A stretch of DNA of 64,000 nt, taken from contig JAHHHH010000016.1 in assembly GCA_019359415.1 (NCBI GenBank), positions 1 through 64,000 on the forward strand, in the 5' to 3' direction. A program made the position numbers and the translations under genes. Each line of letters opens with the position of its first letter. The first letter of the stretch is position 1. Below the pieces are notes generated by a model, which saw nothing but the letters and a program-made list of their open reading frames with translations, was not told where the DNA came from and did no database searches. Positions 1 to 64,000 of this stretch are shown one piece after another. This DNA is from Iphinoe sp. HA4291-MV1. GTDB lineage: Bacteria > Cyanobacteriota > Cyanobacteriia > Cyanobacteriales > Nostocaceae.

Positions 1-1
1 A

Positions 2-115
2 ACGATCGCTTGGGAGCAACGCAGAAACACTCAATCGCGAACAATCGATTGGCGCTTTACAACTGAAGATGCACGTATTAAGCTTAAACGACTCTATCCC
101 TCATTTCAACCCTGA
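2..115 (+). mobile_element. C-terminal remnant of an IS630-like transposase (cut by window edge)
   Basis: An open frame enters from the left edge and stops with TGA at 113-115, giving 37 residues. The segment DARIKLKRLYPSFQP, preceded by IDWRFTTE, resembles the extreme C-terminus of cyanobacterial IS630-family DDE transposases as I remember them. The catalytic core lies outside the window, so intactness cannot be judged. The next 55 bases before the helicase stop contain no gene and may hold the element's end. The family call rests on motif memory only. Confidence 0.6.
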
Positions 116-170
116 CAGACTACTAGAAGCAGTCGTCAAAAGTCCCGAACTCATGATTAATAATGAACAG

Positions 171-1715
171 CTAAGAAGCTGCTTCTCTAGCTGCACTGGA
201 GCCGAGCTTTTTTGGAGACATTGAAGTCTCGCGACGTGTTGTCCGTAGTTTAGGCTTGGGAGTGCCACGTCTTTCTCCTTCTGTAGTGCTACCATCAGAT
301 GGTACCCACGCAGAGCGAGTACGCTCGCCAGAAAAGTCACCGCGACCGTTTGACCTCAGTCTGGGTTTGGGAGTTGGCGGTACAAGGTCTTCTTCTGTAA
401 TGTCAGTTTCTGATTGCAGCCAAGCAGGACGGGTTTGGTCGTAAGCAATTTGCAACGCCGCAGCAGCGATCGCCTGAGCATCGTATTGTTCAGTCAACTC
501 GCTCACCATTGGTAAAAATGAAGCTAAACGCTCACCTGCCAAGGCTTCTCGCACCTGAGTTTGCAATTTTTCTATATGTCGCGCCTCAATTTGTGTCCGT
601 GTAGGAATCGACAGCACTTGCCAATTCTGTCGAACATGGCGTTCAAACACTTGCTGCTTGCGTCGCTCAAAGGACTGCACGAGAGTAATTGCTGTACCTT
701 CCTTACCAGCTCGACCAGTACGACCAATACGGTGGACGTATGTTTCTACGCTATCAGGTAAGTCAAAGTTAATGACGTGAGACAACTGGTCAACGTCTAG
801 ACCTCGCGCTGCAATATCCGTCGCTACTACCCAGCGTACTTGACGACTGCGGAACCGTGTCAATAACCGTTCCCGTGCTTGTTGTGACAAGTCACCGTGG
901 TATTCATCAACACTATGACCAGCTCCTTGCAGTTGACTGGTCAGTTCTGCTGCTGTACGTCTGGTGCGAACAAAGATTAAAGCCGATTCTGGGTCTTCCA
1001 TTTCTAGAATAGGCTGTAATGCTTTAGCTTTTGTCCAGTGGCGTGGTACAAGATAAGCTACCTGATTAATTTTGTTAGGAGCGGCTTTTGGCTGCTCAAC
1101 GGTTACTGTTACTGGTGAATTTAAGAACCTGTTCACCAGTTGGCGAATTGAAGGTGGCATTGTTGCCGAGAACAGAGCCGTTTGGCGTTCTTTTGGTGCT
1201 TGAGAGAGAATTTTCTCTACATCGTCGATAAAGCCCATGCTCAACATTTCATCGGCTTCATCTAACACCAACCATTTCACCCGATCCAGCTTTAAATGAC
1301 CTCTTTCCAGTAAGTCTATAACTCGCCCTGGCGTACCTACGACCATGTGAACGCCGCGTTTGAGTTGTAATATTTGACGGTCTATCGATTGACCACCATA
1401 GATTGCTAAAACCCGCAATCCTTGGTTTCCAATGAAGTCACTGATAGCATCGTGAACTTGAATAGCTAACTCACGAGTCGGCGTCAAAACTATAGCTTGG
1501 ACAACTTTTTGAGTCACATCCAGCCGATCTATAATTGGCAGGGAAAATGCCGCCGTTTTTCCTGTTCCAGTTTGGGATTGACCTACGACATCACGCCCCT
1601 GCAGTAGGTGCGGGATTGCTTGGGTTTGGATGTTAGTTGGTGCGGTAAAGCCTAGTTTTTCTAACTGCTGAACACACTCTTGTGAAATTCCTAAATCTAG
1701 AAAAAGATTCATCAA
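171..1715 (-). CDS. DEAD-box ATP-dependent RNA helicase
   Basis: Cytoplasmic RNA helicase of 514 residues that unwinds RNA duplexes using ATP. Visible motifs in order: the Q-motif region near residue 25, motif I (SQTGTGKTAA) near 47-56, motif Ia (PTRELA), motif II DEAD in VLDEADEML, motif III SAT, and in the second RecA-like lobe the ARGLD and HRIGRTGRAG motifs. A basic, Arg-rich tail of about 100 residues follows the core, as in DeaD/CrhR-like enzymes, and may bind RNA. Cyanobacterial relatives act in cold or redox stress and ribosome or RNA metabolism. The exact subfamily (CrhR, DeaD or RhlE) cannot be decided here. The start codon gives the tandem MM; the second Met is equally possible. 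Confidence 0.95.
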   Translation of the reverse strand: MMNLFLDLGISQECVQQLEKLGFTAPTNIQTQAIPHLLQGRDVVGQSQTGTGKTAAFSLPIIDRLDVTQKVVQAIVLTPTRELAIQVHDAISDFIGNQGLRVLAIYGGQSIDRQILQLKRGVHMVVGTPGRVIDLLERGHLKLDRVKWLVLDEADEMLSMGFIDDVEKILSQAPKERQTALFSATMPPSIRQLVNRFLNSPVTVTVEQPKAAPNKINQVAYLVPRHWTKAKALQPILEMEDPESALIFVRTRRTAAELTSQLQGAGHSVDEYHGDLSQQARERLLTRFRSRQVRWVVATDIAARGLDVDQLSHVINFDLPDSVETYVHRIGRTGRAGKEGTAITLVQSFERRKQQVFERHVRQNWQVLSIPTRTQIEARHIEKLQTQVREALAGERLASFLPMVSELTEQYDAQAIAAAALQIAYDQTRPAWLQSETDITEEDLVPPTPKPRLRSNGRGDFSGERTRSAWVPSDGSTTEGERRGTPKPKLRTTRRETSMSPKKLGSSAAREAAS

Positions 1716-1764
1716 CTCTCCTATATTTTTATTTGGTTTTTCGATCAGTCATTTGTGAGACCAG

Positions 1765-1885
1765 TCGGTGAAGGCGGGTTTCCCGCGCTTCGGGAACTGG
1801 CAACTGAAGCAGCCTCTGTTGGAGGAGATACCCGTAAGTCCTGCGGAGGCTTGTGCCAACGCGAGTGCGTCTGGTGACAGGAGAA
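1765..1885. repeat. Dispersed palindromic repeat cluster between deaD-like gene and rimO
   Basis: The 206-base gap between the helicase and rimO is mostly repeat. It contains CCTGCGGAGGCTTGTGCCAA around 1840-1859. The same string occurs in reverse complement inside the intron-encoded reverse transcriptase gene around 48820-48840. Short self-complementary arms (cccgcgcttcggg) are also visible. This fits the small dispersed repeats known in Nostocales genomes. Confidence 0.65.
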
Positions 1886-1921
1886 GGGTCTTTAGCCATT
1901 TGTTATTTGACAAATGACAAC

Positions 1922-3241
1922 TTAGTTGGTGACAACTTGACCATAAAGGTCGTAAGCATCAGCCTCTTGGATAGCTACTGGTACGATTGTTCCTAAGCGG
2001 GCTTCCCCATGAACAAAAACCTGTCCGTCTACTTCTAAAGAAAATCTGCCAGAACGACCGATGAATTCTCCTGTTACAGGGTTTTCTTGTTCAATCAGAA
2101 CAGGTACCACTTTGCCAATTTCCTGTTGATTCTTCTTCAAAGAAATCGGCTGTTGGAGTTCCATCACCGCGTTTCGCCGCTCATCCATGACGAATTGAGG
2201 CAGCTGATTTGGTAGGTTGTAGGCAGGCGTTCCTTCTTCTGGTGAAAAGGTGAAGACACCTACATGGTCGAATTCGTGATGCTGGACGAACTGCAACAGA
2301 TGCTCAAAATGCTCTTGTGTTTCTCCTGGAAAACCGACAATAAACGTCGTTCGCAGCACAGCTGAGCTTAACGCTTCTTTAATGCGTTCAATAATCCCAT
2401 CGTTCACCCGTCCTTGCCAGGGACGATTCATAGCGCGGAGAATGTCTGGATGGGAATGTTGTAAGGGTAAATCCAGGTAAGGTAAGACATTAGGTGACTC
2501 CTGAATTGCCGCTATCACATCTGGGGTCAGTCCGGTTGGATAGGCATAATGCATACGAATCCAAGGCACATCCACTTTCCCCAAAGCAAGGAGTAATTCG
2601 GCTAACTTCGGCTTGCCATAAATATCAATACCGTAATTAGTGGTAATTTGGGAAATTAAAATAATTTCCTGTACACCTTGACTTGCTAACTGCTCTGCTT
2701 CGGTAACGATTGATTCAATGGTACGCGATCGCTGGTTTCCCCGCACCTTGGGAATAATGCAAAAAGCACATCGGTAATCACAACCTTCGGCAACTCGCAG
2801 GTAAGCCACCCCTTCTGTTGTGGTGCGATAACGAGGTGTGGTTTCATCAGCAATGTAGGTTGGTTGTGAACTGACTAGCTCAAGGCGCTGACCTTGTTCT
2901 ACCTGCTGAATGACATCTACTATTTTGTGATAATCCCCCGTTCCTACCACGGCAACTGCTTCTGGCAACTCTTCCAATAACTGCTTTTGAAAGTGCTGCG
3001 CCATACAGCCCGCGATAACGATTTTTTTGTCTGCTTCTGCCAGTTCCACTAGGGTTCTGACAGATTCTTCTCTTGCTGCTTCAATAAAACTACATGTATT
3101 GACTATAACATAGTCTGCTAATTCTTCATTAGAATCTACGCCGTAGCCTGCTTCTACTAGCAGTCCTAGCATGTGTTCTGTATCAACTCGATTTTTCTCG
3201 CAGCCTAGGTGAGAAATTGCAATTGTTGGTTTGTCACCCAT
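1922..3241 (-). CDS. rimO: Ribosomal protein S12 methylthiotransferase RimO
   Basis: Radical-SAM methylthiotransferase of 439 residues that adds a methylthio group to a conserved Asp of ribosomal protein S12. The N-terminal UPF0004 domain carries GCEKN, the NTC motif (VNTCSF) and AGCMAQ, which supply the auxiliary [4Fe-4S] cysteines. The radical-SAM cluster motif CDYRCAFC (CxxxCxxC) lies near residue 155. A C-terminal TRAM domain of about 65 residues ends the protein. Length is typical of RimO, and GCEKNRVD and PKVRG favour RimO over MiaB. It stands alone, and the next gene upstream is about 950 bases away on the other strand. Confidence 0.95.
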
Positions 3242-4189
3242 ATTAAGGAAAAGTCTTTAGTTATTTTCATGAACTTCAACGGTTTGAGCGTTAATTTCTC
3301 GCTTGGGATACCTCTATTGAGGTCTAAACCTCTTGAGCTAGCTATGACCTCCTAGTCATAGACATCCTGAGGGAGCTACGACTTAAATGGAGATGGAGTT
3401 CATGCTATGATAGCTTCACTAGTTTGTTGGTCAAGAGAAAATAAGTAAACTTTCTATAAGTTTGACACCAGTCGTTAATCTTTTTTTTTATCGCCTGTTG
3501 GTATTTTACATTACCGCAACTTGTGTGTTGTTAATCAACCACTGGGAAGCCACTCTCGAAATAACATTGGTCAGGTTTATGAGCGGAATCATCCATCTCA
3601 CTCTCAGCCAAGGTGTGTGGCGATTTTGAGAAGTCGCTACCCTGAGGGAAATAGCACGTGATTACGCTTACAAGAGCGGTAATGCTACCCTTTTACTCAG
3701 GCAATGCTTGTACAGGTGGTAGGCGGAATGCCTTCTCCACGGGAAGCTGCCTCGCGTCTGGTGAGTGGCAAACTCCTCTTCTCTTCTATCCAAATACCAT
3801 CTTAACATATCTTATGGAAAATGTGACGCCAAATTCCATCCTAAGGAGGAGGTACGCAATTCAAGACTTAAGATAGAAGAAACCAGTGCTGTAAGTTGTT
3901 ATGAGTGCTAGCCGGGTGCAAATAAAATGTGTGACAGCTAGTACTCGACCAACCCAAAATTGCCAGGTTGAGGTAAGCTCTTGAGGCTCAAGAAGTTCTT
4001 GAAGCAGGGGAAGAGCGTCACTTAATTAATAGTTAGTCATGAGTAAAGAGTAAATAGTCAATAGTCGAGAGTGATAATAACTAATGACGAAGGACCCTTT
4101 GGGTTCGCCAGTTGCACCTCTGTCGGGAAACCCTCGGTGTAGCGCTGGTCTCACTAAAGACTGATGACTCCGCAAAGCGGGTTAAAGAC
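3242..4189. other. Long intergenic region between rimO and btpA
   Basis: No convincing gene in about 950 bases. Seen: several short palindromes at 3310-3410 (for example ctatgacctcctagtcatag); a very strong Shine-Dalgarno-like run AAGGAGGAGGT at about 3842-3852 followed by only a few in-frame codons; and a dispersed repeat at 4088-4110 (CCCTTTGGGTTCGCCAGT) resembling one in the intron reverse transcriptase at 47848. A 72-codon open frame at 3658-3876 has no recognisable features. A non-coding RNA is possible but not shown. Confidence 0.4.
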
Positions 4190-5038
4190 GTGGACTTATA
4201 TCAGCTATTTAAAATCCGAACACCTATTATTGGCGTAGTTCATCTACTACCGTTACCGACCTCGCCCCGTTGGGGAGGTAGCCTCAGAGCAGTTGTTGAT
4301 CGCGCCGAGCAAGAAGCAACAGCTCTGGCAAGTGGAGGGGTTGACGGCATTATTGTAGAGAATTTTTTCGACGCGCCGTTTACTAAAAACCAGGTCGATC
4401 CGGCGGTCGTAAGTGCTATGACCGTAGTAGTACAGCGGATACAGAATTTGGTAACACTGCCTGTGGGCATCAATGTTTTGCGGAACGATGCCAGAAGCGC
4501 AATGGCGATCGCTACCTGTGTCAAAGCGCAATTCATCCGCGTTAATGTTCTCACGGGTGTGATGGCAACTGACCAGGGAATCATCGAGGGAGAGGCTCAT
4601 CAACTCCTACGCTATCGACGGGAGTTAGGCAGCGATGTGAAAATTTTTGCCGATGTATTGGTCAAGCACGCTCGTCCGTTGAGTGCTGTGAATCTCACAA
4701 CAGCAGTGCAAGATACCATTGAGCGCGGTTTGGCAGATGCGGTGATTATGTCTGGCTGGGCTACTGGTCATCCTCCAAACCCAGAAGATTTGGAATTGGC
4801 ATCTTCTGCTGCTAACGGCACTCCAGTGTTTATTGGCAGTGGAGCAAGTTGGGAAAATATCACGACACTGATAAAGGCAGCAGATGGTGTGATTATTTCC
4901 AGTGCTTTGAAACGCCATGGTCGTCGCGAGCAACCTATAGATCCAAATCGAGTTAGTCAGTTTGTGGAAGCTGCACGTCAAGGTTGGAACTCTAAAGGTG
5001 AAACAAAATCAATTTCCTCTATAAAGCTACACTCGTAA
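4190..5038 (+). CDS. btpA: BtpA family photosystem I biogenesis protein
   Basis: BtpA-family TIM-barrel protein. In Synechocystis BtpA stabilises photosystem I reaction-centre proteins at the thylakoid membrane. The protein reads MDLYQLFKIRTPIIGVVHL from a GTG at 4190, giving 282 residues, about the family length. The open frame extends upstream to 4112, but that extra stretch is made of a dispersed repeat, so I prefer the GTG. Conserved blocks GVVHLLPLP, GGVDGIIVENF, GINVLRNDA, FIRVNVLTG and the glycine-rich VFIGSGA are all present. It is not in an obvious operon; tandem heptamer repeats follow directly. Confidence 0.9.
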   Translation: MDLYQLFKIRTPIIGVVHLLPLPTSPRWGGSLRAVVDRAEQEATALASGGVDGIIVENFFDAPFTKNQVDPAVVSAMTVVVQRIQNLVTLPVGINVLRNDARSAMAIATCVKAQFIRVNVLTGVMATDQGIIEGEAHQLLRYRRELGSDVKIFADVLVKHARPLSAVNLTTAVQDTIERGLADAVIMSGWATGHPPNPEDLELASSAANGTPVFIGSGASWENITTLIKAADGVIISSALKRHGRREQPIDPNRVSQFVEAARQGWNSKGETKSISSIKLHS

Positions 5039-5045
5039 CTAAGGA

Positions 5046-5080
5046 ATGGGCAATGGGCAATGGGCAATGGGCAATGGGTA
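5046..5080. repeat. Heptanucleotide tandem repeat (CAATGGG)n
   Basis: About five head-to-tail copies of CAATGGG directly after btpA. This is the short tandem repeat class common in filamentous cyanobacteria. The same unit recurs at 33658, 55489 (with its complement) and inside cobB. Confidence 0.9.
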
Positions 5081-5269
5081 GTGTCTCCTTGTCCTCCCTG
5101 TCCCTTGTTTTTTTGACTTTTGACTTTTGAATTGCTTTGTCCCCTGCGACCAATGGAGTTCAGATAAGCGTTGAGTTTGGGGAAGCGCTTGGCTTACAGT
5201 TCTTGAGCACCGCAAGGGAAGAAGAATAATTTTTGACTAATGCCCGATGCCCTATACCCTATACTCTAT

Positions 5270-5322
5270 GCCCAATGCCCCATGCCCAATGCCCAATGCC
5301 CAATTCCCCATTCCCCATTCCT
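5270..5322. repeat. Heptanucleotide tandem repeat (CCCAATG)n
   Basis: Degenerate CCCAATG/CCCCATG copies in the roughly 310-base gap before the VKOR gene. The unit differs from the CAATGGG array at 5046 by one base when read on the same strand, so two repeat families flank this gap. The remainder of the gap shows no gene. Confidence 0.85.
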
Positions 5323-5349
5323 AGTTCCCAATTTTTTATATAGAAGTTT

Positions 5350-6315
5350 ATGAGTCGCCGTCGTTCTACTCCCTGGATTTATAGATGGTCGCGAATATTG
5401 ATTGCCGCGATCGCATCTTTTGGTGCATTGACAACACTTTACCTGACCATAGTTAAGTTCACACAAGGATCTGCCGCTTGCCCCACCAATAGCTGTGATT
5501 TAGTACTTTCTAGCCCTTATGCTACAGTTTTGGGGCTGCCTCTAGCTTTGTTTGGCTTTCTCGCTTACGCTAGCATGGCTGTTTTTGCCTTGGCTCCTTT
5601 GGCAGTTGATCCAGTAAAAAATAAAGATAATCGAACAAAGTTAGAAAATTGGACGTGGTTGTTACTTTTGGCTGGTGCGATCGCCATGTCCGTTTTCAGT
5701 GGGTACTTAATGTACCTGCTATTTTTCACAATCAAAGCAGTTTGTCTCTACTGTCTTGCTTCAGCTATCTTCTCCCTCAGCCTCTTGGTACTGACTCTTA
5801 TCGGTCGCACATGGGATGATATTGGGCAAATCTTCTTTACTGCCATTGTTGTTGGTATGGTGACGCTGATTGGTACTTTAGGCGTTTATGCCAATGTGAA
5901 TAACCCAGGTGCTAAAGCTGGCTCAAATGGTGTTAGCTTAGAACCAAGCGGACAGCCAACAATTGGAGTTGGTTGGCCTATCACCACGACTTCTGGTGCA
6001 GCAGAAATTGAGTTGGCACGTCACTTAACCAAAATAGGTACTAAGGAATACGTGGCTTGGTGGTGTCCTCATTGTCACGAACAAAAGCAACTGTTCGGTA
6101 AAGAGGCGTATCCAGAAATTAAGAAAATTGAATGTGACCCGAAGGGCAAAGACGCCCGTCCAGATTTGTGCAAAGCAGCTAATATTCAAGGCTATCCTAC
6201 TTGGGAAATTAACGGTAAACAATATCCCAACGTTCAGTCGTTAGATAAATTAGCTCAAGTTTCTGGTTATCAAGGTCCTCGCAATTTCAAGAACTCTCCT
6301 GACACTTTTAAGTAG
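5350..6315 (+). CDS. VKOR-thioredoxin fusion disulfide-bond-forming oxidoreductase
   Basis: Membrane enzyme that makes disulfides in exported proteins: the vitamin K epoxide reductase domain passes electrons to quinone and its fused thioredoxin-like domain oxidises substrates. In 321 residues I see membrane helices in the first 190, the VKOR loop cysteines CPTNSC (Cys44, Cys49) and the active-site CLYC (Cys132, Cys135). After a linker comes a thioredoxin-like domain with WCPHC (Cys239, Cys242). This matches the bacterial VKOR homologue solved from Synechococcus and the LTO1-type proteins of cyanobacteria and plastids, which also support photosystem II assembly. It converges with the MoxR gene downstream. 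Confidence 0.92.
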   Translation: MSRRRSTPWIYRWSRILIAAIASFGALTTLYLTIVKFTQGSAACPTNSCDLVLSSPYATVLGLPLALFGFLAYASMAVFALAPLAVDPVKNKDNRTKLENWTWLLLLAGAIAMSVFSGYLMYLLFFTIKAVCLYCLASAIFSLSLLVLTLIGRTWDDIGQIFFTAIVVGMVTLIGTLGVYANVNNPGAKAGSNGVSLEPSGQPTIGVGWPITTTSGAAEIELARHLTKIGTKEYVAWWCPHCHEQKQLFGKEAYPEIKKIECDPKGKDARPDLCKAANIQGYPTWEINGKQYPNVQSLDKLAQVSGYQGPRNFKNSPDTFK

Positions 6316-6329
6316 TTCTCACTTGTAAT

Positions 6330-6375
6330 CGTAGGGTGCGTTACGGCGTTTGCAATAGCGCACCACTCTACAAGT
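6330..6375. terminator. Hairpin between convergent genes
   Basis: Between the converging VKOR and MoxR genes, GTAGGGTGCG pairs imperfectly with CGCACCACTCTAC across a loop of about 18 bases. No clear T-tract follows. It may end transcription from both sides or be one of the GGTGCGTTACG-type dispersed repeats of cyanobacteria. Confidence 0.4.
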
Positions 6376-6400
6376 TGGATATTTTTCTAATTAGAAGTTC

Positions 6401-7336
6401 CTAATTTTTTTCTCGCGCATTCGGCGAAGCGAGCAAAGCACTAGCAAAGGGAAGTCCTTCTTTAAGTTTTTTGAGAACTTCCTGTTGAGGATAGTCGTTT
6501 AAAATTGTAAACCAATCGATTAACTCACTGGTGCTAATTTTTTTTGCTGTTTCTTCTTTCTCGTCCTCCATTGCTGAGCGCAATTCCAAAAAGCGGTTAA
6601 TAGTGGCTTTTACAACTTCATCTGGTGATAATTCAAACCTTGCTTTAATAATTTTGATAAGTTGTTCACGCTTAGGAAACTCAATGTAATGATACAGACA
6701 GCGACGCAAAAATGCACTGGGAAGGTCTTTTTCTTGATTAGAGGTAATGAAAACAATTGGTGGTGCATCGGGATTCGCTTTTAACCAGCGCCGAGGACGC
6801 ACATCTTTGATTTCAAAACATTGGTCTTCTAAAGCGAGTAACAAGTCGTTAGGAAAGTCTGTATCCGCTTTGTCAATTTCGTCAATCAAAACTATAGTTC
6901 GACAGTCTTTTTCCTCAAAAGCATAGCCGAGTGGTCCGTATTCGAGATATTTTTCAGGATTCGCAGGGTCAGTTTCATCGTCCTCAATTCCCACTTTTGC
7001 CAGTTGTGCAGCTTGTAGTCTTCCGATGTAGTCATAAGTGTAAAATCCATCTTGAGCTTTGCTAGTTGACTGCACATTCCAAAGGCGGTAACGCCATTCC
7101 AAATCAGATTTTTCCTGACTACTGAATTCGTAGAAAACAGCGCGAGCAAGCTCACTTTTTCCGCTACCTGGTTCTCCTTCCAGCAGCAATGGACGATTTA
7201 GGCGGATTGCTAAATTCACTGCTTCTTTAAGAGAATTATCGGGATAGTAAGGATACAGTTTGCGTAGCACCTGCTCATTCCACTCTCCGACGCTAGGTTG
7301 AACTTCTCCGGTATATTCTAAGGATATCTTTGCCAT
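6401..7336 (-). CDS. MoxR-family AAA+ ATPase
   Basis: AAA+ ATPase of 311 residues. Walker A is GEPGSGKS (54-61), Walker B is IVLIDEIDKAD near 148-158, sensor-1 is FITSN, followed by an arginine-rich AFLRRCLYH segment. MoxR ATPases are chaperone-like and usually work with a von Willebrand A protein, but none is encoded next to this one. The gene start overlaps the end of the upstream regulator gene by 19 bases on the same strand, so the two are very probably co-translated. In published surveys of NTP-dependent conflict systems, MoxR proteins pair with inactive-NTPase adaptors. A role in such signalling is inference. Confidence 0.88.
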   Translation of the reverse strand: MAKISLEYTGEVQPSVGEWNEQVLRKLYPYYPDNSLKEAVNLAIRLNRPLLLEGEPGSGKSELARAVFYEFSSQEKSDLEWRYRLWNVQSTSKAQDGFYTYDYIGRLQAAQLAKVGIEDDETDPANPEKYLEYGPLGYAFEEKDCRTIVLIDEIDKADTDFPNDLLLALEDQCFEIKDVRPRRWLKANPDAPPIVFITSNQEKDLPSAFLRRCLYHYIEFPKREQLIKIIKARFELSPDEVVKATINRFLELRSAMEDEKEETAKKISTSELIDWFTILNDYPQQEVLKKLKEGLPFASALLASPNAREKN

Positions 7337-8511
7337 AGGGAAAATTCTGTTGTCCTACACTCAAAGTAGCGATACATTTCTAGAAGTAACTTTTCTGAAC
7401 TACCGTGACTTTTGTTGATTAGGCTATTCGCAATTGTTGCTTCCTGTCCTAACAATGGCTGTCCGAGTTTTATCGCAATTTTTGGTAGTACTTGAGCCAC
7501 ATCTCTTACTCCAAAAGAATGTTCTGGGGGCAGTTCAGTAATTTGTTCAGACAAGGTAGAACTTTTTTGCCATTTTTCTTGCCAATCATTGTTGCAATGA
7601 CTAGCTAATAAGAACATCAATAACATACCAGTATTTTTGGGAACTTGGCTAACTAAAGGCTGCCAAAACTCTTCTATCAATTGTTCTAAGCGTTCTAAAT
7701 CATAAGTGTCAATATCAAGAAGAAGAAGCAGATTTTCTTGCTTCAAAAGCTTGACAAGTTTTGTTTGACAATATTCTGTGTGAAAGCGATTTTTTAATTC
7801 TCCAATTCTCAATGAGGAGTACTGCGAACCCGTTAGAGAAATCGGTTGGCATTTCAGACGCATAGTGACATAAATCTCTGCCTCTAGTCGCCTCAACATC
7901 CAAGTTCGACTGTAATGACATGGATTAGCAATTAAAAAAGCTCTTTTTTGGTTCGCTAAGTTACTCAGGAGTAAATCAATTTGTTGTTGATGATTGAATA
8001 AGCTTAAGCCTTCGAGTAAACGAGTTTGTTTAGTACTATCTTTGGTATAGATGAGAGGAAGAACAGCAACACTAGACCAATCTTCTATTCCTAATGCTTC
8101 GCAAAAAGCAAGAAAAACATCCTTATCAATTTCTTTGCCTTGCAGAAATATTTGCCAATTTCTATATGTAATTCCTTTAAGATGAATATCTTTTGATTCA
8201 ATGAATTGCAAAAACCGCCCAATAGTGATGTGTAGAGTATTCCTAGTTTTTAATCTATTAAGATACTCCCAAACTTTATTGGTTGAGTCAGAAGTAAAAA
8301 TATTCTTTTGTAATAAAATTTGAAGCTGTTCAATGCAGAGGCGGGTGTCATCTTCACTTGTTACTGGAAGATTTTCTTTTACTGCTCGCCTGAATTGCTG
8401 CTGACTGGTGATAACCAGAGCTTCGCTGTTTTGGTCTTTAGTCCATCTCTTGTCTTCTCTACACTTATTAATCTTTTCTATCCCTTCTTTTGAAGCTCTG
8501 ATTTTTACCAT
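7318..8511 (-). CDS. Putative signalling adaptor with degenerate (inactive) STAND-like NTPase domain
   Basis: Unrecognised by name; 397 residues. The N-terminus (MVKIRASKEGIEKI, then KRWT at 21-24) matches a small regulatory domain common at the start of cyanobacterial signalling proteins. A related segment, TYRNWQIFLQGKEIDKDVF, lies at about 115-133. From about 190 the sequence looks like a P-loop NTPase whose Walker A has decayed: FLIANPCHYSRTWMLRRL has no GKS/T. A strand resembling Walker B, LLLLLDID, follows at 261-268. This is the pattern of inactive STAND proteins. It is first in a two-gene unit with the overlapping MoxR ATPase. Function is inferred only. Confidence 0.55.
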   Translation of the reverse strand: MVKIRASKEGIEKINKCREDKRWTKDQNSEALVITSQQQFRRAVKENLPVTSEDDTRLCIEQLQILLQKNIFTSDSTNKVWEYLNRLKTRNTLHITIGRFLQFIESKDIHLKGITYRNWQIFLQGKEIDKDVFLAFCEALGIEDWSSVAVLPLIYTKDSTKQTRLLEGLSLFNHQQQIDLLLSNLANQKRAFLIANPCHYSRTWMLRRLEAEIYVTMRLKCQPISLTGSQYSSLRIGELKNRFHTEYCQTKLVKLLKQENLLLLLDIDTYDLERLEQLIEEFWQPLVSQVPKNTGMLLMFLLASHCNNDWQEKWQKSSTLSEQITELPPEHSFGVRDVAQVLPKIAIKLGQPLLGQEATIANSLINKSHGSSEKLLLEMYRYFECRTTEFSLWQRYP

Positions 8512-8626
8512 TACCTATTAGCGATCGCTTGCTTCAACTAGCTCCTGATCAGATCCTGATCAGATTTTTACACATACAGATAACGCTGGCTTAATCAGAA
8601 CAGAAAACATTAAGCGCGTCAATCAA

Positions 8627-8932
8627 ATGAAAGTAATTAAGTCCAGCCAACCTAGTTCCAGCAACTCTAAACAGAACTATCTCCAACAACGGATTCGTCG
8701 AGCTAAGTTAGCCGTTAAGGCATTTTTAGGAGCGACAGTATTCAGTGGGATTGTCACCTTGTTTAGTGTATACGTTGCTATCTCTGGTGACATTCCAGAG
8801 GGAGTGGAAATCAGCAAAGTAGGAATGATGTCCACTCTATAATTGACAAAACGGACTAAGGATGCTACCGACTGTCTTGAGCAGGTTATCAAAGATGCAA
8901 TGGAGAAAGACGAAGCGGAAAAGAACTCGTGA
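8627..8932 (+). pseudogene. TRADD-N-associated 2TM-like small membrane protein, broken by an in-frame stop
   Basis: From ATG 8627 the frame encodes 71 residues with a basic start (QQRIRRAKLA) and a hydrophobic helix (FLGATVFSGIVTLFSVYVAI). It stops at TAA 8840-8842. Reading straight on in the same frame gives LTKRTKDATDCLEQVIKDAM and ends at TGA 8930-8932, for 102 codons. The layout (QQRIRRAK, helix, GDIPEG, then a KDATDxL tail) resembles the small cyanobacterial membrane proteins catalogued as TRADD-N-associated 2TM. The continuing similarity past the TAA suggests a nonsense mutation. It is divergent from the regulator gene (115-base gap). Confidence 0.6.
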
Positions 8933-9165
8933 ATGAGTGTTTGATACTCATGAGTGAGTGTTTGCTCCTCATGGGTGAGTGTTTGCTCCTCATGGGTGAG
9001 TGTTTGCTCCTCATGGGTGAGTGTTTGCTCCTCATGGGTAAGTGTTTGCTCCTCATGCTGGAGTGTTTGATACTCATGAGTGAGTGTTTGCTCCTCATGC
9101 TTGAGTGTTTGATACTCGCGGCTAAGTGCTTGATATTCGCGCTTGAGTGTTTGATACTCATCCAT
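8933..9165. repeat. 21-bp tandem array, about 11 units (heptad repeat if read on minus strand)
   Basis: About 11 copies of a 21-bp unit, tgtttgctcctcatgggtga with variants. On the minus strand from ATG 9165 it reads MDEYQTL followed by units such as REYQTLK and HEEQTLT. That is a seven-residue period with Tyr/Glu at one and Leu at another core position, which could form a coiled coil. Other frames are also open because 21 is divisible by three. Past the array, the minus frame runs antisense into the broken gene at 8627. Whether it is translated is unknown. A sister array is at 45466-45741. Confidence 0.8.
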
Positions 9166-9178
9166 GAGCAATACGTTC

Positions 9179-9211
9179 AGATACCCGACTTCTTGGAGAA
9201 GTCGGGTATCT
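9179..9211. repeat. Perfect 15-bp inverted repeat
   Basis: AGATACCCGACTTCT pairs perfectly with AGAAGTCGGGTATCT across a three-base loop (TGG). On the plus strand a weak T-rich stretch (tgttgttc) follows. It could terminate transcription or be a dispersed repeat, and it lies just beyond the 3' end of nadB. Confidence 0.6.
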
Positions 9212-9253
9212 TGTTGTTCACGAATCATTTAGGCTGGCTATAGCAGCTTTCAG

Positions 9254-10942
9254 TTATAAGTCGATAGGGTGGTAGTTCACCACTGGAGATTTCCACCAGT
9301 TGTTTTGTTGTACAAGTGTATGAACTTGCCAATTAGGGTCTAATTGAGGGTAATCTAGACGGTAATGTCCTCCTCGGCTTTCGGTTCTAAAAGCAGCACT
9401 TTTGAGAATTAAAAAAGCGATATCTAGTAAATTGCGGGTTTCTGCCCACAATCGCAATTGTCGTTCAACATCAGGTATATCTAAACGAGCTGATTCTGTC
9501 GGACGTAAAGACAGCAAAAATTGACTCACAGGCAAAGAAGTATAATCTTGTTGCCAAGACTCAAGAGTTGCGATCGCTGCTTCCAAACTAGATTGCTCTC
9601 GGCAAATACCAGCATTTTGCCACACGAGACGTGGTATTTTATCTCGCAAAACTTCTAAGTATTCTTGCTGAGGCTGCCATTGATCTACATCAGCACAAAA
9701 CTCTTGCGTATGAAGTTCTGGCAGGTCTGACAGTTGACTCACATCTGGAATCTGAAGATGTGCCATTTGTGCGCCAAATACAATACATTCTAGTAGAGAA
9801 TTACTTGCAAGACGATTCGCTCCATGCACTCCAGTACTTGCAGTTTCTCCGACTGCGTATAAACCAGGAATATTTGTCTGATTCATCAAATCGCTCACAA
9901 TACCACCCATCCAGTAATGGGCAGCAGGGGCGACGGGAATGGATTCACAGAAGACATCCACACCCCAATGTTGACAAACTTTAATAATATTGGGAAAGCG
10001 GTGGCGGATTCTTTCAACAGGAATGGGGCGCATATCTAACCACACATGAGCAGTTGCTGGATCGGCACAAGTGTGTTGTAAATGCCTAAAAATTGCACGA
10101 CTGACCACATCTCTGGGAGCAAGTTCGCCTGCTGGGTGATAGTCAAAAGTGAAACGTCGCCCTTCGTTATCAATAAGGTGCGCCCCCTCACCGCGCACAG
10201 CTTCACTAATGAGAAAGCGACCTGGTTTTGTCAAAGCAGTGGGGTGGAATTGTACAAATTCTAAATCTCTCAGAATCGCCCCAGCACGCCATGCGATCGC
10301 GACTCCATCACCTGTGCTGACAGCAGGGTTTGTGCTTTGGGCAAACACCTGACCCCCTCCACCTGTTGCCAAAACGACAGCATTTGCTTTTATCCATCTA
10401 ACGTGACCTTGATAAAACAGGCTAATCCCTTGACATCTGTGTGTTTCTGGTTCTAGCCATAAACTCAGTGCCAAAGCTTGTTGAATCACTTGAATGTTTT
10501 GGCGTCGCAGGACTTGGGCTGTGAGAGTGGTGGTGACTTCTCTACCTGTTGTATCTGCGGCGTGAAGAACGCGGTGGTGGGAATGAGCAGCTTCTAGGGT
10601 TAAAGCCAATTGGTTGTCATGACGGTCAAAGGCTACCCCTAGGTTGACAAGGGACTGAATGCAGCTAGGAGCTTGTTTGGCAAGAAATTCTACCGCAGGG
10701 CGATCGCACAAACCGACACCTGCTTGCATGGTATCTTCAATGTGTAGATAAGGAGAATCTTCTGGAGCGATCGCTGCAGCGATACCACCCTGCGCCCAAT
10801 CACTTGCTGAAAGAGAAACTGTTTCTTTGGTAATCAAGCCGATTTTCAGCTCGGCAGGTATGCACAGTGCTGTGTATAGTCCTGCAGCACCAGCACCGAC
10901 AACAATAACATCAAATTGGCTTTTAATATCTATTTGAGGCAA
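9254..10942 (-). CDS. nadB: L-aspartate oxidase NadB
   Basis: Flavoenzyme of 562 residues that oxidises L-aspartate to iminoaspartate, the first step of de novo NAD synthesis, with NadA next in the pathway. The FAD-binding GAGAAGLYTAL follows the start (residues 16-26). Then come SASDWAQGGIAAA, the ATGGGGQV second nucleotide-binding stretch, the active-site region EAVRGEGAHLID and RDVVSRAI, and the C-terminal GANRLASNSLLECIVFG. The C-terminal helical fumarate-reductase-type domain is complete. NadA and NadC are not in the window. Upstream are low-complexity repeats, so no promoter is evident. Confidence 0.95.
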   Translation of the reverse strand: MPQIDIKSQFDVIVVGAGAAGLYTALCIPAELKIGLITKETVSLSASDWAQGGIAAAIAPEDSPYLHIEDTMQAGVGLCDRPAVEFLAKQAPSCIQSLVNLGVAFDRHDNQLALTLEAAHSHHRVLHAADTTGREVTTTLTAQVLRRQNIQVIQQALALSLWLEPETHRCQGISLFYQGHVRWIKANAVVLATGGGGQVFAQSTNPAVSTGDGVAIAWRAGAILRDLEFVQFHPTALTKPGRFLISEAVRGEGAHLIDNEGRRFTFDYHPAGELAPRDVVSRAIFRHLQHTCADPATAHVWLDMRPIPVERIRHRFPNIIKVCQHWGVDVFCESIPVAPAAHYWMGGIVSDLMNQTNIPGLYAVGETASTGVHGANRLASNSLLECIVFGAQMAHLQIPDVSQLSDLPELHTQEFCADVDQWQPQQEYLEVLRDKIPRLVWQNAGICREQSSLEAAIATLESWQQDYTSLPVSQFLLSLRPTESARLDIPDVERQLRLWAETRNLLDIAFLILKSAAFRTESRGGHYRLDYPQLDPNWQVHTLVQQNNWWKSPVVNYHPIDL

Positions 10943-10959
10943 GGCAGGGAGTGTGGGGC

Positions 10960-11110
10960 AGTAGGGGGGATGAGGGGGATGAGGGAGATGAGGAGGATGA
11001 GGGGGATGAGGAGGATGAGGGGGATGAGGAGGATGAGGGAGATGAGGAAGTCATTGCTCCCCCTGCTCCTCTGCTCCCCTGCTCCTCTGCTCTTCCTTGT
11101 CCCCTTATCC
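10960..11110. repeat. 12-bp GATGAGG tandem repeat followed by pyrimidine tract
   Basis: In the 247-base gap between nadB and psbU, a GATGAGGGGGATGAGGAGGA pattern repeats with a 12-base period (about seven copies), then a C/T-rich stretch of about 60 bases (ctcctctgctcccctg). Open frames across it are low-complexity artefacts. Confidence 0.85.
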
Positions 11111-11189
11111 TTTTCCCTCTTGCTGAATAAATTAATTCCCACTCCAAGGAAGGAGTGGGTGATAGCGGTTTAATGAGCTGTAAGTGTGA

Positions 11190-11627
11190 TTATTTGTAGA
11201 TACCGTTGTTGAAGCGATCGTCTCCTTCGGTATAGGCAGCTTCCACTTCTGACACGGTAAAGTGGTCTAGGTTGGCTTGCAGAACTTGTGTCTGACGTTC
11301 GCTCAATCCGGTAATACCCAACACATCCTCAACGTTTTGGTAAGGAGCATTCGTGATGATTTTCCTTGCGAGGGTGGGATATAGTCCTGGATACTTTTGA
11401 AAGGCTCGCACGTTGGTATTATTCAAATCAATTTTTTTACCATAAACATCTGCCAGTTTATAATCTGCAGGGTTGCGGAGAGTTTGACCCTCAACTGCTA
11501 GAACTGGAACTGAACGAAAAGCAATTGAATTGAAATCAGCTGCTTGAGCTGTTTGAGCCGTTCCCAGCCATCCCAAGCATCCTAACAACAAACTAAACAC
11601 TGTTAATAAACGCGCTAATCGTTTCAC
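11190..11627 (-). CDS. psbU: Photosystem II 12 kDa extrinsic protein PsbU
   Basis: Extrinsic lumenal subunit that stabilises the oxygen-evolving complex of photosystem II in cyanobacteria. The 145 residues begin with a signal peptide ([20 protein letters not shown]) that probably ends after AQAA, leaving a mature protein of about 115 residues. The mature part has the double helix-hairpin-helix fold: [15 protein letters not shown] and [17 protein letters not shown]. The terminal [11 protein letters not shown] is characteristic. It is monocistronic in appearance, with almost 900 bases free upstream. Confidence 0.95.
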
Positions 11628-12521
11628 GATTTCTTTACCTCTTTCTATCCACTCTAAATGAAATAAAAGCTTTAAGCTAAAAGCACTCAGCGTGCAGAAA
11701 GTTCTGAGTTATGAGTTATGAGTGACGCTTTTGCCTCCTCTTGAAGGAGCTATGAATTGCACACTCTTCGGCTTCCCGTAGGATAGGGTGGAGCCAGCAT
11801 CAGTTTCGGTGGTCCTTTGTACTCAGAACTGCTTTGGCTGATAGCCGATAGCTTAATCAACACAGCAGTATCAGAAACTAATATACAGCGTATTAATATC
11901 CACAATTCTCACCGCTACTTGCCTTAACTGTACTTTTGCTAAAAATTATTTCTTGTGGCAAAACTTTACAAAAAGCGGATGCAGTTCTGCCTGGTGCTAT
12001 ACCAACGTATATTTCTTTACTTGAAAGAATGGAGGTATTTAGGATTAACACAAAGATTTCCCCAAGAAACACCAAGCATATGGTCGTAGTCGTGTTTATC
12101 TCAATCAGTACAGAGGGAAGTTCAGTAGACCGAAAAGATTTCTAGAAGGCTTACCATTGGGGCATTCTGGCGGATTGTATACAATCCGCCAGAATGCCCG
12201 TATCATCTGCGTTTTGAGCAATAGGGTTGTAGATGAGTTCTCCTGCTAAGGTAAGCGATCGCTCGACCCTGTGCCCAAAACATCGCCCCAAACCCTCATT
12301 CTTGCGTTGACTGACAAAAGTTTTCGGTCTACTGAAGTTTTACAAGTACAAGAGCGAGTTGCTTCCTTTGGGGGATAGAATTTTAGACTCTTTAACAAAA
12401 TTTTACTATACCACGTTTGGAGGGTTAACAACGCGGATTTTGTATGTAATTCGTTAGTCTTGCTCCCAACGATTTTGATAATGACTTTCATTTCTTACTC
12501 ATGCAACTACTGTACCGATGT
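11628..12521. other. Intergenic region upstream of psbU
   Basis: About 890 bases with no convincing gene. The first part should hold the psbU promoter, and a dispersed repeat (cttcggcttcccgtagg) is near 11770. The centre is occupied by a 212-bp MITE (separate entry). The remainder to 12521 shows nothing recognisable. Confidence 0.6.
12123..12334 (+). mobile_element. 212-bp MITE, copy 1, with 5-bp target duplication
   Basis: A non-coding element with terminal inverted repeats CAGTAGACCGAAAA. It is flanked by a perfect five-base target duplication, AAGTT, at 12118-12122 and 12335-12339. Inside is a 40-bp perfect palindrome at about 12160-12199 centred on TATA. By eye it is identical, in reverse complement, to the element at 22959-23170. 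It carries no transposase and presumably depended on one acting in trans. The source IS family cannot be named from this window. Confidence 0.93.
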
Positions 12522-13262
12522 TCAACCTAGAACCGCAGCTAGCAAAAATAGGCAATCTACCAAAATAGTACTCAAAACTGCTCCACTAAAAGCGTACCAG
12601 TGCCGCTGCTTCCAAGATAAAGGCAAAATCCCTACCGTTAACAAGACTATGGCGAGAACTAGCGCCCAAGCTTGTCCCCAAGGTGTGTGGACTTGCGCCA
12701 CAGCGCTTTGTAAAATTGGTGTCACTTCAGATGTTGATTCTACCCACATGATTTGACGCCAATAGGGGATTAAATCTACCAAGTAGAAATACACATCAGT
12801 TAACACTGTACCGAGTAAAGAACCTAAATAAAACCAGTTACCTATTTTCCCCCAGTTTCGACTGAGACACCACAATGCAAACGGCAAACCTATTGACTCT
12901 ACGGGTAAATGCCATAACGGTTCCCAGCGCAACCAACCCCAGTAAATTGAGCCTGCTAACCAACTCCAACTAAATCCTAAGAGCAAATCTCCCCACACAT
13001 ATGTCGCGTCCCTCGACATGAAATGAAAACTCAGCCATACCCAACCTGCTGTTAGGGCTAAACTCAGCCACGGAAGCGATCGCACGAGTGGCGCTTCTAT
13101 AAACACGGGTACAGACACCAAAAAGACAGCCGCTGCAAATACTAACCATGCTGGTTGGAAGGCGACTTTCCACAACAAAGGAACATCAGCGCTTTTTGTT
13201 ACCTGGACTGGCTGAATCGTAGAAGTAGAAGCAGCGTAAGAAGATAAAGTATTGTTAACCAA
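12522..13262 (-). CDS. DUF3120-like cyanobacterial integral membrane protein
   Basis: Membrane protein of 246 residues with about six or seven hydrophobic helices, beginning with WLVFAAAVFLVSVPVFIEAP. It is rich in Trp (WVWLSFHF, GDLLLGFSWSWLAGSIYWGW). I recognise it as a conserved cyanobacterial family of unknown function usually labelled DUF3120. A soluble N-terminus of about 35 residues, rich in Ser and Thr, precedes the first helix. Its neighbours give no clue to its role. Confidence 0.75.
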   Translation of the reverse strand: MVNNTLSSYAASTSTIQPVQVTKSADVPLLWKVAFQPAWLVFAAAVFLVSVPVFIEAPLVRSLPWLSLALTAGWVWLSFHFMSRDATYVWGDLLLGFSWSWLAGSIYWGWLRWEPLWHLPVESIGLPFALWCLSRNWGKIGNWFYLGSLLGTVLTDVYFYLVDLIPYWRQIMWVESTSEVTPILQSAVAQVHTPWGQAWALVLAIVLLTVGILPLSWKQRHWYAFSGAVLSTILVDCLFLLAAVLG

Positions 13263-13359
13263 AGTTTTGAAAAATTGTTACTTATCTTTATATTATTTAA
13301 GATATCACAACGTAAATCCTCCCTAAGGGCATTTTGATCTAGCCTAATCTAAGAATGTC

Positions 13360-13460
13360 AGGACTTACGCAAAGAAACCCGGTTTCTACCAAAAATTGTT
13401 TGTTTTGTAACCAAATACGAACGAAGAAACCGGGTTTCTGACAGATTCTGCGTAAGTCCT
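13360..13460. repeat. 101-bp inverted-repeat element, copy A
   Basis: Ends are AGGACTTACGCA and its complement TGCGTAAGTCCT. Inner arms AAACCCGGTTTCT and AGAAACCGGGTTTCT are also inverted. A near-identical 101-bp copy is at 25776-25876. It carries no coding capacity, as expected of a miniature element or a repeat derived from IS ends. It fills part of the 350-base gap before uppP. Confidence 0.85.
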
Positions 13461-13614
13461 AAATGTGTTATGGTAGTAGGCATTTCATTCACGTGTTTTT
13501 ATTTTGGGGGAAATTTGCTCCATTCATTTCTCCCTCAGCCTGAACAAATCCATGAGATACCTAACGGCTTACGTTTTACCTGACAAACCAACGAAAACAG
13601 CGTAAATAAAGACA

Positions 13615-14595
13615 GTGAACATGGGTAAAGGAATGGCTCTATCAAAACATCAATCGTTTTTACTTTTAAGTGTTGCATCCGCGATTATCTCAGTTGTCGC
13701 AGTACCAATAAAAGCTCTTAGCACTCAGCCCAACGTAGCGGCAAATGGAGTGCAACAAATGAATATTTTTCAAGCTCTTGTTTTAGGATTTGTGCAAGGA
13801 GCTACAGAATTTCTGCCTATTAGTAGTACAGCACACTTGAAAGTTGTGCCCGTAGTTCTTGGCTGGGGTGATCCAGGGGTAGCTTTTACCGCTGTGATTC
13901 AACTTGGGAGTATTGCAGCTGTACTATGGTATTTTTGGAGCGATTTGACACAACTTGTTAAGGGAGCAATAAAAGCGATCACCCGTTCTGATTACCAAGA
14001 CAATGACTTTCGCGTCACTTTAGGAATTCTCATAGGAACATTGCCAATTGTCTTTTTTGGACTTCTTATCAAAAAGCTTATTCCTGATTTTGATAATTCA
14101 CCATTGCGGAGTTTAGGTGCGATCGCAGTTGCCTCAATTGTTATGTCCCTGTTGTTAGGAATAGCAGAAAAACTGGGCACGAGAAAGCGGGAATTTAGTC
14201 AACTGGATATGTTAGATGGGATATTGATGGGATTTGCTCAATCTTTAGCGTTAATCCCTGGTGTTTCTCGTTCCGGTTCCACCTTGACAGCAGGATTATT
14301 TATGGGTTTAGAAAGAGCAACTGCAGCTAGGTTTTCTTTTTTGCTGGGCATTCCTGCTATTACTTTAGCTGGGTTAGTTGAGTGCAAAGATATTTTTAAA
14401 GAAGGATTAGGGGGTGCAGGAGTAGTTCCTCTAGTCGTTGGCGTCATTTCAGCTGCAGTATTTTCTTATATAGCGATCGCTGGATTGTTGCGCTTTTTAA
14501 AAACCCGAAGCACTTGGATATTTATTTGGTATCGTTTGGTGTTTGGCGTACTAATACTAGGGGCGATTGGAGCAAGATTATTGGAAAATGTTTGA
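13615..14595 (+). CDS. uppP: Undecaprenyl-diphosphatase UppP (BacA)
   Basis: Integral membrane phosphatase that recycles undecaprenyl diphosphate to the monophosphate carrier for peptidoglycan and glycan export, and confers bacitracin tolerance. The family signature GFVQGATEFLPISSTAH with its catalytic Glu and Ser is near residue 60, and the second block ALIPGVSRSGSTL near 220. Eight or so hydrophobic helices follow the expected pattern. The start is uncertain: GTG 13615, ATG 13621 and ATG 13633 are all in frame. An N-terminal extension of about 50 residues precedes the MNIFQALVLG where many homologues begin, so the Met at 13759 is also possible. Confidence 0.93.
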   Translation: MNMGKGMALSKHQSFLLLSVASAIISVVAVPIKALSTQPNVAANGVQQMNIFQALVLGFVQGATEFLPISSTAHLKVVPVVLGWGDPGVAFTAVIQLGSIAAVLWYFWSDLTQLVKGAIKAITRSDYQDNDFRVTLGILIGTLPIVFFGLLIKKLIPDFDNSPLRSLGAIAVASIVMSLLLGIAEKLGTRKREFSQLDMLDGILMGFAQSLALIPGVSRSGSTLTAGLFMGLERATAARFSFLLGIPAITLAGLVECKDIFKEGLGGAGVVPLVVGVISAAVFSYIAIAGLLRFLKTRSTWIFIWYRLVFGVLILGAIGARLLENV

Positions 14596-14633
14596 TTAGA
14601 TTTCTGGCAATAATCTGGTTTTAGAGCTATTTA

Positions 14634-14710
14634 AAACCGCAGATAAACGCGGATGCACGCAGATAAATACAGATAAATTATCTGCGTGTATCTGCTTCCA
14701 TCTGCGGTTT
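14634..14710. terminator. Long hairpin between convergent uppP and btuF-like genes
   Basis: AAACCGCAGATAAACGCGGA at the left pairs with TCCATCTGCGGTTT at the right, and inner arms ACGCAGATAA/TTATCTGCGT also pair. It sits exactly between two converging genes, so a bidirectional terminator is likely. The CAGATAAA motifs also resemble a dispersed repeat seen near 20535. Confidence 0.6.
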
Positions 14711-14733
14711 CATTTTCAAAAAAATTGACTTTT

Positions 14734-15639
14734 TCAAGAGTTATCTACTGCTGACAGTGCTACTTTTAGTTGCTGACAAGCTTTTTCAATCGCATCTACA
14801 CTACCAGGATTCACAAGTCCATAGTAGTCGAACTCGTAGACTCGATTATTTTTTGTAGCTTTAAGTTGATTCCAAAAAGATTCTGACTTGAAAGATTTTA
14901 ATAGCCCAGGTTGAGGACTAACAACAATTAAAACCTCTGGATTTGCTTCTAAAACTTTCTCAGCAGAGAGCGTTACATAACCAGGTATTGAGATTTTACC
15001 TTGTAAATCTGCTGACACATTTTTTGCTTGAAATTTCTCTAGCAAATTTCCTGCCCAACTTTTTTTGCTTGGTGACAAAATTGGTTGACGGCTAACCAGC
15101 ACTAATGTAGAAAGATGCTGAGTCGGCTTATCAGGTAAAAAAGTTTGATAGCGATTTAATAGCGGTGTTGGATCAGCATTAACTATTTTTGCCAGAGTTT
15201 TGGTTAAATTTTGTAATTTATCCCAACTATCAACCTTGGTGAGTAAAGTTGTCATACCAAGTTCTTTGAGTTTGTCGGTAGTCAGGTTAGAAAAACCTTC
15301 AGCACCAATAACCAAATCCGGTTTCAATGCTACGATTTTCTCTAAATTTGGTGTTGCTTGTCCCTCACTCACACGGGGAATATCTTTAAATCGTGAGTCA
15401 TTTTTGAATAAACTGCTACCAGCTATTCCAACTATTTTTGTGCTATCAAGTTGATAAGCAATATCAGATGAAAGAGATGTGAGGGTAATAATTCTTTTGG
15501 CTGGGTGCTGGGATTGCTGCGATATAGAGGTAGGACTTGCATCTGTATTTTTTATCTGTTCACTCGTTGCATTTGTGCAAGCAAAAATGCTCAAACTTAA
15601 CCACAGTATTAACCCAAACAGTATGAAACGACGTTGCAT
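14734..15639 (-). CDS. Cobalamin-type ABC transporter substrate-binding lipoprotein (BtuF-like)
   Basis: Periplasmic binding protein of the BtuF/FecB class, predicted to capture corrinoid for the ABC importer. I start it at MQRRFILFGLILW (15639), because a lipoprotein signal with lipobox SIFAC (Cys21) follows and a GGGGTGAT ribosome site precedes. The frame could extend 18 codons further upstream but would then overlap btuD. The body shows the two-lobed pattern RIITLTSLSSDIAYQL, VALKPDLVIG and EANPEVLIVV. It follows the ATPase gene with a 16-base gap, at the end of the minus-strand B12 cluster. Substrate is inferred from the upstream cobalamin riboswitch. Confidence 0.85.
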   Translation of the reverse strand: MQRRFILFGLILWLSLSIFACTNATSEQIKNTDASPTSISQQSQHPAKRIITLTSLSSDIAYQLDSTKIVGIAGSSLFKNDSRFKDIPRVSEGQATPNLEKIVALKPDLVIGAEGFSNLTTDKLKELGMTTLLTKVDSWDKLQNLTKTLAKIVNADPTPLLNRYQTFLPDKPTQHLSTLVLVSRQPILSPSKKSWAGNLLEKFQAKNVSADLQGKISIPGYVTLSAEKVLEANPEVLIVVSPQPGLLKSFKSESFWNQLKATKNNRVYEFDYYGLVNPGSVDAIEKACQQLKVALSAVDNS

Positions 15640-15655
15640 AATCACCCCATAATTT

Positions 15656-16465
15656 TTATTCATTGCTAGATGCAGCTTGGTATTCATCACCAATAGCAGC
15701 TAAGGAGCAAATTTGCAAACCAACTGGCGTTTCTAATACGGCAACTTCTATACCCAAAACATCAGCTAAATTTCCAGGCGTTAAAACTACCTTTGGTTCT
15801 CCGACTGCCCAGATTGTACCTTGGGACAACAGTGCAATGCGAGAGCTATACCTTGCCGCCAAATTCACGTCATGCAACACTGTGATAATTGATAACTCTT
15901 GTTCCTTGTTGAGTTGTTTGAGTAGTTCGAGTAACTGTAACTGATAGCGGATATCTAAATAAGTCGTCGGTTCATCCAACAGCAGAACTTGCGGATCTTG
16001 AGCTAACGCTAACGCCAAAAAAGCTCTTTGTCGCTCACCACCGGATAATTGTTCTACAGAGCGATCGCATAAAGATTGCATCCGTGTTAATTGTAAGGCT
16101 TTCTCTACTTTGTCTCTATCTTGTGCGTCTAATTCCCATTGCCACCAAGGTTGATGGGGTGTGCGTCCTAAAGATACCAACTGTCGTACTGTCAACCCCA
16201 CAGGTATTGTTTGCTGTTGTGGTAATAACGCCAGTTTTTGAGCGACAGTAGTAGCCTTTTGGGTGTGAATAGCTTTCCCATCCAGCAGCACAGCGCCTGT
16301 TTGTGGTTTCAACAGGCGACTCATGAGTTTTAGGAGAGTGGATTTTCCTGAACCATTCGCACCCACTAGACTCAGCCATTCTCCTGCTTGGAGTGCGATT
16401 TGGATTTCTTGGACAATCGGTTTACCTGCGTATCCACCAGTAAGATTGTGTGTTTCTAATAGCAT
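15656..16465 (-). CDS. FecCD-family ABC transporter ATPase (BtuD-like)
   Basis: ATPase of 269 residues that powers corrinoid or siderophore import. Walker A is GANGSGKST (36-44), Q-loop LLPQQQT, signature LSGGERQR, Walker B VLLLDEPTTYLD, and H-loop VLHDVN. It belongs with the FecCD permease 1.7 kb upstream and the two binding proteins of the cluster. It begins only 22 bases after the invertase stop codon, so it is likely read through from that gene. In BtuCD systems two copies join two permeases. Confidence 0.9.
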   Translation of the reverse strand: MLLETHNLTGGYAGKPIVQEIQIALQAGEWLSLVGANGSGKSTLLKLMSRLLKPQTGAVLLDGKAIHTQKATTVAQKLALLPQQQTIPVGLTVRQLVSLGRTPHQPWWQWELDAQDRDKVEKALQLTRMQSLCDRSVEQLSGGERQRAFLALALAQDPQVLLLDEPTTYLDIRYQLQLLELLKQLNKEQELSIITVLHDVNLAARYSSRIALLSQGTIWAVGEPKVVLTPGNLADVLGIEVAVLETPVGLQICSLAAIGDEYQAASSNE

Positions 16466-16487
16466 TGAAGAAAGTTAAGGAACAAAA

Positions 16488-17927
16488 CTATAGAGTGTTA
16501 ACCTCAACGAATTCAAACTCACAAGCCCTCGAAGCAGGTTCTACGGTAAATGGCGCAAAAGTAACCAAAGGTAAAAGTGTTGGGTTGCGTAACAGTTCTT
16601 TTGCTAACAAAAATCCTGCAATTGTCCAAGTTTGATATTTTTTGGCTTGTTTCCCAATGAGTCGCCCTTTCTTACCGTCGTAATACTCTGGCCATTCATC
16701 TAGATGTAAGCGTTCTTGTGCAATTTCAATAGCCTTGTGTGCAAGTTCCATTCTATTCGTTTTTACAGCAGCTGCTGATAATAACCACAATAAGACTGGC
16801 CAACTTCCACCATTATGATACGACCAGGGTATGTTTTTGGGATCACATCCAGTGACAATCCTATATTCTTCATGCTCTAAAGCTGGAAAACAAATTTTCA
16901 TGGGCATATCTCCCACCAAATCCTCCCATCGCTCCTCAATGAGATTCATAATTGCTTGTGATTGTTCTTCACTGGCAAGATCTGAGACAATAGCCATCAT
17001 GTTTCCTAAAGAAAAGAAGCGAGTATCTAGCTGCGAAGGTCCAACATTTCCCGCTAGATAACCTCCTTTTGTTGGCAGCCAACCGGCTAATTCATAATAA
17101 GGTAGTGAATCTGCATATACATTGAAGGGATTAGCTGCTGCTTTGCCATACTCTTCGCTCTTAAAGCGATAAATCTTATTTAAGCGATGGAGATCCATCC
17201 AATAATGCTGGCGAATATGAGCTTGTAGAAGCGGTAAGCGATTGTCAATAGCTGTAACAATATCTTCATTACCCTGACAAACCAGCAGTTCTCTAGCAGC
17301 ACGCAATGCAGCAAAAAATAGAGATTGAATTTCCAATGGATGTCCATAGATACCCATACGACGGTCAATCATACAAGCACCATCTGGAACTAACAGCGTC
17401 GGGTACATCTCAAACCGAGTTGCCAAGCACAGTTCCATAATTAATCTCAGACCGTGTTGGAATTCTGGTTGATAGGCTAGAGAAAAATTTTTTGTAGCAA
17501 CGACATAAGCACGCAATAAAATAACCCACCACAAGCAGGAATCAACAGGTGTGACTCGTGCAATAGCGTGTTCGCCAAAATCAGGTTCTAGATATTCTTC
17601 TTCAGTTTCGCATACAACTTTAAAGCTAGCTGGCATTAAACCTCGACCTGGCTTATAAGCATTCAATTGCTTTTCTTTAGGCTGTAACCTGAGAGTTTCT
17701 TCTAAAAAGTTGCGGACAATATCCGTTCTACCTTTAATCAGAAAAATTAAAGCTGAAGATACAAAATCCCGGACAAAACATTGGTCATAATTCAGCGCTT
17801 CTACCATCACATCATAAGCAGCTACTGTCCCTATAGGGCGACCTCTATAGTAAAGAATTGACATTTCTAGCGCTGTCCAAGCCTCTTTTTCTACACTGTC
17901 ACTCGATAACAAGTCATCTAATTGCAT
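16488..17927 (-). CDS. Alkaline/neutral invertase, glycoside hydrolase family 100
   Basis: Cytoplasmic sucrose hydrolase (sucrose to glucose plus fructose) of 479 residues. Typical GH100 blocks are present: [15 protein letters not shown] with the acid in the RDF region, [11 protein letters not shown], a [18 protein letters not shown] stretch, [14 protein letters not shown] and [16 protein letters not shown]. Length matches cyanobacterial InvA/InvB. In heterocyst formers an invertase of this family feeds reductant production, but which paralogue this is cannot be told. It sits within the B12 uptake cluster between permease and ATPase, with a 201-base gap upstream that may hold its own promoter. 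Confidence 0.92.
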
Positions 17928-18128
17928 TTGGGGAACAACTCCATCTGTCTCGTCAATTCTGATTTGGTCATCAATGCAACAATTTTTAAATTATTGCTGC
18001 TATTCTCATCATAACAATGATGATTTATTGAATAGCAAACACAGACTGCTAGGGAGCATCCCAATGCATGTAAAAATGCCTTTTTTTGTAACTAATAGTT
18101 AAGTTATGAGTTGTCAGAATTGCTTCGT

Positions 18129-19226
18129 TCATTTGGGAAAGGATGGGCGAGAGTTACGACGCAAAATTACCCAAGTCACAACAGGAGTCCCTATCAAAGC
18201 GGTAACAGAATTTAAAGGTAACACCATTTGACTGCCTGGTAGCTGTGATATCAAATCTGCAATTAATGCTAGAATTGCACCCATTAAGGTGACAGCAGGG
18301 ACTAACGCTCGATGATCCGAAGTGTTGAACAGACTGCGACAAAGGTGAGGAATCACCACACCTAAAAAGGCGATCGGTCCGCAAAAGGCGGTAATCGTAC
18401 CTGCTAAGATGGAGGCAGTAATAATAATCCAAAATCTTGCTTGTTGCACATCTAAACCGAGACTGCGTGCGTAAGCTTCACCGAGAAGGAGTGCATTCAA
18501 AGGCTTGGATAGCATGACCGAAACTAACAACGCTATCAGTAGCACAGGCGCTAAAACTAGCATTTGTTGCCAGGTGACACCACCAAAACTGCCAAAAGTC
18601 CATTGTAAGTATGATTGGATTTGCTGAGTTTCACTCAAATGCAGCAAGATACTCACAATAGCACTCGTTGCATAGCCAAACAACAACCCCAAAATCAGCA
18701 ACGTCATTGTGTCTTGGACGCGGCGAGAAACAAGTAACACTAACCCCAACACTGCTGCTGCACCCACACTCGCCGCCACGACTAAACCAAAATCGCCAAT
18801 CACTCCTAAATCTTTTAACAACGTACCCACACCCGTTACACTTGTTGTTAACACCACCAACGCGACTCCTAAAGAAGCACCAGAACTAATTCCTAATACA
18901 AAAGGTCCCGCCAAAGGATTTCTAAAAAGTGTTTGCATTTGTAACCCACTCACGCCTAAAGCTGCACCAGCAAGAGTTGCGGTTAAGGCTTTGGGGAGAC
19001 GAAATTTCAGAATAATATTAGTCCAAGTTGCTTTTTCTGCTTTTCCTCCTAGTAATATAGTCATCACTTCCTGGGTGGGAATACGGACTGAACCCAACGC
19101 TAAATCTAGTAAAAAAGCGAAAATCAAGCCGACAAGTAAAGTGAAAAAAACTAGAGAGTGTATCCCTAATATATTCTGAATGTTTGCTGGAAAAAATCTT
19201 TTTAATTTGTACTTAATTAGGGACAT
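18129..19226 (-). CDS. FecCD-family ABC transporter permease (BtuC-like)
   Basis: Permease of 365 residues with about ten membrane helices. FecCD hallmarks are RLPKALTATLAGAALGVSGL near residue 75, RNPLAGPFVLGISSGASLGV near 107-126, and the C-terminal coupling region GPIAFLGVVIPHLCR. It would form the corrinoid channel with the BtuD-like ATPase. It lies 52 bases after the larger binding-protein gene on the same strand, in the segment downstream of the cobalamin riboswitch. Confidence 0.9.
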   Translation of the reverse strand: MSLIKYKLKRFFPANIQNILGIHSLVFFTLLVGLIFAFLLDLALGSVRIPTQEVMTILLGGKAEKATWTNIILKFRLPKALTATLAGAALGVSGLQMQTLFRNPLAGPFVLGISSGASLGVALVVLTTSVTGVGTLLKDLGVIGDFGLVVAASVGAAAVLGLVLLVSRRVQDTMTLLILGLLFGYATSAIVSILLHLSETQQIQSYLQWTFGSFGGVTWQQMLVLAPVLLIALLVSVMLSKPLNALLLGEAYARSLGLDVQQARFWIIITASILAGTITAFCGPIAFLGVVIPHLCRSLFNTSDHRALVPAVTLMGAILALIADLISQLPGSQMVLPLNSVTALIGTPVVTWVILRRNSRPSFPK

Positions 19227-19278
19227 GGTAAACAGTTTGTCAAAAATAAATAGCTAGAATCTTAATTTGGCAGAAAGC

Positions 19279-20508
19279 TTATTTTGGAGACAGCTTGCCA
19301 AGTTTACGATAGTAAACGAGCTCATTATTAGGTAAAATTTCTGGATGTAAAATTTTAATCAAGTCGGACAAGACGACATCAGGGTTACTGGTTCCACCCT
19401 CCCAGTAGTCGTTACCACCACGCTCGTTGACACGAGCGTTGTTATTGTAAACATGACCCTTTTTCACAGCTGCAAAATCAGCATAGCGATTATCGTCAGC
19501 AATGACATCTTTTAAATTCTGCCAAGACTGATTGACATTTAACCAGTAATCTGATTTGGCAGCACGTTCAAAAACATCTTCAAATGACAAAGGTATACTA
19601 CCAGAAGAATTATCTGCACAAAGGTAGTCTGCACCCGTATCAGCTAAATATTTCGCTACATAACTTTTACATCCTGGCGTATACCAAATACCTTTAAAGT
19701 TGAATCCTGTAAAGACAGTCGGACGCTTTTTGATAGATTTGGTTTTGGAGGCTATGGCTTCATATCTGGTAGCGATTTCACTAAAGGTTTTTTGAGCAAT
19801 TTCTTCCTGATTAAAAAACAAAGCGGTAAACTTCAACCATTCTGCATGTCCCAGCGGGGACGTTTCCATGTATTCGGCATTTATCGCTACCTTCAAACCA
19901 GCTTCTAACAGCTTAGGATGACTATCTGTCTGTGGATTTCCCACACCATAAGTCATGACCAAATCTGGATTGATTTCTAATATTTTTTCGACATTTAGAC
20001 TCTCATTGTTGCCAACCTCTGCTATTTTACTTGCTTTTATCTTATTAACAACTTCCGCTGTATTGACTCTTTTAGTATCACTGACGCCAATCAGTTTATC
20101 TACTACACCTAATTTGGCTAAGTGTGGTAAATGAGTCGTAGAAAGAGAGACAACCGTATTTATAGGTACTGTGATTACCTGACTTTTCTTAAATCCTTCT
20201 GGTGCAGGTGTCCCACATTGCACTAAAATATATTGAAAACTTATCTGTGCATCCCGCCAGGGATTTTTTACCATCACAACTTTATAGTTTTTGTAATATT
20301 TCACCTCAAAACCAGTGGCATAATTTACGGTAACTTTCTCAGGAAAATAGTCGGTTTTTGAATTATAAATTTGAACGCATCTTTTGATATCTGTTGATGT
20401 AGTGGGAGGGATTGTTGTGCTGTGACAAGCAACAATCAAAACAGCAATCAACAGGAATTGACACAAGAAAGTGAGCAATTTGGCTTTGTGAAGTATTGTA
20501 GTTCTCAT
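19279..20508 (-). CDS. Second corrinoid/iron-type ABC substrate-binding lipoprotein
   Basis: Binding protein of 409 residues when started at MRTTILHKAKLLTFLCQ (20508), which gives a lipoprotein signal with lipobox IVAC (Cys28). The open frame extends 32 codons upstream into a repeat-rich leader, which I consider untranslated. After the lipobox is an extra region of about 90 residues before the FecB/BtuF fold begins at VPINTVVSLSTTHLPHL. Conserved NPDLVMTYG and GHAEWLKFTALFF follow. Having two distinct binding proteins in one importer cluster suggests different ligands or stages. It is followed after 52 bases by the permease. Confidence 0.83.
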   Translation of the reverse strand: MRTTILHKAKLLTFLCQFLLIAVLIVACHSTTIPPTTSTDIKRCVQIYNSKTDYFPEKVTVNYATGFEVKYYKNYKVVMVKNPWRDAQISFQYILVQCGTPAPEGFKKSQVITVPINTVVSLSTTHLPHLAKLGVVDKLIGVSDTKRVNTAEVVNKIKASKIAEVGNNESLNVEKILEINPDLVMTYGVGNPQTDSHPKLLEAGLKVAINAEYMETSPLGHAEWLKFTALFFNQEEIAQKTFSEIATRYEAIASKTKSIKKRPTVFTGFNFKGIWYTPGCKSYVAKYLADTGADYLCADNSSGSIPLSFEDVFERAAKSDYWLNVNQSWQNLKDVIADDNRYADFAAVKKGHVYNNNARVNERGGNDYWEGGTSNPDVVLSDLIKILHPEILPNNELVYYRKLGKLSPK

Positions 20509-20524
20509 CGGAAAGTTTTGCAGA

Positions 20525-20585
20525 AATAACCACTTATAAATACAGATAAGCACTAATAATTTATCTGTGTTTATCTGCTTGCATC
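20525..20585. repeat. CAGATAA-type inverted repeat in gene leader
   Basis: ATACAGATAAGCACTA and TTTATCTGTGTTTATCTGCT form an imperfect inverted repeat. The same motif family makes the hairpin at 14634. It lies between the [2Fe-2S] protein gene and the downstream binding-protein start. Confidence 0.5.
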
Positions 20586-20590
20586 CGTGA

Positions 20591-21478
20591 TTACTTTGTT
20601 TCAACTGACTCTGGAGGATAGCAATGTGCAGTTACTTTTTTACCTTCGACCAAATGTTGATTGACAATAGTTTCAGTCACCTCTGGTTTGACGCGAGTAT
20701 ACCAAGTCCTATCCTCTGAATAAAACACAACTGGGCCAAGTTTGCAAACTTCCAAACAACCAGAAGTTCTTACTTCCACATCCAAACCAGCTTTTTCAAC
20801 TGCTGCTTTTAGTGCATCAAAAGTAGGTTTCCAATTTTGGGAAGGAAGACAACGGGTAGACGTGCAAACAGATATGTAAGGATGCTTCAGGAAATTTTTT
20901 AGAAACGGAATTGGCTTTTTACCTAACACATAGATATCTCGTAGTTCTTCGTAAAGCTCTAATTTTGCTAAGTTCGGCTTACCTTCCGGTAATAAGTTTT
21001 CTCCCTCGACATAGGGATTAGGCAAGAAGATAGTCATCAAATTCTCACTTGCACCATTCCAAAAATCAATTCCCCAACTTCTAGGAATTCCTTCTGCATT
21101 AAACCGTCGATAAAAAGCAGCACGACTGACTTGACGCTGTTTCCTTAATTCTAGTGGTGTCTGAGAATGGGGACCACCTAAATTTGCTTCAATACATAAG
21201 TGAAGATGCCAACTTTCTGTAACTACGGTGAGGTATCCATCATAAAGAATACAAATCTTGGGTGCAGCAGGAAATTCCAATTCCAACACGCCACCTTGTA
21301 CAATATGTCCTACACCTACCTGATGCCAATTCTGCTGAAATAAGGTGTAAAGTAGTGATGATAAAACGTCGCAACTGCAATCAAAATCTTCATATTCGAT
21401 GTATCCTCCTGTTAGCGAAGGTTCGCTTACAACATGATTTAATGGTGTTACCCAAGGATGAAATTCACTCATAGTCAT
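20591..21478 (-). CDS. Protein with C-terminal thioredoxin-like [2Fe-2S] ferredoxin domain in B12 cluster
   Basis: Unnamed protein of 295 residues. The last 90 residues contain VCTSTRCLPSQNW and TSGCLEVCKLGPVVFY, a CxxxxC...CxxxC layout that fits the thioredoxin-like [2Fe-2S] ferredoxin fold. The N-terminal 200 residues are a separate domain (SCDVLSSLLYTLFQQNW, WHLHLCIEANLGG) that I do not recognise. It lies between the receptor and the binding protein of the riboswitch-controlled cluster, so a role in corrinoid or cobalt handling, such as a reduction step, is plausible but inferred. Confidence 0.6.
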   Translation of the reverse strand: MTMSEFHPWVTPLNHVVSEPSLTGGYIEYEDFDCSCDVLSSLLYTLFQQNWHQVGVGHIVQGGVLELEFPAAPKICILYDGYLTVVTESWHLHLCIEANLGGPHSQTPLELRKQRQVSRAAFYRRFNAEGIPRSWGIDFWNGASENLMTIFLPNPYVEGENLLPEGKPNLAKLELYEELRDIYVLGKKPIPFLKNFLKHPYISVCTSTRCLPSQNWKPTFDALKAAVEKAGLDVEVRTSGCLEVCKLGPVVFYSEDRTWYTRVKPEVTETIVNQHLVEGKKVTAHCYPPESVETK

Positions 21479-21549
21479 TTTGGATTGGGAATTGTTAGTT
21501 GTTGATGGTTGAGAGTTAGTTGAACTACCAACCAGTTCCTTATTAGCAT

Positions 21550-23836
21550 CTAAAATGTGGCATTTAAACCCACTTGAAAAACTCTCCCTGCATCAGGATA
21601 ACCAGGAAATAGTTGATACCGTTGGTTAAAGATATTGTCTACACTACCAGTAAGTATCAAGTTATCATTCAGAGGAATTCGCGTTTTGAAATCAAAAGTC
21701 GTATATCCAGACAAAGATTCAGTGTTGGTATTGTTGGTAGGATATGCACCGAGGGAGTGCATGAGGATTCCTGCATATAAACCTAGAGGTGTTTCATAAG
21801 AAATTCCCAAATTTAAACTATCTGCACCTGCAAATCTCAATTCTTTGTCTTTTTCGGCAGAGTTCACGCTCTCTTTAATGCGTGGGTCATTGAGTGTATA
21901 ATTGGCAAAGGCATAGACATTCTTTGCCAGTTGTACATTTAAAACCGCTTCAATTCCCCTAGTACGAACTAAGCCAATATTCTCATATGTGGCTACGGGA
22001 ACAGCAAAGTTATAGGCAATTAAATCTGATATGGTATTGCTGAAAAAAGTCAAACGCAACAAACCAAAATCCCACAGCTTCTGGTCAATTCCTATATCAT
22101 AACTATCACCATTCTCTGGTTTAAGATTCGGGTTACCAACGAAAGTAGAACCTCTAGCATATAAATCGGAAAGAGTCGGTGCGCGGAAATTTCTGATATA
22201 GTTAGCTCTGAGGTTAGTAGAGTCAGAAATTGCCCAGTGTGCGCCTACACTCGGTGATGTAAAGGAGCCATTTGCTAAAGAGCTAAAATCTTGGCGCAAG
22301 CCTAAATTTACACTGAAGCTAGGAGTAAAATTAATCTCGTATCTAGCGAAGAGTGCTCCTTGAGAGATGCTATCGTCATAACTAGTTGTGTCTGTATTTA
22401 TCAAATAGTTGAAAGTACTGTTACGTGCTGACACATTGCGGTAATCAAAGCCATAAACTAAGGTTTGATTTTTCGCAAATTTCCAACTGTGCTGCGCTTG
22501 AATTCCATAAGAATTTTGCTCGTTATCATATCGTGCAGAAGATGAAGCACGGCTATCAAAACGGGTATTGAGAAAATCGGCGTAAACTCTTGCTGTGAGT
22601 AGGGAATCGTTTCCTCCTCCTAGTTTTGAGTTCCAGGTTAAGTCGGTGAGAACTTGGTCTGTGTATTTGCGATCGCGCTGGGTCAAAGAGTTAAAATAAC
22701 CTTGTCCAAACTCGGGAAAGGGTATGGGGACTCCTCCTGGAACTCCTTGGTCTTTGCTTAAGTATAAGCTTGAGACAGTAAGAGTATTGCGTTTTCCTAA
22801 ATTCGCCTCCAACTTCACATTAAAGTTGTTGTAGAGAGTGTCATTGTTTTTCCTGGTTCCTGAAAAGTTGGCTTCTGGGATGGAAAAAGGATAATTGTTA
22901 TCTGCTTGGGTGCGGTTATATCCCACTACCCAGGAAATATCTCCTGCTTTCCCACTATCAGTAGACCGAAAACTTTTGTCAGTCAACGCAAGAATGAGGG
23001 TTTGGGGCGATGTTTTGGGCACAGGGTCGAGCGATCGCTTACCTTAGCAGGAGAACTCATCTACAACCCTATTGCTCAAAACGCAGATGATACGGGCATT
23101 CTGGCGGATTGTATACAATCCGCCAGAATGCCCCAATGGTAAGCCTTCTAGAAATCTTTTCGGTCTACTGACTATTGTTGATAGTCTGCTGATTGAGTCC
23201 ATAAGCACCAAAGGTGACTCCCGCTTGTGTTGTCACTTTCTCTGTCGGACGGCGAGTGATAATGTTAATCACTCCACCAATTGCATCGGAACCATATAGG
23301 GTAGAACCTCCTCCGGGTAAGACTTCTACTCGTTCAATGTTGTTGGTGGTGATTTCTGAAAGGTCAAAACTACCACTTCCAAGATTGTTTATCGGTCTGC
23401 CATCTAGTAAAATCAATACTTGTTCGGAGTTAGAACCCCGAATAAATTGACCGCTTAATGCGTTCACTTCTGTCCCAACTGTTCCATCAGGTAAGACTCC
23501 GGGGAGGAAACGCAACGCTTCTCTGACGGTTCGCATTCCCTGCGCTTCCATTTCTTCACCTGTAATGACATAAACTGGACGGGTAGAATCTTTGAGTGTC
23601 CCCTCTCGACGAAAGGGAGAGAAAACGGGTTGATTCAACACTTTACCCGTGACTGTCAGTTCAATAGGAGGTTCTTCTTCATCTGCTGGCGGACTTGTGC
23701 TTTGTGCGATTTTTTCTGGCTGTGGACTCTCTCCAGCACACACAGCATAGTTCCACAATATCAAAGTCGTCATTACACTCATACCAGACACAACGACTTT
23801 TACCGCACAACGGCAATTAAAGAGAATATTTTGCAT
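21550..23836 (-). pseudogene. TonB-dependent corrinoid receptor (BtuB-like), split by a MITE
   Basis: Outer-membrane receptor under a cobalamin riboswitch. The first half (23836 down to 23171) has a signal peptide, a TonB box-like IELTVTG and a plug domain (TGEEMEAQG, EALRFLPGV, GSNSEQVLILLDGRPIN, GGVINIITRRP). It then hits CAG-TAG of the MITE and stops. The second half (22953 down to 21550) is the beta-barrel with GLRQDFSS, NLKPENGDSYDIG and the terminal aromatic-ending strand VFQVGLNATF. Removing the 212-bp MITE and one 5-base duplication rejoins NNS to GKAGDISW in frame, giving 222 + 467 = 689 residues. As it stands no full receptor can be made unless the element excises precisely. Confidence 0.93.
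22959..23170 (-). mobile_element. 212-bp MITE, copy 2, inserted in the TonB receptor gene
   Basis: Same element as at 12123-12334 but in the opposite orientation: ends CAGTAGACCGAAAA, length 212 bp and the internal 40-bp palindrome. It is flanked by the perfect five-base target duplication ACTAT at 22954-22958 and 23171-23175. No base difference from copy 1 was seen by eye, which points to recent movement. Confidence 0.95.
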
Positions 23837-23849
23837 CTGTACCTCGCAG

Positions 23850-24035
23850 ACGATTTTATGTTTTTTATCTCAGGCGGGCATTCTGACTTAGAGACAAATA
23901 TTTCGAGTCTCATCACAGCTGCGGGACAGTGCCGGATTTTCACCGTTCGCCTACGGCGTAGCGCAGGCATACTTTCCCCGTTACCTCTGATGGCTGAACC
24001 CCATCAGAACCCAGGATTTGCTGTAATTTAACATG
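23850..24035 (-). promoter_or_regulatory. Cobalamin (B12) riboswitch
   Basis: On the minus strand ahead of the TonB receptor I read the conserved core CGGTGAAAATCCGGCACTG, TCCCGCAGCTGTGATG and the B12 box GTCAGAATGCCCGCCTGAGA. These match the adenosylcobalamin aptamer. It should shut down receptor and perhaps downstream uptake genes when B12 is plentiful. A palindromic stretch of about 25 bases (gcctgcgctacgccgtaggc) sits between GGGGAAAGT and CGGTGAAAA, where the usual aptamer has only a few bases, so this core carries an insertion. Confidence 0.92.
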
Positions 24036-24372
24036 CTCAATATATCAATGCAAATAAGAATTGTTGCATTTAGCTTTGTCGTGATATTGCAAACAGAGCG
24101 ATACGCGGAGCGTCAAGCCTCCGGCTTATCGCCATGCACAGATTGTAAACGCTATGCTCCCTCTGGGAGCCGCGCTCTATCAAATTACAATCAAAAATAG
24201 TGCATCACGCGCTGGTATGCTTTGCCGCGCCTGCAAAATGTACTCGTCAATTCCCGTCAAAACGTGCTTTTCAAAATCTACTTTCGACATTGACTTTGTC
24301 CTCAATGCGAGGTAGTCGTTTTTTATGAAAAGGCTTTGGTAATTACGCTCAGAACGGATAGGAAACCATGCC
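24036..24372. other. Intergenic region with dispersed palindromic repeat
   Basis: The gap between the riboswitch and the protease gene holds a dispersed repeat at 24093-24180 (gcgatacgcggagcgtcaag; ccctctgggagccgcgctc). No gene is seen. It should contain the receptor promoter. Confidence 0.5.
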
Positions 24373-25698
24373 CTAGCTTTTTCTTAGTGGGATGAACGAT
24401 TGATTTGGCGAGGATTTAGCAGTGAGAGAGTTATTGAGCAAAACTGCGATCGCTCGAGCATACTGAGGATCAGACCGAGTGCCAATCAATGCTGGGTTCG
24501 TGACTAGTTGCCGCAGCTGGGCATCTGTCAAGTCTATCCTGACATCAGGTATAATTCCTATTTTGTTAATATCCGTTCCCTTTGGCGTGAGATAACGACC
24601 TACTGTAACTGCCAATCCTGAACCATCCGAGAGAGCATAAAGCTGCTGAACTAAAGCTTTGCCAAAGGTTTTACTCCCAACAATCACTGCTCTGTTGTTA
24701 TCTCTAAGCGCTCCAGTGAGAATCTCACTAGCACTGGCAGAACTTCCATCTACCAAAACCACTAAAGGCTTTTGTGTCAGTGCTGTGTGATTAGCTTTGA
24801 ACTCTGTACTACCATCGACACGTTCTACCTCGCGGACGATCGCACCTTGATCTAACCACATCCGGGCAATCTCTACACTTGCAACCAGCAACCCGCCTCC
24901 ATTACCACGCAGATCTAACACAAATCCTCCAACCTGCTGGCGACTTAGATCCTGGATTGCTTGACGCATCTGTTTTGGTGAAGTTGCACTAAACTCTGCC
25001 AAGCGGATGTAGCCAACGCGCCTTGAACCTTCCTGCTTGAGAGTGTAACTCACCTTTGGCAATTCAATATTCGCACGTGTTATTTTCACGTCAAAATTGT
25101 TCTGCCCTTGCCGTCCGATGCGCAAGATGACTGGTGTACCAACCTTTCCACGAATCAGCTTGGAAGCATCCTCCAGTTTCATGCCGTCAGTAGGTTTTCC
25201 ATCAATCGCTAAAATCTGATCTCCAGCCTTAATACCAGCAGTGAACGCTGGAGATTTTTCCAAAGCTTTCTCGATAGTGAGCCGCTTAGTTTTTTCATCC
25301 AGTCTTATCTGAATCCCAATTCCAGACGTTTCCCCAGAAATTGTTTGCTCATTCAGGGCTTGGTTTTGCTTGGGGTCTAAAAAGCGAGTGTAAGGGTCTC
25401 CCAGCTTTTTTAATGTCTCACGTATAGTAGTGTAAGCTTGTTCGCGAGAAGTGTATTCCTGGCTTAAAAGGCTTTGTCTGGTTGCTTGCCAGTCAACTTG
25501 ATTAAATGTGCTGTCAGCATAGCGGAGATTGACGATTTGCCAGACTTCATCTATCAGAGTTTTTGGACTATCCCGTAACTCGGCGCGGACTGGACGACAT
25601 TGCCCTGAGCCGACTAAGGATAATACAGCAGTCGTAGCTAGCACTCCACTTAAGAAGCGGTTTTGGAGCAGCAAGTAGCGGTTTGAAGGCTGATACAT
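24373..25698 (-). CDS. Carboxyl-terminal processing protease, S41 family (Ctp)
   Basis: Exported serine protease of 441 residues. It starts with an N-terminal signal or anchor (LSGVLATTAVLSLVGSG), then a PDZ domain (GIKAGDQILAIDGKPTDGM) and the S41 catalytic domain. The Ser of SASASEILTGALRD and the Lys of SKTFGKALVQQ make the Ser-Lys dyad. Cyanobacterial paralogues include CtpA, which trims the D1 precursor of photosystem II, and CtpB and CtpC. Which one this is cannot be settled by eye. It is probably monocistronic, since a repeat element separates it from the upstream P-ATPase. Confidence 0.9.
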   Translation of the reverse strand: MYQPSNRYLLLQNRFLSGVLATTAVLSLVGSGQCRPVRAELRDSPKTLIDEVWQIVNLRYADSTFNQVDWQATRQSLLSQEYTSREQAYTTIRETLKKLGDPYTRFLDPKQNQALNEQTISGETSGIGIQIRLDEKTKRLTIEKALEKSPAFTAGIKAGDQILAIDGKPTDGMKLEDASKLIRGKVGTPVILRIGRQGQNNFDVKITRANIELPKVSYTLKQEGSRRVGYIRLAEFSATSPKQMRQAIQDLSRQQVGGFVLDLRGNGGGLLVASVEIARMWLDQGAIVREVERVDGSTEFKANHTALTQKPLVVLVDGSSASASEILTGALRDNNRAVIVGSKTFGKALVQQLYALSDGSGLAVTVGRYLTPKGTDINKIGIIPDVRIDLTDAQLRQLVTNPALIGTRSDPQYARAIAVLLNNSLTAKSSPNQSFIPLRKS

Positions 25699-25775
25699 TG
25701 TGTGAGGTTTTTAACCTTTTTGTGAATTCTATCTAAAAAAAACAGGTTTGTGCAATAAGCTGGTTTTTTAAGGTC

Positions 25776-25876
25776 AGGACTTACGCAAAGAAACCCGGTT
25801 TCTACCAAAAATCGTCTGTTCGCAATCAAATACGAACGAAGAAACCGGATTTGGTGACAGATGCTGCGTAAGTGCT
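25776..25876. repeat. 101-bp inverted-repeat element, copy B
   Basis: Same ends (AGGACTTACGCA) and inner arms as the element at 13360-13460, with scattered differences and a changed right end (GCGTAAGTGCT). It sits in the 186-base gap between the P-ATPase and the protease gene. Confidence 0.85.
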
Positions 25877-25884
25877 ATTATCTT

Positions 25885-28311
25885 TCAATCCTCAAGAGTT
25901 TTTGTTCCAAATAGCCGCATTCCATTGGCAGTTACGAGCAGGGAAGTTCCTGTATCTGCGAAAACAGCAACAGCTAACCCGACAAACCCAAACGTTCCTA
26001 ACAGCAGAAATAAACCCTTTGTTACCAGAGAAAAGACCACATTCTGCTGAATCACTAAGACAGTACGACGGCTTAATTCTACCGCATAAGCAAGCCGTCT
26101 CAAATCGCTACCAACCAGCACCACATCTGCTATCTCTAGGGCAATATCAATTCCACCCACAGCAAAACTGATATCCGCAGCAGCCAGAGCTGGTGCATCG
26201 TTGATACCATCCCCAACCATACCAACGACTCCAAAGCGACGCAGTTGCTGAGTCGCTTGGAGTTTATCTTCGGGTAACAGTTCCGCTTGATATTCTGTGA
26301 TTCCAACTTGTTGAGCAATCTGCTTCGCAACAGCAGTGCGATCGCCACTCAGCATCACTAACTGCTTTAGCCCCAAGAGCTTTAACTGTCGCATCGCTTC
26401 TGTTGCTTCCAACCGCAGCCCATCTGCTAGCGCAATGACTCCCAATAGTCCATGAGTTGTTCCTACTAGCACCGGGGTTTGACCAAGCTGTTCAGTTTCA
26501 GCCAACAGAGATTCAGCTTGACTAGACAAGGAAATACCCTGGTCTGTAAACAACCGTCGATTGCCAACAAAGTACAATAGCTCACTAAAGTTCGCCTGAA
26601 TTCCTTTGCCAGGAAACGCTGTGAAGTTATCGGGTTCTTCTAACTCTATCCCAAGCTCAAGAGCCTTTGCCACGATTGCCTTTGCTAGCGGATGTTCTGA
26701 GCGTTGCTCAAGCGAAGCCGCAATCTGTAACACCGTGTTTGCATTTACCTTACCAAAGTCATAAACCTTCTGCACAACAGGCAGTCCTTGCGTAATTGTA
26801 CCAGTCTTATCAAAGGCAAGGACACTCAGGTGTCCGGCTGTCTCCAGTGCATTACCCCCTTTGAACAAAACTCCCTGGCGGGTTGCGGCACCAATGGCGC
26901 TGACAATTGAAACTGGGGTGGAAATCACCAAAGCACAAGGGCAGGCAATCACCAACATAACCAGCGCCCGATAGAGCCAAACGTTAAAAGGTTGGGCAAA
27001 TGCCAAAGGTGGAATTAGAGCAATGGCGATCGCACTCAGAATGACAATTGGAGTGTAGACTGCTGCAAACCCATCTACCCACTGCTGTGTGGGAGCGCGG
27101 CTCGATTGGGCTTCTTCCACGAGATTAATAATTTTGGCAACGGTGGTATCGCTTGCTGTGTGGGTAACTTTAACTTCCAAAAAGCCTGTCTGATTCAACG
27201 TCCCAGCATAGACGGTATCACCAGGGGCTTTATCTTCTGGGATTGACTCTCCCGTAATCGCGGACTGGTTAATTGCGCTGGTACCAGAAATAACTATGCC
27301 ATCCAAAGCTACACGCTGTCCTGGTCGAATTGTTAACGTTTCGCCTATCTCAACACTTTCAACGAGAACTGTGACCTCCTGATTTCCTCGCTTGACAGTA
27401 GCAGTGGGTGGAGTCAAATCCATCAGGGCACGAATAGCATTGCGGGTGCGACCAAAGGTGAAAATTTGTAGCGTTGTACCTAAGGAGAACAAAAAGACGA
27501 CCAGCGCTCCTTCAAACCAGTCTCCTAAAATCACTGCCCCAATCACCGAAATGGTCATCAGTAAATTCATATCGGCGCGGCGCAAGCGCAACTCAAACAA
27601 ACCTGCCCGTGCGATAGGATAGCCAGCAACTAATATGCCGATGCCATAAAAAGCTCGCGCTATCCAGATGGGTAGCGCTAAATGTTGAGTGAGTAAACCC
27701 AAAACTAACCCTATTCCTGCAAGAATGACGCTTTGTCCCCTACGATTGGTCAACCAGAATTTCCAGTTTGTTGGCTCAGGTTTCTGAGCTGATTTGGGTA
27801 TTGGATGAGCGTGGTCATGGTTGTGGTCCTGGGAACAGGAATGGGTATGATGGTGGGAGTCAGCAAAAGAACTCTGCTCAACTGTATAACCCAAAGCTTT
27901 AATCTGGTCATAAATTGTCGTTTCACTGAGGATCTGGGGGTTGTAGGATACTTGCAATCGTCCAGTTGCAAAGCTGACCGATGCCTCATTTACACCTGCC
28001 ATCTGCTGCAAGCCTACCTCAATCGTCTTGGCACAACTGCCACAATCCATCTCACCGACTTGTACCTGTAGCGTTTTAGCAGGAGCTACGTCAATGGTGT
28101 AGCCCAATGCAGTAATGCGATTTATGATTTCTGCTTCACTTACCAACTCCGGTTCGTAGGACACCCTCACTTTTTCACTTGCAAAACTAACTGAGGCTTC
28201 TGTCACACCACGTAACTGTTGTAAGCTGGTTTCAATCGTCTTGGCACAGTTTCCACAGTCCATGCCACCAACTTGCCTTAAAAGGGTTTTGGGAGAAGGA
28301 GCTTGAGTCAT
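25885..28311 (-). CDS. Heavy-metal P1B-type ATPase, Zn/Cd-export type
   Basis: Membrane pump of 808 residues that exports a soft metal with ATP. Two tandem N-terminal HMA domains each carry a CxxC site (GMDCGNCAKT near 16-25; GEMDCGSCAKT near 88-98). A His-rich linker (HHHTHSCSQDHNHDHAH) follows. The membrane CPC motif is in IACPCALVIS, the phosphorylation site DKTGT in LAFDKTGTITQ, and the hinge GDGINDAPAL. The His-rich linker, and the SmtB-type operator upstream, favour Zn or Cd, as in ZiaA-like pumps, over Cu. The matching repressor gene is not in this window. Confidence 0.92.
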   Translation of the reverse strand: MTQAPSPKTLLRQVGGMDCGNCAKTIETSLQQLRGVTEASVSFASEKVRVSYEPELVSEAEIINRITALGYTIDVAPAKTLQVQVGEMDCGSCAKTIEVGLQQMAGVNEASVSFATGRLQVSYNPQILSETTIYDQIKALGYTVEQSSFADSHHHTHSCSQDHNHDHAHPIPKSAQKPEPTNWKFWLTNRRGQSVILAGIGLVLGLLTQHLALPIWIARAFYGIGILVAGYPIARAGLFELRLRRADMNLLMTISVIGAVILGDWFEGALVVFLFSLGTTLQIFTFGRTRNAIRALMDLTPPTATVKRGNQEVTVLVESVEIGETLTIRPGQRVALDGIVISGTSAINQSAITGESIPEDKAPGDTVYAGTLNQTGFLEVKVTHTASDTTVAKIINLVEEAQSSRAPTQQWVDGFAAVYTPIVILSAIAIALIPPLAFAQPFNVWLYRALVMLVIACPCALVISTPVSIVSAIGAATRQGVLFKGGNALETAGHLSVLAFDKTGTITQGLPVVQKVYDFGKVNANTVLQIAASLEQRSEHPLAKAIVAKALELGIELEEPDNFTAFPGKGIQANFSELLYFVGNRRLFTDQGISLSSQAESLLAETEQLGQTPVLVGTTHGLLGVIALADGLRLEATEAMRQLKLLGLKQLVMLSGDRTAVAKQIAQQVGITEYQAELLPEDKLQATQQLRRFGVVGMVGDGINDAPALAAADISFAVGGIDIALEIADVVLVGSDLRRLAYAVELSRRTVLVIQQNVVFSLVTKGLFLLLGTFGFVGLAVAVFADTGTSLLVTANGMRLFGTKTLED

Positions 28312-28362
28312 GGCAGCTTTCCAAAAAAGTCTACAGAGTTAACTGCCAGTATTTTAATACAA

Positions 28363-28395
28363 TATTTGAACAGTTATTCAATTGTTGTATTCAAT
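28363..28395 (-). promoter_or_regulatory. SmtB/ZiaR-type operator upstream of the metal ATPase
   Basis: TGAACAGTTATTCA at 28367-28380 is the core seen in SmtB-family zinc repressor sites. Outer arms AATACAATA and TTGTTGTATT extend the inverted repeat. It lies about 55 bases upstream of the P-ATPase start, as expected for a metal-derepressed promoter. Confidence 0.75.
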
Positions 28396-28599
28396 AGCTT
28401 GAGTCCACAAACTGTTCACACAAGGTATTCTGGGAGCATCCCAAATGTGCAAATTTACTGTCATGCTGAGTATTGGTATATCGGCGATAACTTAAGATTT
28501 GTTAATGGCTTTAGGTCGGTCATTGCTTCAGATACACAACACACAGTATACTCATGGCTGCTTAATAGAAAGATTTTCATATTTCGTTCATTTTTATCT

Positions 28600-28646
28600 T
28601 CTTTATAGTAAAGTAAAAAAATATGAAAGAAATATGAAAGAAATAA
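28600..28646 (+). promoter_or_regulatory. Short direct repeats before mntC
   Basis: ATATGAAAGAA occurs twice in tandem (about 28621-28642) just before the mntC start, and its complement TTTCATATTTC lies near 28577. The promoter or a manganese-responsive site could be here. I cannot assign the binding protein. Confidence 0.35.
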
Positions 28647-29651
28647 ATGAAATTTTGTTTCAACAGTGGTCTGGTACAAAAACCACACTACGCACAAAAG
28701 TTGGCTATAGCATCTGGGGTGCTGTTAGGACTTTTGCTGAGTGGTTGCAACTCCACGCCTTCCAATGTTGTGCTGTCGCAAGCAAGTCCAACCTCAGGGG
28801 AAACTAATACCACGAATTTACAAACGAAAAACAAAAAAGTTATTCTGACGACGTTTACAGTCATCGCTGACATGGCGCAGAATGTGGCGGGAGATAAGGC
28901 GATTGTAGAATCTCTTAGCAAACCAGGCTTGGAGATTCATGGTTATCAACCGACACCCAGTGATTTAGTGAAAGCGCAAAAAGCTGACCTAATTTTAGAT
29001 AATGGTTTGAACTTAGAACGGTGGGCGGAGAAATTTTACAATAGTGTCCCTAAGGTTCCTCATGTCACTTTGAGTGCGGGTGTTCAACCTGTGGAAATTG
29101 CAGAAGATGCTTACAAAGGTAAACCCAATCCCCATGCTTGGATGTCGCCGCGAAATGCTTTGATTTATGTAGAAAATATTCGCAAAGCATTCGTAGATTT
29201 AGATCCAGTGAATGCAGACACCTACAATGCCAATGCTAAGGCATACAGTCAGAAGATTAAGGACATTGACCAGAAGCTGCGAAAAGAGGTATCGGTGGTT
29301 CCAGAAGACAAGCGGTATATGGTCAGTTGTGAAGGGGCTTTTTCCTACATCACCCGTGATTATGGTTTAAAAGAAGTTTATCTCTGGGCAGTCAACTCGG
29401 AACAGCAGGCGACTCCTAAACAGATTGAAAAGGTTATTAACACGGTTAAGGCAAATAAAATACCTGTTGTTTTCTGTGAAAGTACAGTGAGTGATGAAGC
29501 GCAACGTCAAGTAGCGAAGGAAACAAATGCTAAATTTGGCGGGGTTTTCTATGTTGATTCCCTCTCCCCTCCTAATGGTTCTGCATCGACTTATCTCAAG
29601 TTATTGGAACATAACGTCACAACTCTCATTAAGGGATTGCAGGGGAATTAG
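28647..29651 (+). CDS. mntC: Manganese ABC transporter substrate-binding lipoprotein
   Basis: Cluster A-I metal-binding lipoprotein of 334 residues for Mn(II) (or Zn) uptake. The lipobox is LLSGC (Cys34). Metal ligands expected in MntC-like proteins are visible: His of LEIHGYQPTPSDL, His of NPHAWMSP, Glu of VVFCESTVSD and Asp of FYVDSLSP. The absence of a His-rich loop favours Mn over Zn specificity. It is the first gene of mntC-mntA-mntB, with 81 bases to the ATPase gene. Manganese supply matters for the oxygen-evolving complex. Confidence 0.92.
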   Translation: MKFCFNSGLVQKPHYAQKLAIASGVLLGLLLSGCNSTPSNVVLSQASPTSGETNTTNLQTKNKKVILTTFTVIADMAQNVAGDKAIVESLSKPGLEIHGYQPTPSDLVKAQKADLILDNGLNLERWAEKFYNSVPKVPHVTLSAGVQPVEIAEDAYKGKPNPHAWMSPRNALIYVENIRKAFVDLDPVNADTYNANAKAYSQKIKDIDQKLRKEVSVVPEDKRYMVSCEGAFSYITRDYGLKEVYLWAVNSEQQATPKQIEKVINTVKANKIPVVFCESTVSDEAQRQVAKETNAKFGGVFYVDSLSPPNGSASTYLKLLEHNVTTLIKGLQGN

Positions 29652-29732
29652 AGATGGGGAGACACATCTCAGGGGAGAGGATAAACGCTAATCCAAAATT
29701 TAAAATCTAAAATTTCAAATCATATAAATACT

Positions 29733-30509
29733 ATGGAATCTTTCAGTATTAATGTAGAAAATCTCACAGTTGCCTACCACGGTAAGATTGCTTTGCATGG
29801 TGCTTCTTTGCAAATCAAAGCAGGTTCAATAAGTGGATTGGTAGGAATGAATGGTAGTGGTAAATCAACTCTGTTTAAAGCAATTATGGGGTTTGTAAAG
29901 CCGACAACAGGAAGGGTGTTAATTAACAGTTTACCAATCAGAATGGTACAAAAAAATAACCTGGTAGCGTATGTGCCGCAGTCGGAAGAGGTGGACTGGA
30001 ATTTTCCGGTGAGTGTCCACGATGTAGTGATGATGGGGCGCTATGGGTACATGAATATACTAAGAATTCCTGGAGCAAAAGATAAAAGGGTGGTTCGGGA
30101 GAGTTTAGAGAGAGTACAGATGTGGGAAATGCGCGATCGCCAAATTGGGGAACTATCGGGTGGACAAAAAAAACGCGCATTTTTTGCGCGTGCTTTGGCG
30201 CAACAGGGAACGGTCTTACTGTTAGATGAACCATTTACAGGGGTGGATATCAAAACAGAAAAAACCATGATTGACCTATTACTAAAACTGCGAGAACAAG
30301 GTCACACAATTTTGATTTCTACTCATGACTTGGCATCAATCACAACCTTCTGTGACCAAGTCGTCCTCATCAACCGCACCATCTTAGCCTACGGCGATAC
30401 CTCTTCTGTTTTCACAGAAGAAAATCTCTCTCGTACCTTTGGCGGTTCGCTAGGTGATTTGCCGTTTAGCAAAAGCCGGATCGCTCGTGAAAATCAGGAG
30501 GGAATGTGA
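29733..30509 (+). CDS. mntA: Manganese ABC transporter ATPase
   Basis: ATPase of 258 residues in the metal-import class. Walker [10 protein letters not shown] (37-45), Q-loop [14 protein letters not shown], signature [15 protein letters not shown], Walker [13 protein letters not shown] and H-loop STHDL. The EEVDWNFPV element is typical of Mn/Zn importers. Its stop overlaps the permease start by four bases (ATGA), indicating translational coupling. Symbol follows cyanobacterial mntCAB naming. Confidence 0.92.
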
Positions 30510-31369
30510 TGGAATTGCTACAGTGGTTTACCGCACCCTTGCAACATGAATTCATGGTGAAAGCAATTCTCATCAGTGCCTTAGTTGGAGTAGTTTGTTC
30601 AGTGTTATCATGCTACATGACCCTCAAAGGATGGGCGTTGATGGGGGATGCAGTTTCCCATGCTGTGATGCCTGGAGTAGTCATTGCATACGTTCTTAAG
30701 ATACCTTTTGCTGTTGGCGCGTTTTTGTTTGGAGTCGGTTCAGTTATTGCCATTGGTTTTATCAAGGCGAAAACGAGAATCAAGGAAGACACAGTCATTG
30801 GATTGGTGTTTACAGGGTTCTTTGCCTTGGGGTTGGTGCTAGTTTCTAAAACGCCAAGCACTGTAGACTTGACGCACATCCTGTTTGGCAACGTTCTGGG
30901 TATTTCTCAACCAGACGTTATCCAAACAGTGATTATTAGCGTTATCACCCTAGCGGTAATAGCTCTCTTACGCAAAGACCTACTATTATTTTGTTTTGAC
31001 CCCACCCATGCACGTTCCATTGGCTTAAATACAGGAGCGCTCTACTATATTTTGCTATCCTTACTTTCCTTAACTGCTGTCGCCGGACTACAAACTGTGG
31101 GGATTATTTTGGTTGTGGCAATGCTGGTTACACCTGGAGCAACGGCTTATTTATTGACAGACCGTTTTGACCATATGATGTTGATTGCTATGGCTTCTGG
31201 GGTCCTTTCCAGCGTCATGGGGACTTACATCAGCTATCACATTGATGGTGCTACTGGAGGTTGCATTGTCGTGTTGCAAACTCTGCTATTTGTTGCAGCG
31301 ATGATATTTGCACCCAAGCACGGTTTACTGATGAGGACAAGGGGTGTGCTAAAAGACGGAGGACACTGA
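30506..31369 (+). CDS. mntB: Manganese ABC transporter permease
   Basis: Integral membrane permease of 287 residues, ABC-3 family, with eight or nine hydrophobic helices. Typical elements are [19 protein letters not shown] near the start and [27 protein letters not shown] in the middle. It is the last gene of the mntCAB operon. It converges with dnaE-C across a hairpin. Confidence 0.92.
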
Positions 31370-31413
31370 CTAATCAATTGTCAATTATCAATTTCCGGAA
31401 TCCAAGCCCCAAC

Positions 31414-31460
31414 AATCAATGAACAATGAACAATTGATAACTGTTCATTGATCATTGATT
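31414..31460. terminator. Hairpin between convergent mntB and dnaE-C
   Basis: AATCAATGAACAATGAACA pairs with TGTTCATTGATCATTGATT with one mismatch across a nine-base loop. The location between converging genes suggests a bidirectional terminator. The CAATGAA units also resemble degenerate tandem repeats. Confidence 0.65.
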
Positions 31461-31482
31461 CTTGACTCAGCAAGGCTCCCCC

Positions 31483-32853
31483 TCATGGGCTTTCTGCTTC
31501 CGACACTGTAAGAAATTGTGCATAAGCAGAAAATCTGGCGTTTTGAAGAGCCTGAACAGCGATTCTAGAATCTTGCACCCAATATTGTCGTCCAAAACGG
31601 ACAAGTTGACGGGAAGCACCAGCTTGTACAATTCCGATCACTGGCACTTTTGCTTTTTCTCTTTCTTTTGATTGTCCTTGCAAAACTGTTCTGAGGTGAT
31701 GCTGCTCCTCAATGGTAGTTGCTTGTTGGGTATTAAGTTCCACTATCACCAACTGTACCGTTTCTACTGGTTCTACGTCTTCAACAAGCAATTGATTTTG
31801 CTCTTCGCGTCGGTCTACTTTCCCCCAGATAATTAATCTAGAATCAATTTGGAGCCGGGGATTAATCCGCTCGTAAATTTTAGGAAATACTACTGCTTCT
31901 AATTGAGTTGTTAAATCTTCTATTTGTAAAATCGCCATTGGATCGCCTTTTTTGGTCATGACTTTCTTAACACCATTGAGCATGACAACTGCACAAATGG
32001 TGCTTTCTTCTTTCTGTTCGCTAAGCCGCGAAAGGTTAATTGGAGCTAGAACACGTGCTGATTTGCAAATAGCTTTTAGAGGATGATCTGATACATAAAA
32101 TCCCAAAAGTTCCTTTTCCATCTGCAACTTTTTCTGTTGAGGAAAATCAGGAACAGATTGAGCTTTGGGAGCCACTTCAAAGCTATTTAGGTTTTTATTG
32201 GTAGTAGCAGCAGTAGAAAATCCACCACCTAACAAATCAAAGAGATTTCCCTGTCCAGTAGCTCTATCTCTGGCGCGAGATTGTGCCCAATCGTATATTA
32301 GTTCCAAATCGTGAAGTAATTGGTTGCGATTAGAGTCAATTTTGTCAAAAGCTCCACAAGAAATCAGCGCTTCTAAAGCACGACGGTTGACAGCACGCAA
32401 ATCCACGCGATCGCAAAAGTCAGCTAGGGATTTAAACTCTCCTCCTTCCTCTCTCGCTTCCAAAATACAGGCTATTGCGTTCTGTCCCACGTTACGAACA
32501 GCAGACAATCCAAACAAAATATTTTCACTCGACGGTGTAAAATCCACACCAGAACGATTGATATCTGGCGGCTCTATCTGAATATTCATACTTCCGCAGG
32601 TGGAAATATATTTCTGCACCTTGTCTGTGTCATCACTGTTAGCCGTCAACAGCGCCGCCATGTATTCCAATGGATAGTTCGCTTTTAAGTACGCAGTTTG
32701 ATATGTGACATAACCATATGCCGTTGAATGGGATTTATTGAAACAATTAGAAGCGACTAAGCCATTGCTAATAATAAAGTTATGGTCGCGCTCTACCCCA
32801 ATGTCGTATACATTTTGCGTACTTAAATTTTTTCGTGCTATAATCTTAACCAT
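31483..32853 (-). CDS. dnaE: DNA polymerase III alpha subunit, C-terminal half with split-intein C fragment
   Basis: The second gene of the split cyanobacterial dnaE. Residues 1-36 are the C-intein: NVYDIGVERDHNF and the terminal GLVASN with catalytic Asn36, followed by Cys37 of the extein (CFNKSHSTAYGYVTYQTAY). After translation this half joins the DnaE-N plus N-intein product by protein trans-splicing to make the replicative polymerase. The 420-residue extein covers the end of the polymerase region, the helix-hairpin-helix part and an OB-fold (AVVMLNGVKKVMTKKGDPM). The partner gene is not in this window, as expected, since it lies elsewhere in these genomes. Confidence 0.95.
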   Translation of the reverse strand: MVKIIARKNLSTQNVYDIGVERDHNFIISNGLVASNCFNKSHSTAYGYVTYQTAYLKANYPLEYMAALLTANSDDTDKVQKYISTCGSMNIQIEPPDINRSGVDFTPSSENILFGLSAVRNVGQNAIACILEAREEGGEFKSLADFCDRVDLRAVNRRALEALISCGAFDKIDSNRNQLLHDLELIYDWAQSRARDRATGQGNLFDLLGGGFSTAATTNKNLNSFEVAPKAQSVPDFPQQKKLQMEKELLGFYVSDHPLKAICKSARVLAPINLSRLSEQKEESTICAVVMLNGVKKVMTKKGDPMAILQIEDLTTQLEAVVFPKIYERINPRLQIDSRLIIWGKVDRREEQNQLLVEDVEPVETVQLVIVELNTQQATTIEEQHHLRTVLQGQSKEREKAKVPVIGIVQAGASRQLVRFGRQYWVQDSRIAVQALQNARFSAYAQFLTVSEAESP

Positions 32854-33006
32854 TTTTCAAGTTCCTAAAAGCTATAAGACCGATTAATTGATAAAATTGT
32901 CAAGAAAAAAGCCAGCAATGTCCATCTCACTGAAATAAATATTAATTTAGTCCAAGTCGCTTGGTAAGGAGCTAGGTTTAAATATGATGAAAGTAAGAGA
33001 TTTGAA

Positions 33007-33501
33007 ATGTTTACACTTGCTACACTGACTAGCGTTATGATTGCATTTTCAAAATTCAATGCCCCAGTAGCTAAATTTTCCCTAGAGCATCTAGGCAAAC
33101 GCTTTGAGACAGTAGAGCTACAGTTTAATGATGTTAAGCATTCCAAAGATTCCTTTGAGATTCGAGTGTTTTTGAATCAGCCAGATGCTGACGTGAATAC
33201 TCCACTTGAGGGTAACGATCATTTTGCTGGATCACTATTTGTGTATGGACAGGGTGAATACGTCAACGAAACAGGAGAAAGGATTTCGGCTCGTGAAACT
33301 AGGGCACAAGAATTTGACTTGAGTCCTGGTGCATCTAATACAACTGCTTTCAAGCTGTATCTAGATATCACGGACAGCCTCCGTAAAATGGCTGCAAAGA
33401 ATTTAGAAATCATAGTGAACTTAGTTGCCGTTGACTTTAAAGGAAACCAAATTATCAAGCCTGAGTTTGACTTTGGTTCCATCTCCCTAATCACAAACTG
33501 A
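33007..33501 (+). CDS. Free-standing homologue of the tyrosinase C-terminal domain
   Basis: A 164-residue protein that aligns along its length with the C-terminal 160 residues of the neighbouring tyrosinase. Shared strings include EIRVFLNQPDA, EGNDHFAGS and LVAVDFKGNQI. It has no copper-binding histidine motifs of its own. The first 14 residues (MFTLATLTSVMIAF) are hydrophobic and not shared. A terminator-like hairpin follows the stop codon. It may be a decayed tyrosinase that kept its tail, or a functional partner such as a shield or chaperone for a copper enzyme. Neither is shown. Confidence 0.7.
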   Translation: MFTLATLTSVMIAFSKFNAPVAKFSLEHLGKRFETVELQFNDVKHSKDSFEIRVFLNQPDADVNTPLEGNDHFAGSLFVYGQGEYVNETGERISARETRAQEFDLSPGASNTTAFKLYLDITDSLRKMAAKNLEIIVNLVAVDFKGNQIIKPEFDFGSISLITN

Positions 33502-33517
33502 TCGGAATCATGTACGT

Positions 33518-33568
33518 AAAAAAATAAGCCAGTCTGCTCCAAAACGGAAAGGCTGGCTCATTATTTTT
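33518..33568 (+). terminator. Terminator-like hairpin
   Basis: AAAAATAAGCCAG pairs with CTGGCTCATTATTTTT across about 20 bases and ends in a T run. It directly follows the free-standing domain gene. Confidence 0.6.
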
Positions 33569-33657
33569 CGGGGACAATGCATGACGGCAATCAAAAGGAA
33601 TCATCCTGGTGATTGATTGACAAAACTCATACCATTTAACGAAATGACTGATACAAA

Positions 33658-33682
33658 AGGGCAATGGGCAATGGGCAATTCC
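33658..33682. repeat. Heptanucleotide tandem repeat (CAATGGG)n
   Basis: About three copies (gggcaatgggcaatgggcaa) in the 250-base gap between the two tyrosinase-related genes. Nothing else is recognised in that gap except the hairpin at 33518. Confidence 0.8.
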
Positions 33683-33751
33683 CAATTTTCATTTGTATCA
33701 ATATTAAAGTGAAACGGTATCAGGTTGAATAAATGTATGACGGACTATCGC

Positions 33752-35104
33752 TCATTTTGTTACCAAGGCGATCGCATCAAAGTCGGTTTCTGGTCGGTCA
33801 ATTTGATTGCCTTTAAAGTCAACTGCCACTAGCTTCACCGTGACTTCATCAGTATTATCAACCATTTTTTTGATGCCATTCGTTGCATCTAAAAACAGTG
33901 TAAAAGGAGCAACATGAGATAAAGGTCTCAAGTCAAACTTACCGCGATGAACTTGAGGGTCGCAGTGTCCGGCATCACCTGCACACTCGCCATGTCCGAA
34001 TAAAAACATTGAGCCAGCAAAATGGTCGTTACCCTCAATTGGAGTATTCGCGTTAGCATCTGGCTGATTCAAAAACACTCGAATTTCAAAGGAATTTTTA
34101 GAATGTTTAACATTGTGCAACTGTAGCTCTGCTGTTTCAAAGTCACGCTCTAGTTGTGATAAAGGTAAATTAGCAACTGGCACATTGAATTTTGAAGGTG
34201 CAGTAGTCGTCGTTGCAGCCTCTAGTCGGGGTGCAGAGACTTCAGCAGTTAGATACTCATACCCTAAATCTCTAGTATTCCAAATGTCTTTTGTTGTCAT
34301 ATTGAAAGGTCTTAACACCGCAGTCCAAATTTCAATGACTCTACCGTTCTGGTCACGGAAAGTCTCGTTAACAGGAATAATGTTAGGATGACTGGCTTGC
34401 CATTGTGCAAACAACCGATCTACGTTGCAATGGTGCGCCCAGAAGATTGGATCGTAGGAAGAGTAAGGAACCAACCCCATCGTTCCGCCGACCCAACCAT
34501 GCAAACCATTGTGAGGGTTCTCAAGTGCTGCTGAATATCTGGAATAGGTGGTTGACATTTGCTGTGTGCTTCTGACTAGATCCGCTAACTGCCTTGGGAC
34601 ACCGGGAGATCCTGGATCTCTATTAGTTTCACTAAAAGCTGAACCTTGAAACTTAATATCTGCCTTCAGTAGTGGATTCGGTTCCTGTTGACCTGTTTGA
34701 GGGTTGCGCCAGGTGGGTTCTGTATATGCTGTGGGCATTCCTTCTTGTTGGGATATTTGATCAGTCCAATCCCAATAAGGAATAGTCACACCAGGAACCT
34801 GATCTTGAAGCGCTTTTTCCAGCCAGTACAAATAAGGACGGTGCCACACAGTAAATAAAGGATTGCCATGCGCACAATAAATAGGGAGGGGTAAACCATG
34901 AATTCCGGCTATAGATTGGTAGCCGCGATCATCATTGATTTCATACAGTTTGACGAAAGCTTCTCGCAGAGCAGCCAGTTCATCTGCGGTCAAATTGCGA
35001 ATATTTTTCCGGTATTGAACCGTATCTGTTGTTGGTGCTGTGGCTGCCATCATGAGCATGGCACCCTTCATCGAAGGATTTATTCTTGCTAAGATTGTAG
35101 CCAT
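33752..35104 (-). CDS. Tyrosinase/polyphenol oxidase family copper enzyme
   Basis: Type-3 copper oxidase of 450 residues, predicted to oxidise phenols with O2. Copper A ligands fit His69 (GIHGLP), His79 (CAHGNP) and His88 (TVWHRPYLYWLE). Copper B ligands fit His198 and His202 (NPHNGLHGW) and His224 in FWAHHCNVDRLFAQW. Cys77 is placed where a thioether to a His is made in plant and fungal enzymes. A C-terminal beta-rich domain (from about 290) could shield the active site, as in plant polyphenol oxidases. No twin-arginine or clear secretion signal is seen, so the protein may be cytosolic. Biological substrate unknown. Confidence 0.88.
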   Translation of the reverse strand: MATILARINPSMKGAMLMMAATAPTTDTVQYRKNIRNLTADELAALREAFVKLYEINDDRGYQSIAGIHGLPLPIYCAHGNPLFTVWHRPYLYWLEKALQDQVPGVTIPYWDWTDQISQQEGMPTAYTEPTWRNPQTGQQEPNPLLKADIKFQGSAFSETNRDPGSPGVPRQLADLVRSTQQMSTTYSRYSAALENPHNGLHGWVGGTMGLVPYSSYDPIFWAHHCNVDRLFAQWQASHPNIIPVNETFRDQNGRVIEIWTAVLRPFNMTTKDIWNTRDLGYEYLTAEVSAPRLEAATTTTAPSKFNVPVANLPLSQLERDFETAELQLHNVKHSKNSFEIRVFLNQPDANANTPIEGNDHFAGSMFLFGHGECAGDAGHCDPQVHRGKFDLRPLSHVAPFTLFLDATNGIKKMVDNTDEVTVKLVAVDFKGNQIDRPETDFDAIALVTK

Positions 35105-35514
35105 AATTTTATCATCCTATGTTATCTTCGCTGCTTTTGTTACACCGAGCGGAAAGTGCCGCAAGGCATAAGGCATCCTTGTTTCAATCCCACGTTTTTA
35201 AGGTTTTTCAGCGTGGGGATAGCATAGCTAGTAGCTAGCTACCTCCTGCTCCCGCTCTGCCTTCATGAAGCACCCACTGTACTAGTTAGAACTTTGGAGA
35301 ATGAGTACCCCAAGTCCTGTCCCGCTTCTATATCCTTAATTAAATAGGTTTACGTCAAATTAACTTATGCACTTTTGTTTTCTCATTCCCAAAGAACAGT
35401 CCAGTCAATGGTTGTGTCTGAGCAAGGTAAAATACCCGCAAAAGCCCAATCAAGTGGGCAGAAATCATCAAAGTGTACTAAAATCAAGGACTTGAGTCGT
35501 AATAGGGAGCAATC
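35105..35514. other. Divergent promoter region, tyrosinase and gatA
   Basis: About 410 bases between divergent genes, which must hold both promoters. A possible gatA ribosome site (AGGGAG) lies about six bases before its ATG. I see no further gene, repeat or hairpin that I would defend. Confidence 0.5.
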
Positions 35515-36969
35515 ATGGCGTCCATCCGCAAGTTGCACACACAGCTAATTAAGAAAGAACGCTCTGCCGTTGAAATTACTCAAGAAATTCTAGACCACAT
35601 TCAAGCAATAGAGCCAAAATTGCACAGTTTTTTATGCGTGACTGCTGAACGAGCACAAGAGCAAGCGCAGCAAGTGGATGCTAAAATCGCCGCTGGGGAA
35701 GAAATCGGCATACTAGCAGGGATTCCGATTGGGATCAAAGATAATATGTGCACCAAGGGAATTCCCACTACCTGCGCCTCTCGAATTCTGGAAAATTTCA
35801 TACCGCCTTATGAATCAACTGTCACCCAAAAACTGGCAGATGCTGGTGCGGTGATGGTAGGTAAAACCAATTTGGATGAGTTTGCAATGGGAGGTTCTAC
35901 AGAAAACTCTGCTTTCAAACTCACCGCCAACCCTTGGGACTTGTCGCGGGTTCCAGGAGGTTCTTCTGGTGGTTCAGCAGCAGCAGTCGCAGCAGGAGAA
36001 TGTGTTGTCTCTCTGGGTTCTGATACTGGTGGTTCGATTAGACAACCAGCTTCTTTTTGTGGTGTTGTGGGAATGAAACCAACTTATGGACTCGTTTCTC
36101 GCTATGGCTTGGTGGCTTTTGCGTCCTCTTTAGATCAAATCGGACCATTTGCACGCACAGTAGAAGATGCAGCGATATTATTGAACGCGATCGCAGGTTA
36201 TGATCCCAAAGACTCCACCAGTCTGAAAGTCGAAATTCCTGACTACACCGCCAACTTAAAACCAGAGCTCAGTCAAGGAAAGCTAAAAATTGGTATCATT
36301 AAAGAAACTTTTGGTCAAGGTTTGGACTCACAAGTCGAAGAAGCAATTCATAAGGCGATTGAACAATTAAAAGAGTTAGGAGCCGAAATTCAAGAAATCT
36401 CTTGTCCTCGGTTCCGCTATGGCGTACCAAGCTATTATATTATTGCTCCATCTGAAGCATCAGCAAACTTAGCTCGCTACGATGGTGTTAAGTATGGCTA
36501 CCGCGCTCCTGATGCAGATAGTTTGATGTCAATGTATGGTCGCACCCGTGCTGCTGGTTTCGGTGCAGAAGTCAAACGCCGGATTATGATTGGAACTTAC
36601 ACTCTTTCTGCTGGTTATTACGATGCTTATTATCTTAAGGCTCAAAAAGTTCGCACCCTGATTAAAGAAGACTTTGAAAAAGCTTTTGAAAAAGTTGATG
36701 TTTTAGTTTGTCCTACGGTTCCGACAACTGCGTTTAAAGCAGGAGAAAAAACCTCTGATCCTTTGAGTATGTACTTACTTGACTTGATGACGATTCCTGT
36801 AAATCTTGCTGGTTTACCGGGTTTAAGCGTGCCATGCGGTTTTGATAACGATGGCTTACCAATTGGTTTACAGCTTATCAGTAATGTACTACGAGAAGAC
36901 CAACTGTTTCAAGTCGCTTATGCTTATGAGCAATCAACGACTTGGAAAGAGCGATCGCCGCAACTATAG
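35515..36969 (+). CDS. gatA: Glutamyl-tRNA(Gln) amidotransferase subunit A
   Basis: Amidase subunit of GatCAB, which converts Glu-tRNA(Gln) to Gln-tRNA(Gln) (and Asp-tRNA(Asn) where needed), releasing ammonia from glutamine. 484 residues, typical length. The amidase-signature triad is visible: Lys in [14 protein letters not shown], and the two Ser residues in [14 protein letters not shown] and [15 protein letters not shown]. gatB and gatC are not adjacent, as usual in cyanobacteria. The downstream RodZ-like gene is convergent. Confidence 0.96.
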
Positions 36970-37024
36970 TCATTAGTCACAAGTCACTAGTACTAATACA
37001 AATGACTCGTGACTAATGACTACT
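36968..37024. terminator. Inverted repeat between convergent gatA and HTH gene
   Basis: AGTCATTAGTCACAAGTCA pairs imperfectly with TGACTCGTGACTAATGACT. Being exactly between convergent stops, it may terminate both, or be a degenerate AGTCATT tandem repeat. Confidence 0.5.
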
Positions 37025-37853
37025 GACTATTGACTGTTTCTGGAGTGAATGTCACTTGCTTCACACTACCTATATTTCCTAATGGTATGGGTTGCTTTTT
37101 ATTAGTAGAAATTAATACCGCACCAGCATTACCAGAACGAATCATCAATTCTTTTTTTGCTGTCCAAATTTTTTTATCTCCCTTGTTTAACTCCCCTTCA
37201 AATTCTGTTTTGCCATCCACTTTCACTCGCAGCCATGACTTGTCTTGAAGCTCAAGAGTTACTTCGACAGGAGAAGCCGTCTGTGCTGTAGGAGATGCAG
37301 TTGGGGTTATGACGGTTGCTGGTGAAGTAACAGGTGACTTAGCTTTTGGTTTGGAGGATGATACTAATGATGGAGCCTTAGGTGCAGATTCTGTTTTTTG
37401 TTCGGAAGCAAACGGTAACAATTTTCTTCTTTGATTAGAAGATTCAACTGAACGTTGTGGATTGAGAATATAAAACAGTCCGAAAGAAGCAGCAGCTAAT
37501 AACAGGACGTAGGGTACAGCAAGAGGTACGTATATGCTTGATTTTTTATCTAACACCTGATTATCATTCTCGGGTTCTTGAGGAGGAGAACAAATATTTG
37601 CAACAGTTTTTGCTAGAGTAGCACCATCCAGTCCCATAGCATCTCCGTAGTGACGAATGAACCCTTTGACATAAATAGGCTCGGGTAATTCTTCAAATCT
37701 TCCTTCTTCCATAGCTTGTAAGAAAGCTAATCGAATACGTGTGTAAGCTGCTAGCTCTTCTAAACGTATCGATTTTTCTTCTCGTACTTGTCTCAGATGT
37801 GCAACTATTTCCATTAGTTGCTCCTCTTGATCCTTATTTAACAGCTTCACCAT
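37020..37853 (-). CDS. RodZ-like HTH membrane protein with DUF4115-type C-terminus
   Basis: A 277-residue protein with an N-terminal HTH_25-like domain (LRQVREEKSIRLEELAAYTRI, then MEEGRFEELPEPIYVKGFIR). One membrane helix (VPYVLLLAAASFGLFYIL) is near residue 120, a Ser/Thr/Pro-rich linker follows, and a C-terminal beta domain (VEVTLELQDKSWLRVKVDG) ends it. This is the RodZ architecture, in which cytoplasmic HTH and outer domains link MreB to cell shape. The cyanobacterial role is not firmly known. Another protein with the same HTH is at 39421. Confidence 0.8.
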   Translation of the reverse strand: MVKLLNKDQEEQLMEIVAHLRQVREEKSIRLEELAAYTRIRLAFLQAMEEGRFEELPEPIYVKGFIRHYGDAMGLDGATLAKTVANICSPPQEPENDNQVLDKKSSIYVPLAVPYVLLLAAASFGLFYILNPQRSVESSNQRRKLLPFASEQKTESAPKAPSLVSSSKPKAKSPVTSPATVITPTASPTAQTASPVEVTLELQDKSWLRVKVDGKTEFEGELNKGDKKIWTAKKELMIRSGNAGAVLISTNKKQPIPLGNIGSVKQVTFTPETVNSQ

Positions 37854-38030
37854 CTTCTCCTCTTTTGTTGATAACGTTTTATTCTTCTAAATGAAACCAC
37901 TTAAATTAATGTACAAAAAGTTACTTATTTACTTATGTTATTTTAAATCACTTTTTGATAATTTATTCATATTTTTATCAAGATAAAACGGCTTTGTTAG
38001 GCTAATAATACTGTATTTATAAATACTTAC

Positions 38031-38915
38031 ATGAGAACAAACAAGCTGCAACATCCAATCCAATTACTGTTCACATTATTAATTTGGGTAGGAGTCGTTG
38101 TAGCCATAGCCTATTTTGCTGTATGTATATTTCTTTATTTCCAACAAACACGGTTCCTTTTTTTTCCTTCTCCCGTGATTGAAACGACACCAAAGTTCTT
38201 GAACTTAAGTTACAAAGATATTTGGTTACCTGTGTCAGCTAAATTAAGCAAGGTGGAACATATTCATGGTTGGTGGATAGGAGCAAACCAACTGAATGCC
38301 AAAGTTTTGCTATACCTGCATGGCAATGGTATCAACATTGGTGCAAATGTCGCTCGTGCACGTCGGTTTCATCAACTAGGGTTTTCAGTGTTATTGATTG
38401 ATTACCGTGGTTATGGTCTTAGTGAGGGTCGCTTTCCCAATGAATCGCGGGTTTATCAAGATGCAGCTACAGCTTGGAATTACCTAGTCTACCAGCAACA
38501 GATTCCACCCAACAAAATTTATATTTACGGACATTCACTGGGAGGTGCGGTAGCAATTGATTTGGCAGTGAAAAATCCAAACGCTGCTGGCTTAATTGTA
38601 GAAAGCTCTTTTACCTCGATCCGGAAAGTCATCGCTTACAGGAACAATTTTTGGATGTTTCCTGTCAATTTGATCTTGACGCAGCGCTTTGATTCGATTA
38701 GGAGGGTGCCAAATTTAAAAATGCCCGTTTTGTTTATTCACGGTACTGATGATGTCGTAGTACCTGCTTTCATGAGCCAAGACTTGTATGCTGCTGCTCC
38801 TGAACCAAAAAAATTGGTTCTTGTTCCTGGTGGAGGACATAACGATATAGCAGAAGTTGCTTCTTCCGTATATCTACAAGCAGTGCAGTCTTTTGTCATT
38901 CTTGCTGAGTCTTGA
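38031..38915 (+). CDS. Membrane-anchored alpha/beta hydrolase
   Basis: A 294-residue serine hydrolase of the BEM46/ABHD type. The N-terminal membrane anchor is LLIWVGVVVAIAYFAVCIFL. The oxyanion-region motif is LYLHGNG, the nucleophile elbow GHSLGG, with Asp in FIHGTDDVVVP and His in GGGHND completing the triad. The lipid or ester substrate is unknown. It is separated from the divergent HTH gene by 177 AT-rich bases holding both promoters. Confidence 0.87.
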   Translation: MRTNKLQHPIQLLFTLLIWVGVVVAIAYFAVCIFLYFQQTRFLFFPSPVIETTPKFLNLSYKDIWLPVSAKLSKVEHIHGWWIGANQLNAKVLLYLHGNGINIGANVARARRFHQLGFSVLLIDYRGYGLSEGRFPNESRVYQDAATAWNYLVYQQQIPPNKIYIYGHSLGGAVAIDLAVKNPNAAGLIVESSFTSIRKVIAYRNNFWMFPVNLILTQRFDSIRRVPNLKMPVLFIHGTDDVVVPAFMSQDLYAAAPEPKKLVLVPGGGHNDIAEVASSVYLQAVQSFVILAES

Positions 38916-39420
38916 GTTCCTAGCTGTGGAGTAAGCTGTTACGTCTACAAGTTGCACTATGGAGATTGAGAAAGTGAGGAAGTGAGTTTAACACTAATTA
39001 AGATTAGCAAAAATCAAAAAAAGATTCTCAATTTTGAATTTTGAGAGAAGTTGGAGCGGAGAGCAGCGCCTTGCGGAGAGTGCCCGTAGGGCACGCTGCG
39101 CGAAGGTGATGCGTGAATTTTGAATTCCCCTGTAAGCGGCTCCGCTAACGCGCAGCGTCTCCGACAGGAAAAGGGGATTGACCTCTACAATGAATGAAAA
39201 TGAGGTTACTATGTCATGCCAACATTAAGATGTCAAAAGTTCTTTTCTTCTTTGCATCAAACTTCTAGATAAGAACGACATAATCCAAGTAGCTCAACCT
39301 TTTTTATTTTTCTTAAATTCAGAAAAAATAACTACGTAACAATCCGGAAAAGTCAATAAACTATAGAAGAGATTATACAGGTATAACTTCCCTTTGCTTA
39401 ATTGGTGGAGGCTCCCTAAA
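38916..39420. other. Intergenic region with dispersed GC-rich palindromes
   Basis: About 500 bases without a gene. A dispersed repeat block lies at 39055-39170 (ccttgcggagagtgcccgta; gcggctccgctaacgcgcag). AT-rich sequence before 39400 probably holds the promoter of the next gene. Confidence 0.55.
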
Positions 39421-40527
39421 ATGGCTACTACATCTGTATATTTGTTAAAAATTCTCGATAATTCAAGTATTGAAATCTCTCAAGATGAATTGCGGACGCT
39501 TTTAGGTGAAATAGAAGCTGAACTTCATCGGAGTAAAGTCTATCGTCGTGCTGTAGCAATATTGCAAAAGTTGCTAGGTTCTTCAACTGAGCAAGCTAAT
39601 GTTTTGTTTAAAGCAGTAGGTAGAGAAGCGATTGGTTTAGTATTTCGCCAGTTTGTGCAGCAGTATCAAAAAGTTGAAGAAAATCAGCAGCAGGAAGATA
39701 GTACGAGTCAAATAGCAACTACTGAAAAGACAAATTCTGCTCATGATTCATCACATGATTTATCACAACACTTAACAAGTGTTGTTGAGCAAAAAACGAC
39801 TATTGAGGAGACTAATAGTAAAGCTAATTTACCATCAGAATCTCAGGTAGAAAGTCATACAGCAAATGATTCTGCAAGAACCAAACAAGACCGTTCCAAA
39901 ACGAAAACATCAATTGGGTGGCTTAATCCTGGTAAAAAACGGAAACAAGCTGAATTAGCCAAGCAAATGGCAGCCGAACAGCGTGTAGAAACTCTGCGTC
40001 AAATCGGTCAACAACTAAAGCAAGCTCGTGAGTCCCAAGGTCTTTCTCTTGGTCAACTTCACGTTTATACTCACGTACCCCTTCATCATATGGAGGCATT
40101 GGAAAAGGGCAATTGGGAGCTATTACCAGAAGATGTGTATGTTCGTGGTTTTATCCGTGTCATGGCTAATGCTCTTGGATTAAATGGCACAAATTTAGCT
40201 GCTTCCTTACCTGCACCAGAGCCAGTCAAAGCAATTTTACCTGCTAGGTATCAGTATAAAAGCCATTTTGGATTAGGAATATCGCTGCATCCAGTGCATT
40301 TGTATTTAGGTTATGCAGCTCTTGTTGCTGGCTCAGTAGGAGGATTGTCAATCATGGCATCTCAGCAAGCAAATGCGGACAGAGCGATCAACAAAGATGC
40401 AGCGACTCAACCTTCTTCATCATTCACTCACTCATTGCAGGAAACAAAGCCAATTTCTCAACCAGGTTTATCTAGTAGTGCTAGTGTCACTGTTGGATCT
40501 GATATTGCTCCACCAGAAGCTCTTTAA
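39421..40527 (+). CDS. RodZ-like HTH domain membrane protein
   Basis: Start set at ATG 39421 because GGAGG lies nine bases upstream (368 residues); the frame opens a few codons earlier. The N-terminal 90 residues are helical (LRTLLGEIEAELHRSKVYRR) and of unknown function. A charged, low-complexity linker follows, then an HTH_25-like domain (IGQQLKQARESQGLSLGQL; WELLPEDVYVRGFIRVMANA) and a single membrane helix (YLGYAALVAGSVGGLSIMA). The HTH is like that of the 37020 protein, but the C-terminal DUF4115 domain is missing. Role unknown. Confidence 0.75.
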   Translation: MATTSVYLLKILDNSSIEISQDELRTLLGEIEAELHRSKVYRRAVAILQKLLGSSTEQANVLFKAVGREAIGLVFRQFVQQYQKVEENQQQEDSTSQIATTEKTNSAHDSSHDLSQHLTSVVEQKTTIEETNSKANLPSESQVESHTANDSARTKQDRSKTKTSIGWLNPGKKRKQAELAKQMAAEQRVETLRQIGQQLKQARESQGLSLGQLHVYTHVPLHHMEALEKGNWELLPEDVYVRGFIRVMANALGLNGTNLAASLPAPEPVKAILPARYQYKSHFGLGISLHPVHLYLGYAALVAGSVGGLSIMASQQANADRAINKDAATQPSSSFTHSLQETKPISQPGLSSSASVTVGSDIAPPEAL

Positions 40528-40851
40528 GAGTGAGGGGTTCCCCCCGTTGTGGCGACTGCGGGGGGTTCCCCCCGTTGTAGCACAAGCGCGTTGTGTTATG
40601 CCGTAGGAATCGCGCACCTTGAATTGTTGACGGTGCGTTGTGCTGCGCGACAACACACCCTACATTTAAATTTCTTAACATAGCTTGAAATATTAGCGCC
40701 GACTTACTTATATCTTCAGGTTGTACACGGTAAAATTGATAAATGATGTTATTACTGCCTTGATAATGGATAACATGAAACCTGTGTAAGGGAACCTGAA
40801 TTGTTTCACCTCAGACTATGAGTTTATGAGCGATGAGGTGCAAGATTTGAG
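40528..40851. repeat. Dispersed repeat cluster before the kinase gene
   Basis: Two copies of GGGGTTCCCCCCGTTGT (about 40534 and 40560) and a GTGCGTTGTGCTGCGCGACA palindrome at about 40631 fill most of this gap. No gene is seen. A related ggggggaacccccgc string appears inside the group II intron reverse transcriptase gene near 47897. Confidence 0.7.
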
Positions 40852-42210
40852 ATGATTTGCTGCCTAAATCCCGAATGCTCTCATCCCCTAAATTCACAAG
40901 GCACAAACTTCTGTGGAAATTGCGGGGCAGAGTTGATTTCGTTACTCAGGGGTCGTTACCGCATTATCAAACCATTAGGAGGCGGTGGGTTTGCTCGTAC
41001 TTACCTTGCTGAAGATGCGGATAAGCTTGATGAAAAATGCGTTGTCAAGCAACTAGCACCACAAGTTCAAGGAAGTTGGTCACGCCAGAAGGCGATCGAG
41101 TTATTTCAGCAAGAAGCAAAACGTCTACAACATTTAGGCGAACATCCCCAAATTCCCACCCTGTATGCCTATTTTAAGGAAGATAATTACCTGTATTTGG
41201 TGCAGCAGTTTATCGAAGGGAACGATCTGTTGCAGGAGTTAAGACAGCAGGGTGTGTTTGATGAAGCAAAGATTCAAGAATTCTTGCAAGATTTGTTACC
41301 TGTTCTGGTAGCGGTACATCAGCAGCAGGTGATTCATCGAGATATTAAGCCAGAAAATATCCTTCGCCGTAAAAGTGATGGTAGGTTCGTCGTCATTGAT
41401 TTTGGGGTGTCAAAGCTAAAGACTGGAACAGTTAACGCGAAACCAGGAACGAGTATTGGTTCATTTGGTTATGCACCATTTGAGCAAATGTATTCGGGTG
41501 AAGCTTATCCTGCTAGTGACCTCTATAGCTTGGGAGCAACAACTTTTCATCTGTTGACTGGTGTTTCGCCTTGGGAGATATGGATGAAACAGGGCTATAG
41601 CTGGACTTCTACCTGGCGACAGTATTTAATACAACCGATCGCTCAGGAATTAGGGCTGATTATTGATAAGTTGCTGCAAGAGAACTATAAACTGCGTTAT
41701 CTCTCAGCAGAGGCTGTTTTACAAGACTTGTCTTCTGGGTTACCACCACAGTCTACTCCACTGCATACAATACTCTCGCCTCTTCAACCAGAAACACTAA
41801 CGCTACAAATTCCACAGCAACCACCACAATATTCAGCACAGTTTTTTAGAGAGAAATTATTGCCTTGGGCAGTTATAACAGGCTCCGGGAGTTCGTTTCT
41901 GGCGATCGTCCTTCTGTGTTCTGTCGGAACTATTTGGATTAGCTCTGGTTTATGGCTGCTTATCTTAGTAGGATTAATTTTTGCCCAGCCTTGCTCCATT
42001 TTTGAAAAGACTTATTTGTTTATCGTTGCCGGAATTACGACATCATTTATTGTATTGATCTACAAGAAATTATACATCGTTAATTTTCTAAAAGCAGATG
42101 TCAATGGATTTCTGGTTCTAATCTTGCTAGTCATTCTTGCTGGATCGCTGACTTTTACTATCTTAATTATTTCCCAAATATTGAACAGATTGATTTCTAA
42201 ATATTTCTAA
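40852..42210 (+). CDS. Serine/threonine protein kinase with zinc-ribbon start and membrane tail
   Basis: A 452-residue eukaryotic-type kinase. Four cysteines at the start (CLNPECSHPL then FCGNCGAEL) form a probable zinc ribbon. Kinase motifs are GGGGFARTYLAED (P-loop), VVKQL (Lys), HRDIKPEN (catalytic Asp), DFGVSK and the activation/APE-like GYAPFEQ. After about residue 335, three or four hydrophobic helices anchor it. The next gene, 41 bases downstream on the same strand, encodes a membrane-anchored ligand-binding-like protein. The two may form a sensing pair, which is inference from position. Confidence 0.88.
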   Translation: MICCLNPECSHPLNSQGTNFCGNCGAELISLLRGRYRIIKPLGGGGFARTYLAEDADKLDEKCVVKQLAPQVQGSWSRQKAIELFQQEAKRLQHLGEHPQIPTLYAYFKEDNYLYLVQQFIEGNDLLQELRQQGVFDEAKIQEFLQDLLPVLVAVHQQQVIHRDIKPENILRRKSDGRFVVIDFGVSKLKTGTVNAKPGTSIGSFGYAPFEQMYSGEAYPASDLYSLGATTFHLLTGVSPWEIWMKQGYSWTSTWRQYLIQPIAQELGLIIDKLLQENYKLRYLSAEAVLQDLSSGLPPQSTPLHTILSPLQPETLTLQIPQQPPQYSAQFFREKLLPWAVITGSGSSFLAIVLLCSVGTIWISSGLWLLILVGLIFAQPCSIFEKTYLFIVAGITTSFIVLIYKKLYIVNFLKADVNGFLVLILLVILAGSLTFTILIISQILNRLISKYF

Positions 42211-42251
42211 TTTATTATAGATAATTTTTGTTTAATTGAGGTCACTTTTAT

Positions 42252-43688
42252 ATGAAAAATAACACAGAAAATATTCGGCTTATTCTTTCTTTGGGGCTAG
42301 CTGGATTACTAGTAGCAGGTATTTTATGGTTATTAGGTAAAGTGATTCGCCCAGAGAAAGAGTATTCTGGGCAATTTCAACAAAATAATGCTTCAATTGC
42401 TCCATCTGCTCCATCCTATATAAATTCGCCTTTAAAAAACAGGATGAGTTTAGGTGAGAAAATTTTTGTGAGAGAAGGAAGACCCTCTGAAAAAGAAGCT
42501 GGAAGTAAGGCATTTGAAGCTGGTGATTTTAGAACTGCTGTTAATAAATTCCAATTATCCCTCCAAGCCAAGCGTAATGATCCTGAGACATTAATTTATT
42601 TGAATAATGCCAAAAATGGTCAATCGCAATCCTTAAAGATTGCTGTCATTGTACCGATTGGTATTTCCTTGAATGAAGCAGAAGAGACTTTACGCGGAGT
42701 TGCCCAAGCTCAAGATGAAGTAAATAGCAGTGGAGGAATTAATGGGTTTCTGTTGCAACTTCAGATTATTAGTGTTGATAACTTTGAGATTATCAAACAG
42801 CTAAATACCCAATTGATTAATGACCCTAGTATTGTAGCTGTTGTCGGGTTTAGTCGCGATCCCTCAATTTATGACAAAGGTGGTTTGGTTATGGTTTCAC
42901 CAGTCAATCCAATAAAGTCATCTAAACCGACAAAATACGTCTTTTACGCTACTCCAACCTCTGATGTTTTCAGTGATGCGATCGCTCGCTATATCGTTCA
43001 AAAAGCTCGCCTCACCAATATTGCTATTTGTAGTGATTCTACATTTATAATTAATCAGGAAAAAATAAGTCAGATAATTGTACAACAATACACTGATTCC
43101 ATCAAAAAATATGGAGGTAAAGTTACCAGTACAGGTTGTGATTTGGGGTCTGGGAATTTTCAGCCCAGTGCTTTTCTCAGTCAAGCCATCAGCGATGGAG
43201 CAGAAGGTTTGCTATTCATTCCTAGACCAGATAAACTCAATTCAGCGATTGAAGTGGCACGAGAGAATAAAGGTAGACTGCCGTTGTTTGGATTTCCAGG
43301 GATGTACACAGAAAGAACTTTAAAGTATGGGCAAGCGGATGTCAAAGGAATGGTACTGGCTGTATCTTGGCATAATAATGCTGTTGGAAACAAATCTTTT
43401 ACTCAAAAAGCAGTTCAGCTTTGGGGTGGAGAAGTGAGTCCGCGAACTGCGACAGCATATGATGCACTTCAAACAATTATCGCTGGCTTGAAAGAAGGTA
43501 ACACCCGTGAGGGGTTACAAAAGGCTCTGTCTAATCCCAATTTCTCAGCTTCAGGAGCAACGGGAAAGATTCAGTTTTCGCAAACAGGCGATCGCAAAGG
43601 TGGAGTTTTTCTAGTCAAAGTGGAGCCTTGCGATCCAAGTCAGTCTTGTGATTCTAGTACTGGCTATCGTTTTAAACTTGTGCAATAG
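42252..43688 (+). CDS. Membrane-anchored type I periplasmic-binding-like protein with TPR-like segment
   Basis: A 478-residue protein. One N-terminal membrane helix (ILSLGLAGLLVAGILWLLG) is followed by a short TPR-like segment (SKAFEAGDFRTAVNKFQLSL). A LivJ-type extracellular ligand-binding domain comes next, from LKIAVIVPIGISL to the end (AQDEVNSSGGINGF, VAVVGFSRDPS, ATAYDALQTIIAGL). No permease or ATPase genes accompany it, so it is unlikely to serve transport here. It follows the kinase gene by 41 bases, suggesting co-transcription and a receptor role. The ligand is unknown; amino acids or amides are typical of the family. Confidence 0.8.
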   Translation: MKNNTENIRLILSLGLAGLLVAGILWLLGKVIRPEKEYSGQFQQNNASIAPSAPSYINSPLKNRMSLGEKIFVREGRPSEKEAGSKAFEAGDFRTAVNKFQLSLQAKRNDPETLIYLNNAKNGQSQSLKIAVIVPIGISLNEAEETLRGVAQAQDEVNSSGGINGFLLQLQIISVDNFEIIKQLNTQLINDPSIVAVVGFSRDPSIYDKGGLVMVSPVNPIKSSKPTKYVFYATPTSDVFSDAIARYIVQKARLTNIAICSDSTFIINQEKISQIIVQQYTDSIKKYGGKVTSTGCDLGSGNFQPSAFLSQAISDGAEGLLFIPRPDKLNSAIEVARENKGRLPLFGFPGMYTERTLKYGQADVKGMVLAVSWHNNAVGNKSFTQKAVQLWGGEVSPRTATAYDALQTIIAGLKEGNTREGLQKALSNPNFSASGATGKIQFSQTGDRKGGVFLVKVEPCDPSQSCDSSTGYRFKLVQ

Positions 43689-43713
43689 AACTACAAGAGT
43701 GCTGAGTAATTGG

Positions 43714-44397
43714 TCAATAACCTAAATAAGCCACATCTTCTTGTACCGACGAGTTCAGTAGTGTCCACAGTTGTAAATCAGTGAAATCTGGAATTGTCAT
43801 AAACGCTCCAAGTGACTGGAGAACTTTCGGATCATGAGTGGTTGTAACACCGATAGTGTGAATTCCAGCACCAACAGCAGAACGAATTCCAGACGGAGAA
43901 TCTTCTAACGCTATTGCTTTTTCTGCTGTGATACCTAACCTGTTTAGGGCAACTTGGTAAGGTGCAGGATCTGGTTTACCGGCTATCCCATTCTCTGGCA
44001 TGACAACTATATCAAAGACTTCTTTTATTTCCAAAACTTCTAGCATAAATTGGACATTTAATCTGGGAGCGTTGGTGACTAAAGCACTTTTAAATTGATA
44101 CGTATTTGTCCATTTGATAAGTTCTGAGAATCCGCTTAAAGGCTTAAGAGTAGTCTTGGCTTTTTGGCGGAAAAGAGCCTCTTTGTCATCTGCAAACTTT
44201 GCACCTTCTTCTGGTGATAATTGTGGCAATAGGTCTTCTATAATTTGTGGATTTGTCCGCCCGCTAAGTCGGGACTGATAAAATGGTTCATCAATGTCCA
44301 TGCCGTAGCCTATCAGCATTTCTCGCCAAGCTTGGTAGTGTATGGGGTCAGTGTTGGCGATCGTTCCATCTAGATCAAAGAGAATTGCTGCTAGCAT
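43714..44397 (-). CDS. HAD-family phosphatase, beta-phosphoglucomutase-like
   Basis: Start set at MLAAILFDLDGTIANTD (44397), giving 227 residues; 41 more codons are open upstream but lack family similarity. Motif I is DLDGT (nucleophile Asp), motif II is the ALVTNAP Thr, the Lys is in GIAGKPDPAPY, and motif IV is ALEDSPSGIRSA. The DPIHYQAWREML cap region resembles beta-phosphoglucomutases and sugar-phosphate phosphatases. The exact substrate cannot be read from sequence. It is divergent from nagB. Confidence 0.87.
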   Translation of the reverse strand: MLAAILFDLDGTIANTDPIHYQAWREMLIGYGMDIDEPFYQSRLSGRTNPQIIEDLLPQLSPEEGAKFADDKEALFRQKAKTTLKPLSGFSELIKWTNTYQFKSALVTNAPRLNVQFMLEVLEIKEVFDIVVMPENGIAGKPDPAPYQVALNRLGITAEKAIALEDSPSGIRSAVGAGIHTIGVTTTHDPKVLQSLGAFMTIPDFTDLQLWTLLNSSVQEDVAYLGY

Positions 44398-44611
44398 GGT
44401 TTTTAAGGGTGTAAACTCTTGTAAAGTTTCTTTACATAGTTTACATTGTTTTGTTCTACTTTGTAATCCTGTCTGCATTCCTAAAAATAGGAAACTATAA
44501 TTGAGCATTCTAAATGACAACCTATGGTAGCTGATACGAGTTAAGGCAGATTGGTAACTCTGTCCTTACTCGTTTCCTTTGAGTTTGTGTGAAAATTTTC
44601 TGTATATTCTG

Positions 44612-45388
44612 ATGTCAACTGCCAAAAATTCTTTTCGCGTCGATGCTCTACAGGTACAGGTTTATAACTCTGAAGTTGAACTGGCGCAGGATGTAGCGGG
44701 AATTGCACAAAAACATCTACAGCACACCCTTGAACAAAATGATGCTGCAGCTTTATTGTTGGCGACAGGCAACTCCCAAATGAAATTTCTTGATACTTTG
44801 ATAGCTAATGGTAGTTTAGATTGGTCGCGGATTACCTGTTTCCATCTTGATGAATATTTGGGTATTTCTGCTAAGCATGGGGCTAGTTTCCGACGCTATT
44901 TGCACGAACGTGTTGAAAAGCGGGTGAACCCCAAGGAATTTCACTATATAGAAGGTGATGCTATTCAACCTTTGACAGAGTGCGATCGCTACACCAAACT
45001 CCTGCAAGCACAACCCATTGATTTATGCTGTCTTGGTGTTGGTGAAAACGGACATTTGGCTTTTAATGATCCAGCAGTAGCAGATTTTAACGATCCCCAT
45101 ATATTGAAACTTGTGAAGCTGGATATTGTAAACCGCCAACAACAAGTCAACACAGGGTATTTTTCTAGTTTGGAAAGTGTGCCACAATACGCTTTTACTG
45201 TTACCCTCCCAATGATTTGTTCGGCAAGAAAAATAATTTGTCTTGCACCAGCAAAACGCAAGGCGAAGATAGTAAAACAGATGTTGGAGGGGGATATCAC
45301 CACAGATTGTCCCGCTTCTATTCTCCGCACACAAGAGCAAGCAACGTTATTTTTAGATGTAGATTCTGCAGCTTTAGTGAATAGTTAG
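44612..45388 (+). CDS. nagB: Glucosamine-6-phosphate deaminase
   Basis: Start set at MSTAKNSFRVDALQ (44612), 258 residues, near the family length; the frame is open 11 codons further upstream. The enzyme converts glucosamine-6-phosphate to fructose-6-phosphate plus ammonia. Conserved stretches are LLLATGNSQMKF (phosphate-binding), CFHLDEYLG (catalytic Asp) and GVGENGHLAFNDP. It links amino-sugar turnover to central carbon. The last residues before the stop are followed by the 21-bp tandem array. Confidence 0.92.
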   Translation: MSTAKNSFRVDALQVQVYNSEVELAQDVAGIAQKHLQHTLEQNDAAALLLATGNSQMKFLDTLIANGSLDWSRITCFHLDEYLGISAKHGASFRRYLHERVEKRVNPKEFHYIEGDAIQPLTECDRYTKLLQAQPIDLCCLGVGENGHLAFNDPAVADFNDPHILKLVKLDIVNRQQQVNTGYFSSLESVPQYAFTVTLPMICSARKIICLAPAKRKAKIVKQMLEGDITTDCPASILRTQEQATLFLDVDSAALVNS

Positions 45389-45465
45389 GAGTCATCCCAA
45401 TACGGTTCGGTTAACGATGTGCTTTGAAGAAGAATTCAGTATTCAGCAAGTTTTGATTCAGAATC

Positions 45466-45741
45466 ATGGATGAGTATCAAACACTCATCCGCGAGCATCA
45501 AACACTCGTCCGCGAGCATCAAACACTCGTCCGCGAGCATCAAACACTCGTCCGCGAGCATCAAACACTCGTCCGCGAGCATCAAACACTCATCCGCGAG
45601 CATCAAACACTCGTCCGCGAGCATCAAACACTCGTCCGCGAGCATCAAACACTCATCCGCGAGCATCAAACACTCATTCGCGAGCATCAAACACTCATTC
45701 GCGAGCATCAAACACTCGTCCGCGAGCATCAAACACTCATC
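45466..45741. repeat. 21-bp tandem array, 13 units (heptad repeat if read on plus strand)
   Basis: Thirteen head-to-tail copies of GAGCATCAAACACTCGTCCGC with minor variants. The plus-strand frame from ATG 45466 reads MDEYQTLI then REHQTLV/REHQTLI units, matching the start and period of the array at 8933-9165 on its minus strand. Both arrays begin with the same ATGGATGAGTATCAAACACT. The frame then continues about 65 codons without recognisable content. All three plus frames are open through the array. There are no spacers, so it is not a CRISPR. Translation is unproven. Confidence 0.85.
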
Positions 45742-45999
45742 AAACTTAAGAATATTTTATATTTTGTGAAATTGATTAGGCTTCATCATGACAAGCCCTG
45801 CGAGTATGGCTGGCTACGGTTACGATCAAGGGCACAGGCAAGAGGAAAACGCCAAACGGCAACAGACATAGGAAAATTATATTGCAATGAGTTTAGCCCA
45901 ACACGTAGCGCAAATCTAACAATTTTTCAATCTTTATTCTCTCATTTACTTGGCGTATAGTCGTAATCTATGTCAGCGAGCAACAAGGCTTGATTATCT

Positions 46000-46371
46000 A
46001 TGGTTCGTGAGCTAGAAAAAAAACGTCAGAGTGCAAAATTTCCAGAAACTGCCCCAACCGCCAATCCAGTATTTTTTAGAACCTATAGCCGTCGTAAAGA
46101 GGCTGGGGTGAGGGAGACTTGGGATCAGGTCTGCGATCGCACTATTGGTGGCTTAATCACTATAGGGAAGTTACTTCCACACGAAGCTGATATCCTACAA
46201 CGGATGCAGCGAAATTTGAAAACATTACCTAGCGGACGTTGGTTATGGGTTGGTGGTACAGACTGGCTAAAAGAGCAAAAAAACTTCTCTGGGGCGTACA
46301 ATTGTACATCTACCAACCTACAAGACTGGAGTGCTTTTGGGTTGATGATGGATTTGGCAATGATGGGCTGC
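46000..46371 (+). CDS. nrdJ: Adenosylcobalamin-dependent ribonucleotide reductase NrdJ, exon 1
   Basis: First of three exons of a class II ribonucleotide reductase that makes deoxynucleotides with adenosylcobalamin as radical source. Exon 1 encodes 124 residues ending LAMMGC, including ERMQRN-type and LPSGRWLWVGGTDWL motifs and SGAYNCTSTNL. The reading frame runs on into the group II intron, whose GTGCG start is at 46372. The three exons (372, 855 and 1074 bases including the stop) are all multiples of three and join to 766 residues, matching cyanobacterial NrdJ. Both introns must splice for an active enzyme. Confidence 0.92.
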
Positions 46372-47037
46372 GTGCGATTCGTTGGCTAGAAACCAAACCT
46401 AATAAGGGTTTTGGAGGATTAGCCGCAAGGTAACTCTACCTATAAAGTAAGAACCTTGACAACTTGATAGTCATGTTGGTGACATCGAAATAAAGCAAAT
46501 GTTCAGTACAGTCTCAATCATAGGAATATCCAATGATAAACCTGGAAAGCATAACAATAATCGATGAAGTCCAATCCCCTCAGTGCAAGGGTGAAAGCAC
46601 TTTCCCCACGGTAGCGACTAGCCATCAATCCGTGAAGCGGGAATGAACGGTGGTAAGAAGCCAGTCCAGGTTTCGACTCCAACTAGCAGGAGAATATGGT
46701 TAGCGAAAGCGAATCTACATCTGAATCATCGTGAGCATATAAAACAGCCTAGTGGACTAACAGGCTGTGCCAAAAGGCAAGGGTAGAGTGACCGGAATCG
46801 CATCCATTTCGGTCTGCACCACTCGTAACCCCGGTGAACAGTAGGAACCTAAACTCTCAACCAATGACTATCAGGAACGAAGTAACCACATAGATTCTCT
46901 CAGGCAGGTCGATACCTGAGTAGGTGCTAACCGGATGAACTATGTGGCGAGATTGAGTCAGAAGCTAACGCCTACGGTAATGCGTAGGATATGCAGACGG
47001 ACTCACGGAAAACAGATACATGTAAGTACAAGTAGCA

Positions 47038-49050
47038 ATGAAGACGACTAAAACGAGTTTCAAGACTACGGTGGTATGGAACACAATTAACTGGAAGAAA
47101 ATCCAGCGAATTGTGTTCAAGTTGCAAAAGCGCATACACAAAGCTGCTCAACGTGGGGATGTCAAAGCGGTGCGACGACTCCAGAAGATTTTGATGAAAT
47201 CCTGGTACGCCAAGCTTTTAGCAACGCGACAAGTGACCCAAGACAATCAAGGTAAGAAAACAGCAGGGGTTGATGGAGTGAAATCTCTCGGATACGCCCA
47301 ACGTCTGGAACTAGCTAACAATTTAGGAACCTTAGGGTTAGTAAAACCAACCCGGAGAATCTGGATACCTAAGCTAGGGACAGATGAAAAGCGTCCCCTT
47401 GGAATTCCCGTAATGGCAGACAGAGCGAATCAAGCATTAGCTAAGTTCGCCCTAGAACCACAATGGGAAGCAAGATTCGAGCCAAACAGTTATGGGTTCA
47501 GACCAGGAAGGGCGACACACGATGCCATCGAAGCCATATACTTAGCAATACATTGTAAAGCTAAGTACGTGCTAGATGCTGATATATCCAAGTGCTTTGA
47601 CAACATTGACCATCAAAAGCTACTGAACAAACTAAACACATACCCATCCATGAGACGAATGATTCGTAACTGGCTAAAAGCTGGATTTATGGATGGACGC
47701 GATATGTTCCCGACTGAAACGGGTACACCACAGGGAGGGGTAATTTCCCCACTACTGGCAAATATCGCACTCCACGGTATGGAAGAGGTCATCAAGGAAT
47801 ACGCAAACACCCTACCTACTCGTAGGAACTATGGGAAAAAGCAGAACCCTTCGGGTTCACCAGTCGCCTCTCCTTGCGGAGACGCTCTTGCAACAACGGG
47901 GGGAACCCCCGCACAGCGCTGGATTCACCGCAATGCCCTCAGTTTAATTCGCTACGCTGACGATTTCGTGATTATCCATGAAGACATCAATGTTGTGTTA
48001 GGGGCAAAAACCGTAATTGAAGGTTTCTTAAAAGACATCGGTTTGGAACTTAAGCCAAGCAAGACTAGAATTTGTCACACCTTTAAAGAGTATAAAAGGA
48101 AACAGCCTGGATTTGACTTCTTAGGTTTTAACATTCGGCAATTTCCGGTCAACGATGGGATGAGCGCAAAAGCGCCTAAAACAGGAAAAATTCTTGGATT
48201 CCAAACAATCATCCAACCAAGTAAGAAAGCGGTACAACGTCACTACAAGGCAATATCCGACATCATCGACTCCCACAAGAGCGCACCACAAAAAGTGCTA
48301 ATCCAAAAACTCAACCCTATCATTCAAGGATGGGCTAACTACTACTCAGCCGTTTGCTCAACAGATGCTTTCACCAGATTAAATCACATGATTTATACCA
48401 AGCTGACATCATGGGCAAGATATAGACACCCGAACAAAGGTGCTAAATGGGTAGCTGAGAAATACTGGATAACAGTAGGTGGGGATAATTGGGTGTTTGG
48501 GCATACCAACCCAGAGACAGATGAAAGATATATCTTGTCAAAGCATACATGGACTAAGATTGTACGCCACATCAAGGTCAAAGGCGATGCCTCACCATTT
48601 AACGGTGATTTCGTCTACTGGGGAACAAGAACTGGAAAAAGTAAGGAGATTCCCTCTCTACTCGCAAAAATCCTTCATAAGCAGAAAGGAAAATGTGTTC
48701 ACTGCGGTCTAACCTTTACAACAGAAGACCAAATTGAACTTGACCACATTATACCAATCAGCTTGGGCGGTGAGACAGTGCTGCGGGAGGGTTTCCCTCT
48801 CAGTAGCCCAGACGCTACGCGTTGGCACAAGCCTCCGCAGGACTTACCGCAGGTAACTGCGAACCCGGAGGGGAAAAGAAAGTTCGATAACATTCAAGCA
48901 TTGCATAGACATTGCCATGACCAAAAGACAGCCAGAGATGGCAGTTTGAGCAGTTCCCATGACAAGGGTATGTTTTCTGAGGAGCCGGATGAGGTGAAAG
49001 TCTCATGTCCGGTTCTGGAGACGAGTAGCACTCGTGAGGGTGTTGCTTAG
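47038..49050 (+). CDS. Group II intron-encoded reverse transcriptase/maturase with HNH endonuclease
   Basis: Multifunctional protein of 670 residues that helps the intron splice and move. It has a reverse transcriptase domain (TRRIWIPKLGTDEKRPLGIP; catalytic YADD in LIRYADDFVIIH), maturase/X domain (NPIIQGWANYYSAVCS) and an HNH domain (CVHCGLTF, LDHIIPISLGG, LHRHCHDQKTA). Two stretches are foreign to the family: NPSGSPVASPCGDALATTGG before YADD and about 33 residues after LGGE in the HNH. Both derive from dispersed repeats inserted in frame. The frame reads through domain V and stops six bases before the intron end. Confidence 0.93.
   Translation: MKTTKTSFKTTVVWNTINWKKIQRIVFKLQKRIHKAAQRGDVKAVRRLQKILMKSWYAKLLATRQVTQDNQGKKTAGVDGVKSLGYAQRLELANNLGTLGLVKPTRRIWIPKLGTDEKRPLGIPVMADRANQALAKFALEPQWEARFEPNSYGFRPGRATHDAIEAIYLAIHCKAKYVLDADISKCFDNIDHQKLLNKLNTYPSMRRMIRNWLKAGFMDGRDMFPTETGTPQGGVISPLLANIALHGMEEVIKEYANTLPTRRNYGKKQNPSGSPVASPCGDALATTGGTPAQRWIHRNALSLIRYADDFVIIHEDINVVLGAKTVIEGFLKDIGLELKPSKTRICHTFKEYKRKQPGFDFLGFNIRQFPVNDGMSAKAPKTGKILGFQTIIQPSKKAVQRHYKAISDIIDSHKSAPQKVLIQKLNPIIQGWANYYSAVCSTDAFTRLNHMIYTKLTSWARYRHPNKGAKWVAEKYWITVGGDNWVFGHTNPETDERYILSKHTWTKIVRHIKVKGDASPFNGDFVYWGTRTGKSKEIPSLLAKILHKQKGKCVHCGLTFTTEDQIELDHIIPISLGGETVLREGFPLSSPDATRWHKPPQDLPQVTANPEGKRKFDNIQALHRHCHDQKTARDGSLSSSHDKGMFSEEPDEVKVSCPVLETSSTREGVA
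47845..47920. repeat. Dispersed repeat inserted in frame in the reverse transcriptase gene
   Basis: CCCTTCGGGTTCACCAGTCG and gcggagacgctcttgcaaca, with ggggggaacccccgc, resemble repeats at 4088 and 40534. It adds about 25 codons just before the YADD block without breaking the frame. Confidence 0.75.
48777..48874. repeat. Dispersed repeat inserted in frame in the HNH domain
   Basis: The reverse complement contains CCTGCGGAGGCTTGTGCCAA, also found at 1840. It adds about 33 codons between LGGE and KFDNIQALHRHC of the HNH nuclease, which may weaken DNA cleavage. Confidence 0.75.
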
Positions 49051-49056
49051 TTTAAT

Positions 49057-49911
49057 GGGACTGGAGCAGTTTTAGAACCACAATATATCAACAAGTTGCC
49101 CTTCATCCGCAATCGTCTTCAAGTACAAGTGCGGGGTAAAATTGGTAGTACTTCTCCGCTTAAGCGTCGTGAGCAGACAGAAGTCAAAATAGAAAGCAAT
49201 CTCGTTACTATCTACATTGGAGATAGCCGTCAAGGTTGGGTGCAATCTTATCAAAGCTTGTTGGAACTCTCCACCGATGAACGATTTTCCAAAGATGTTC
49301 AAGTCATTGTTGATATCAACGATGTACGTCAAGCCGGAGAACCTCTCAACGGCTTTGGAGGCGTCGCTAATCCTGTAAAATTGCCCGGATTGTATGAGCG
49401 TTGTGCATCCATCCTGAATAAAGCTATAGGACGACAGTTAAATTCTGTTGAATGCTGTTTATTAATTGACCAAGCAGCTGTCACAATTGTTGCTGGCAAC
49501 ATTAGACGATCAGCTGGTATACGTCAAAGTTCTAGTGAGGATGATTTGTTTGCAGATGCTAAGGCAAATCTTTGGCAACAGGATGAAAATGGCAACTGGC
49601 GCATCGATCCAGAGCGTGATGCTTTGAGAATGGCAAATCATAGTAGGGTATTTCACTATAAACCTACTCTAGAAGAATGTATTAATGCTGTTCGCAAACA
49701 GTATTACAGCGGTGAAGGTGCAATTCAATGGGCTGGTGAAGCTGTAGCTAGAGCTAACTGCGACCTTTTGAAGAATCATGAACAAAAAGTAGATTTTCTT
49801 AAGGCTTATGCTCTAGGAAAAGCTAAAGATTGGTTGCAACAGCATTATCCGCAAATTCCTGAAATTGAGCGAGAACATCGTTTAGCTCGTTACGGTTTAA
49901 ACCCGTGTGGT
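49057..49911 (+). CDS. nrdJ: NrdJ ribonucleotide reductase, exon 2
   Basis: Exon 2 supplies 285 residues from GTGAVLEPQYINKLP to GLNPCG. It includes GFGGVANPVKLPGLYERC, SVECCLLIDQAAVTIVAGN with the first conserved cysteine region, RRSAGIRQ and YYSGEGAIQWAGEAVARANCDL. It ends after the Gly of the catalytic NPCGE motif (Asn, Cys, Glu). Without splicing the frame reads one Arg and stops at TAA within the next intron. Confidence 0.92.
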
Positions 49912-50425
49912 AGATAATAATTTTGCCTCACGTTAAAAACCGGGGAAATTCAAGGGAGGCTAAGCAGAAAAGGTGAGTTGTTAGTCGTTAATTGAAATTT
50001 GAATAAATTCTACTATTAACTACTAAACGACTAACTCATTGCTGTATGCTAATCTTGAGCTAACTTTATGATTTAAAAGTCTGAGGTAGTGCAACGCATA
50101 GGGGTTGAACCTTTTCAGTGAATAGTCAGCAATAAACAGTGAAGGAGTCACCGAGTCAGAAAACTAAATTCTTTATTTCTTCCTTATTTCTTCCTTGGTG
50201 AATACTGAATACTGTATTCTGACTTCTTCTTCAAATTGATAACTGATAACTGATAACTGATAACTGGTAATTGAAAAGAATATAATACCCTCACGAGTCT
50301 CCGGCTACCAAATGGTAGAAAAGCTATGCTGAACTGAACTAGAATTGACCAGTTGTATCCCGATAATGGGTATGAGGGAAACCTCCAGAACTAGAGGATA
50401 AAAAGCCTTTAGGATAACAAAGTTG
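49912..50425 (+). ncRNA. Group I intron in nrdJ
   Basis: A 514-base insertion without an open reading frame of note. Exon 2 ends in T, and CGTGTGGT (49904-49911) pairs with the internal guide GCCTCACG (49925-49932), giving P1 with the U-G wobble at the 5' splice site and one internal U-U mismatch. The intron ends in G, as group I introns do. The 3' exon bases AAATTATT (50427-50434) pair perfectly with AATAATTT (49916-49923) just before the guide, forming P10. I did not resolve the P3-P8 core. An ATAACTG tandem repeat lies inside at about 50236-50270. Confidence 0.87.
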
Positions 50426-51499
50426 GAAATTATTGGCTCGAATTTTCATTGCAATCTTTCAGAAATCCACCTCAATCAAATTGACCCAAATAACTACAAA
50501 GAACAGGAGGAGGCTTTCAATGCTGGTGCGCTGTCTGTAGCAGCACTTTTACATCACAAATTTATTGAACCCCGCTACCAGTACAGCCGTGAATTAGACC
50601 CAATTGTTGGTGTTTCTTTCACTGGGTTATTTGATTTCTTTGTTCATGCTTTTGGGGTTGATTGGTTGCGCTGGTGGGAAAAAGGAAGACCTGCAACCAC
50701 TGAAGGATTGGTGTTTAAGCGTCAGGAGGAAAAATATCTGAGTTTTTGGAAAGATACTGTGCATCGCGTTGTTTGGGATTACTGCGATCGCCATGGTCTA
50801 AAACGTCCAAACCGCTGCACCACAGTTCAACCAAGCGGTACCAAGTCTCTATTAACAGGTGCTAGCCCTGGATGGCATCCCCCCAAGGCACAAAGATTTA
50901 TTCGTCGGATTACCTTCCGTAAAAATGATCCCGTGGCGTTGGCTTGTATTGATTACGGGTACAATGTTATACCCTCTCAATCAGACAAAGATGAACAGGG
51001 TAACTTATTGAATGATCCCTTCGATCCGCGAGTCAGCGAATGGCTGGTGGAAATTCCAGTCGCTGTACCTTGGGCTGATTTACCAGGTGCTGATGAAATA
51101 GATATCAGTCAATTTAGTGCGATCGCTCAAATGGATTTCTATATGCAGGTGCAGAAATTTTATGTCACGCATAACACCTCTGCCACCATTGAGCTACGAG
51201 AAAATGAAGTTGAAGCGCTAGGAACTCGAATATACCAAGCCATCAAAGATGATGAAGGTTACATTAGTGCTGCACTTCTGGCACGGTTTGATGACCTTCA
51301 AACTTTTCCTCGCTTACCTTTTGAGCCGATAACAAAACAGTGGTACGAGCAGCTGATGAAAGAAGTGGAAATGCGCCGCAAAACCGAAGATTTTCATGGT
51401 GTTTTAAGCCGCTATGATTTTGGTGAGTTAATGGAAGCAGGACCAGCAGGTTGCGATTCTGATAAATGCATGATGCCTGAACAAACTTCGGGTAAATAG
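50426..51499 (+). CDS. nrdJ: NrdJ ribonucleotide reductase, exon 3
   Basis: Exon 3 gives the last 357 residues from EIIGSNFHCNLSEIHLNQID. It begins with the catalytic Glu of NPCG-E. Other family blocks are PIVGVSFTGLFDFF, TVQPSGTKSLLTGASPGWHPP and NTSATIELRE. The C-terminus ends AGPAGCDSDKCMMPEQTSGK, with the CxxxxC pair that shuttles electrons. It has no start codon of its own beyond an irrelevant TTG in the intron, so it is an exon rather than a gene. Confidence 0.93.
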   Translation, partial: EIIGSNFHCNLSEIHLNQIDPNNYKEQEEAFNAGALSVAALLHHKFIEPRYQYSRELDPIVGVSFTGLFDFFVHAFGVDWLRWWEKGRPATTEGLVFKRQEEKYLSFWKDTVHRVVWDYCDRHGLKRPNRCTTVQPSGTKSLLTGASPGWHPPKAQRFIRRITFRKNDPVALACIDYGYNVIPSQSDKDEQGNLLNDPFDPRVSEWLVEIPVAVPWADLPGADEIDISQFSAIAQMDFYMQVQKFYVTHNTSATIELRENEVEALGTRIYQAIKDDEGYISAALLARFDDLQTFPRLPFEPITKQWYEQLMKEVEMRRKTEDFHGVLSRYDFGELMEAGPAGCDSDKCMMPEQTSGK

Positions 51500-51675
51500 T
51501 ATCAAGAACAACAGCGGTGATGCAAGATTTCTTGCACCACCGTTGATTCTATTTCAAGACAAATGCAGCAGCTTTCCTCACAACACAGTCTTCAAGACTT
51601 CCATCGCGATAACAATACTCGCGTTACGATCGCTTTAACAGTCCTAATTTTTCATTGAGTGACAGGAGATTCCTC

Positions 51676-51888
51676 ATGTTCATTGATGAATTAACACCCA
51701 TATTGAAACAATTCACCCAGCATCCAGTCTCGTTTCTGGGCGGTTTCGTTTCTGGCTTGCTGCGACTCAACCTTGCTGACGACCCTGTTAAAAGCTGGCT
51801 CTCACAGCAACTCGACTTCACGACCAACACGACTTTTGAAGCACATAATGGCAAAGCTGGTGGTCCTCAATCGATTAGCATTGAATAA
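51676..51888 (+). CDS. Small conserved cyanobacterial protein of unknown function
   Basis: 70 residues from ATG 51676, preceded by AGGAG at suitable distance. MFIDELTPILKQFTQHPVSF, a short hydrophobic patch GGFVSGLLRLNL, then DDPVKSWLSQQ and a tail ending PQSISIE. I recall closely similar small proteins across filamentous cyanobacteria without an assigned role. No enzyme motif is visible. Confidence 0.7.
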   Translation: MFIDELTPILKQFTQHPVSFLGGFVSGLLRLNLADDPVKSWLSQQLDFTTNTTFEAHNGKAGGPQSISIE

Positions 51889-52338
51889 AGGTAGGTTCAC
51901 GGATTTTCCGTAAAATCTCGCCCAAAGAAAGACGAAGCATAAGCTTCGCAAAGGGAGCAACTGCGTTGCAAAAAGAAGCTTGGAGCGGCACAAGCCGCTT
52001 CTCAAAACTTCCGATGAATTGCAGAGTTAGCTAAAACTTAGAAAAAATCAAACAAAGTTTTATTAACCATTTATTAACCATAAGATACAAATACACATAA
52101 CCTAAATGTGTTTGTACAATCTCATACTTTGAAAAACAGCACAATCAGTTATGATATTTAGCGTATGCGAAAAATCAGCCTAACCTCTGGCTAAGTCGTA
52201 AGATTCAACCTCATTGGTTGCTTCTTTCTGCTTTCTTTGCCATTGGCGAATCAGACAAGATAAAAGCAATGTCTGCTATTTATTTTGTTTGTTTTTACGG
52301 TGAGTTATTCGCTCTTCGTTGCGACTTACGTGATTCAC
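51889..52338. other. Intergenic region and probable long leader of the RRM gene
   Basis: 450 bases with a dispersed repeat at 51915-52010 (gaagcataagcttcgc; gcggcacaagccgcttc). The AT-rich stretch from about 52030 probably holds the promoter and leader of the RNA-binding protein gene. Long leaders are known for cold-regulated cyanobacterial rbp genes. Confidence 0.45.
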
Positions 52339-52614
52339 ATGACTATTTACGTTGGAAACCTTTCCTACCGCGCCACAGAAGCAGATCTAAAAGTAGTATT
52401 TGCAGAATACGGCGAGGTCAAAAGAGTTGTCTTACCTACTGACCGCGATACTGGTCGAGTACGCGGTTTTGCCTTCGTAGACATGAGTGAAGACGCCCAA
52501 GAGGATGCAGCCATTACAGAGTTAGATGGTGCTGAATGGATGGGTCGTCAACTCAGAGTTAATAAGGCTAAACCACGCGAGGAGGAGCGACGAAGTAGTT
52601 GGGCGAAAAGATAA
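52339..52614 (+). CDS. RNA-binding protein with single RRM (Rbp type)
   Basis: 91 residues from ATG 52339; 18 extra codons are open upstream but lie in the leader. One RNA recognition motif: RNP2 is IYVGNL and RNP1 is RGFAFVDM, with LRVNKAKPREEERR after it. The tail is short and basic, unlike the Gly-rich tail of cold-induced RbpA1-type proteins, so it belongs to the short subgroup. It likely binds single-stranded RNA in the cytoplasm or near thylakoids. Confidence 0.92.
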   Translation: MTIYVGNLSYRATEADLKVVFAEYGEVKRVVLPTDRDTGRVRGFAFVDMSEDAQEDAAITELDGAEWMGRQLRVNKAKPREEERRSSWAKR

Positions 52615-53052
52615 TAGTCAACAGCCTTAATAGCAATGGTCTACAATAGTAGCAGATTGTTTTCTAGTTATGCAAGCTATTAATTGCTGAAATATCTAGA
52701 AACAAAATAAATCAAATAATTTGATGAAGTTAAAAATTATGCCCGACGCGTTGTGACTCCAAGATTATAGTCATGATGAGTCGGTTTTTAATCAAGTCAG
52801 TACATCTATAGAGTAGCGTTTGGTGAGGGCAATTGTGTTGAAATTCTCATTCGGAATAGGTAGACTTACTCAAGTTTAGCACTCAAAACTGGTGACTCAG
52901 CTTTGCATAGACCCATAGGCGATTCATTTCTTTAGTTTATCTAAAATCACATTTAAGTTGTCAAATTACCTTTCTAAGATAGAGGCAGCAACCACAAGTT
53001 GCAACGCATGGGGTCAACCCAACAAACACCTAGTTTCTAGGGAGGTTAAAAA
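52615..53052. other. Intergenic region upstream of the pentose phosphate operon
   Basis: 438 bases, AT-rich, no gene or clear repeat seen. The sequence TTTCTAGGGAGGTT gives fbp a strong ribosome site just before its ATG. Nitrogen- or heterocyst-related promoters are known for this operon elsewhere, but I could not identify a specific site. Confidence 0.45.
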
Positions 53053-54105
53053 ATGGCTAGAGCGCCGGAATCTTTGGAATTGGATACTAACGAAGAAGTA
53101 GCAGACAAGGCGTTGGATCGTGATTGTACAACATTATCCCGTCACGTCCTACAACAACTTCAGAGCTTTTCACCCCAAGCACAGGATCTGAGTGCGCTTA
53201 TGAATCGGATCGCCCTAGCTGGCAAACTGATTGCTCGTCGCCTCAGCCGTGCAGGCTTAATGGAAGGGGTTCTCGGATTTACAGGGGAAGTCAATGTGCA
53301 GGGAGAATCCGTCAAAAAGATGGATGTCTATGCCAATGATGTCTTTATCTCAGTTTTTAAGCAAAGCGGTTTAGTCTGTCGCCTAGCTTCCGAGGAAATG
53401 GAAAAACCGTACTACATTCCGGAAAACTGCCCTGTAGGTCGCTACACTCTTTTGTATGACCCAATTGATGGTTCATCCAACACCGATACAAATCTCAGTT
53501 TGGGTTCCATCTTCGCAATTCGGCAACAGGAAGGAGGTGACCTCAATAATGAAGCTGCTGACCTGCTAGCTCCTGGACAAGGGCAAATTGCAGCGGGGTA
53601 CATATTATATGGTCCCAGCACAATGCTGGTCTATACTATTGGTAGGGGGGTTCATTCGTTTACCCTTGACCCGAGTTTAGGGGAGTTTATCCTCACAGAA
53701 GAAAACATTCGGATTCCTGAGCATGGTCCTGTATACAGTGTTAACGAGGGGAACTTTTGGCAGTGGGATGAACCAATTCGGGAGTATGTTCGCTATGTCC
53801 ACAGAACAGAAGGCTATACCGCTCGTTATAGTGGGGCAATGGTAAGTGACATCCACAGAATTTTGATTCAAGGCGGTGTGTTCCTCTACCCAGGAACACT
53901 TCCAAAACCAGAAGGTAAACTGCGTTTACTTTATGAATCTGCTCCCCTAGCCTTTGTCGTTGAGCAAGCAGGTGGTCGCGCCACTACGGGACACATTGAT
54001 ATCTTAGACGTGATACCAAAAAAACTGCACCAGCGCACGCCTTTGATTATTGGAAGCCCAAAAGATGTTGCAAAGGTAGAGTCTTTCATTCAAAACGGTC
54101 ACTAG
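53053..54105 (+). CDS. fbp: Fructose-1,6-bisphosphatase class I
   Basis: 350-residue enzyme removing the 1-phosphate of fructose-1,6-bisphosphate for gluconeogenesis and regeneration of pentose phosphates. Key metal-binding sites are the Glu pair in ASEEMEKP and [10 protein letters not shown]; the C-terminal [21 protein letters not shown] is diagnostic. It is the first gene of fbp-tal-zwf-opcA, the conserved oxidative pentose phosphate cluster of Nostocales used to supply NADPH in the dark and in heterocysts. A GGAGG ribosome site precedes it. Confidence 0.95.
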
Positions 54106-54255
54106 AAGAGCGTAAAAAGCACAAGTTAGGGTGTAGTAAGCACATAAACCATAAGTGAGTGGTTAGTCGTTAGTCGTTATGAGTCAATAGAACAACTAAC
54201 AGCTTGACAAACGTTACTTGGACATATTACTAGCAGGAGTCAAAGGAATACAGCT

Positions 54256-55401
54256 ATGGCAACTAATCAACTATTAGAAATCAAGAAGTACGGTCAAAGC
54301 ATCTGGATGGATAATTTGAGCCGTGATATTATTCAATCTGGCGAGCTAAAAGACCTGGTTGAAAATAAAGGAATCTGTGGCATTACCTCCAATCCAACCA
54401 TCTTTGAAAAAGCGATCGCTGGAAATGCCATTTATGATGCTGACATTGAAGCAGGAATCCGCGAGGGATTATCAACAGACAAGATTTACGAATCGCTAGC
54501 TTTTGCAGATATCCGCAGCGCCTGTGATATTCTACGCCCTGTGTATGATGCAACGGATGGATTGGATGGTTATGTCAGCATCGAAGTTCCACCAACCATT
54601 GCTCATGATACACAAGCAACAATCAAAGAAGCCCGTCGCTATTTTCAAGAAGTTGGTCGGGAAAATGTCATGATTAAAATTCCCGGTACAGACGCGGGTT
54701 TGCCAGCCGTTGAACAGGTGATAGCCGATGGCATCAATGTCAACGTTACTCTACTATTTTCCATTGATAGCTACGTCAAAACAGCTTGGGCTTACATTAG
54801 TGGTTTAGAAAAACGAGCACAAGAAGGTAAAGACATTAGCAAAATTGCCTCTGTCGCCAGCTTCTTCCTCAGCCGAATTGACAGCAATATTGACGGTAAA
54901 ATTGACGCAAAATTGAAAAAAGGCGTCGATGACATTACCGTAGAAGCCAAGCTGAAAGATGTCAAAGGAAAAGTAGCGATCGCCAACGCGAAAATTGCTT
55001 ACCAGGAATACAAGAAGATTATTCAGACAGACAGTTGGAAAGCATTAGCAGCTAAGGGAGCAAAAGTACAGCGCCTGTTGTGGGCAAGCACCAGCACCAA
55101 AGACCCCAACTATAGCGACGTGATGTATGTTGATGAGTTAGTTGGTCCTGACACTGTCAACACCTTACCACCTGCGACAATTGAAGCTTGTGCTGACCAC
55201 TGCGACGTCGCCAGTCGTGTGGAAACAGGTGTAGAAGAAGCTTATCAGCTGATAGAAAACCTCAAAGACCCAGACATCAACATTGATATCAACACAGTAA
55301 TGGATGAACTGCTCGTTGAAGGTATTGACAAATTTGTCAAGCCCTTTGAATCGTTGATGAACTCCCTAGAAAACAAGGTGAAACAGTTGTCTCCTGTATA
55401 G
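54256..55401 (+). CDS. tal: Transaldolase
   Basis: 381-residue enzyme exchanging three-carbon units between sedoheptulose-7-phosphate and glyceraldehyde-3-phosphate. The catalytic Lys is in ENVMIKIPGTDAG; GITSNPTIFEKAI near the start and VASFFLSRIDSNID are also typical. The length fits the bacterial TalB-like long subgroup in pentose phosphate operons. It follows fbp by 150 bases. Confidence 0.95.
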   Translation: MATNQLLEIKKYGQSIWMDNLSRDIIQSGELKDLVENKGICGITSNPTIFEKAIAGNAIYDADIEAGIREGLSTDKIYESLAFADIRSACDILRPVYDATDGLDGYVSIEVPPTIAHDTQATIKEARRYFQEVGRENVMIKIPGTDAGLPAVEQVIADGINVNVTLLFSIDSYVKTAWAYISGLEKRAQEGKDISKIASVASFFLSRIDSNIDGKIDAKLKKGVDDITVEAKLKDVKGKVAIANAKIAYQEYKKIIQTDSWKALAAKGAKVQRLLWASTSTKDPNYSDVMYVDELVGPDTVNTLPPATIEACADHCDVASRVETGVEEAYQLIENLKDPDINIDINTVMDELLVEGIDKFVKPFESLMNSLENKVKQLSPV

Positions 55402-55488
55402 GAATTAGATACTAGCAACTGGGGAATGGGGATAAGGAGGACAGGGGGAGTGAGGGGCAATAATGGGCAATTTCCAATACCCATTATT

Positions 55489-55547
55489 GCCCAATGCCCA
55501 ATGCCCAATGCCCAATGCCCATTGCCCATTGCCCATTGCCCAATCCC
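55489..55547. repeat. Mixed heptanucleotide repeats CCCAATG and CCCATTG
   Basis: Four CCCAATG units run directly into three or four CCCATTG units, about 30 bases before the zwf start. The two repeat families seen separately elsewhere in the window are joined here. Confidence 0.85.
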
Positions 55548-55576
55548 CAATCTCACATCCAAAACCCAAAATTGTT

Positions 55577-57106
55577 ATGGTCAGTCTGCTAGAAAATCCG
55601 CTGCGCGTTGGTCTGCAACAGCAACGGATGCCCGAACCTCAGATTATAGTTATCTTTGGTGCTTCCGGTGACCTGACTTGGCGCAAACTCGTACCAGCAC
55701 TGTACAAACTGCGACAAGAACGGCGCATTCCACCAGAAATCACCATTGTTGGCGTAGCACGCCGGGACTGGAGCCACGAATACTTCCGCGAACAGATGCG
55801 CAAAGGCATGGAAGAAGCTCATGGCGGTGTCGGTCCGGAGGAACTCTGGCAAGACTTCTCCCAAGGTCTATTCTATTGCTCTGGTGATATCGATAAGCCC
55901 GAAAGTTATCAGAAACTGAAGAATTTTTTGAGTGAGTTAGACGACAAAAGAGGAACACGGGGAAACCGGATGTTCTACCTGTCTGTTGCACCGAATTTCT
56001 TTCCAGAAGCAATCAGACAGCTTGGCTCAGGGGGAATGCTGGAAGACCCCTACAAACATCGTCTAGTTATTGAAAAACCCTTTGGTCGGGACTTGGCATC
56101 TGCCCAAAGTCTTAACCGAGTGGTGCAGAAATATTGCAAAGAACAGCAAGTCTATCGGATTGACCACTATCTAGGGAAAGAAACAGTTCAGAATTTACTG
56201 GTGTTTCGCTTTGCCAATGCGATTTTTGAACCCTTATGGAATCGCCAATTTGTTGATCACGTTCAGATTACTGTAGCAGAAACCGTAGGGGTAGAAGACA
56301 GAGCTGGATACTATGAAAGCTCAGGTGCACTGCGGGATATGTTGCAAAACCACCTGATGCAGCTTTTTTGCATGAGTGCGATCGAGCCTCCTAATTCCCT
56401 AGATGCCGACAGCATCCGTACAGAAAAGGTGAAGGTACTCCAGGCGACTCGATTAGCCGATGTCCAGAGTCTGCACCGTTCTGCAGTACGGGGTCAGTAT
56501 AGTGCTGGGTGGATGAAGGGTAAACCCGTACCTGGTTATCATGAAGAACCGGGAGTTAATCCAAACTCCACAACCCCCACCTATGTAGCGGTGAAGTTTC
56601 TGGTTGATAACTGGCGTTGGCAAGGAGTTCCATTTTACTTGCGTACTGGTAAGCGGATGCCAAAAAAAGTCAGTGAGATTTCGATCCACTTCCGCGAAGT
56701 TCCTTCGCGAATGTTTCCATCTGCTGCCCAACAAATGGCTGGTAATATTTTGGCAATGCGGATTCAGCCTAATGAAGGAATTTCTCTACGCTTTGAAGTC
56801 AAGATGCCAGGAGCAGCATTCCGTACTCGCTCCGTTGACATGGACTTTACTTATGGTTCTTTTGGTATCCAAGCAACTTCCGATGCCTACGATCGCCTGT
56901 TTTTAGATTGTATGATGGGCGATCAGACATTATTCACACGGGGAGACGAAGTAGAAGCCGCTTGGCAAGTTGTGACACCAATTCTTTCCGTTTGGGATAT
57001 GCCAAGTGATCCGGCGTCCGTTCCCCAATATGAAGCTGGCACTTGGGAACCAGCCGAAGCGGAGTTGTTAATTAACCAAGATGGTCGCCGTTGGCGCAGA
57101 CTATAG
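55577..57106 (+). CDS. zwf: Glucose-6-phosphate 1-dehydrogenase
   Basis: Start set at ATG 55577 ([19 protein letters not shown]), giving 509 residues; upstream in-frame codons are repeat sequence. NADP-binding [15 protein letters not shown] and the substrate-site [15 protein letters not shown] are clear. The enzyme oxidises glucose-6-phosphate and yields NADPH, the entry to the oxidative pentose phosphate pathway. OpcA, encoded next, activates it. In these bacteria it is redox regulated. Confidence 0.96.
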
Positions 57107-57204
57107 AAGAATGAAGGGTAAAGGATAAAAACAGAATTTTTTTCAGTTCCTTTACCCTTCTGCAACTCATACTTCATAACTTAATACTTCATACTTCAAT
57201 TGTT

Positions 57205-58584
57205 ATGACTTCCCACGCTCCTACGATTTTTTCACTTCAGGCTCCCAAGGATGTTTCGCTAACAGAAATTGAAGCGGAACTGAGTCGCATTTGGCAAAGT
57301 TACGGCATTGCTGGTGAAGACGGTGCGCTTCCTGCAGCCACTCGCGCCACAACATTTACTTTGGTAGTTTACGAACCCGAGGAAACCCAGTATCTATTGG
57401 CTGCTTTGGGACTTTACAAAGGTCCGATTGATGGCATTCTCGGTCCGCAGACACAAACCGCACTACGAGAAGTACAAAAAACTTATGGTTTGACAGAGAC
57501 AGGAACAGCAACAGAGGAAACCCTTGCCAAATTGCGGGAAGAACTCGCCAAACGTCATGGTAATGGAGCAACGGCGGACAACGGTTCTGGTAGTGCGTCT
57601 TATGTTCCAGATGCCAGTAGCCCCCGAATTGCTGATGAAATTGCCATCCGCAACCCCTGTCGCATTATTGCCCTGTCTCCAATAGCTGGCGAAGATGTAG
57701 GGGTGAAAGCTCAAGTCTCTGCCTATTGCCCAATCCAAAAGCAGTCCGCAAGTACACTCGTCTGCTGCGAATACATTACTTTCACAGGAACGGCTGCTGC
57801 TTTAGAACGGGTTGGTGGGATGCTTCACGCATTGTTAATTGGTGGCTTGCCCAAGTTTCTCTGGTGGAAAGCAACCCCAGATTTAAGCAATCCCTTGTTC
57901 AAGCGACTATCGGCAGTTTGCAACAATGTGATTGTAGACTCCTGCAACTTTAATAAGGCAGAAACTGATTTGCTTAACTTGCAAGAGTTGGTAGAATCTG
58001 ATGTACCACTCGCTGACCTGAACTGGCGTCGTCTTTCAGGATGGCAGGAGTTAACAGCTGAAGCCTACGATCCACCTCAACGTCGTGCTGCTCTAACAGA
58101 AATAGACAGAGTTAACATCGACTACGAAAAAGGCAACTCCGTACAAGCGCTGATGTTTTTGGGTTGGCTGGCAAGTCGCTTACAATGGCATCCGGTTTCT
58201 TATCAAAAAGAAACCGGAGATTACGACATCACACGAATTCACTTCGTTGCACAAAACCAACGGCAAATAGAAGCAGAGTTAGCAGGAGTCCCAGTTGCTG
58301 ATGCGGGTGACGTTCCTGGTGATTTAATTGCCTTACGCCTAAGTTCCACAAATCCGCAGGCAAACTGCGGGACTCTTATCTGTTCGGAAACTGGTGGTTG
58401 TATGCGGATGGAAACACAAGGTGGTGCTCAGTCTGCTGGTGTGTTTCAACAGGTGACTTCACTTTCCGAGCAAAAAGCAGAAGCTTTACTCAGCCAGCAA
58501 GTGCAACGCTGGGGTCATGAGGCACTTTTTGAAGAAAGTCTCGCGCTCACAGCTCAAATACTCAAGTTGGGAGCAAAACAGTGA
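57205..58584 (+). CDS. opcA: Glucose-6-phosphate dehydrogenase assembly protein OpcA
   Basis: 459 residues. OpcA aids assembly and activation of G6PDH in cyanobacteria. After a short N-terminus (LQAPKDVSLTEIEAELSRIW) there is a segment at about 63-113 that looks like a peptidoglycan-binding-type module (LGLYKGPIDGILGPQTQTAL). The OpcA domain proper follows from NPCRIIALSP to the end (WWKATPDLSNPLFKRL). It follows zwf by 98 bases and closes the operon. The module is unexpected in a cytoplasmic factor and may act in protein binding. Confidence 0.92.
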   Translation: MTSHAPTIFSLQAPKDVSLTEIEAELSRIWQSYGIAGEDGALPAATRATTFTLVVYEPEETQYLLAALGLYKGPIDGILGPQTQTALREVQKTYGLTETGTATEETLAKLREELAKRHGNGATADNGSGSASYVPDASSPRIADEIAIRNPCRIIALSPIAGEDVGVKAQVSAYCPIQKQSASTLVCCEYITFTGTAAALERVGGMLHALLIGGLPKFLWWKATPDLSNPLFKRLSAVCNNVIVDSCNFNKAETDLLNLQELVESDVPLADLNWRRLSGWQELTAEAYDPPQRRAALTEIDRVNIDYEKGNSVQALMFLGWLASRLQWHPVSYQKETGDYDITRIHFVAQNQRQIEAELAGVPVADAGDVPGDLIALRLSSTNPQANCGTLICSETGGCMRMETQGGAQSAGVFQQVTSLSEQKAEALLSQQVQRWGHEALFEESLALTAQILKLGAKQ

Positions 58585-58704
58585 ACAGTTAACAGTATAC
58601 AGTTATCAGATTTTGGTAACTGATAACTGATAACTGAATAACTGGTTAAAAGTTAGGCATTAAGAGTTAAAAGTTAAGAGTTATAACTCTTAATTTTTAA
58701 CTTT

Positions 58705-60225
58705 ATGGCTTTAGTTATTGCAGGAGAACGCAGTGGGGTGGGCAAAACAACTGTCACGCTCACCCTTTTGGCGTCTTTGTGTCAACGTGGTATAAAGGTA
58801 CAATCTTTCAAGGTTGGTCCAGATTACATTGACCCGATGTTTCATCAGCACGTTACAGGTCGCGCTTGTCGCAATTTAGATCCTGTGCTGACATCAGAAT
58901 TTTATGTAAATCAATGTTTTATTCATCACGCTCAACTAAGTGAATATGCTCTAGTTGAAGGAGTCATGGGGCTGTTTGATGGAGTTGGGACAAAGGGCAA
59001 TGGGCAATGGGCAATGGGCAATGGGCAATTCTCCTCCTCTTTTGCTAGTACGGCTCATATAGCCCAGTTACTAGATTTGCCTGTTGTATTGGTGATAGAT
59101 TGCAGTCGGTTGTCTGGTTCTGTAGCTGCGATCGCACACGGATATTGCTCATTCAATCAACAAATCAAAATTGCTGGGGTGGTGTTAAATCGCGTAGGAA
59201 GCGATCGCCATCTATCCTTTCTCAAAGATGCCCTGGAACCTCTCCAATTACCTATTCTTGGAGTACTGCGGCGTGAGGAAAATATTACAATTCCAGATCG
59301 ACACCTGGGTTTAGTACCTACTGCAGAACTTCCCCAATTGAATGCTCTAATTGACCGACTTGCTCATCTGGGTAACACTTGCTTTGACTGGGAACGCCTG
59401 TTACCACTTTTGAGAACAAGAGAAGCACAGGAGCACAAGAGTACAGGAGCACACGAGAAGAATAATTTTTGCCCATTGCCCATTGCCCATTGCCCATTGC
59501 CCATTGCCCACTCCTCATCCCCTTCACTCCCGATAAGAATAGCCGTGGCGCGCGATCGCGCTTTCAATTTCTACTACCAAGACAATCTTGATTTGCTACA
59601 GCAGTTGGGTGCAGAACTGGTTTTCTGGAGTCCTTTAGAAGACGCTGAATTACCGGAAAACGTGCAAGGAATGTATTTTGGCGGTGGTTTTCCAGAAGTC
59701 TTTGCTCAACAACTCGCGGAAAATACCAGCGTTCGCCATGCAGTGAAAACAGCAATTCTCTCTGGAATGCCTACTATTGCTGAATGTGGGGGATTAATGT
59801 ATCTATGCGATCAAATCGTCGATTTTGCGGAGAAATCTTGGTCAATGGTGGGAGTATTGCCCACAACAGTCGTAATGGATGGGCGTCTGACTCTAGGGTA
59901 TCGTCGAGCAGTTGCTCTACAGGATAGTTTGTTAGTACGTGCAGGTGCAACCGTCTACGGGCATGAATTTCATCGCTCCCGCTTAATCCCAACTCCGAAT
60001 CTGCCATTGTTTCAAACTTATCGCTACGACTCCGAAGAATCCACAGGATATGAAGGATGGAATTTACTTCCATCTTTACATGTTTCTTACATTCATCAAC
60101 ACTGGGGAGACAGTCTGGATATTCCAAAGCGATTTTTAGAGCAGTGTTGCTTATTTAATATCAGCTTTCTGAGGGAGGAGCTTCTCCTCAAGAAGACGCT
60201 GCGCAAACGCGTAGCGTCTTCTTGA
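58705..60225 (+). CDS. cobB: Cobyrinate a,c-diamide synthase, with repeat-derived insertions
   Basis: 506-residue ATP- and glutamine-dependent enzyme amidating the a and c side chains of cobyrinate in B12 synthesis (CobB/CbiA). N-terminal P-loop is GERSGVGKTT; then FKVGPDYIDPMFH, EGVMGLFDGVG and DCSRLSGSVAAI. The C-terminal glutaminase domain has YFGGGFPE, the catalytic Cys in AECGGLMYLCDQ, and YGHEFHRS with His. Two heptanucleotide repeats are translated in frame at residues about 97-109 and 256-269, and the last 16 or so residues come from a palindromic repeat. The domains are complete otherwise. Confidence 0.92.
   Translation: MALVIAGERSGVGKTTVTLTLLASLCQRGIKVQSFKVGPDYIDPMFHQHVTGRACRNLDPVLTSEFYVNQCFIHHAQLSEYALVEGVMGLFDGVGTKGNGQWAMGNGQFSSSFASTAHIAQLLDLPVVLVIDCSRLSGSVAAIAHGYCSFNQQIKIAGVVLNRVGSDRHLSFLKDALEPLQLPILGVLRREENITIPDRHLGLVPTAELPQLNALIDRLAHLGNTCFDWERLLPLLRTREAQEHKSTGAHEKNNFCPLPIAHCPLPIAHSSSPSLPIRIAVARDRAFNFYYQDNLDLLQQLGAELVFWSPLEDAELPENVQGMYFGGGFPEVFAQQLAENTSVRHAVKTAILSGMPTIAECGGLMYLCDQIVDFAEKSWSMVGVLPTTVVMDGRLTLGYRRAVALQDSLLVRAGATVYGHEFHRSRLIPTPNLPLFQTYRYDSEESTGYEGWNLLPSLHVSYIHQHWGDSLDIPKRFLEQCCLFNISFLREELLLKKTLRKRVASS
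58995..59030. repeat. CAATGGG repeat inside cobB (first insertion)
   Basis: About five units, translated as [11 protein letters not shown], lie in a loop just after FDGVG of the N-terminal domain. Confidence 0.9.
59471..59510. repeat. CCCATTG repeat inside cobB (second insertion)
   Basis: The complementary unit is translated as [14 protein letters not shown] in the linker between the ATPase and glutaminase domains. Confidence 0.9.
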
Positions 60226-60240
60226 GGAGATACGCTAACG
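60170..60240. repeat. Palindromic dispersed repeat at the 3' end of cobB
   Basis: CTCCTCAAGAAGACGCT and agcgtcttcttgaggag form a perfect inverted pair of 17 bases around gcgcaaacgcgt. The cobB stop lies within it. Confidence 0.85.
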
Positions 60241-60349
60241 CTACCGTTAAATAATGTTGAACCCACTTTCCGCACTTCATCGTGTAATACGCGTAGATTT
60301 CCAAAATCTGGCTAACAACGGTTAAATAAACAGCACGAATACCAATATT

Positions 60350-60409
60350 TTTCAATATTAATTAATACTTAATAATGCTCAAATTATTAAGTATTAATTA
60401 ATATTGAAA
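60350..60409. repeat. 60-bp AT-rich near-perfect palindrome upstream of the PKS gene
   Basis: TTTCAATATTAATTAATACT pairs with AGTATTAATTAATATTGAAA and the pairing continues inward to AATAAT/ATTATT, leaving a loop of a few bases. It may terminate cobB transcription or be a regulatory site for the PKS gene, which starts about 105 bases further on. A second small inverted repeat, CAATACA/TGTATTG, lies near 60453-60473. Confidence 0.8.
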
Positions 60410-60513
60410 GTCAAGATAATACATTCTGAAGTGCGGGATATGGGTTGAATAACAATACACTCATGATGTATTGTCATTTTTAATGAAAGTAAACCTTCAA
60501 GAAGAAGTCCATC

Positions 60514-63500
60514 ATGACTCAAGATGTGCCAGATCTTAAGCAGCAAACTTCAAAAAAAATCACCAATTTTGAAGGTACGGGCAGTGGAAAAGAAACAGAA
60601 CCGATAGCCATTATCGGCATAGGCTGCCGCTTTCCAGGTAATGCCAACAGCCCAGAAGCCTTCTGGAAATTGCTGCTTTCGAGCGTAGATGCCATTAGCG
60701 AGGTGCCAGAGTCACGTTGGAACGTGAATTATTTCTACGACCCAGATATAGCAAAATCGGGCAAAATACGAACCAGGTGGGGCGGCTTTGTAGATAAAAT
60801 AGACGAATTTGATGCTCAATTTTTCGGAATTTCTCCCCGAGAAGCCTCACGCATGGATCCGCAGCAACGACTAATGCTGGAGGTAGCACAGGAGGCGCTG
60901 GAGGACGCAGGGCAGATGAGCGAACGGCTTGCTGACTCGAAGACAGCGGTGTTTATTGGAATATCAGGTAGCGATTACCAAAACATCCAAGGAAGCGATC
61001 GCGACTCCATGAACGCTTACACAAACTTAGGTGGAGTTAACTGTATCACAGCTAACCGCATTTCCTACGTATTTGACCTCAAAGGTCCAAGCATGACTGT
61101 TGACACAGCCTGCTCTTCATCGCTGGTTGCAGTTCATCTTGCGTGTCAAAGTATCTGGAATGGAGAGTCTGTGCTCTCCATAGCGGGAGGTGTGAATGCG
61201 ATACTCAAACCAGAAGTAACCATAGGATTTTCTCAGGCATCCATGCTCTCTCCTGATGGGCGTTGCTTTACCTTTGATGCGCGAGCTAATGGTTATGTCC
61301 GGGCTGAGGGAGCCGGTATTGTTGTCTTGAAGCCTTTATCTCAAGCGCAAGCAGATAGAGACCCAATTTATGCTGTGATTCTCAGCAGCGCAGTCAACCA
61401 GGATGGTCAAACCAATGGTATTACGGTTCCTAGCGGACAGTCCCAAGAAGCAGCACTCCAGGAAGCCTGCCTGAAAGCAGGGATATCGCCAGAACAGATA
61501 CAGTATATTGAGGCTCACGGTACTGGCACACCAGTAGGCGATCCAATAGAAGCGATCGCTCTGGGAAACGTACTGGGTAAAAATCGCCCTCCGGGAGACT
61601 ACTGCACAGTTGGTTCAGTAAAAACTAACATTGGACATTTGGAAACAGCATCGGGAATTGCAGGACTTATCAAAGTCGCGCTGGCTCTCAAGCACTGCCA
61701 AATTCCGCCAAATCTACATTTTCAGACACCTAATCCCAAAATTCCTTTTGAGGAATTGGGGTTGCGCGTGCCTACTACCCTTGAGCCTTGGCGAAACGAA
61801 AATGGATCGCGCATTGCTGGCGTGAATTCCTTTGGGTTTGGGGGAACGAATGCCCATGTGCTTTTGTCGGGATTAGCAACGGATGCTGTAACGGATATAG
61901 GCGATTCAGAGCACGGTTCTGTTTCAGTGCTATTACCCCTGTCGGCAAAGAGTCCGGAGGCACTTGTCGCTGTTGCGCGAGCAACCCATGAGTTTTTAAC
62001 CGCTCTCGATTTGAGCGCAGGTGTTTCATTGACAGACATCTGCTACACTGCCAGTCTGCGCCGAGATCATCACGACCATCGGTTGGCGCTGGTGGCTGAT
62101 ACCAAAGAAAATTTGGTAGAAAATCTGGAAGCGTTTTTGGCGGGAGAAAACCGTCCAGGTCTGTCTTCTGGTCACCTAGTTCCAGACTTTCAACCCAAGC
62201 TGGCTTTCGTTTTTTCCGGTATGGGACCGCAATGGTGGGCGATGGGACGTCAGTTGTTGGAGTCAGAACCCATATTCCGAGAAGTCATAGAACAGTGCGA
62301 CGAATTGCTGCGGCAATATGCTGATTGGTCATTGTTGTCAGAACTGACAGCATCAGAAGAAACTTCCCGCATTAATTCTACCCAAATCGCTCAGTGTTCC
62401 ATCTTTGCCGTGCAAATCGCTCTAGCCGCCTTGTGGCGTGACTGGGGCATCACACCCCAAGCGATCGTAGGTCACAGTGTTGGCGAAGTTGCAGCCGCCC
62501 ATGTTGCTGGAGTCCTGAGTTTGTCAGATGCTGTGCAGGTCATCTTCCATCGTAGCCGCGTTCAAGCCTCGGCAGCTGGCAAAGGAAAAATGCTGGCTGT
62601 CGAGCTGTCTCAAGAGGAAGCCGAGCGCGTATTAGCAGGATTAGAATACCAGAGTTGCGTTTCTATTGCAGCCGTTAACAGCCCCAGTGCCATCACCCTG
62701 GCTGGAGATAGCGCCGCTTTGTCAGAAATTGCCAAATATTTAGAGCAAAAACAAATTTTCTGCCGCTTCCTGCAAGTTGAGGTGCCTTATCACAGCCCCT
62801 TTATGGAGCCATTAAAGGCAGATTTAGCACAATCATTGCAAGAAATCAAGCCCCAAAAGGCTACAATTCCTCTGTTCTCTACCGTTACTAGCAAGCTCGT
62901 TGAAGGTTCGGAGTTGGATGGCATCTACTGGGGTCTGAACATGAGGGAGCCAGTGCTTTTTGCAGCAGCGATCGCTCAACTGATTCAAGCTCGTTTCAAC
63001 ACCTTTGTGGAAATCAGCGCTCATCCAGTTCTCGCTAATTCAATCTCCGAATGTCTTGCTTTAGCTGAGATTTCTGGAACAGTGCTTCCAACCTTGCGGC
63101 GTAAAGAACCGGAACGGGCTACGATGCTCTCGTCATTTGGCAAGCTCTACACTCTCGGATACCCGGTTGACTGGCATCAGATCTATCCGCAGCAAGGGCG
63201 TTTCGTGCGCCTGCCTTCTTATCCCTGGCAGCGAGAGCGTTGTTGGCACGAGTCTGAAGAATCTATGGGAGTGCGGATTGGAACAATCCCCCAGCGCTCA
63301 ATGTTGGGGCAACAAGTCCACCCCCTTTTAGGAAGCCGTCTCAAATCAAGTCAACCGATTTGGGATGCGTCCATTGACAAGCATCGCCTCAGTTATCTTA
63401 ATGACCATCGCGTCCAAGGGGCTGTGGTTTATCCAGGAGCAGCTTATGTGGAAATGGCTTTGGCTGCTGCTAAAGAAACTTTCAAAGATGGCGCTTATAT

Positions 63501-64000
63501 TATAGAGGAAATTGAATTTAAAAAAGCTTTCTTCTTACCAGAAAGTAGTGCGTCAATAGTTCAGTTAAGTCTGGAGCCAAGCCAAACATCCTTCGAGATT
63601 AACAGCAATGTCAAAGGTGCCCAATCGGATTGGGTTCGACACGCGACGGGTAAGCTAACTCGCGTTGAAAATGGCTTTGTCTCTAAGCAGGTTGTGCTGG
63701 ATGAAATTCGCCGCCGTTGTCCCAACGAAATTTCTAAGAGCGATCTATATCGGCAATTCCAGGAAATAGGACTCGAATATGGTCCAAGTTTTCAAGGAAT
63801 CGAGCAGCTTTGGAGCGGCGAAGGCGAAGCGTTAGCTCAAATCCAAATCAGTAATGCTTTACAGACAGAAGTCGAGGAATACCAATTGCATCCGGCTATC
63901 CTTGATGCTTGTTTTCAGGTGTCGCTCGCCACTGTAGATTCTGTTAAAGGGACTTACTTGCCAGTGCAGATAGAACAAGTGAGAGTTTACGGTCGTCCAA
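60514..64000 (+). CDS. Modular type I polyketide synthase (KS-AT-DH...), 3' end outside window
   Basis: Open frame from ATG 60514 to the window edge (1162 codons, no stop). After 30 residues a ketosynthase: Cys200 in DTACSSSL, His335 in EAHGTGT and His375 in KTNIGHLE. Then an acyltransferase with Ser655 in GHSVGE, and VPYHSP where malonyl-specific enzymes usually have HAFH. From about 940 a dehydratase begins, with His965 in HRVQGAVVYP and Asp1131 in HPAILDACFQ. Reductase and carrier domains should follow outside the window. The product cannot be predicted from this part. Confidence 0.93.
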   Translation, partial: MTQDVPDLKQQTSKKITNFEGTGSGKETEPIAIIGIGCRFPGNANSPEAFWKLLLSSVDAISEVPESRWNVNYFYDPDIAKSGKIRTRWGGFVDKIDEFDAQFFGISPREASRMDPQQRLMLEVAQEALEDAGQMSERLADSKTAVFIGISGSDYQNIQGSDRDSMNAYTNLGGVNCITANRISYVFDLKGPSMTVDTACSSSLVAVHLACQSIWNGESVLSIAGGVNAILKPEVTIGFSQASMLSPDGRCFTFDARANGYVRAEGAGIVVLKPLSQAQADRDPIYAVILSSAVNQDGQTNGITVPSGQSQEAALQEACLKAGISPEQIQYIEAHGTGTPVGDPIEAIALGNVLGKNRPPGDYCTVGSVKTNIGHLETASGIAGLIKVALALKHCQIPPNLHFQTPNPKIPFEELGLRVPTTLEPWRNENGSRIAGVNSFGFGGTNAHVLLSGLATDAVTDIGDSEHGSVSVLLPLSAKSPEALVAVARATHEFLTALDLSAGVSLTDICYTASLRRDHHDHRLALVADTKENLVENLEAFLAGENRPGLSSGHLVPDFQPKLAFVFSGMGPQWWAMGRQLLESEPIFREVIEQCDELLRQYADWSLLSELTASEETSRINSTQIAQCSIFAVQIALAALWRDWGITPQAIVGHSVGEVAAAHVAGVLSLSDAVQVIFHRSRVQASAAGKGKMLAVELSQEEAERVLAGLEYQSCVSIAAVNSPSAITLAGDSAALSEIAKYLEQKQIFCRFLQVEVPYHSPFMEPLKADLAQSLQEIKPQKATIPLFSTVTSKLVEGSELDGIYWGLNMREPVLFAAAIAQLIQARFNTFVEISAHPVLANSISECLALAEISGTVLPTLRRKEPERATMLSSFGKLYTLGYPVDWHQIYPQQGRFVRLPSYPWQRERCWHESEESMGVRIGTIPQRSMLGQQVHPLLGSRLKSSQPIWDASIDKHRLSYLNDHRVQGAVVYPGAAYVEMALAAAKETFKDGAYIIEEIEFKKAFFLPESSASIVQLSLEPSQTSFEINSNVKGAQSDWVRHATGKLTRVENGFVSKQVVLDEIRRRCPNEISKSDLYRQFQEIGLEYGPSFQGIEQLWSGEGEALAQIQISNALQTEVEEYQLHPAILDACFQVSLATVDSVKGTYLPVQIEQVRVYGRP

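Follow-up and report, generated by a model that had tools for sequence, protein, structure and literature searches.

Interruption of a B12-type TonB receptor gene by a 212-bp MITE with ISH3-type ends in the cyanobacterium Iphinoe sp. HA4291-MV1

A 212-bp MITE lies within a TonB receptor gene of Iphinoe sp. HA4291-MV1, and very probably a non-autonomous ISH3-type transposon has recently jumped into a gene of the B12 type. The window analysed is the whole stretch of 64,000 nucleotides at positions 1 to 64,000 of contig JAHHHH010000016.1 (assembly GCA_019359415.1). The sequence itself shows that the terminal repeats are intact, that the duplication is of 5 bp and has the form ANNNT, that relatives are uninterrupted, that dozens of near-identical copies exist and that a sister-species ISH3 element has the same ends. 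A DDE transposase of the ISH3 type, supplied in trans, would have excised or copied the element, made a 5-bp staggered cut at an ANNNT site and joined the element there; the founder of the burst of copies would have carried a perfect palindrome, probably derived from a template switch in an older imperfect inverted repeat. The observation that gave rise to this work is confirmed to the base, and the insertion is a clean, young instance of a well-known type of event.

The receptor gene is encoded on the minus strand. Its 5' part (23171..23836, 222 codons) carries the plug domain (PF07715 Plug, 4.5e-29, scanned as ORF 23165-23836) and its 3' part (21550..22953, 467 codons plus stop) carries the beta-barrel (PF00593, 1.2e-53, scanned as ORF 21550-23022), hence both are present at Pfam level. 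The element (22959..23170) sits between two ACTAT target-site duplications located by base-level comparison, one on the receptor's downstream side (22954..22958) and the other on its upstream side (23171..23175). Removal of the element and one ACTAT restores 689 receptor codons (222 + 467 + stop) with zero internal stops, the clean insertion that had been predicted, and neither half contains a further stop or frameshift. The original prediction that the terminal repeat, beginning CAGTAG, brings an immediate stop is equally borne out, as the upstream frame ends at the element's own CAG TAG and ORF 23165-23836 encodes 223 aa. Translation would halt at this terminal-repeat stop after 223 residues, yielding the plug only, while the barrel half would be separated from the N-terminal part, including the signal peptide. 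No working receptor is expected from such an arrangement, and the receptor is probably inactive.

The element in the receptor gene is assigned to the minus strand because it is the reverse complement of a second, intergenic copy at 12123..12334 (+). This second copy had been described as apparently identical and flanked by a perfect AAGTT duplication; base-by-base alignment gave 212/212 identity, and the duplication lies at 12118-12122 and 12335-12339. The outer terminal inverted repeats, CAGTAGACCGAAAA at 22959..22972 (+) and again at 23157..23170 (-), match at 14/14 bases; the former is identical over these 14 bases to each end of the ISH3 element in locus L187, and the latter supplies the CAG TAG that closes the receptor frame. 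The combined target-plus-end pattern ANNNTCAGTAGAYCNNAAA occurs four times in the window, solely at these four ends, compared to a maximum of 0 in 100 shuffles. At 212 bp the element can hold at most 70 codons and is non-coding by size, and the ORFs of at least 80 aa that touch it straddle its edges. As a single strand it folds far more strongly than 200 shuffles (z -7.78). The predicted identification as a MITE therefore stands on a short non-coding sequence without a transposase, terminal inverted repeats, a target-site duplication of fixed length and multiple copies. Around the intergenic copy (11950-12500) there are three promoter-like matches versus 0.8 expected, one of them within the element, and no terminator-like site was found; matches to the 12123 site within the genus cover the element only and not its flanks.

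The genome is a 95.35% complete draft of 7.36 Mb in 140 contigs, and the copy count covers the stretches fetched from it, which include some but not all of the listed ends. The DNA so examined yielded 52 distinct complete copies, with different flanks in every case; 43 are identical and nine have the common change C154A, therefore at least two variants were moving. Genome-wide there are 129 exact 14-base ends and 62 exact 20-base right ends. The true copy number exceeds 52, as eight contig edges among the fetched stretches fall 120-124 bases inside an element. Matched 5-bp duplications flank 48/52 copies and all 48 have the form ANNNT, for which the window background is 0.077; this target preference is part of the added value of the analysis. 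The four copies with unmatched flanks (L009, where two bases differ; L018, with 6 bp in common; L226, where one base differs; and L175:1999) may have arisen by mutation, by wrong joins or when copies recombined with one another. The claim of recent movement was originally made from two copies and is reinforced by those that the genome search recovered. Mobility is read from copy identity together with the uninterrupted relatives. Since the copies differ at one position, most duplications are perfect and the broken genes are still readable, both target preference and cost could be measured directly.

The burst looks young and lineage-specific, given that no near-identical copy was found in relatives. 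Element matches occur in 15 of 60 genomes (own included, up to 13 candidates scored per genome), and the best-scoring candidate outside the host is 79% identical over positions 1-206 (G024); elsewhere, shorter parts reach 86-88%, and a few pieces of less than 40 bases score higher still. Across 388 genomes of the order (own included) there are matches in 22, the best outside the host being 84% over 142 bases among at most two candidates scored per genome. Plasmid records contain two matches (66% over the full element and 82% over 62 bases), and a search of 50,697 phage records gave zero element matches. The one match in IMG/VR, IMGVR_UViG_3300036393_000020, is very probably contig C79 of this genome, as both the length and the element site are the same. 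Pfam analysis of nine ORFs on the IMG/VR contig identified NRPS-type products (4/9), a RecD2 helicase, an M28 peptidase, a TPS secretion protein, a DUF5907 match below cut-off and one product without a family; the viral call may be wrong or concern one part of the contig.

The TonB receptor is one among several victims, as other genes are split too. Thirteen of the 52 copies sit between in-phase open frames (at least 40 codons per side and at least 180 in total, judged on frame and phase without joining), and Pfam was run on 11 of these, with L009 and L218 left out. Clear splits affect the TonB receptor, an NRPS adenylation domain, a TENA-family protein, a 2-hydroxyacid dehydrogenase, a CHAT-domain protein and a trypsin-like protein; the N-terminal pieces of the latter two fall slightly short of the cut-off. 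Less certain are a pilin-like protein, a PEP-CTERM protein, a transposase (match below cut-off), one pair without a family and L125:9865-11599 (G000:C80), where EAD1/YukD-like parts precede the element and a ubiquitin-conjugating-enzyme-like part follows it. The last of these was possibly a conflict or defence protein.

Uninterrupted orthologues are common in relatives. In tblastn searches with the rejoined receptor, the alignment spans the junction in 44/46 relatives' loci, all with 0-39 gap positions; the exceptions are L075, cut off by a contig end, and L076, with no match at 1e-10. In L068 the receptor aligns in two pieces that part at residue 308, downstream of the junction. The exact element is absent from all 46 loci, and the empty-site check that had been proposed for sister genomes returned orthologues without the element. 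The original prediction named an uninterrupted receptor in sister strains without the ACTAT site as grounds for doubt; such receptors exist, yet they do not refute the insertion because it predicts exactly that. Eight genomes of the genus were compared, and a barrel-half orthologue of 89-94% identity is present in 6/7 of the others, with only a 30% paralogue in the seventh (G001). The Brasilonema angustatum orthologue (L240 / L032) is from G002, whose receptor DNA matches L032 without a difference; it is cut short by an in-frame stop at codon 311, which may be a second, independent break or else a sequencing error. Among the genomes compared, a single genus thus has this B12-type receptor in intact, broken and absent states.

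An assembly artefact, in which unrelated flanks were joined by repeat resolution or a consensus element was filled in, would be in keeping with a single draft of 140 contigs, with the contig edges that stop inside an element and with the 4/52 unmatched duplications. It is nevertheless very improbable, as both parts of the receptor correspond to a single continuous gene in relatives and are bordered by a matched duplication, and 48 matched ANNNT duplications are unlike the product of a wrongly filled gap. The nine-copy one-base variant, in particular, argues against gap-filling with one consensus. The insertion could alternatively be an excisable switch conferring phase-variable corrinoid uptake, as originally suggested. 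DDE elements can excise, and the ends of this one are intact. However, matches within the assembly comprise a single barrel half and a 30% paralogue, with no empty site among them, and two protein queries and one family model found no ISH3 transposase there. After excision by DDE enzymes the duplication often stays in place, and the frame would then be displaced by five bases; the other copies are scattered over many unrelated places. Phase variation by MITE excision thus found no support and is very improbable, and a recent jump by a non-autonomous element remains the preferred explanation.

The mover was likely an ISH3-family transposase. An intact ISH3 element of 1849 bp in Brasilonema sp. 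CT11 (G005) has exactly CAGTAGACCGAAAA at both ends and the target-site duplication ACCGT, and another of 1525 bp on a plasmid of Tolypothrix PCC 7601 has CAGTAGACCTAAAA ends (one base of the first 14 different) and the duplication AATTT. The MITE matches the G005 element over 19-20 terminal bases at 95%, while its interior has no similarity to either ISH3 element; the link to ISH3 thus rests on the ends and the duplication, with only those 19-20 or so terminal bases in common. The annotated plasmid transposases of Trichormus and Tolypothrix both score above the NCBIfam cut-off for ISH3, and the G005 protein is 84% identical to its Tolypothrix counterpart. The same model gave six passing matches in 4/60 genomes and E values below 0.001 in 19/60. 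No ISH3 transposase was found in the Iphinoe assembly with two protein queries and one family model, one of these searches recovering both reference records as positive controls. The search that had been proposed for a transposase with matching ends thus gave no autonomous partner in this 95%-complete draft, and in a sister species it gave an ISH3 element with the same 14-base ends. The ISH3 gene may be missing from the assembly, which is 95.35% complete and broken at repeats, or it may have been lost. An autonomous partner in the same genome is not required by all definitions of a MITE.

The same end occurs in a contig-edge sequence (C63), and a search from it identified 11 plasmid records whose ends are similar. 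Six plasmid stretches were examined, five from that search and one from the plasmid matches to the element, and two of these (L166 and L169, from Trichormus plasmid A and Tolypothrix PCC 7601) have an ISH3 gene at the end; in L167 an unrelated IS5 gene lies close by, no transposase is annotated in L165 or L168, and L164 carries no annotation at all. A pair search that required A...T located five ISH3 elements (L169, L187, L185, L184 and L189) whose paired CAGTAGA-type ends are flanked by an ANNNT duplication, together with a second L189 pair and L190, which were taken for chance or nested matches. Six ISH3 elements have matched flanks of 5 bp, the length seen for the MITE; five of the duplications (ACCGT, AATTT, ATATT, AATTT and AAAGT) are of the form that the search required, hence they do not independently prove ANNNT for ISH3 elements, and the sixth, CTGAG at L186:1212-2733 (G030), an element with CAGTAAACC ends, is not ANNNT. 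The flanks of the L203 ISH3 element are unmatched. A different DDE enzyme with similar ends could have moved the MITE in place of an ISH3 transposase, a reading that accommodates the lack of an ISH3 gene in the assembly, the 19-20 bases in common with ISH3 and no more, and the finding of an ISH3 gene at such ends in only two of six plasmid stretches. It is nonetheless unlikely, since the G005 element carries the exact first 14 bases of the MITE at both ends and the five end pairs combine an ANNNT duplication (with A...T required by the search) with CAGTAGA-type ends. The assignment to ISH3 means that a MITE family of several Nostocales genomes is now tied to ISH3 elements; one paper, a general IS survey, covers ISH3, MITEs and cyanobacteria together.

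Other candidates for the partner were rejected. The IS5 transposase near a related MITE of Nostoc C052 (L167) belongs to a different family, and the MITE flanks there mismatch as a duplication. A resident autonomous element was considered at the unpaired ends (L108, L111-L113, L115, L116 and L124), and inspection by eye of the ORFs in L116, L118, L122 and L124 found no transposase. A match on C60 covers 42 residues with two stops (E 0.017) and is weak, at most a relic. Further mobile sequences were encountered along the way. A second, 211-bp type of MITE at L125:1241-1451 (G000:C80) has CAGTAGATCACAAA ends and an AAAAT duplication, and the ISH3 element L185 of another genome has the same ends. 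On G000:C115 (10806-12917; L170 2806-4918), two outward-facing ISH3-type ends, each beside AAATT, surround a stretch of approximately 2.1 kb whose ORFs appear high-GC by eye, either an inside-out arrangement or a wrong join. In the window itself, a group II intron match (RF00029, overlapping RF04357) at 48979-49056 (+) lies at the 3' end of an ORF of 670 aa (47038-49050), which probably encodes an intron-encoded protein.

Element positions 38-77 (23094..23133) form a perfect 40-bp palindrome that is present in 52/52 complete copies and imperfect in all 14 aligned relatives from 11 other genomes, which form 5-13 of 20 pairs versus 20/20 here. These relatives were drawn from 16 matches, leaving out L251, which is without the region, and L256, which is more diverged; outside the palindrome they are 69-93% identical. 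The right arm of L078 is identical to that of the present element at 20/20 positions and its left arm at 10/20, on which basis it appears that, in this lineage, a reverse-complemented copy of the right arm took the place of the left arm. Such a change would resemble quasipalindrome correction by template switching, a known process (PMC7202029, PMC8604942). The palindrome predates the burst, as all 52 copies carry it, which suggests that the template switch came before amplification. L249 (G269, 1501-1619), a distant relative, carries at this position a shorter perfect palindrome of its own, TTTGGGGGATACAATCCCCCAAA. It is possibly the result of a second, independent template switch and hints at a site predisposed to such changes; L250 (G344), a near relative of L249, has the same query range and identity. 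A speculative and improbable proposal is that the element became hypermobile through the switch to a perfect palindrome, and that this set off the burst in which the receptor and several other genes were broken. The route might perhaps have been cruciform or hairpin extrusion favoured by the transposase or the replication fork, the transposase having since been lost. The element nevertheless provides a case, open to testing, in which a structural mutation from imperfect to perfect palindrome came ahead of amplification.

The receptor was described at the outset as B12-regulated, and a cobalamin riboswitch does lie just upstream of it (23856..24029, -; RF00174, 37.3 bits versus a gathering score of 31.5), as it also does immediately 5' of the receptor in 4/4 relatives' loci scanned. 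The top NCBIfam match of the 5' part is TIGR01779 TonB-B12, under its cut-off. Two intact orthologues score 206.1 and 204.0 bits with this model versus a cut-off of 599.7, with a haem-receptor model second, and the top solved-structure matches of one intact orthologue are to BtuB (3rgm, E 7.8e-32). At these orthologue scores the receptor is not a strict equivalog, and the name BtuB in that sense cannot be upheld; 'BtuB-like' is preferred because of the riboswitch, the neighbouring genes and the best-model and structure rankings, which together point to a role with B12. The downstream uptake genes (14734..20604, all on the minus strand, assigned with Pfam and NCBIfam) encode a periplasmic binding protein (19279-20604), a BtuC/FecCD-type permease (18129-19226), a GH100 invertase-type protein within the row (16488-17927), a FecE/BtuD-type ATPase (15656-16465) and another periplasmic binding protein (14734-15693), which passes the broad TroA_like subfamily only. 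All of the uptake neighbours are under the cut-offs of the equivalogs BtuC, BtuF, IsdE, FecE and BtuD, and the two binding proteins score slightly higher as the haem protein IsdE than as BtuF. A DUF7676 gene (20591-21478, -) is also part of the B12-uptake gene row (14734-21478), alongside the two binding-protein genes.

The host probably makes its own corrinoid, with uptake serving for salvage, since CobW, CobG and CbiE/CbiT score above NCBI cut-offs; the CobG-type protein also scores 481 with the NirA model, below the NirA cut-off. Two other B12 riboswitches in the genome adjoin the CobW gene and the CobG-type gene, and the 30% receptor paralogue on C71 has no riboswitch within the surrounding 5 kb. 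The corrin-synthesis genes, along with loss or mutation of the receptor in two sister genomes, suggest that loss of the receptor is tolerable. It is a plausible idea, if a little short of probable, that the receptor was already dispensable and that the insertion survived through neutrality, which would concern the consequence of the jump and not its mechanism and is compatible with the preferred explanation. The codon-311 stop in B. angustatum, the lack of a close orthologue in G001 and the corrin-synthesis genes of the host fit such dispensability, whereas the otherwise intact halves, with no other stop or frameshift, and a riboswitch score still above cut-off speak against it. Any decay before the insertion was slight, as both halves are otherwise intact.

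The receptor resembles E. coli BtuB in the solved-structure matches of an intact orthologue and in the B12 riboswitch and transporter-type genes that adjoin it, but it differs in that the orthologue reaches about a third of the TIGR01779 cut-off. Cyanobacterial ISH3 elements resemble the MITE in their ends (CAGTAGACCGAAAA in G005 and on plasmid A of Trichormus variabilis ATCC 29413, CAGTAGACCTAAAA in Tolypothrix) and in the 5-bp ANNNT duplication of G005 and Tolypothrix, the Trichormus stretch covering one end only; they differ in being 1849 and 1525 bp long with a DDE transposase of 378-379 aa, and in having no sequence similarity to the interior of the MITE. Older Nostocales MITEs of approximately 210 bp (for example L078, L080, L247 and L248) can be aligned with the element and are 69-93% identical outside the palindrome in the 14 aligned, although they have an imperfect inverted repeat (5-13/20 pairs versus 20/20) and few copies among the candidates scored per genome.

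Events of this type are already known in cyanobacteria. An active MITE, Nezha, is described in the title of a paper cited in PMC10969869, and an account of Microcystis aeruginosa PCC 7806 reports a 187-nt MITE with 33 identical copies in one strain and 31 in the other (PMC11448079). As described there, that element is similar to the present one in having dozens of identical copies in one cyanobacterium, terminal repeats that match a full IS and a transport gene (sbp) among its targets (PMC11448079). It differs in its ISL3-type ends and 8-bp duplications, compared to ISH3-type ends and 5-bp ANNNT duplications here, and the replacement leading to a perfect palindrome is described for the present element and not in the part of the Microcystis account consulted. 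What is new here is the link to ISH3, the scale, with 13/52 copies between in-phase frames, and the derived perfect 40-bp palindrome, together with the ANNNT preference and the lineage-specific burst.
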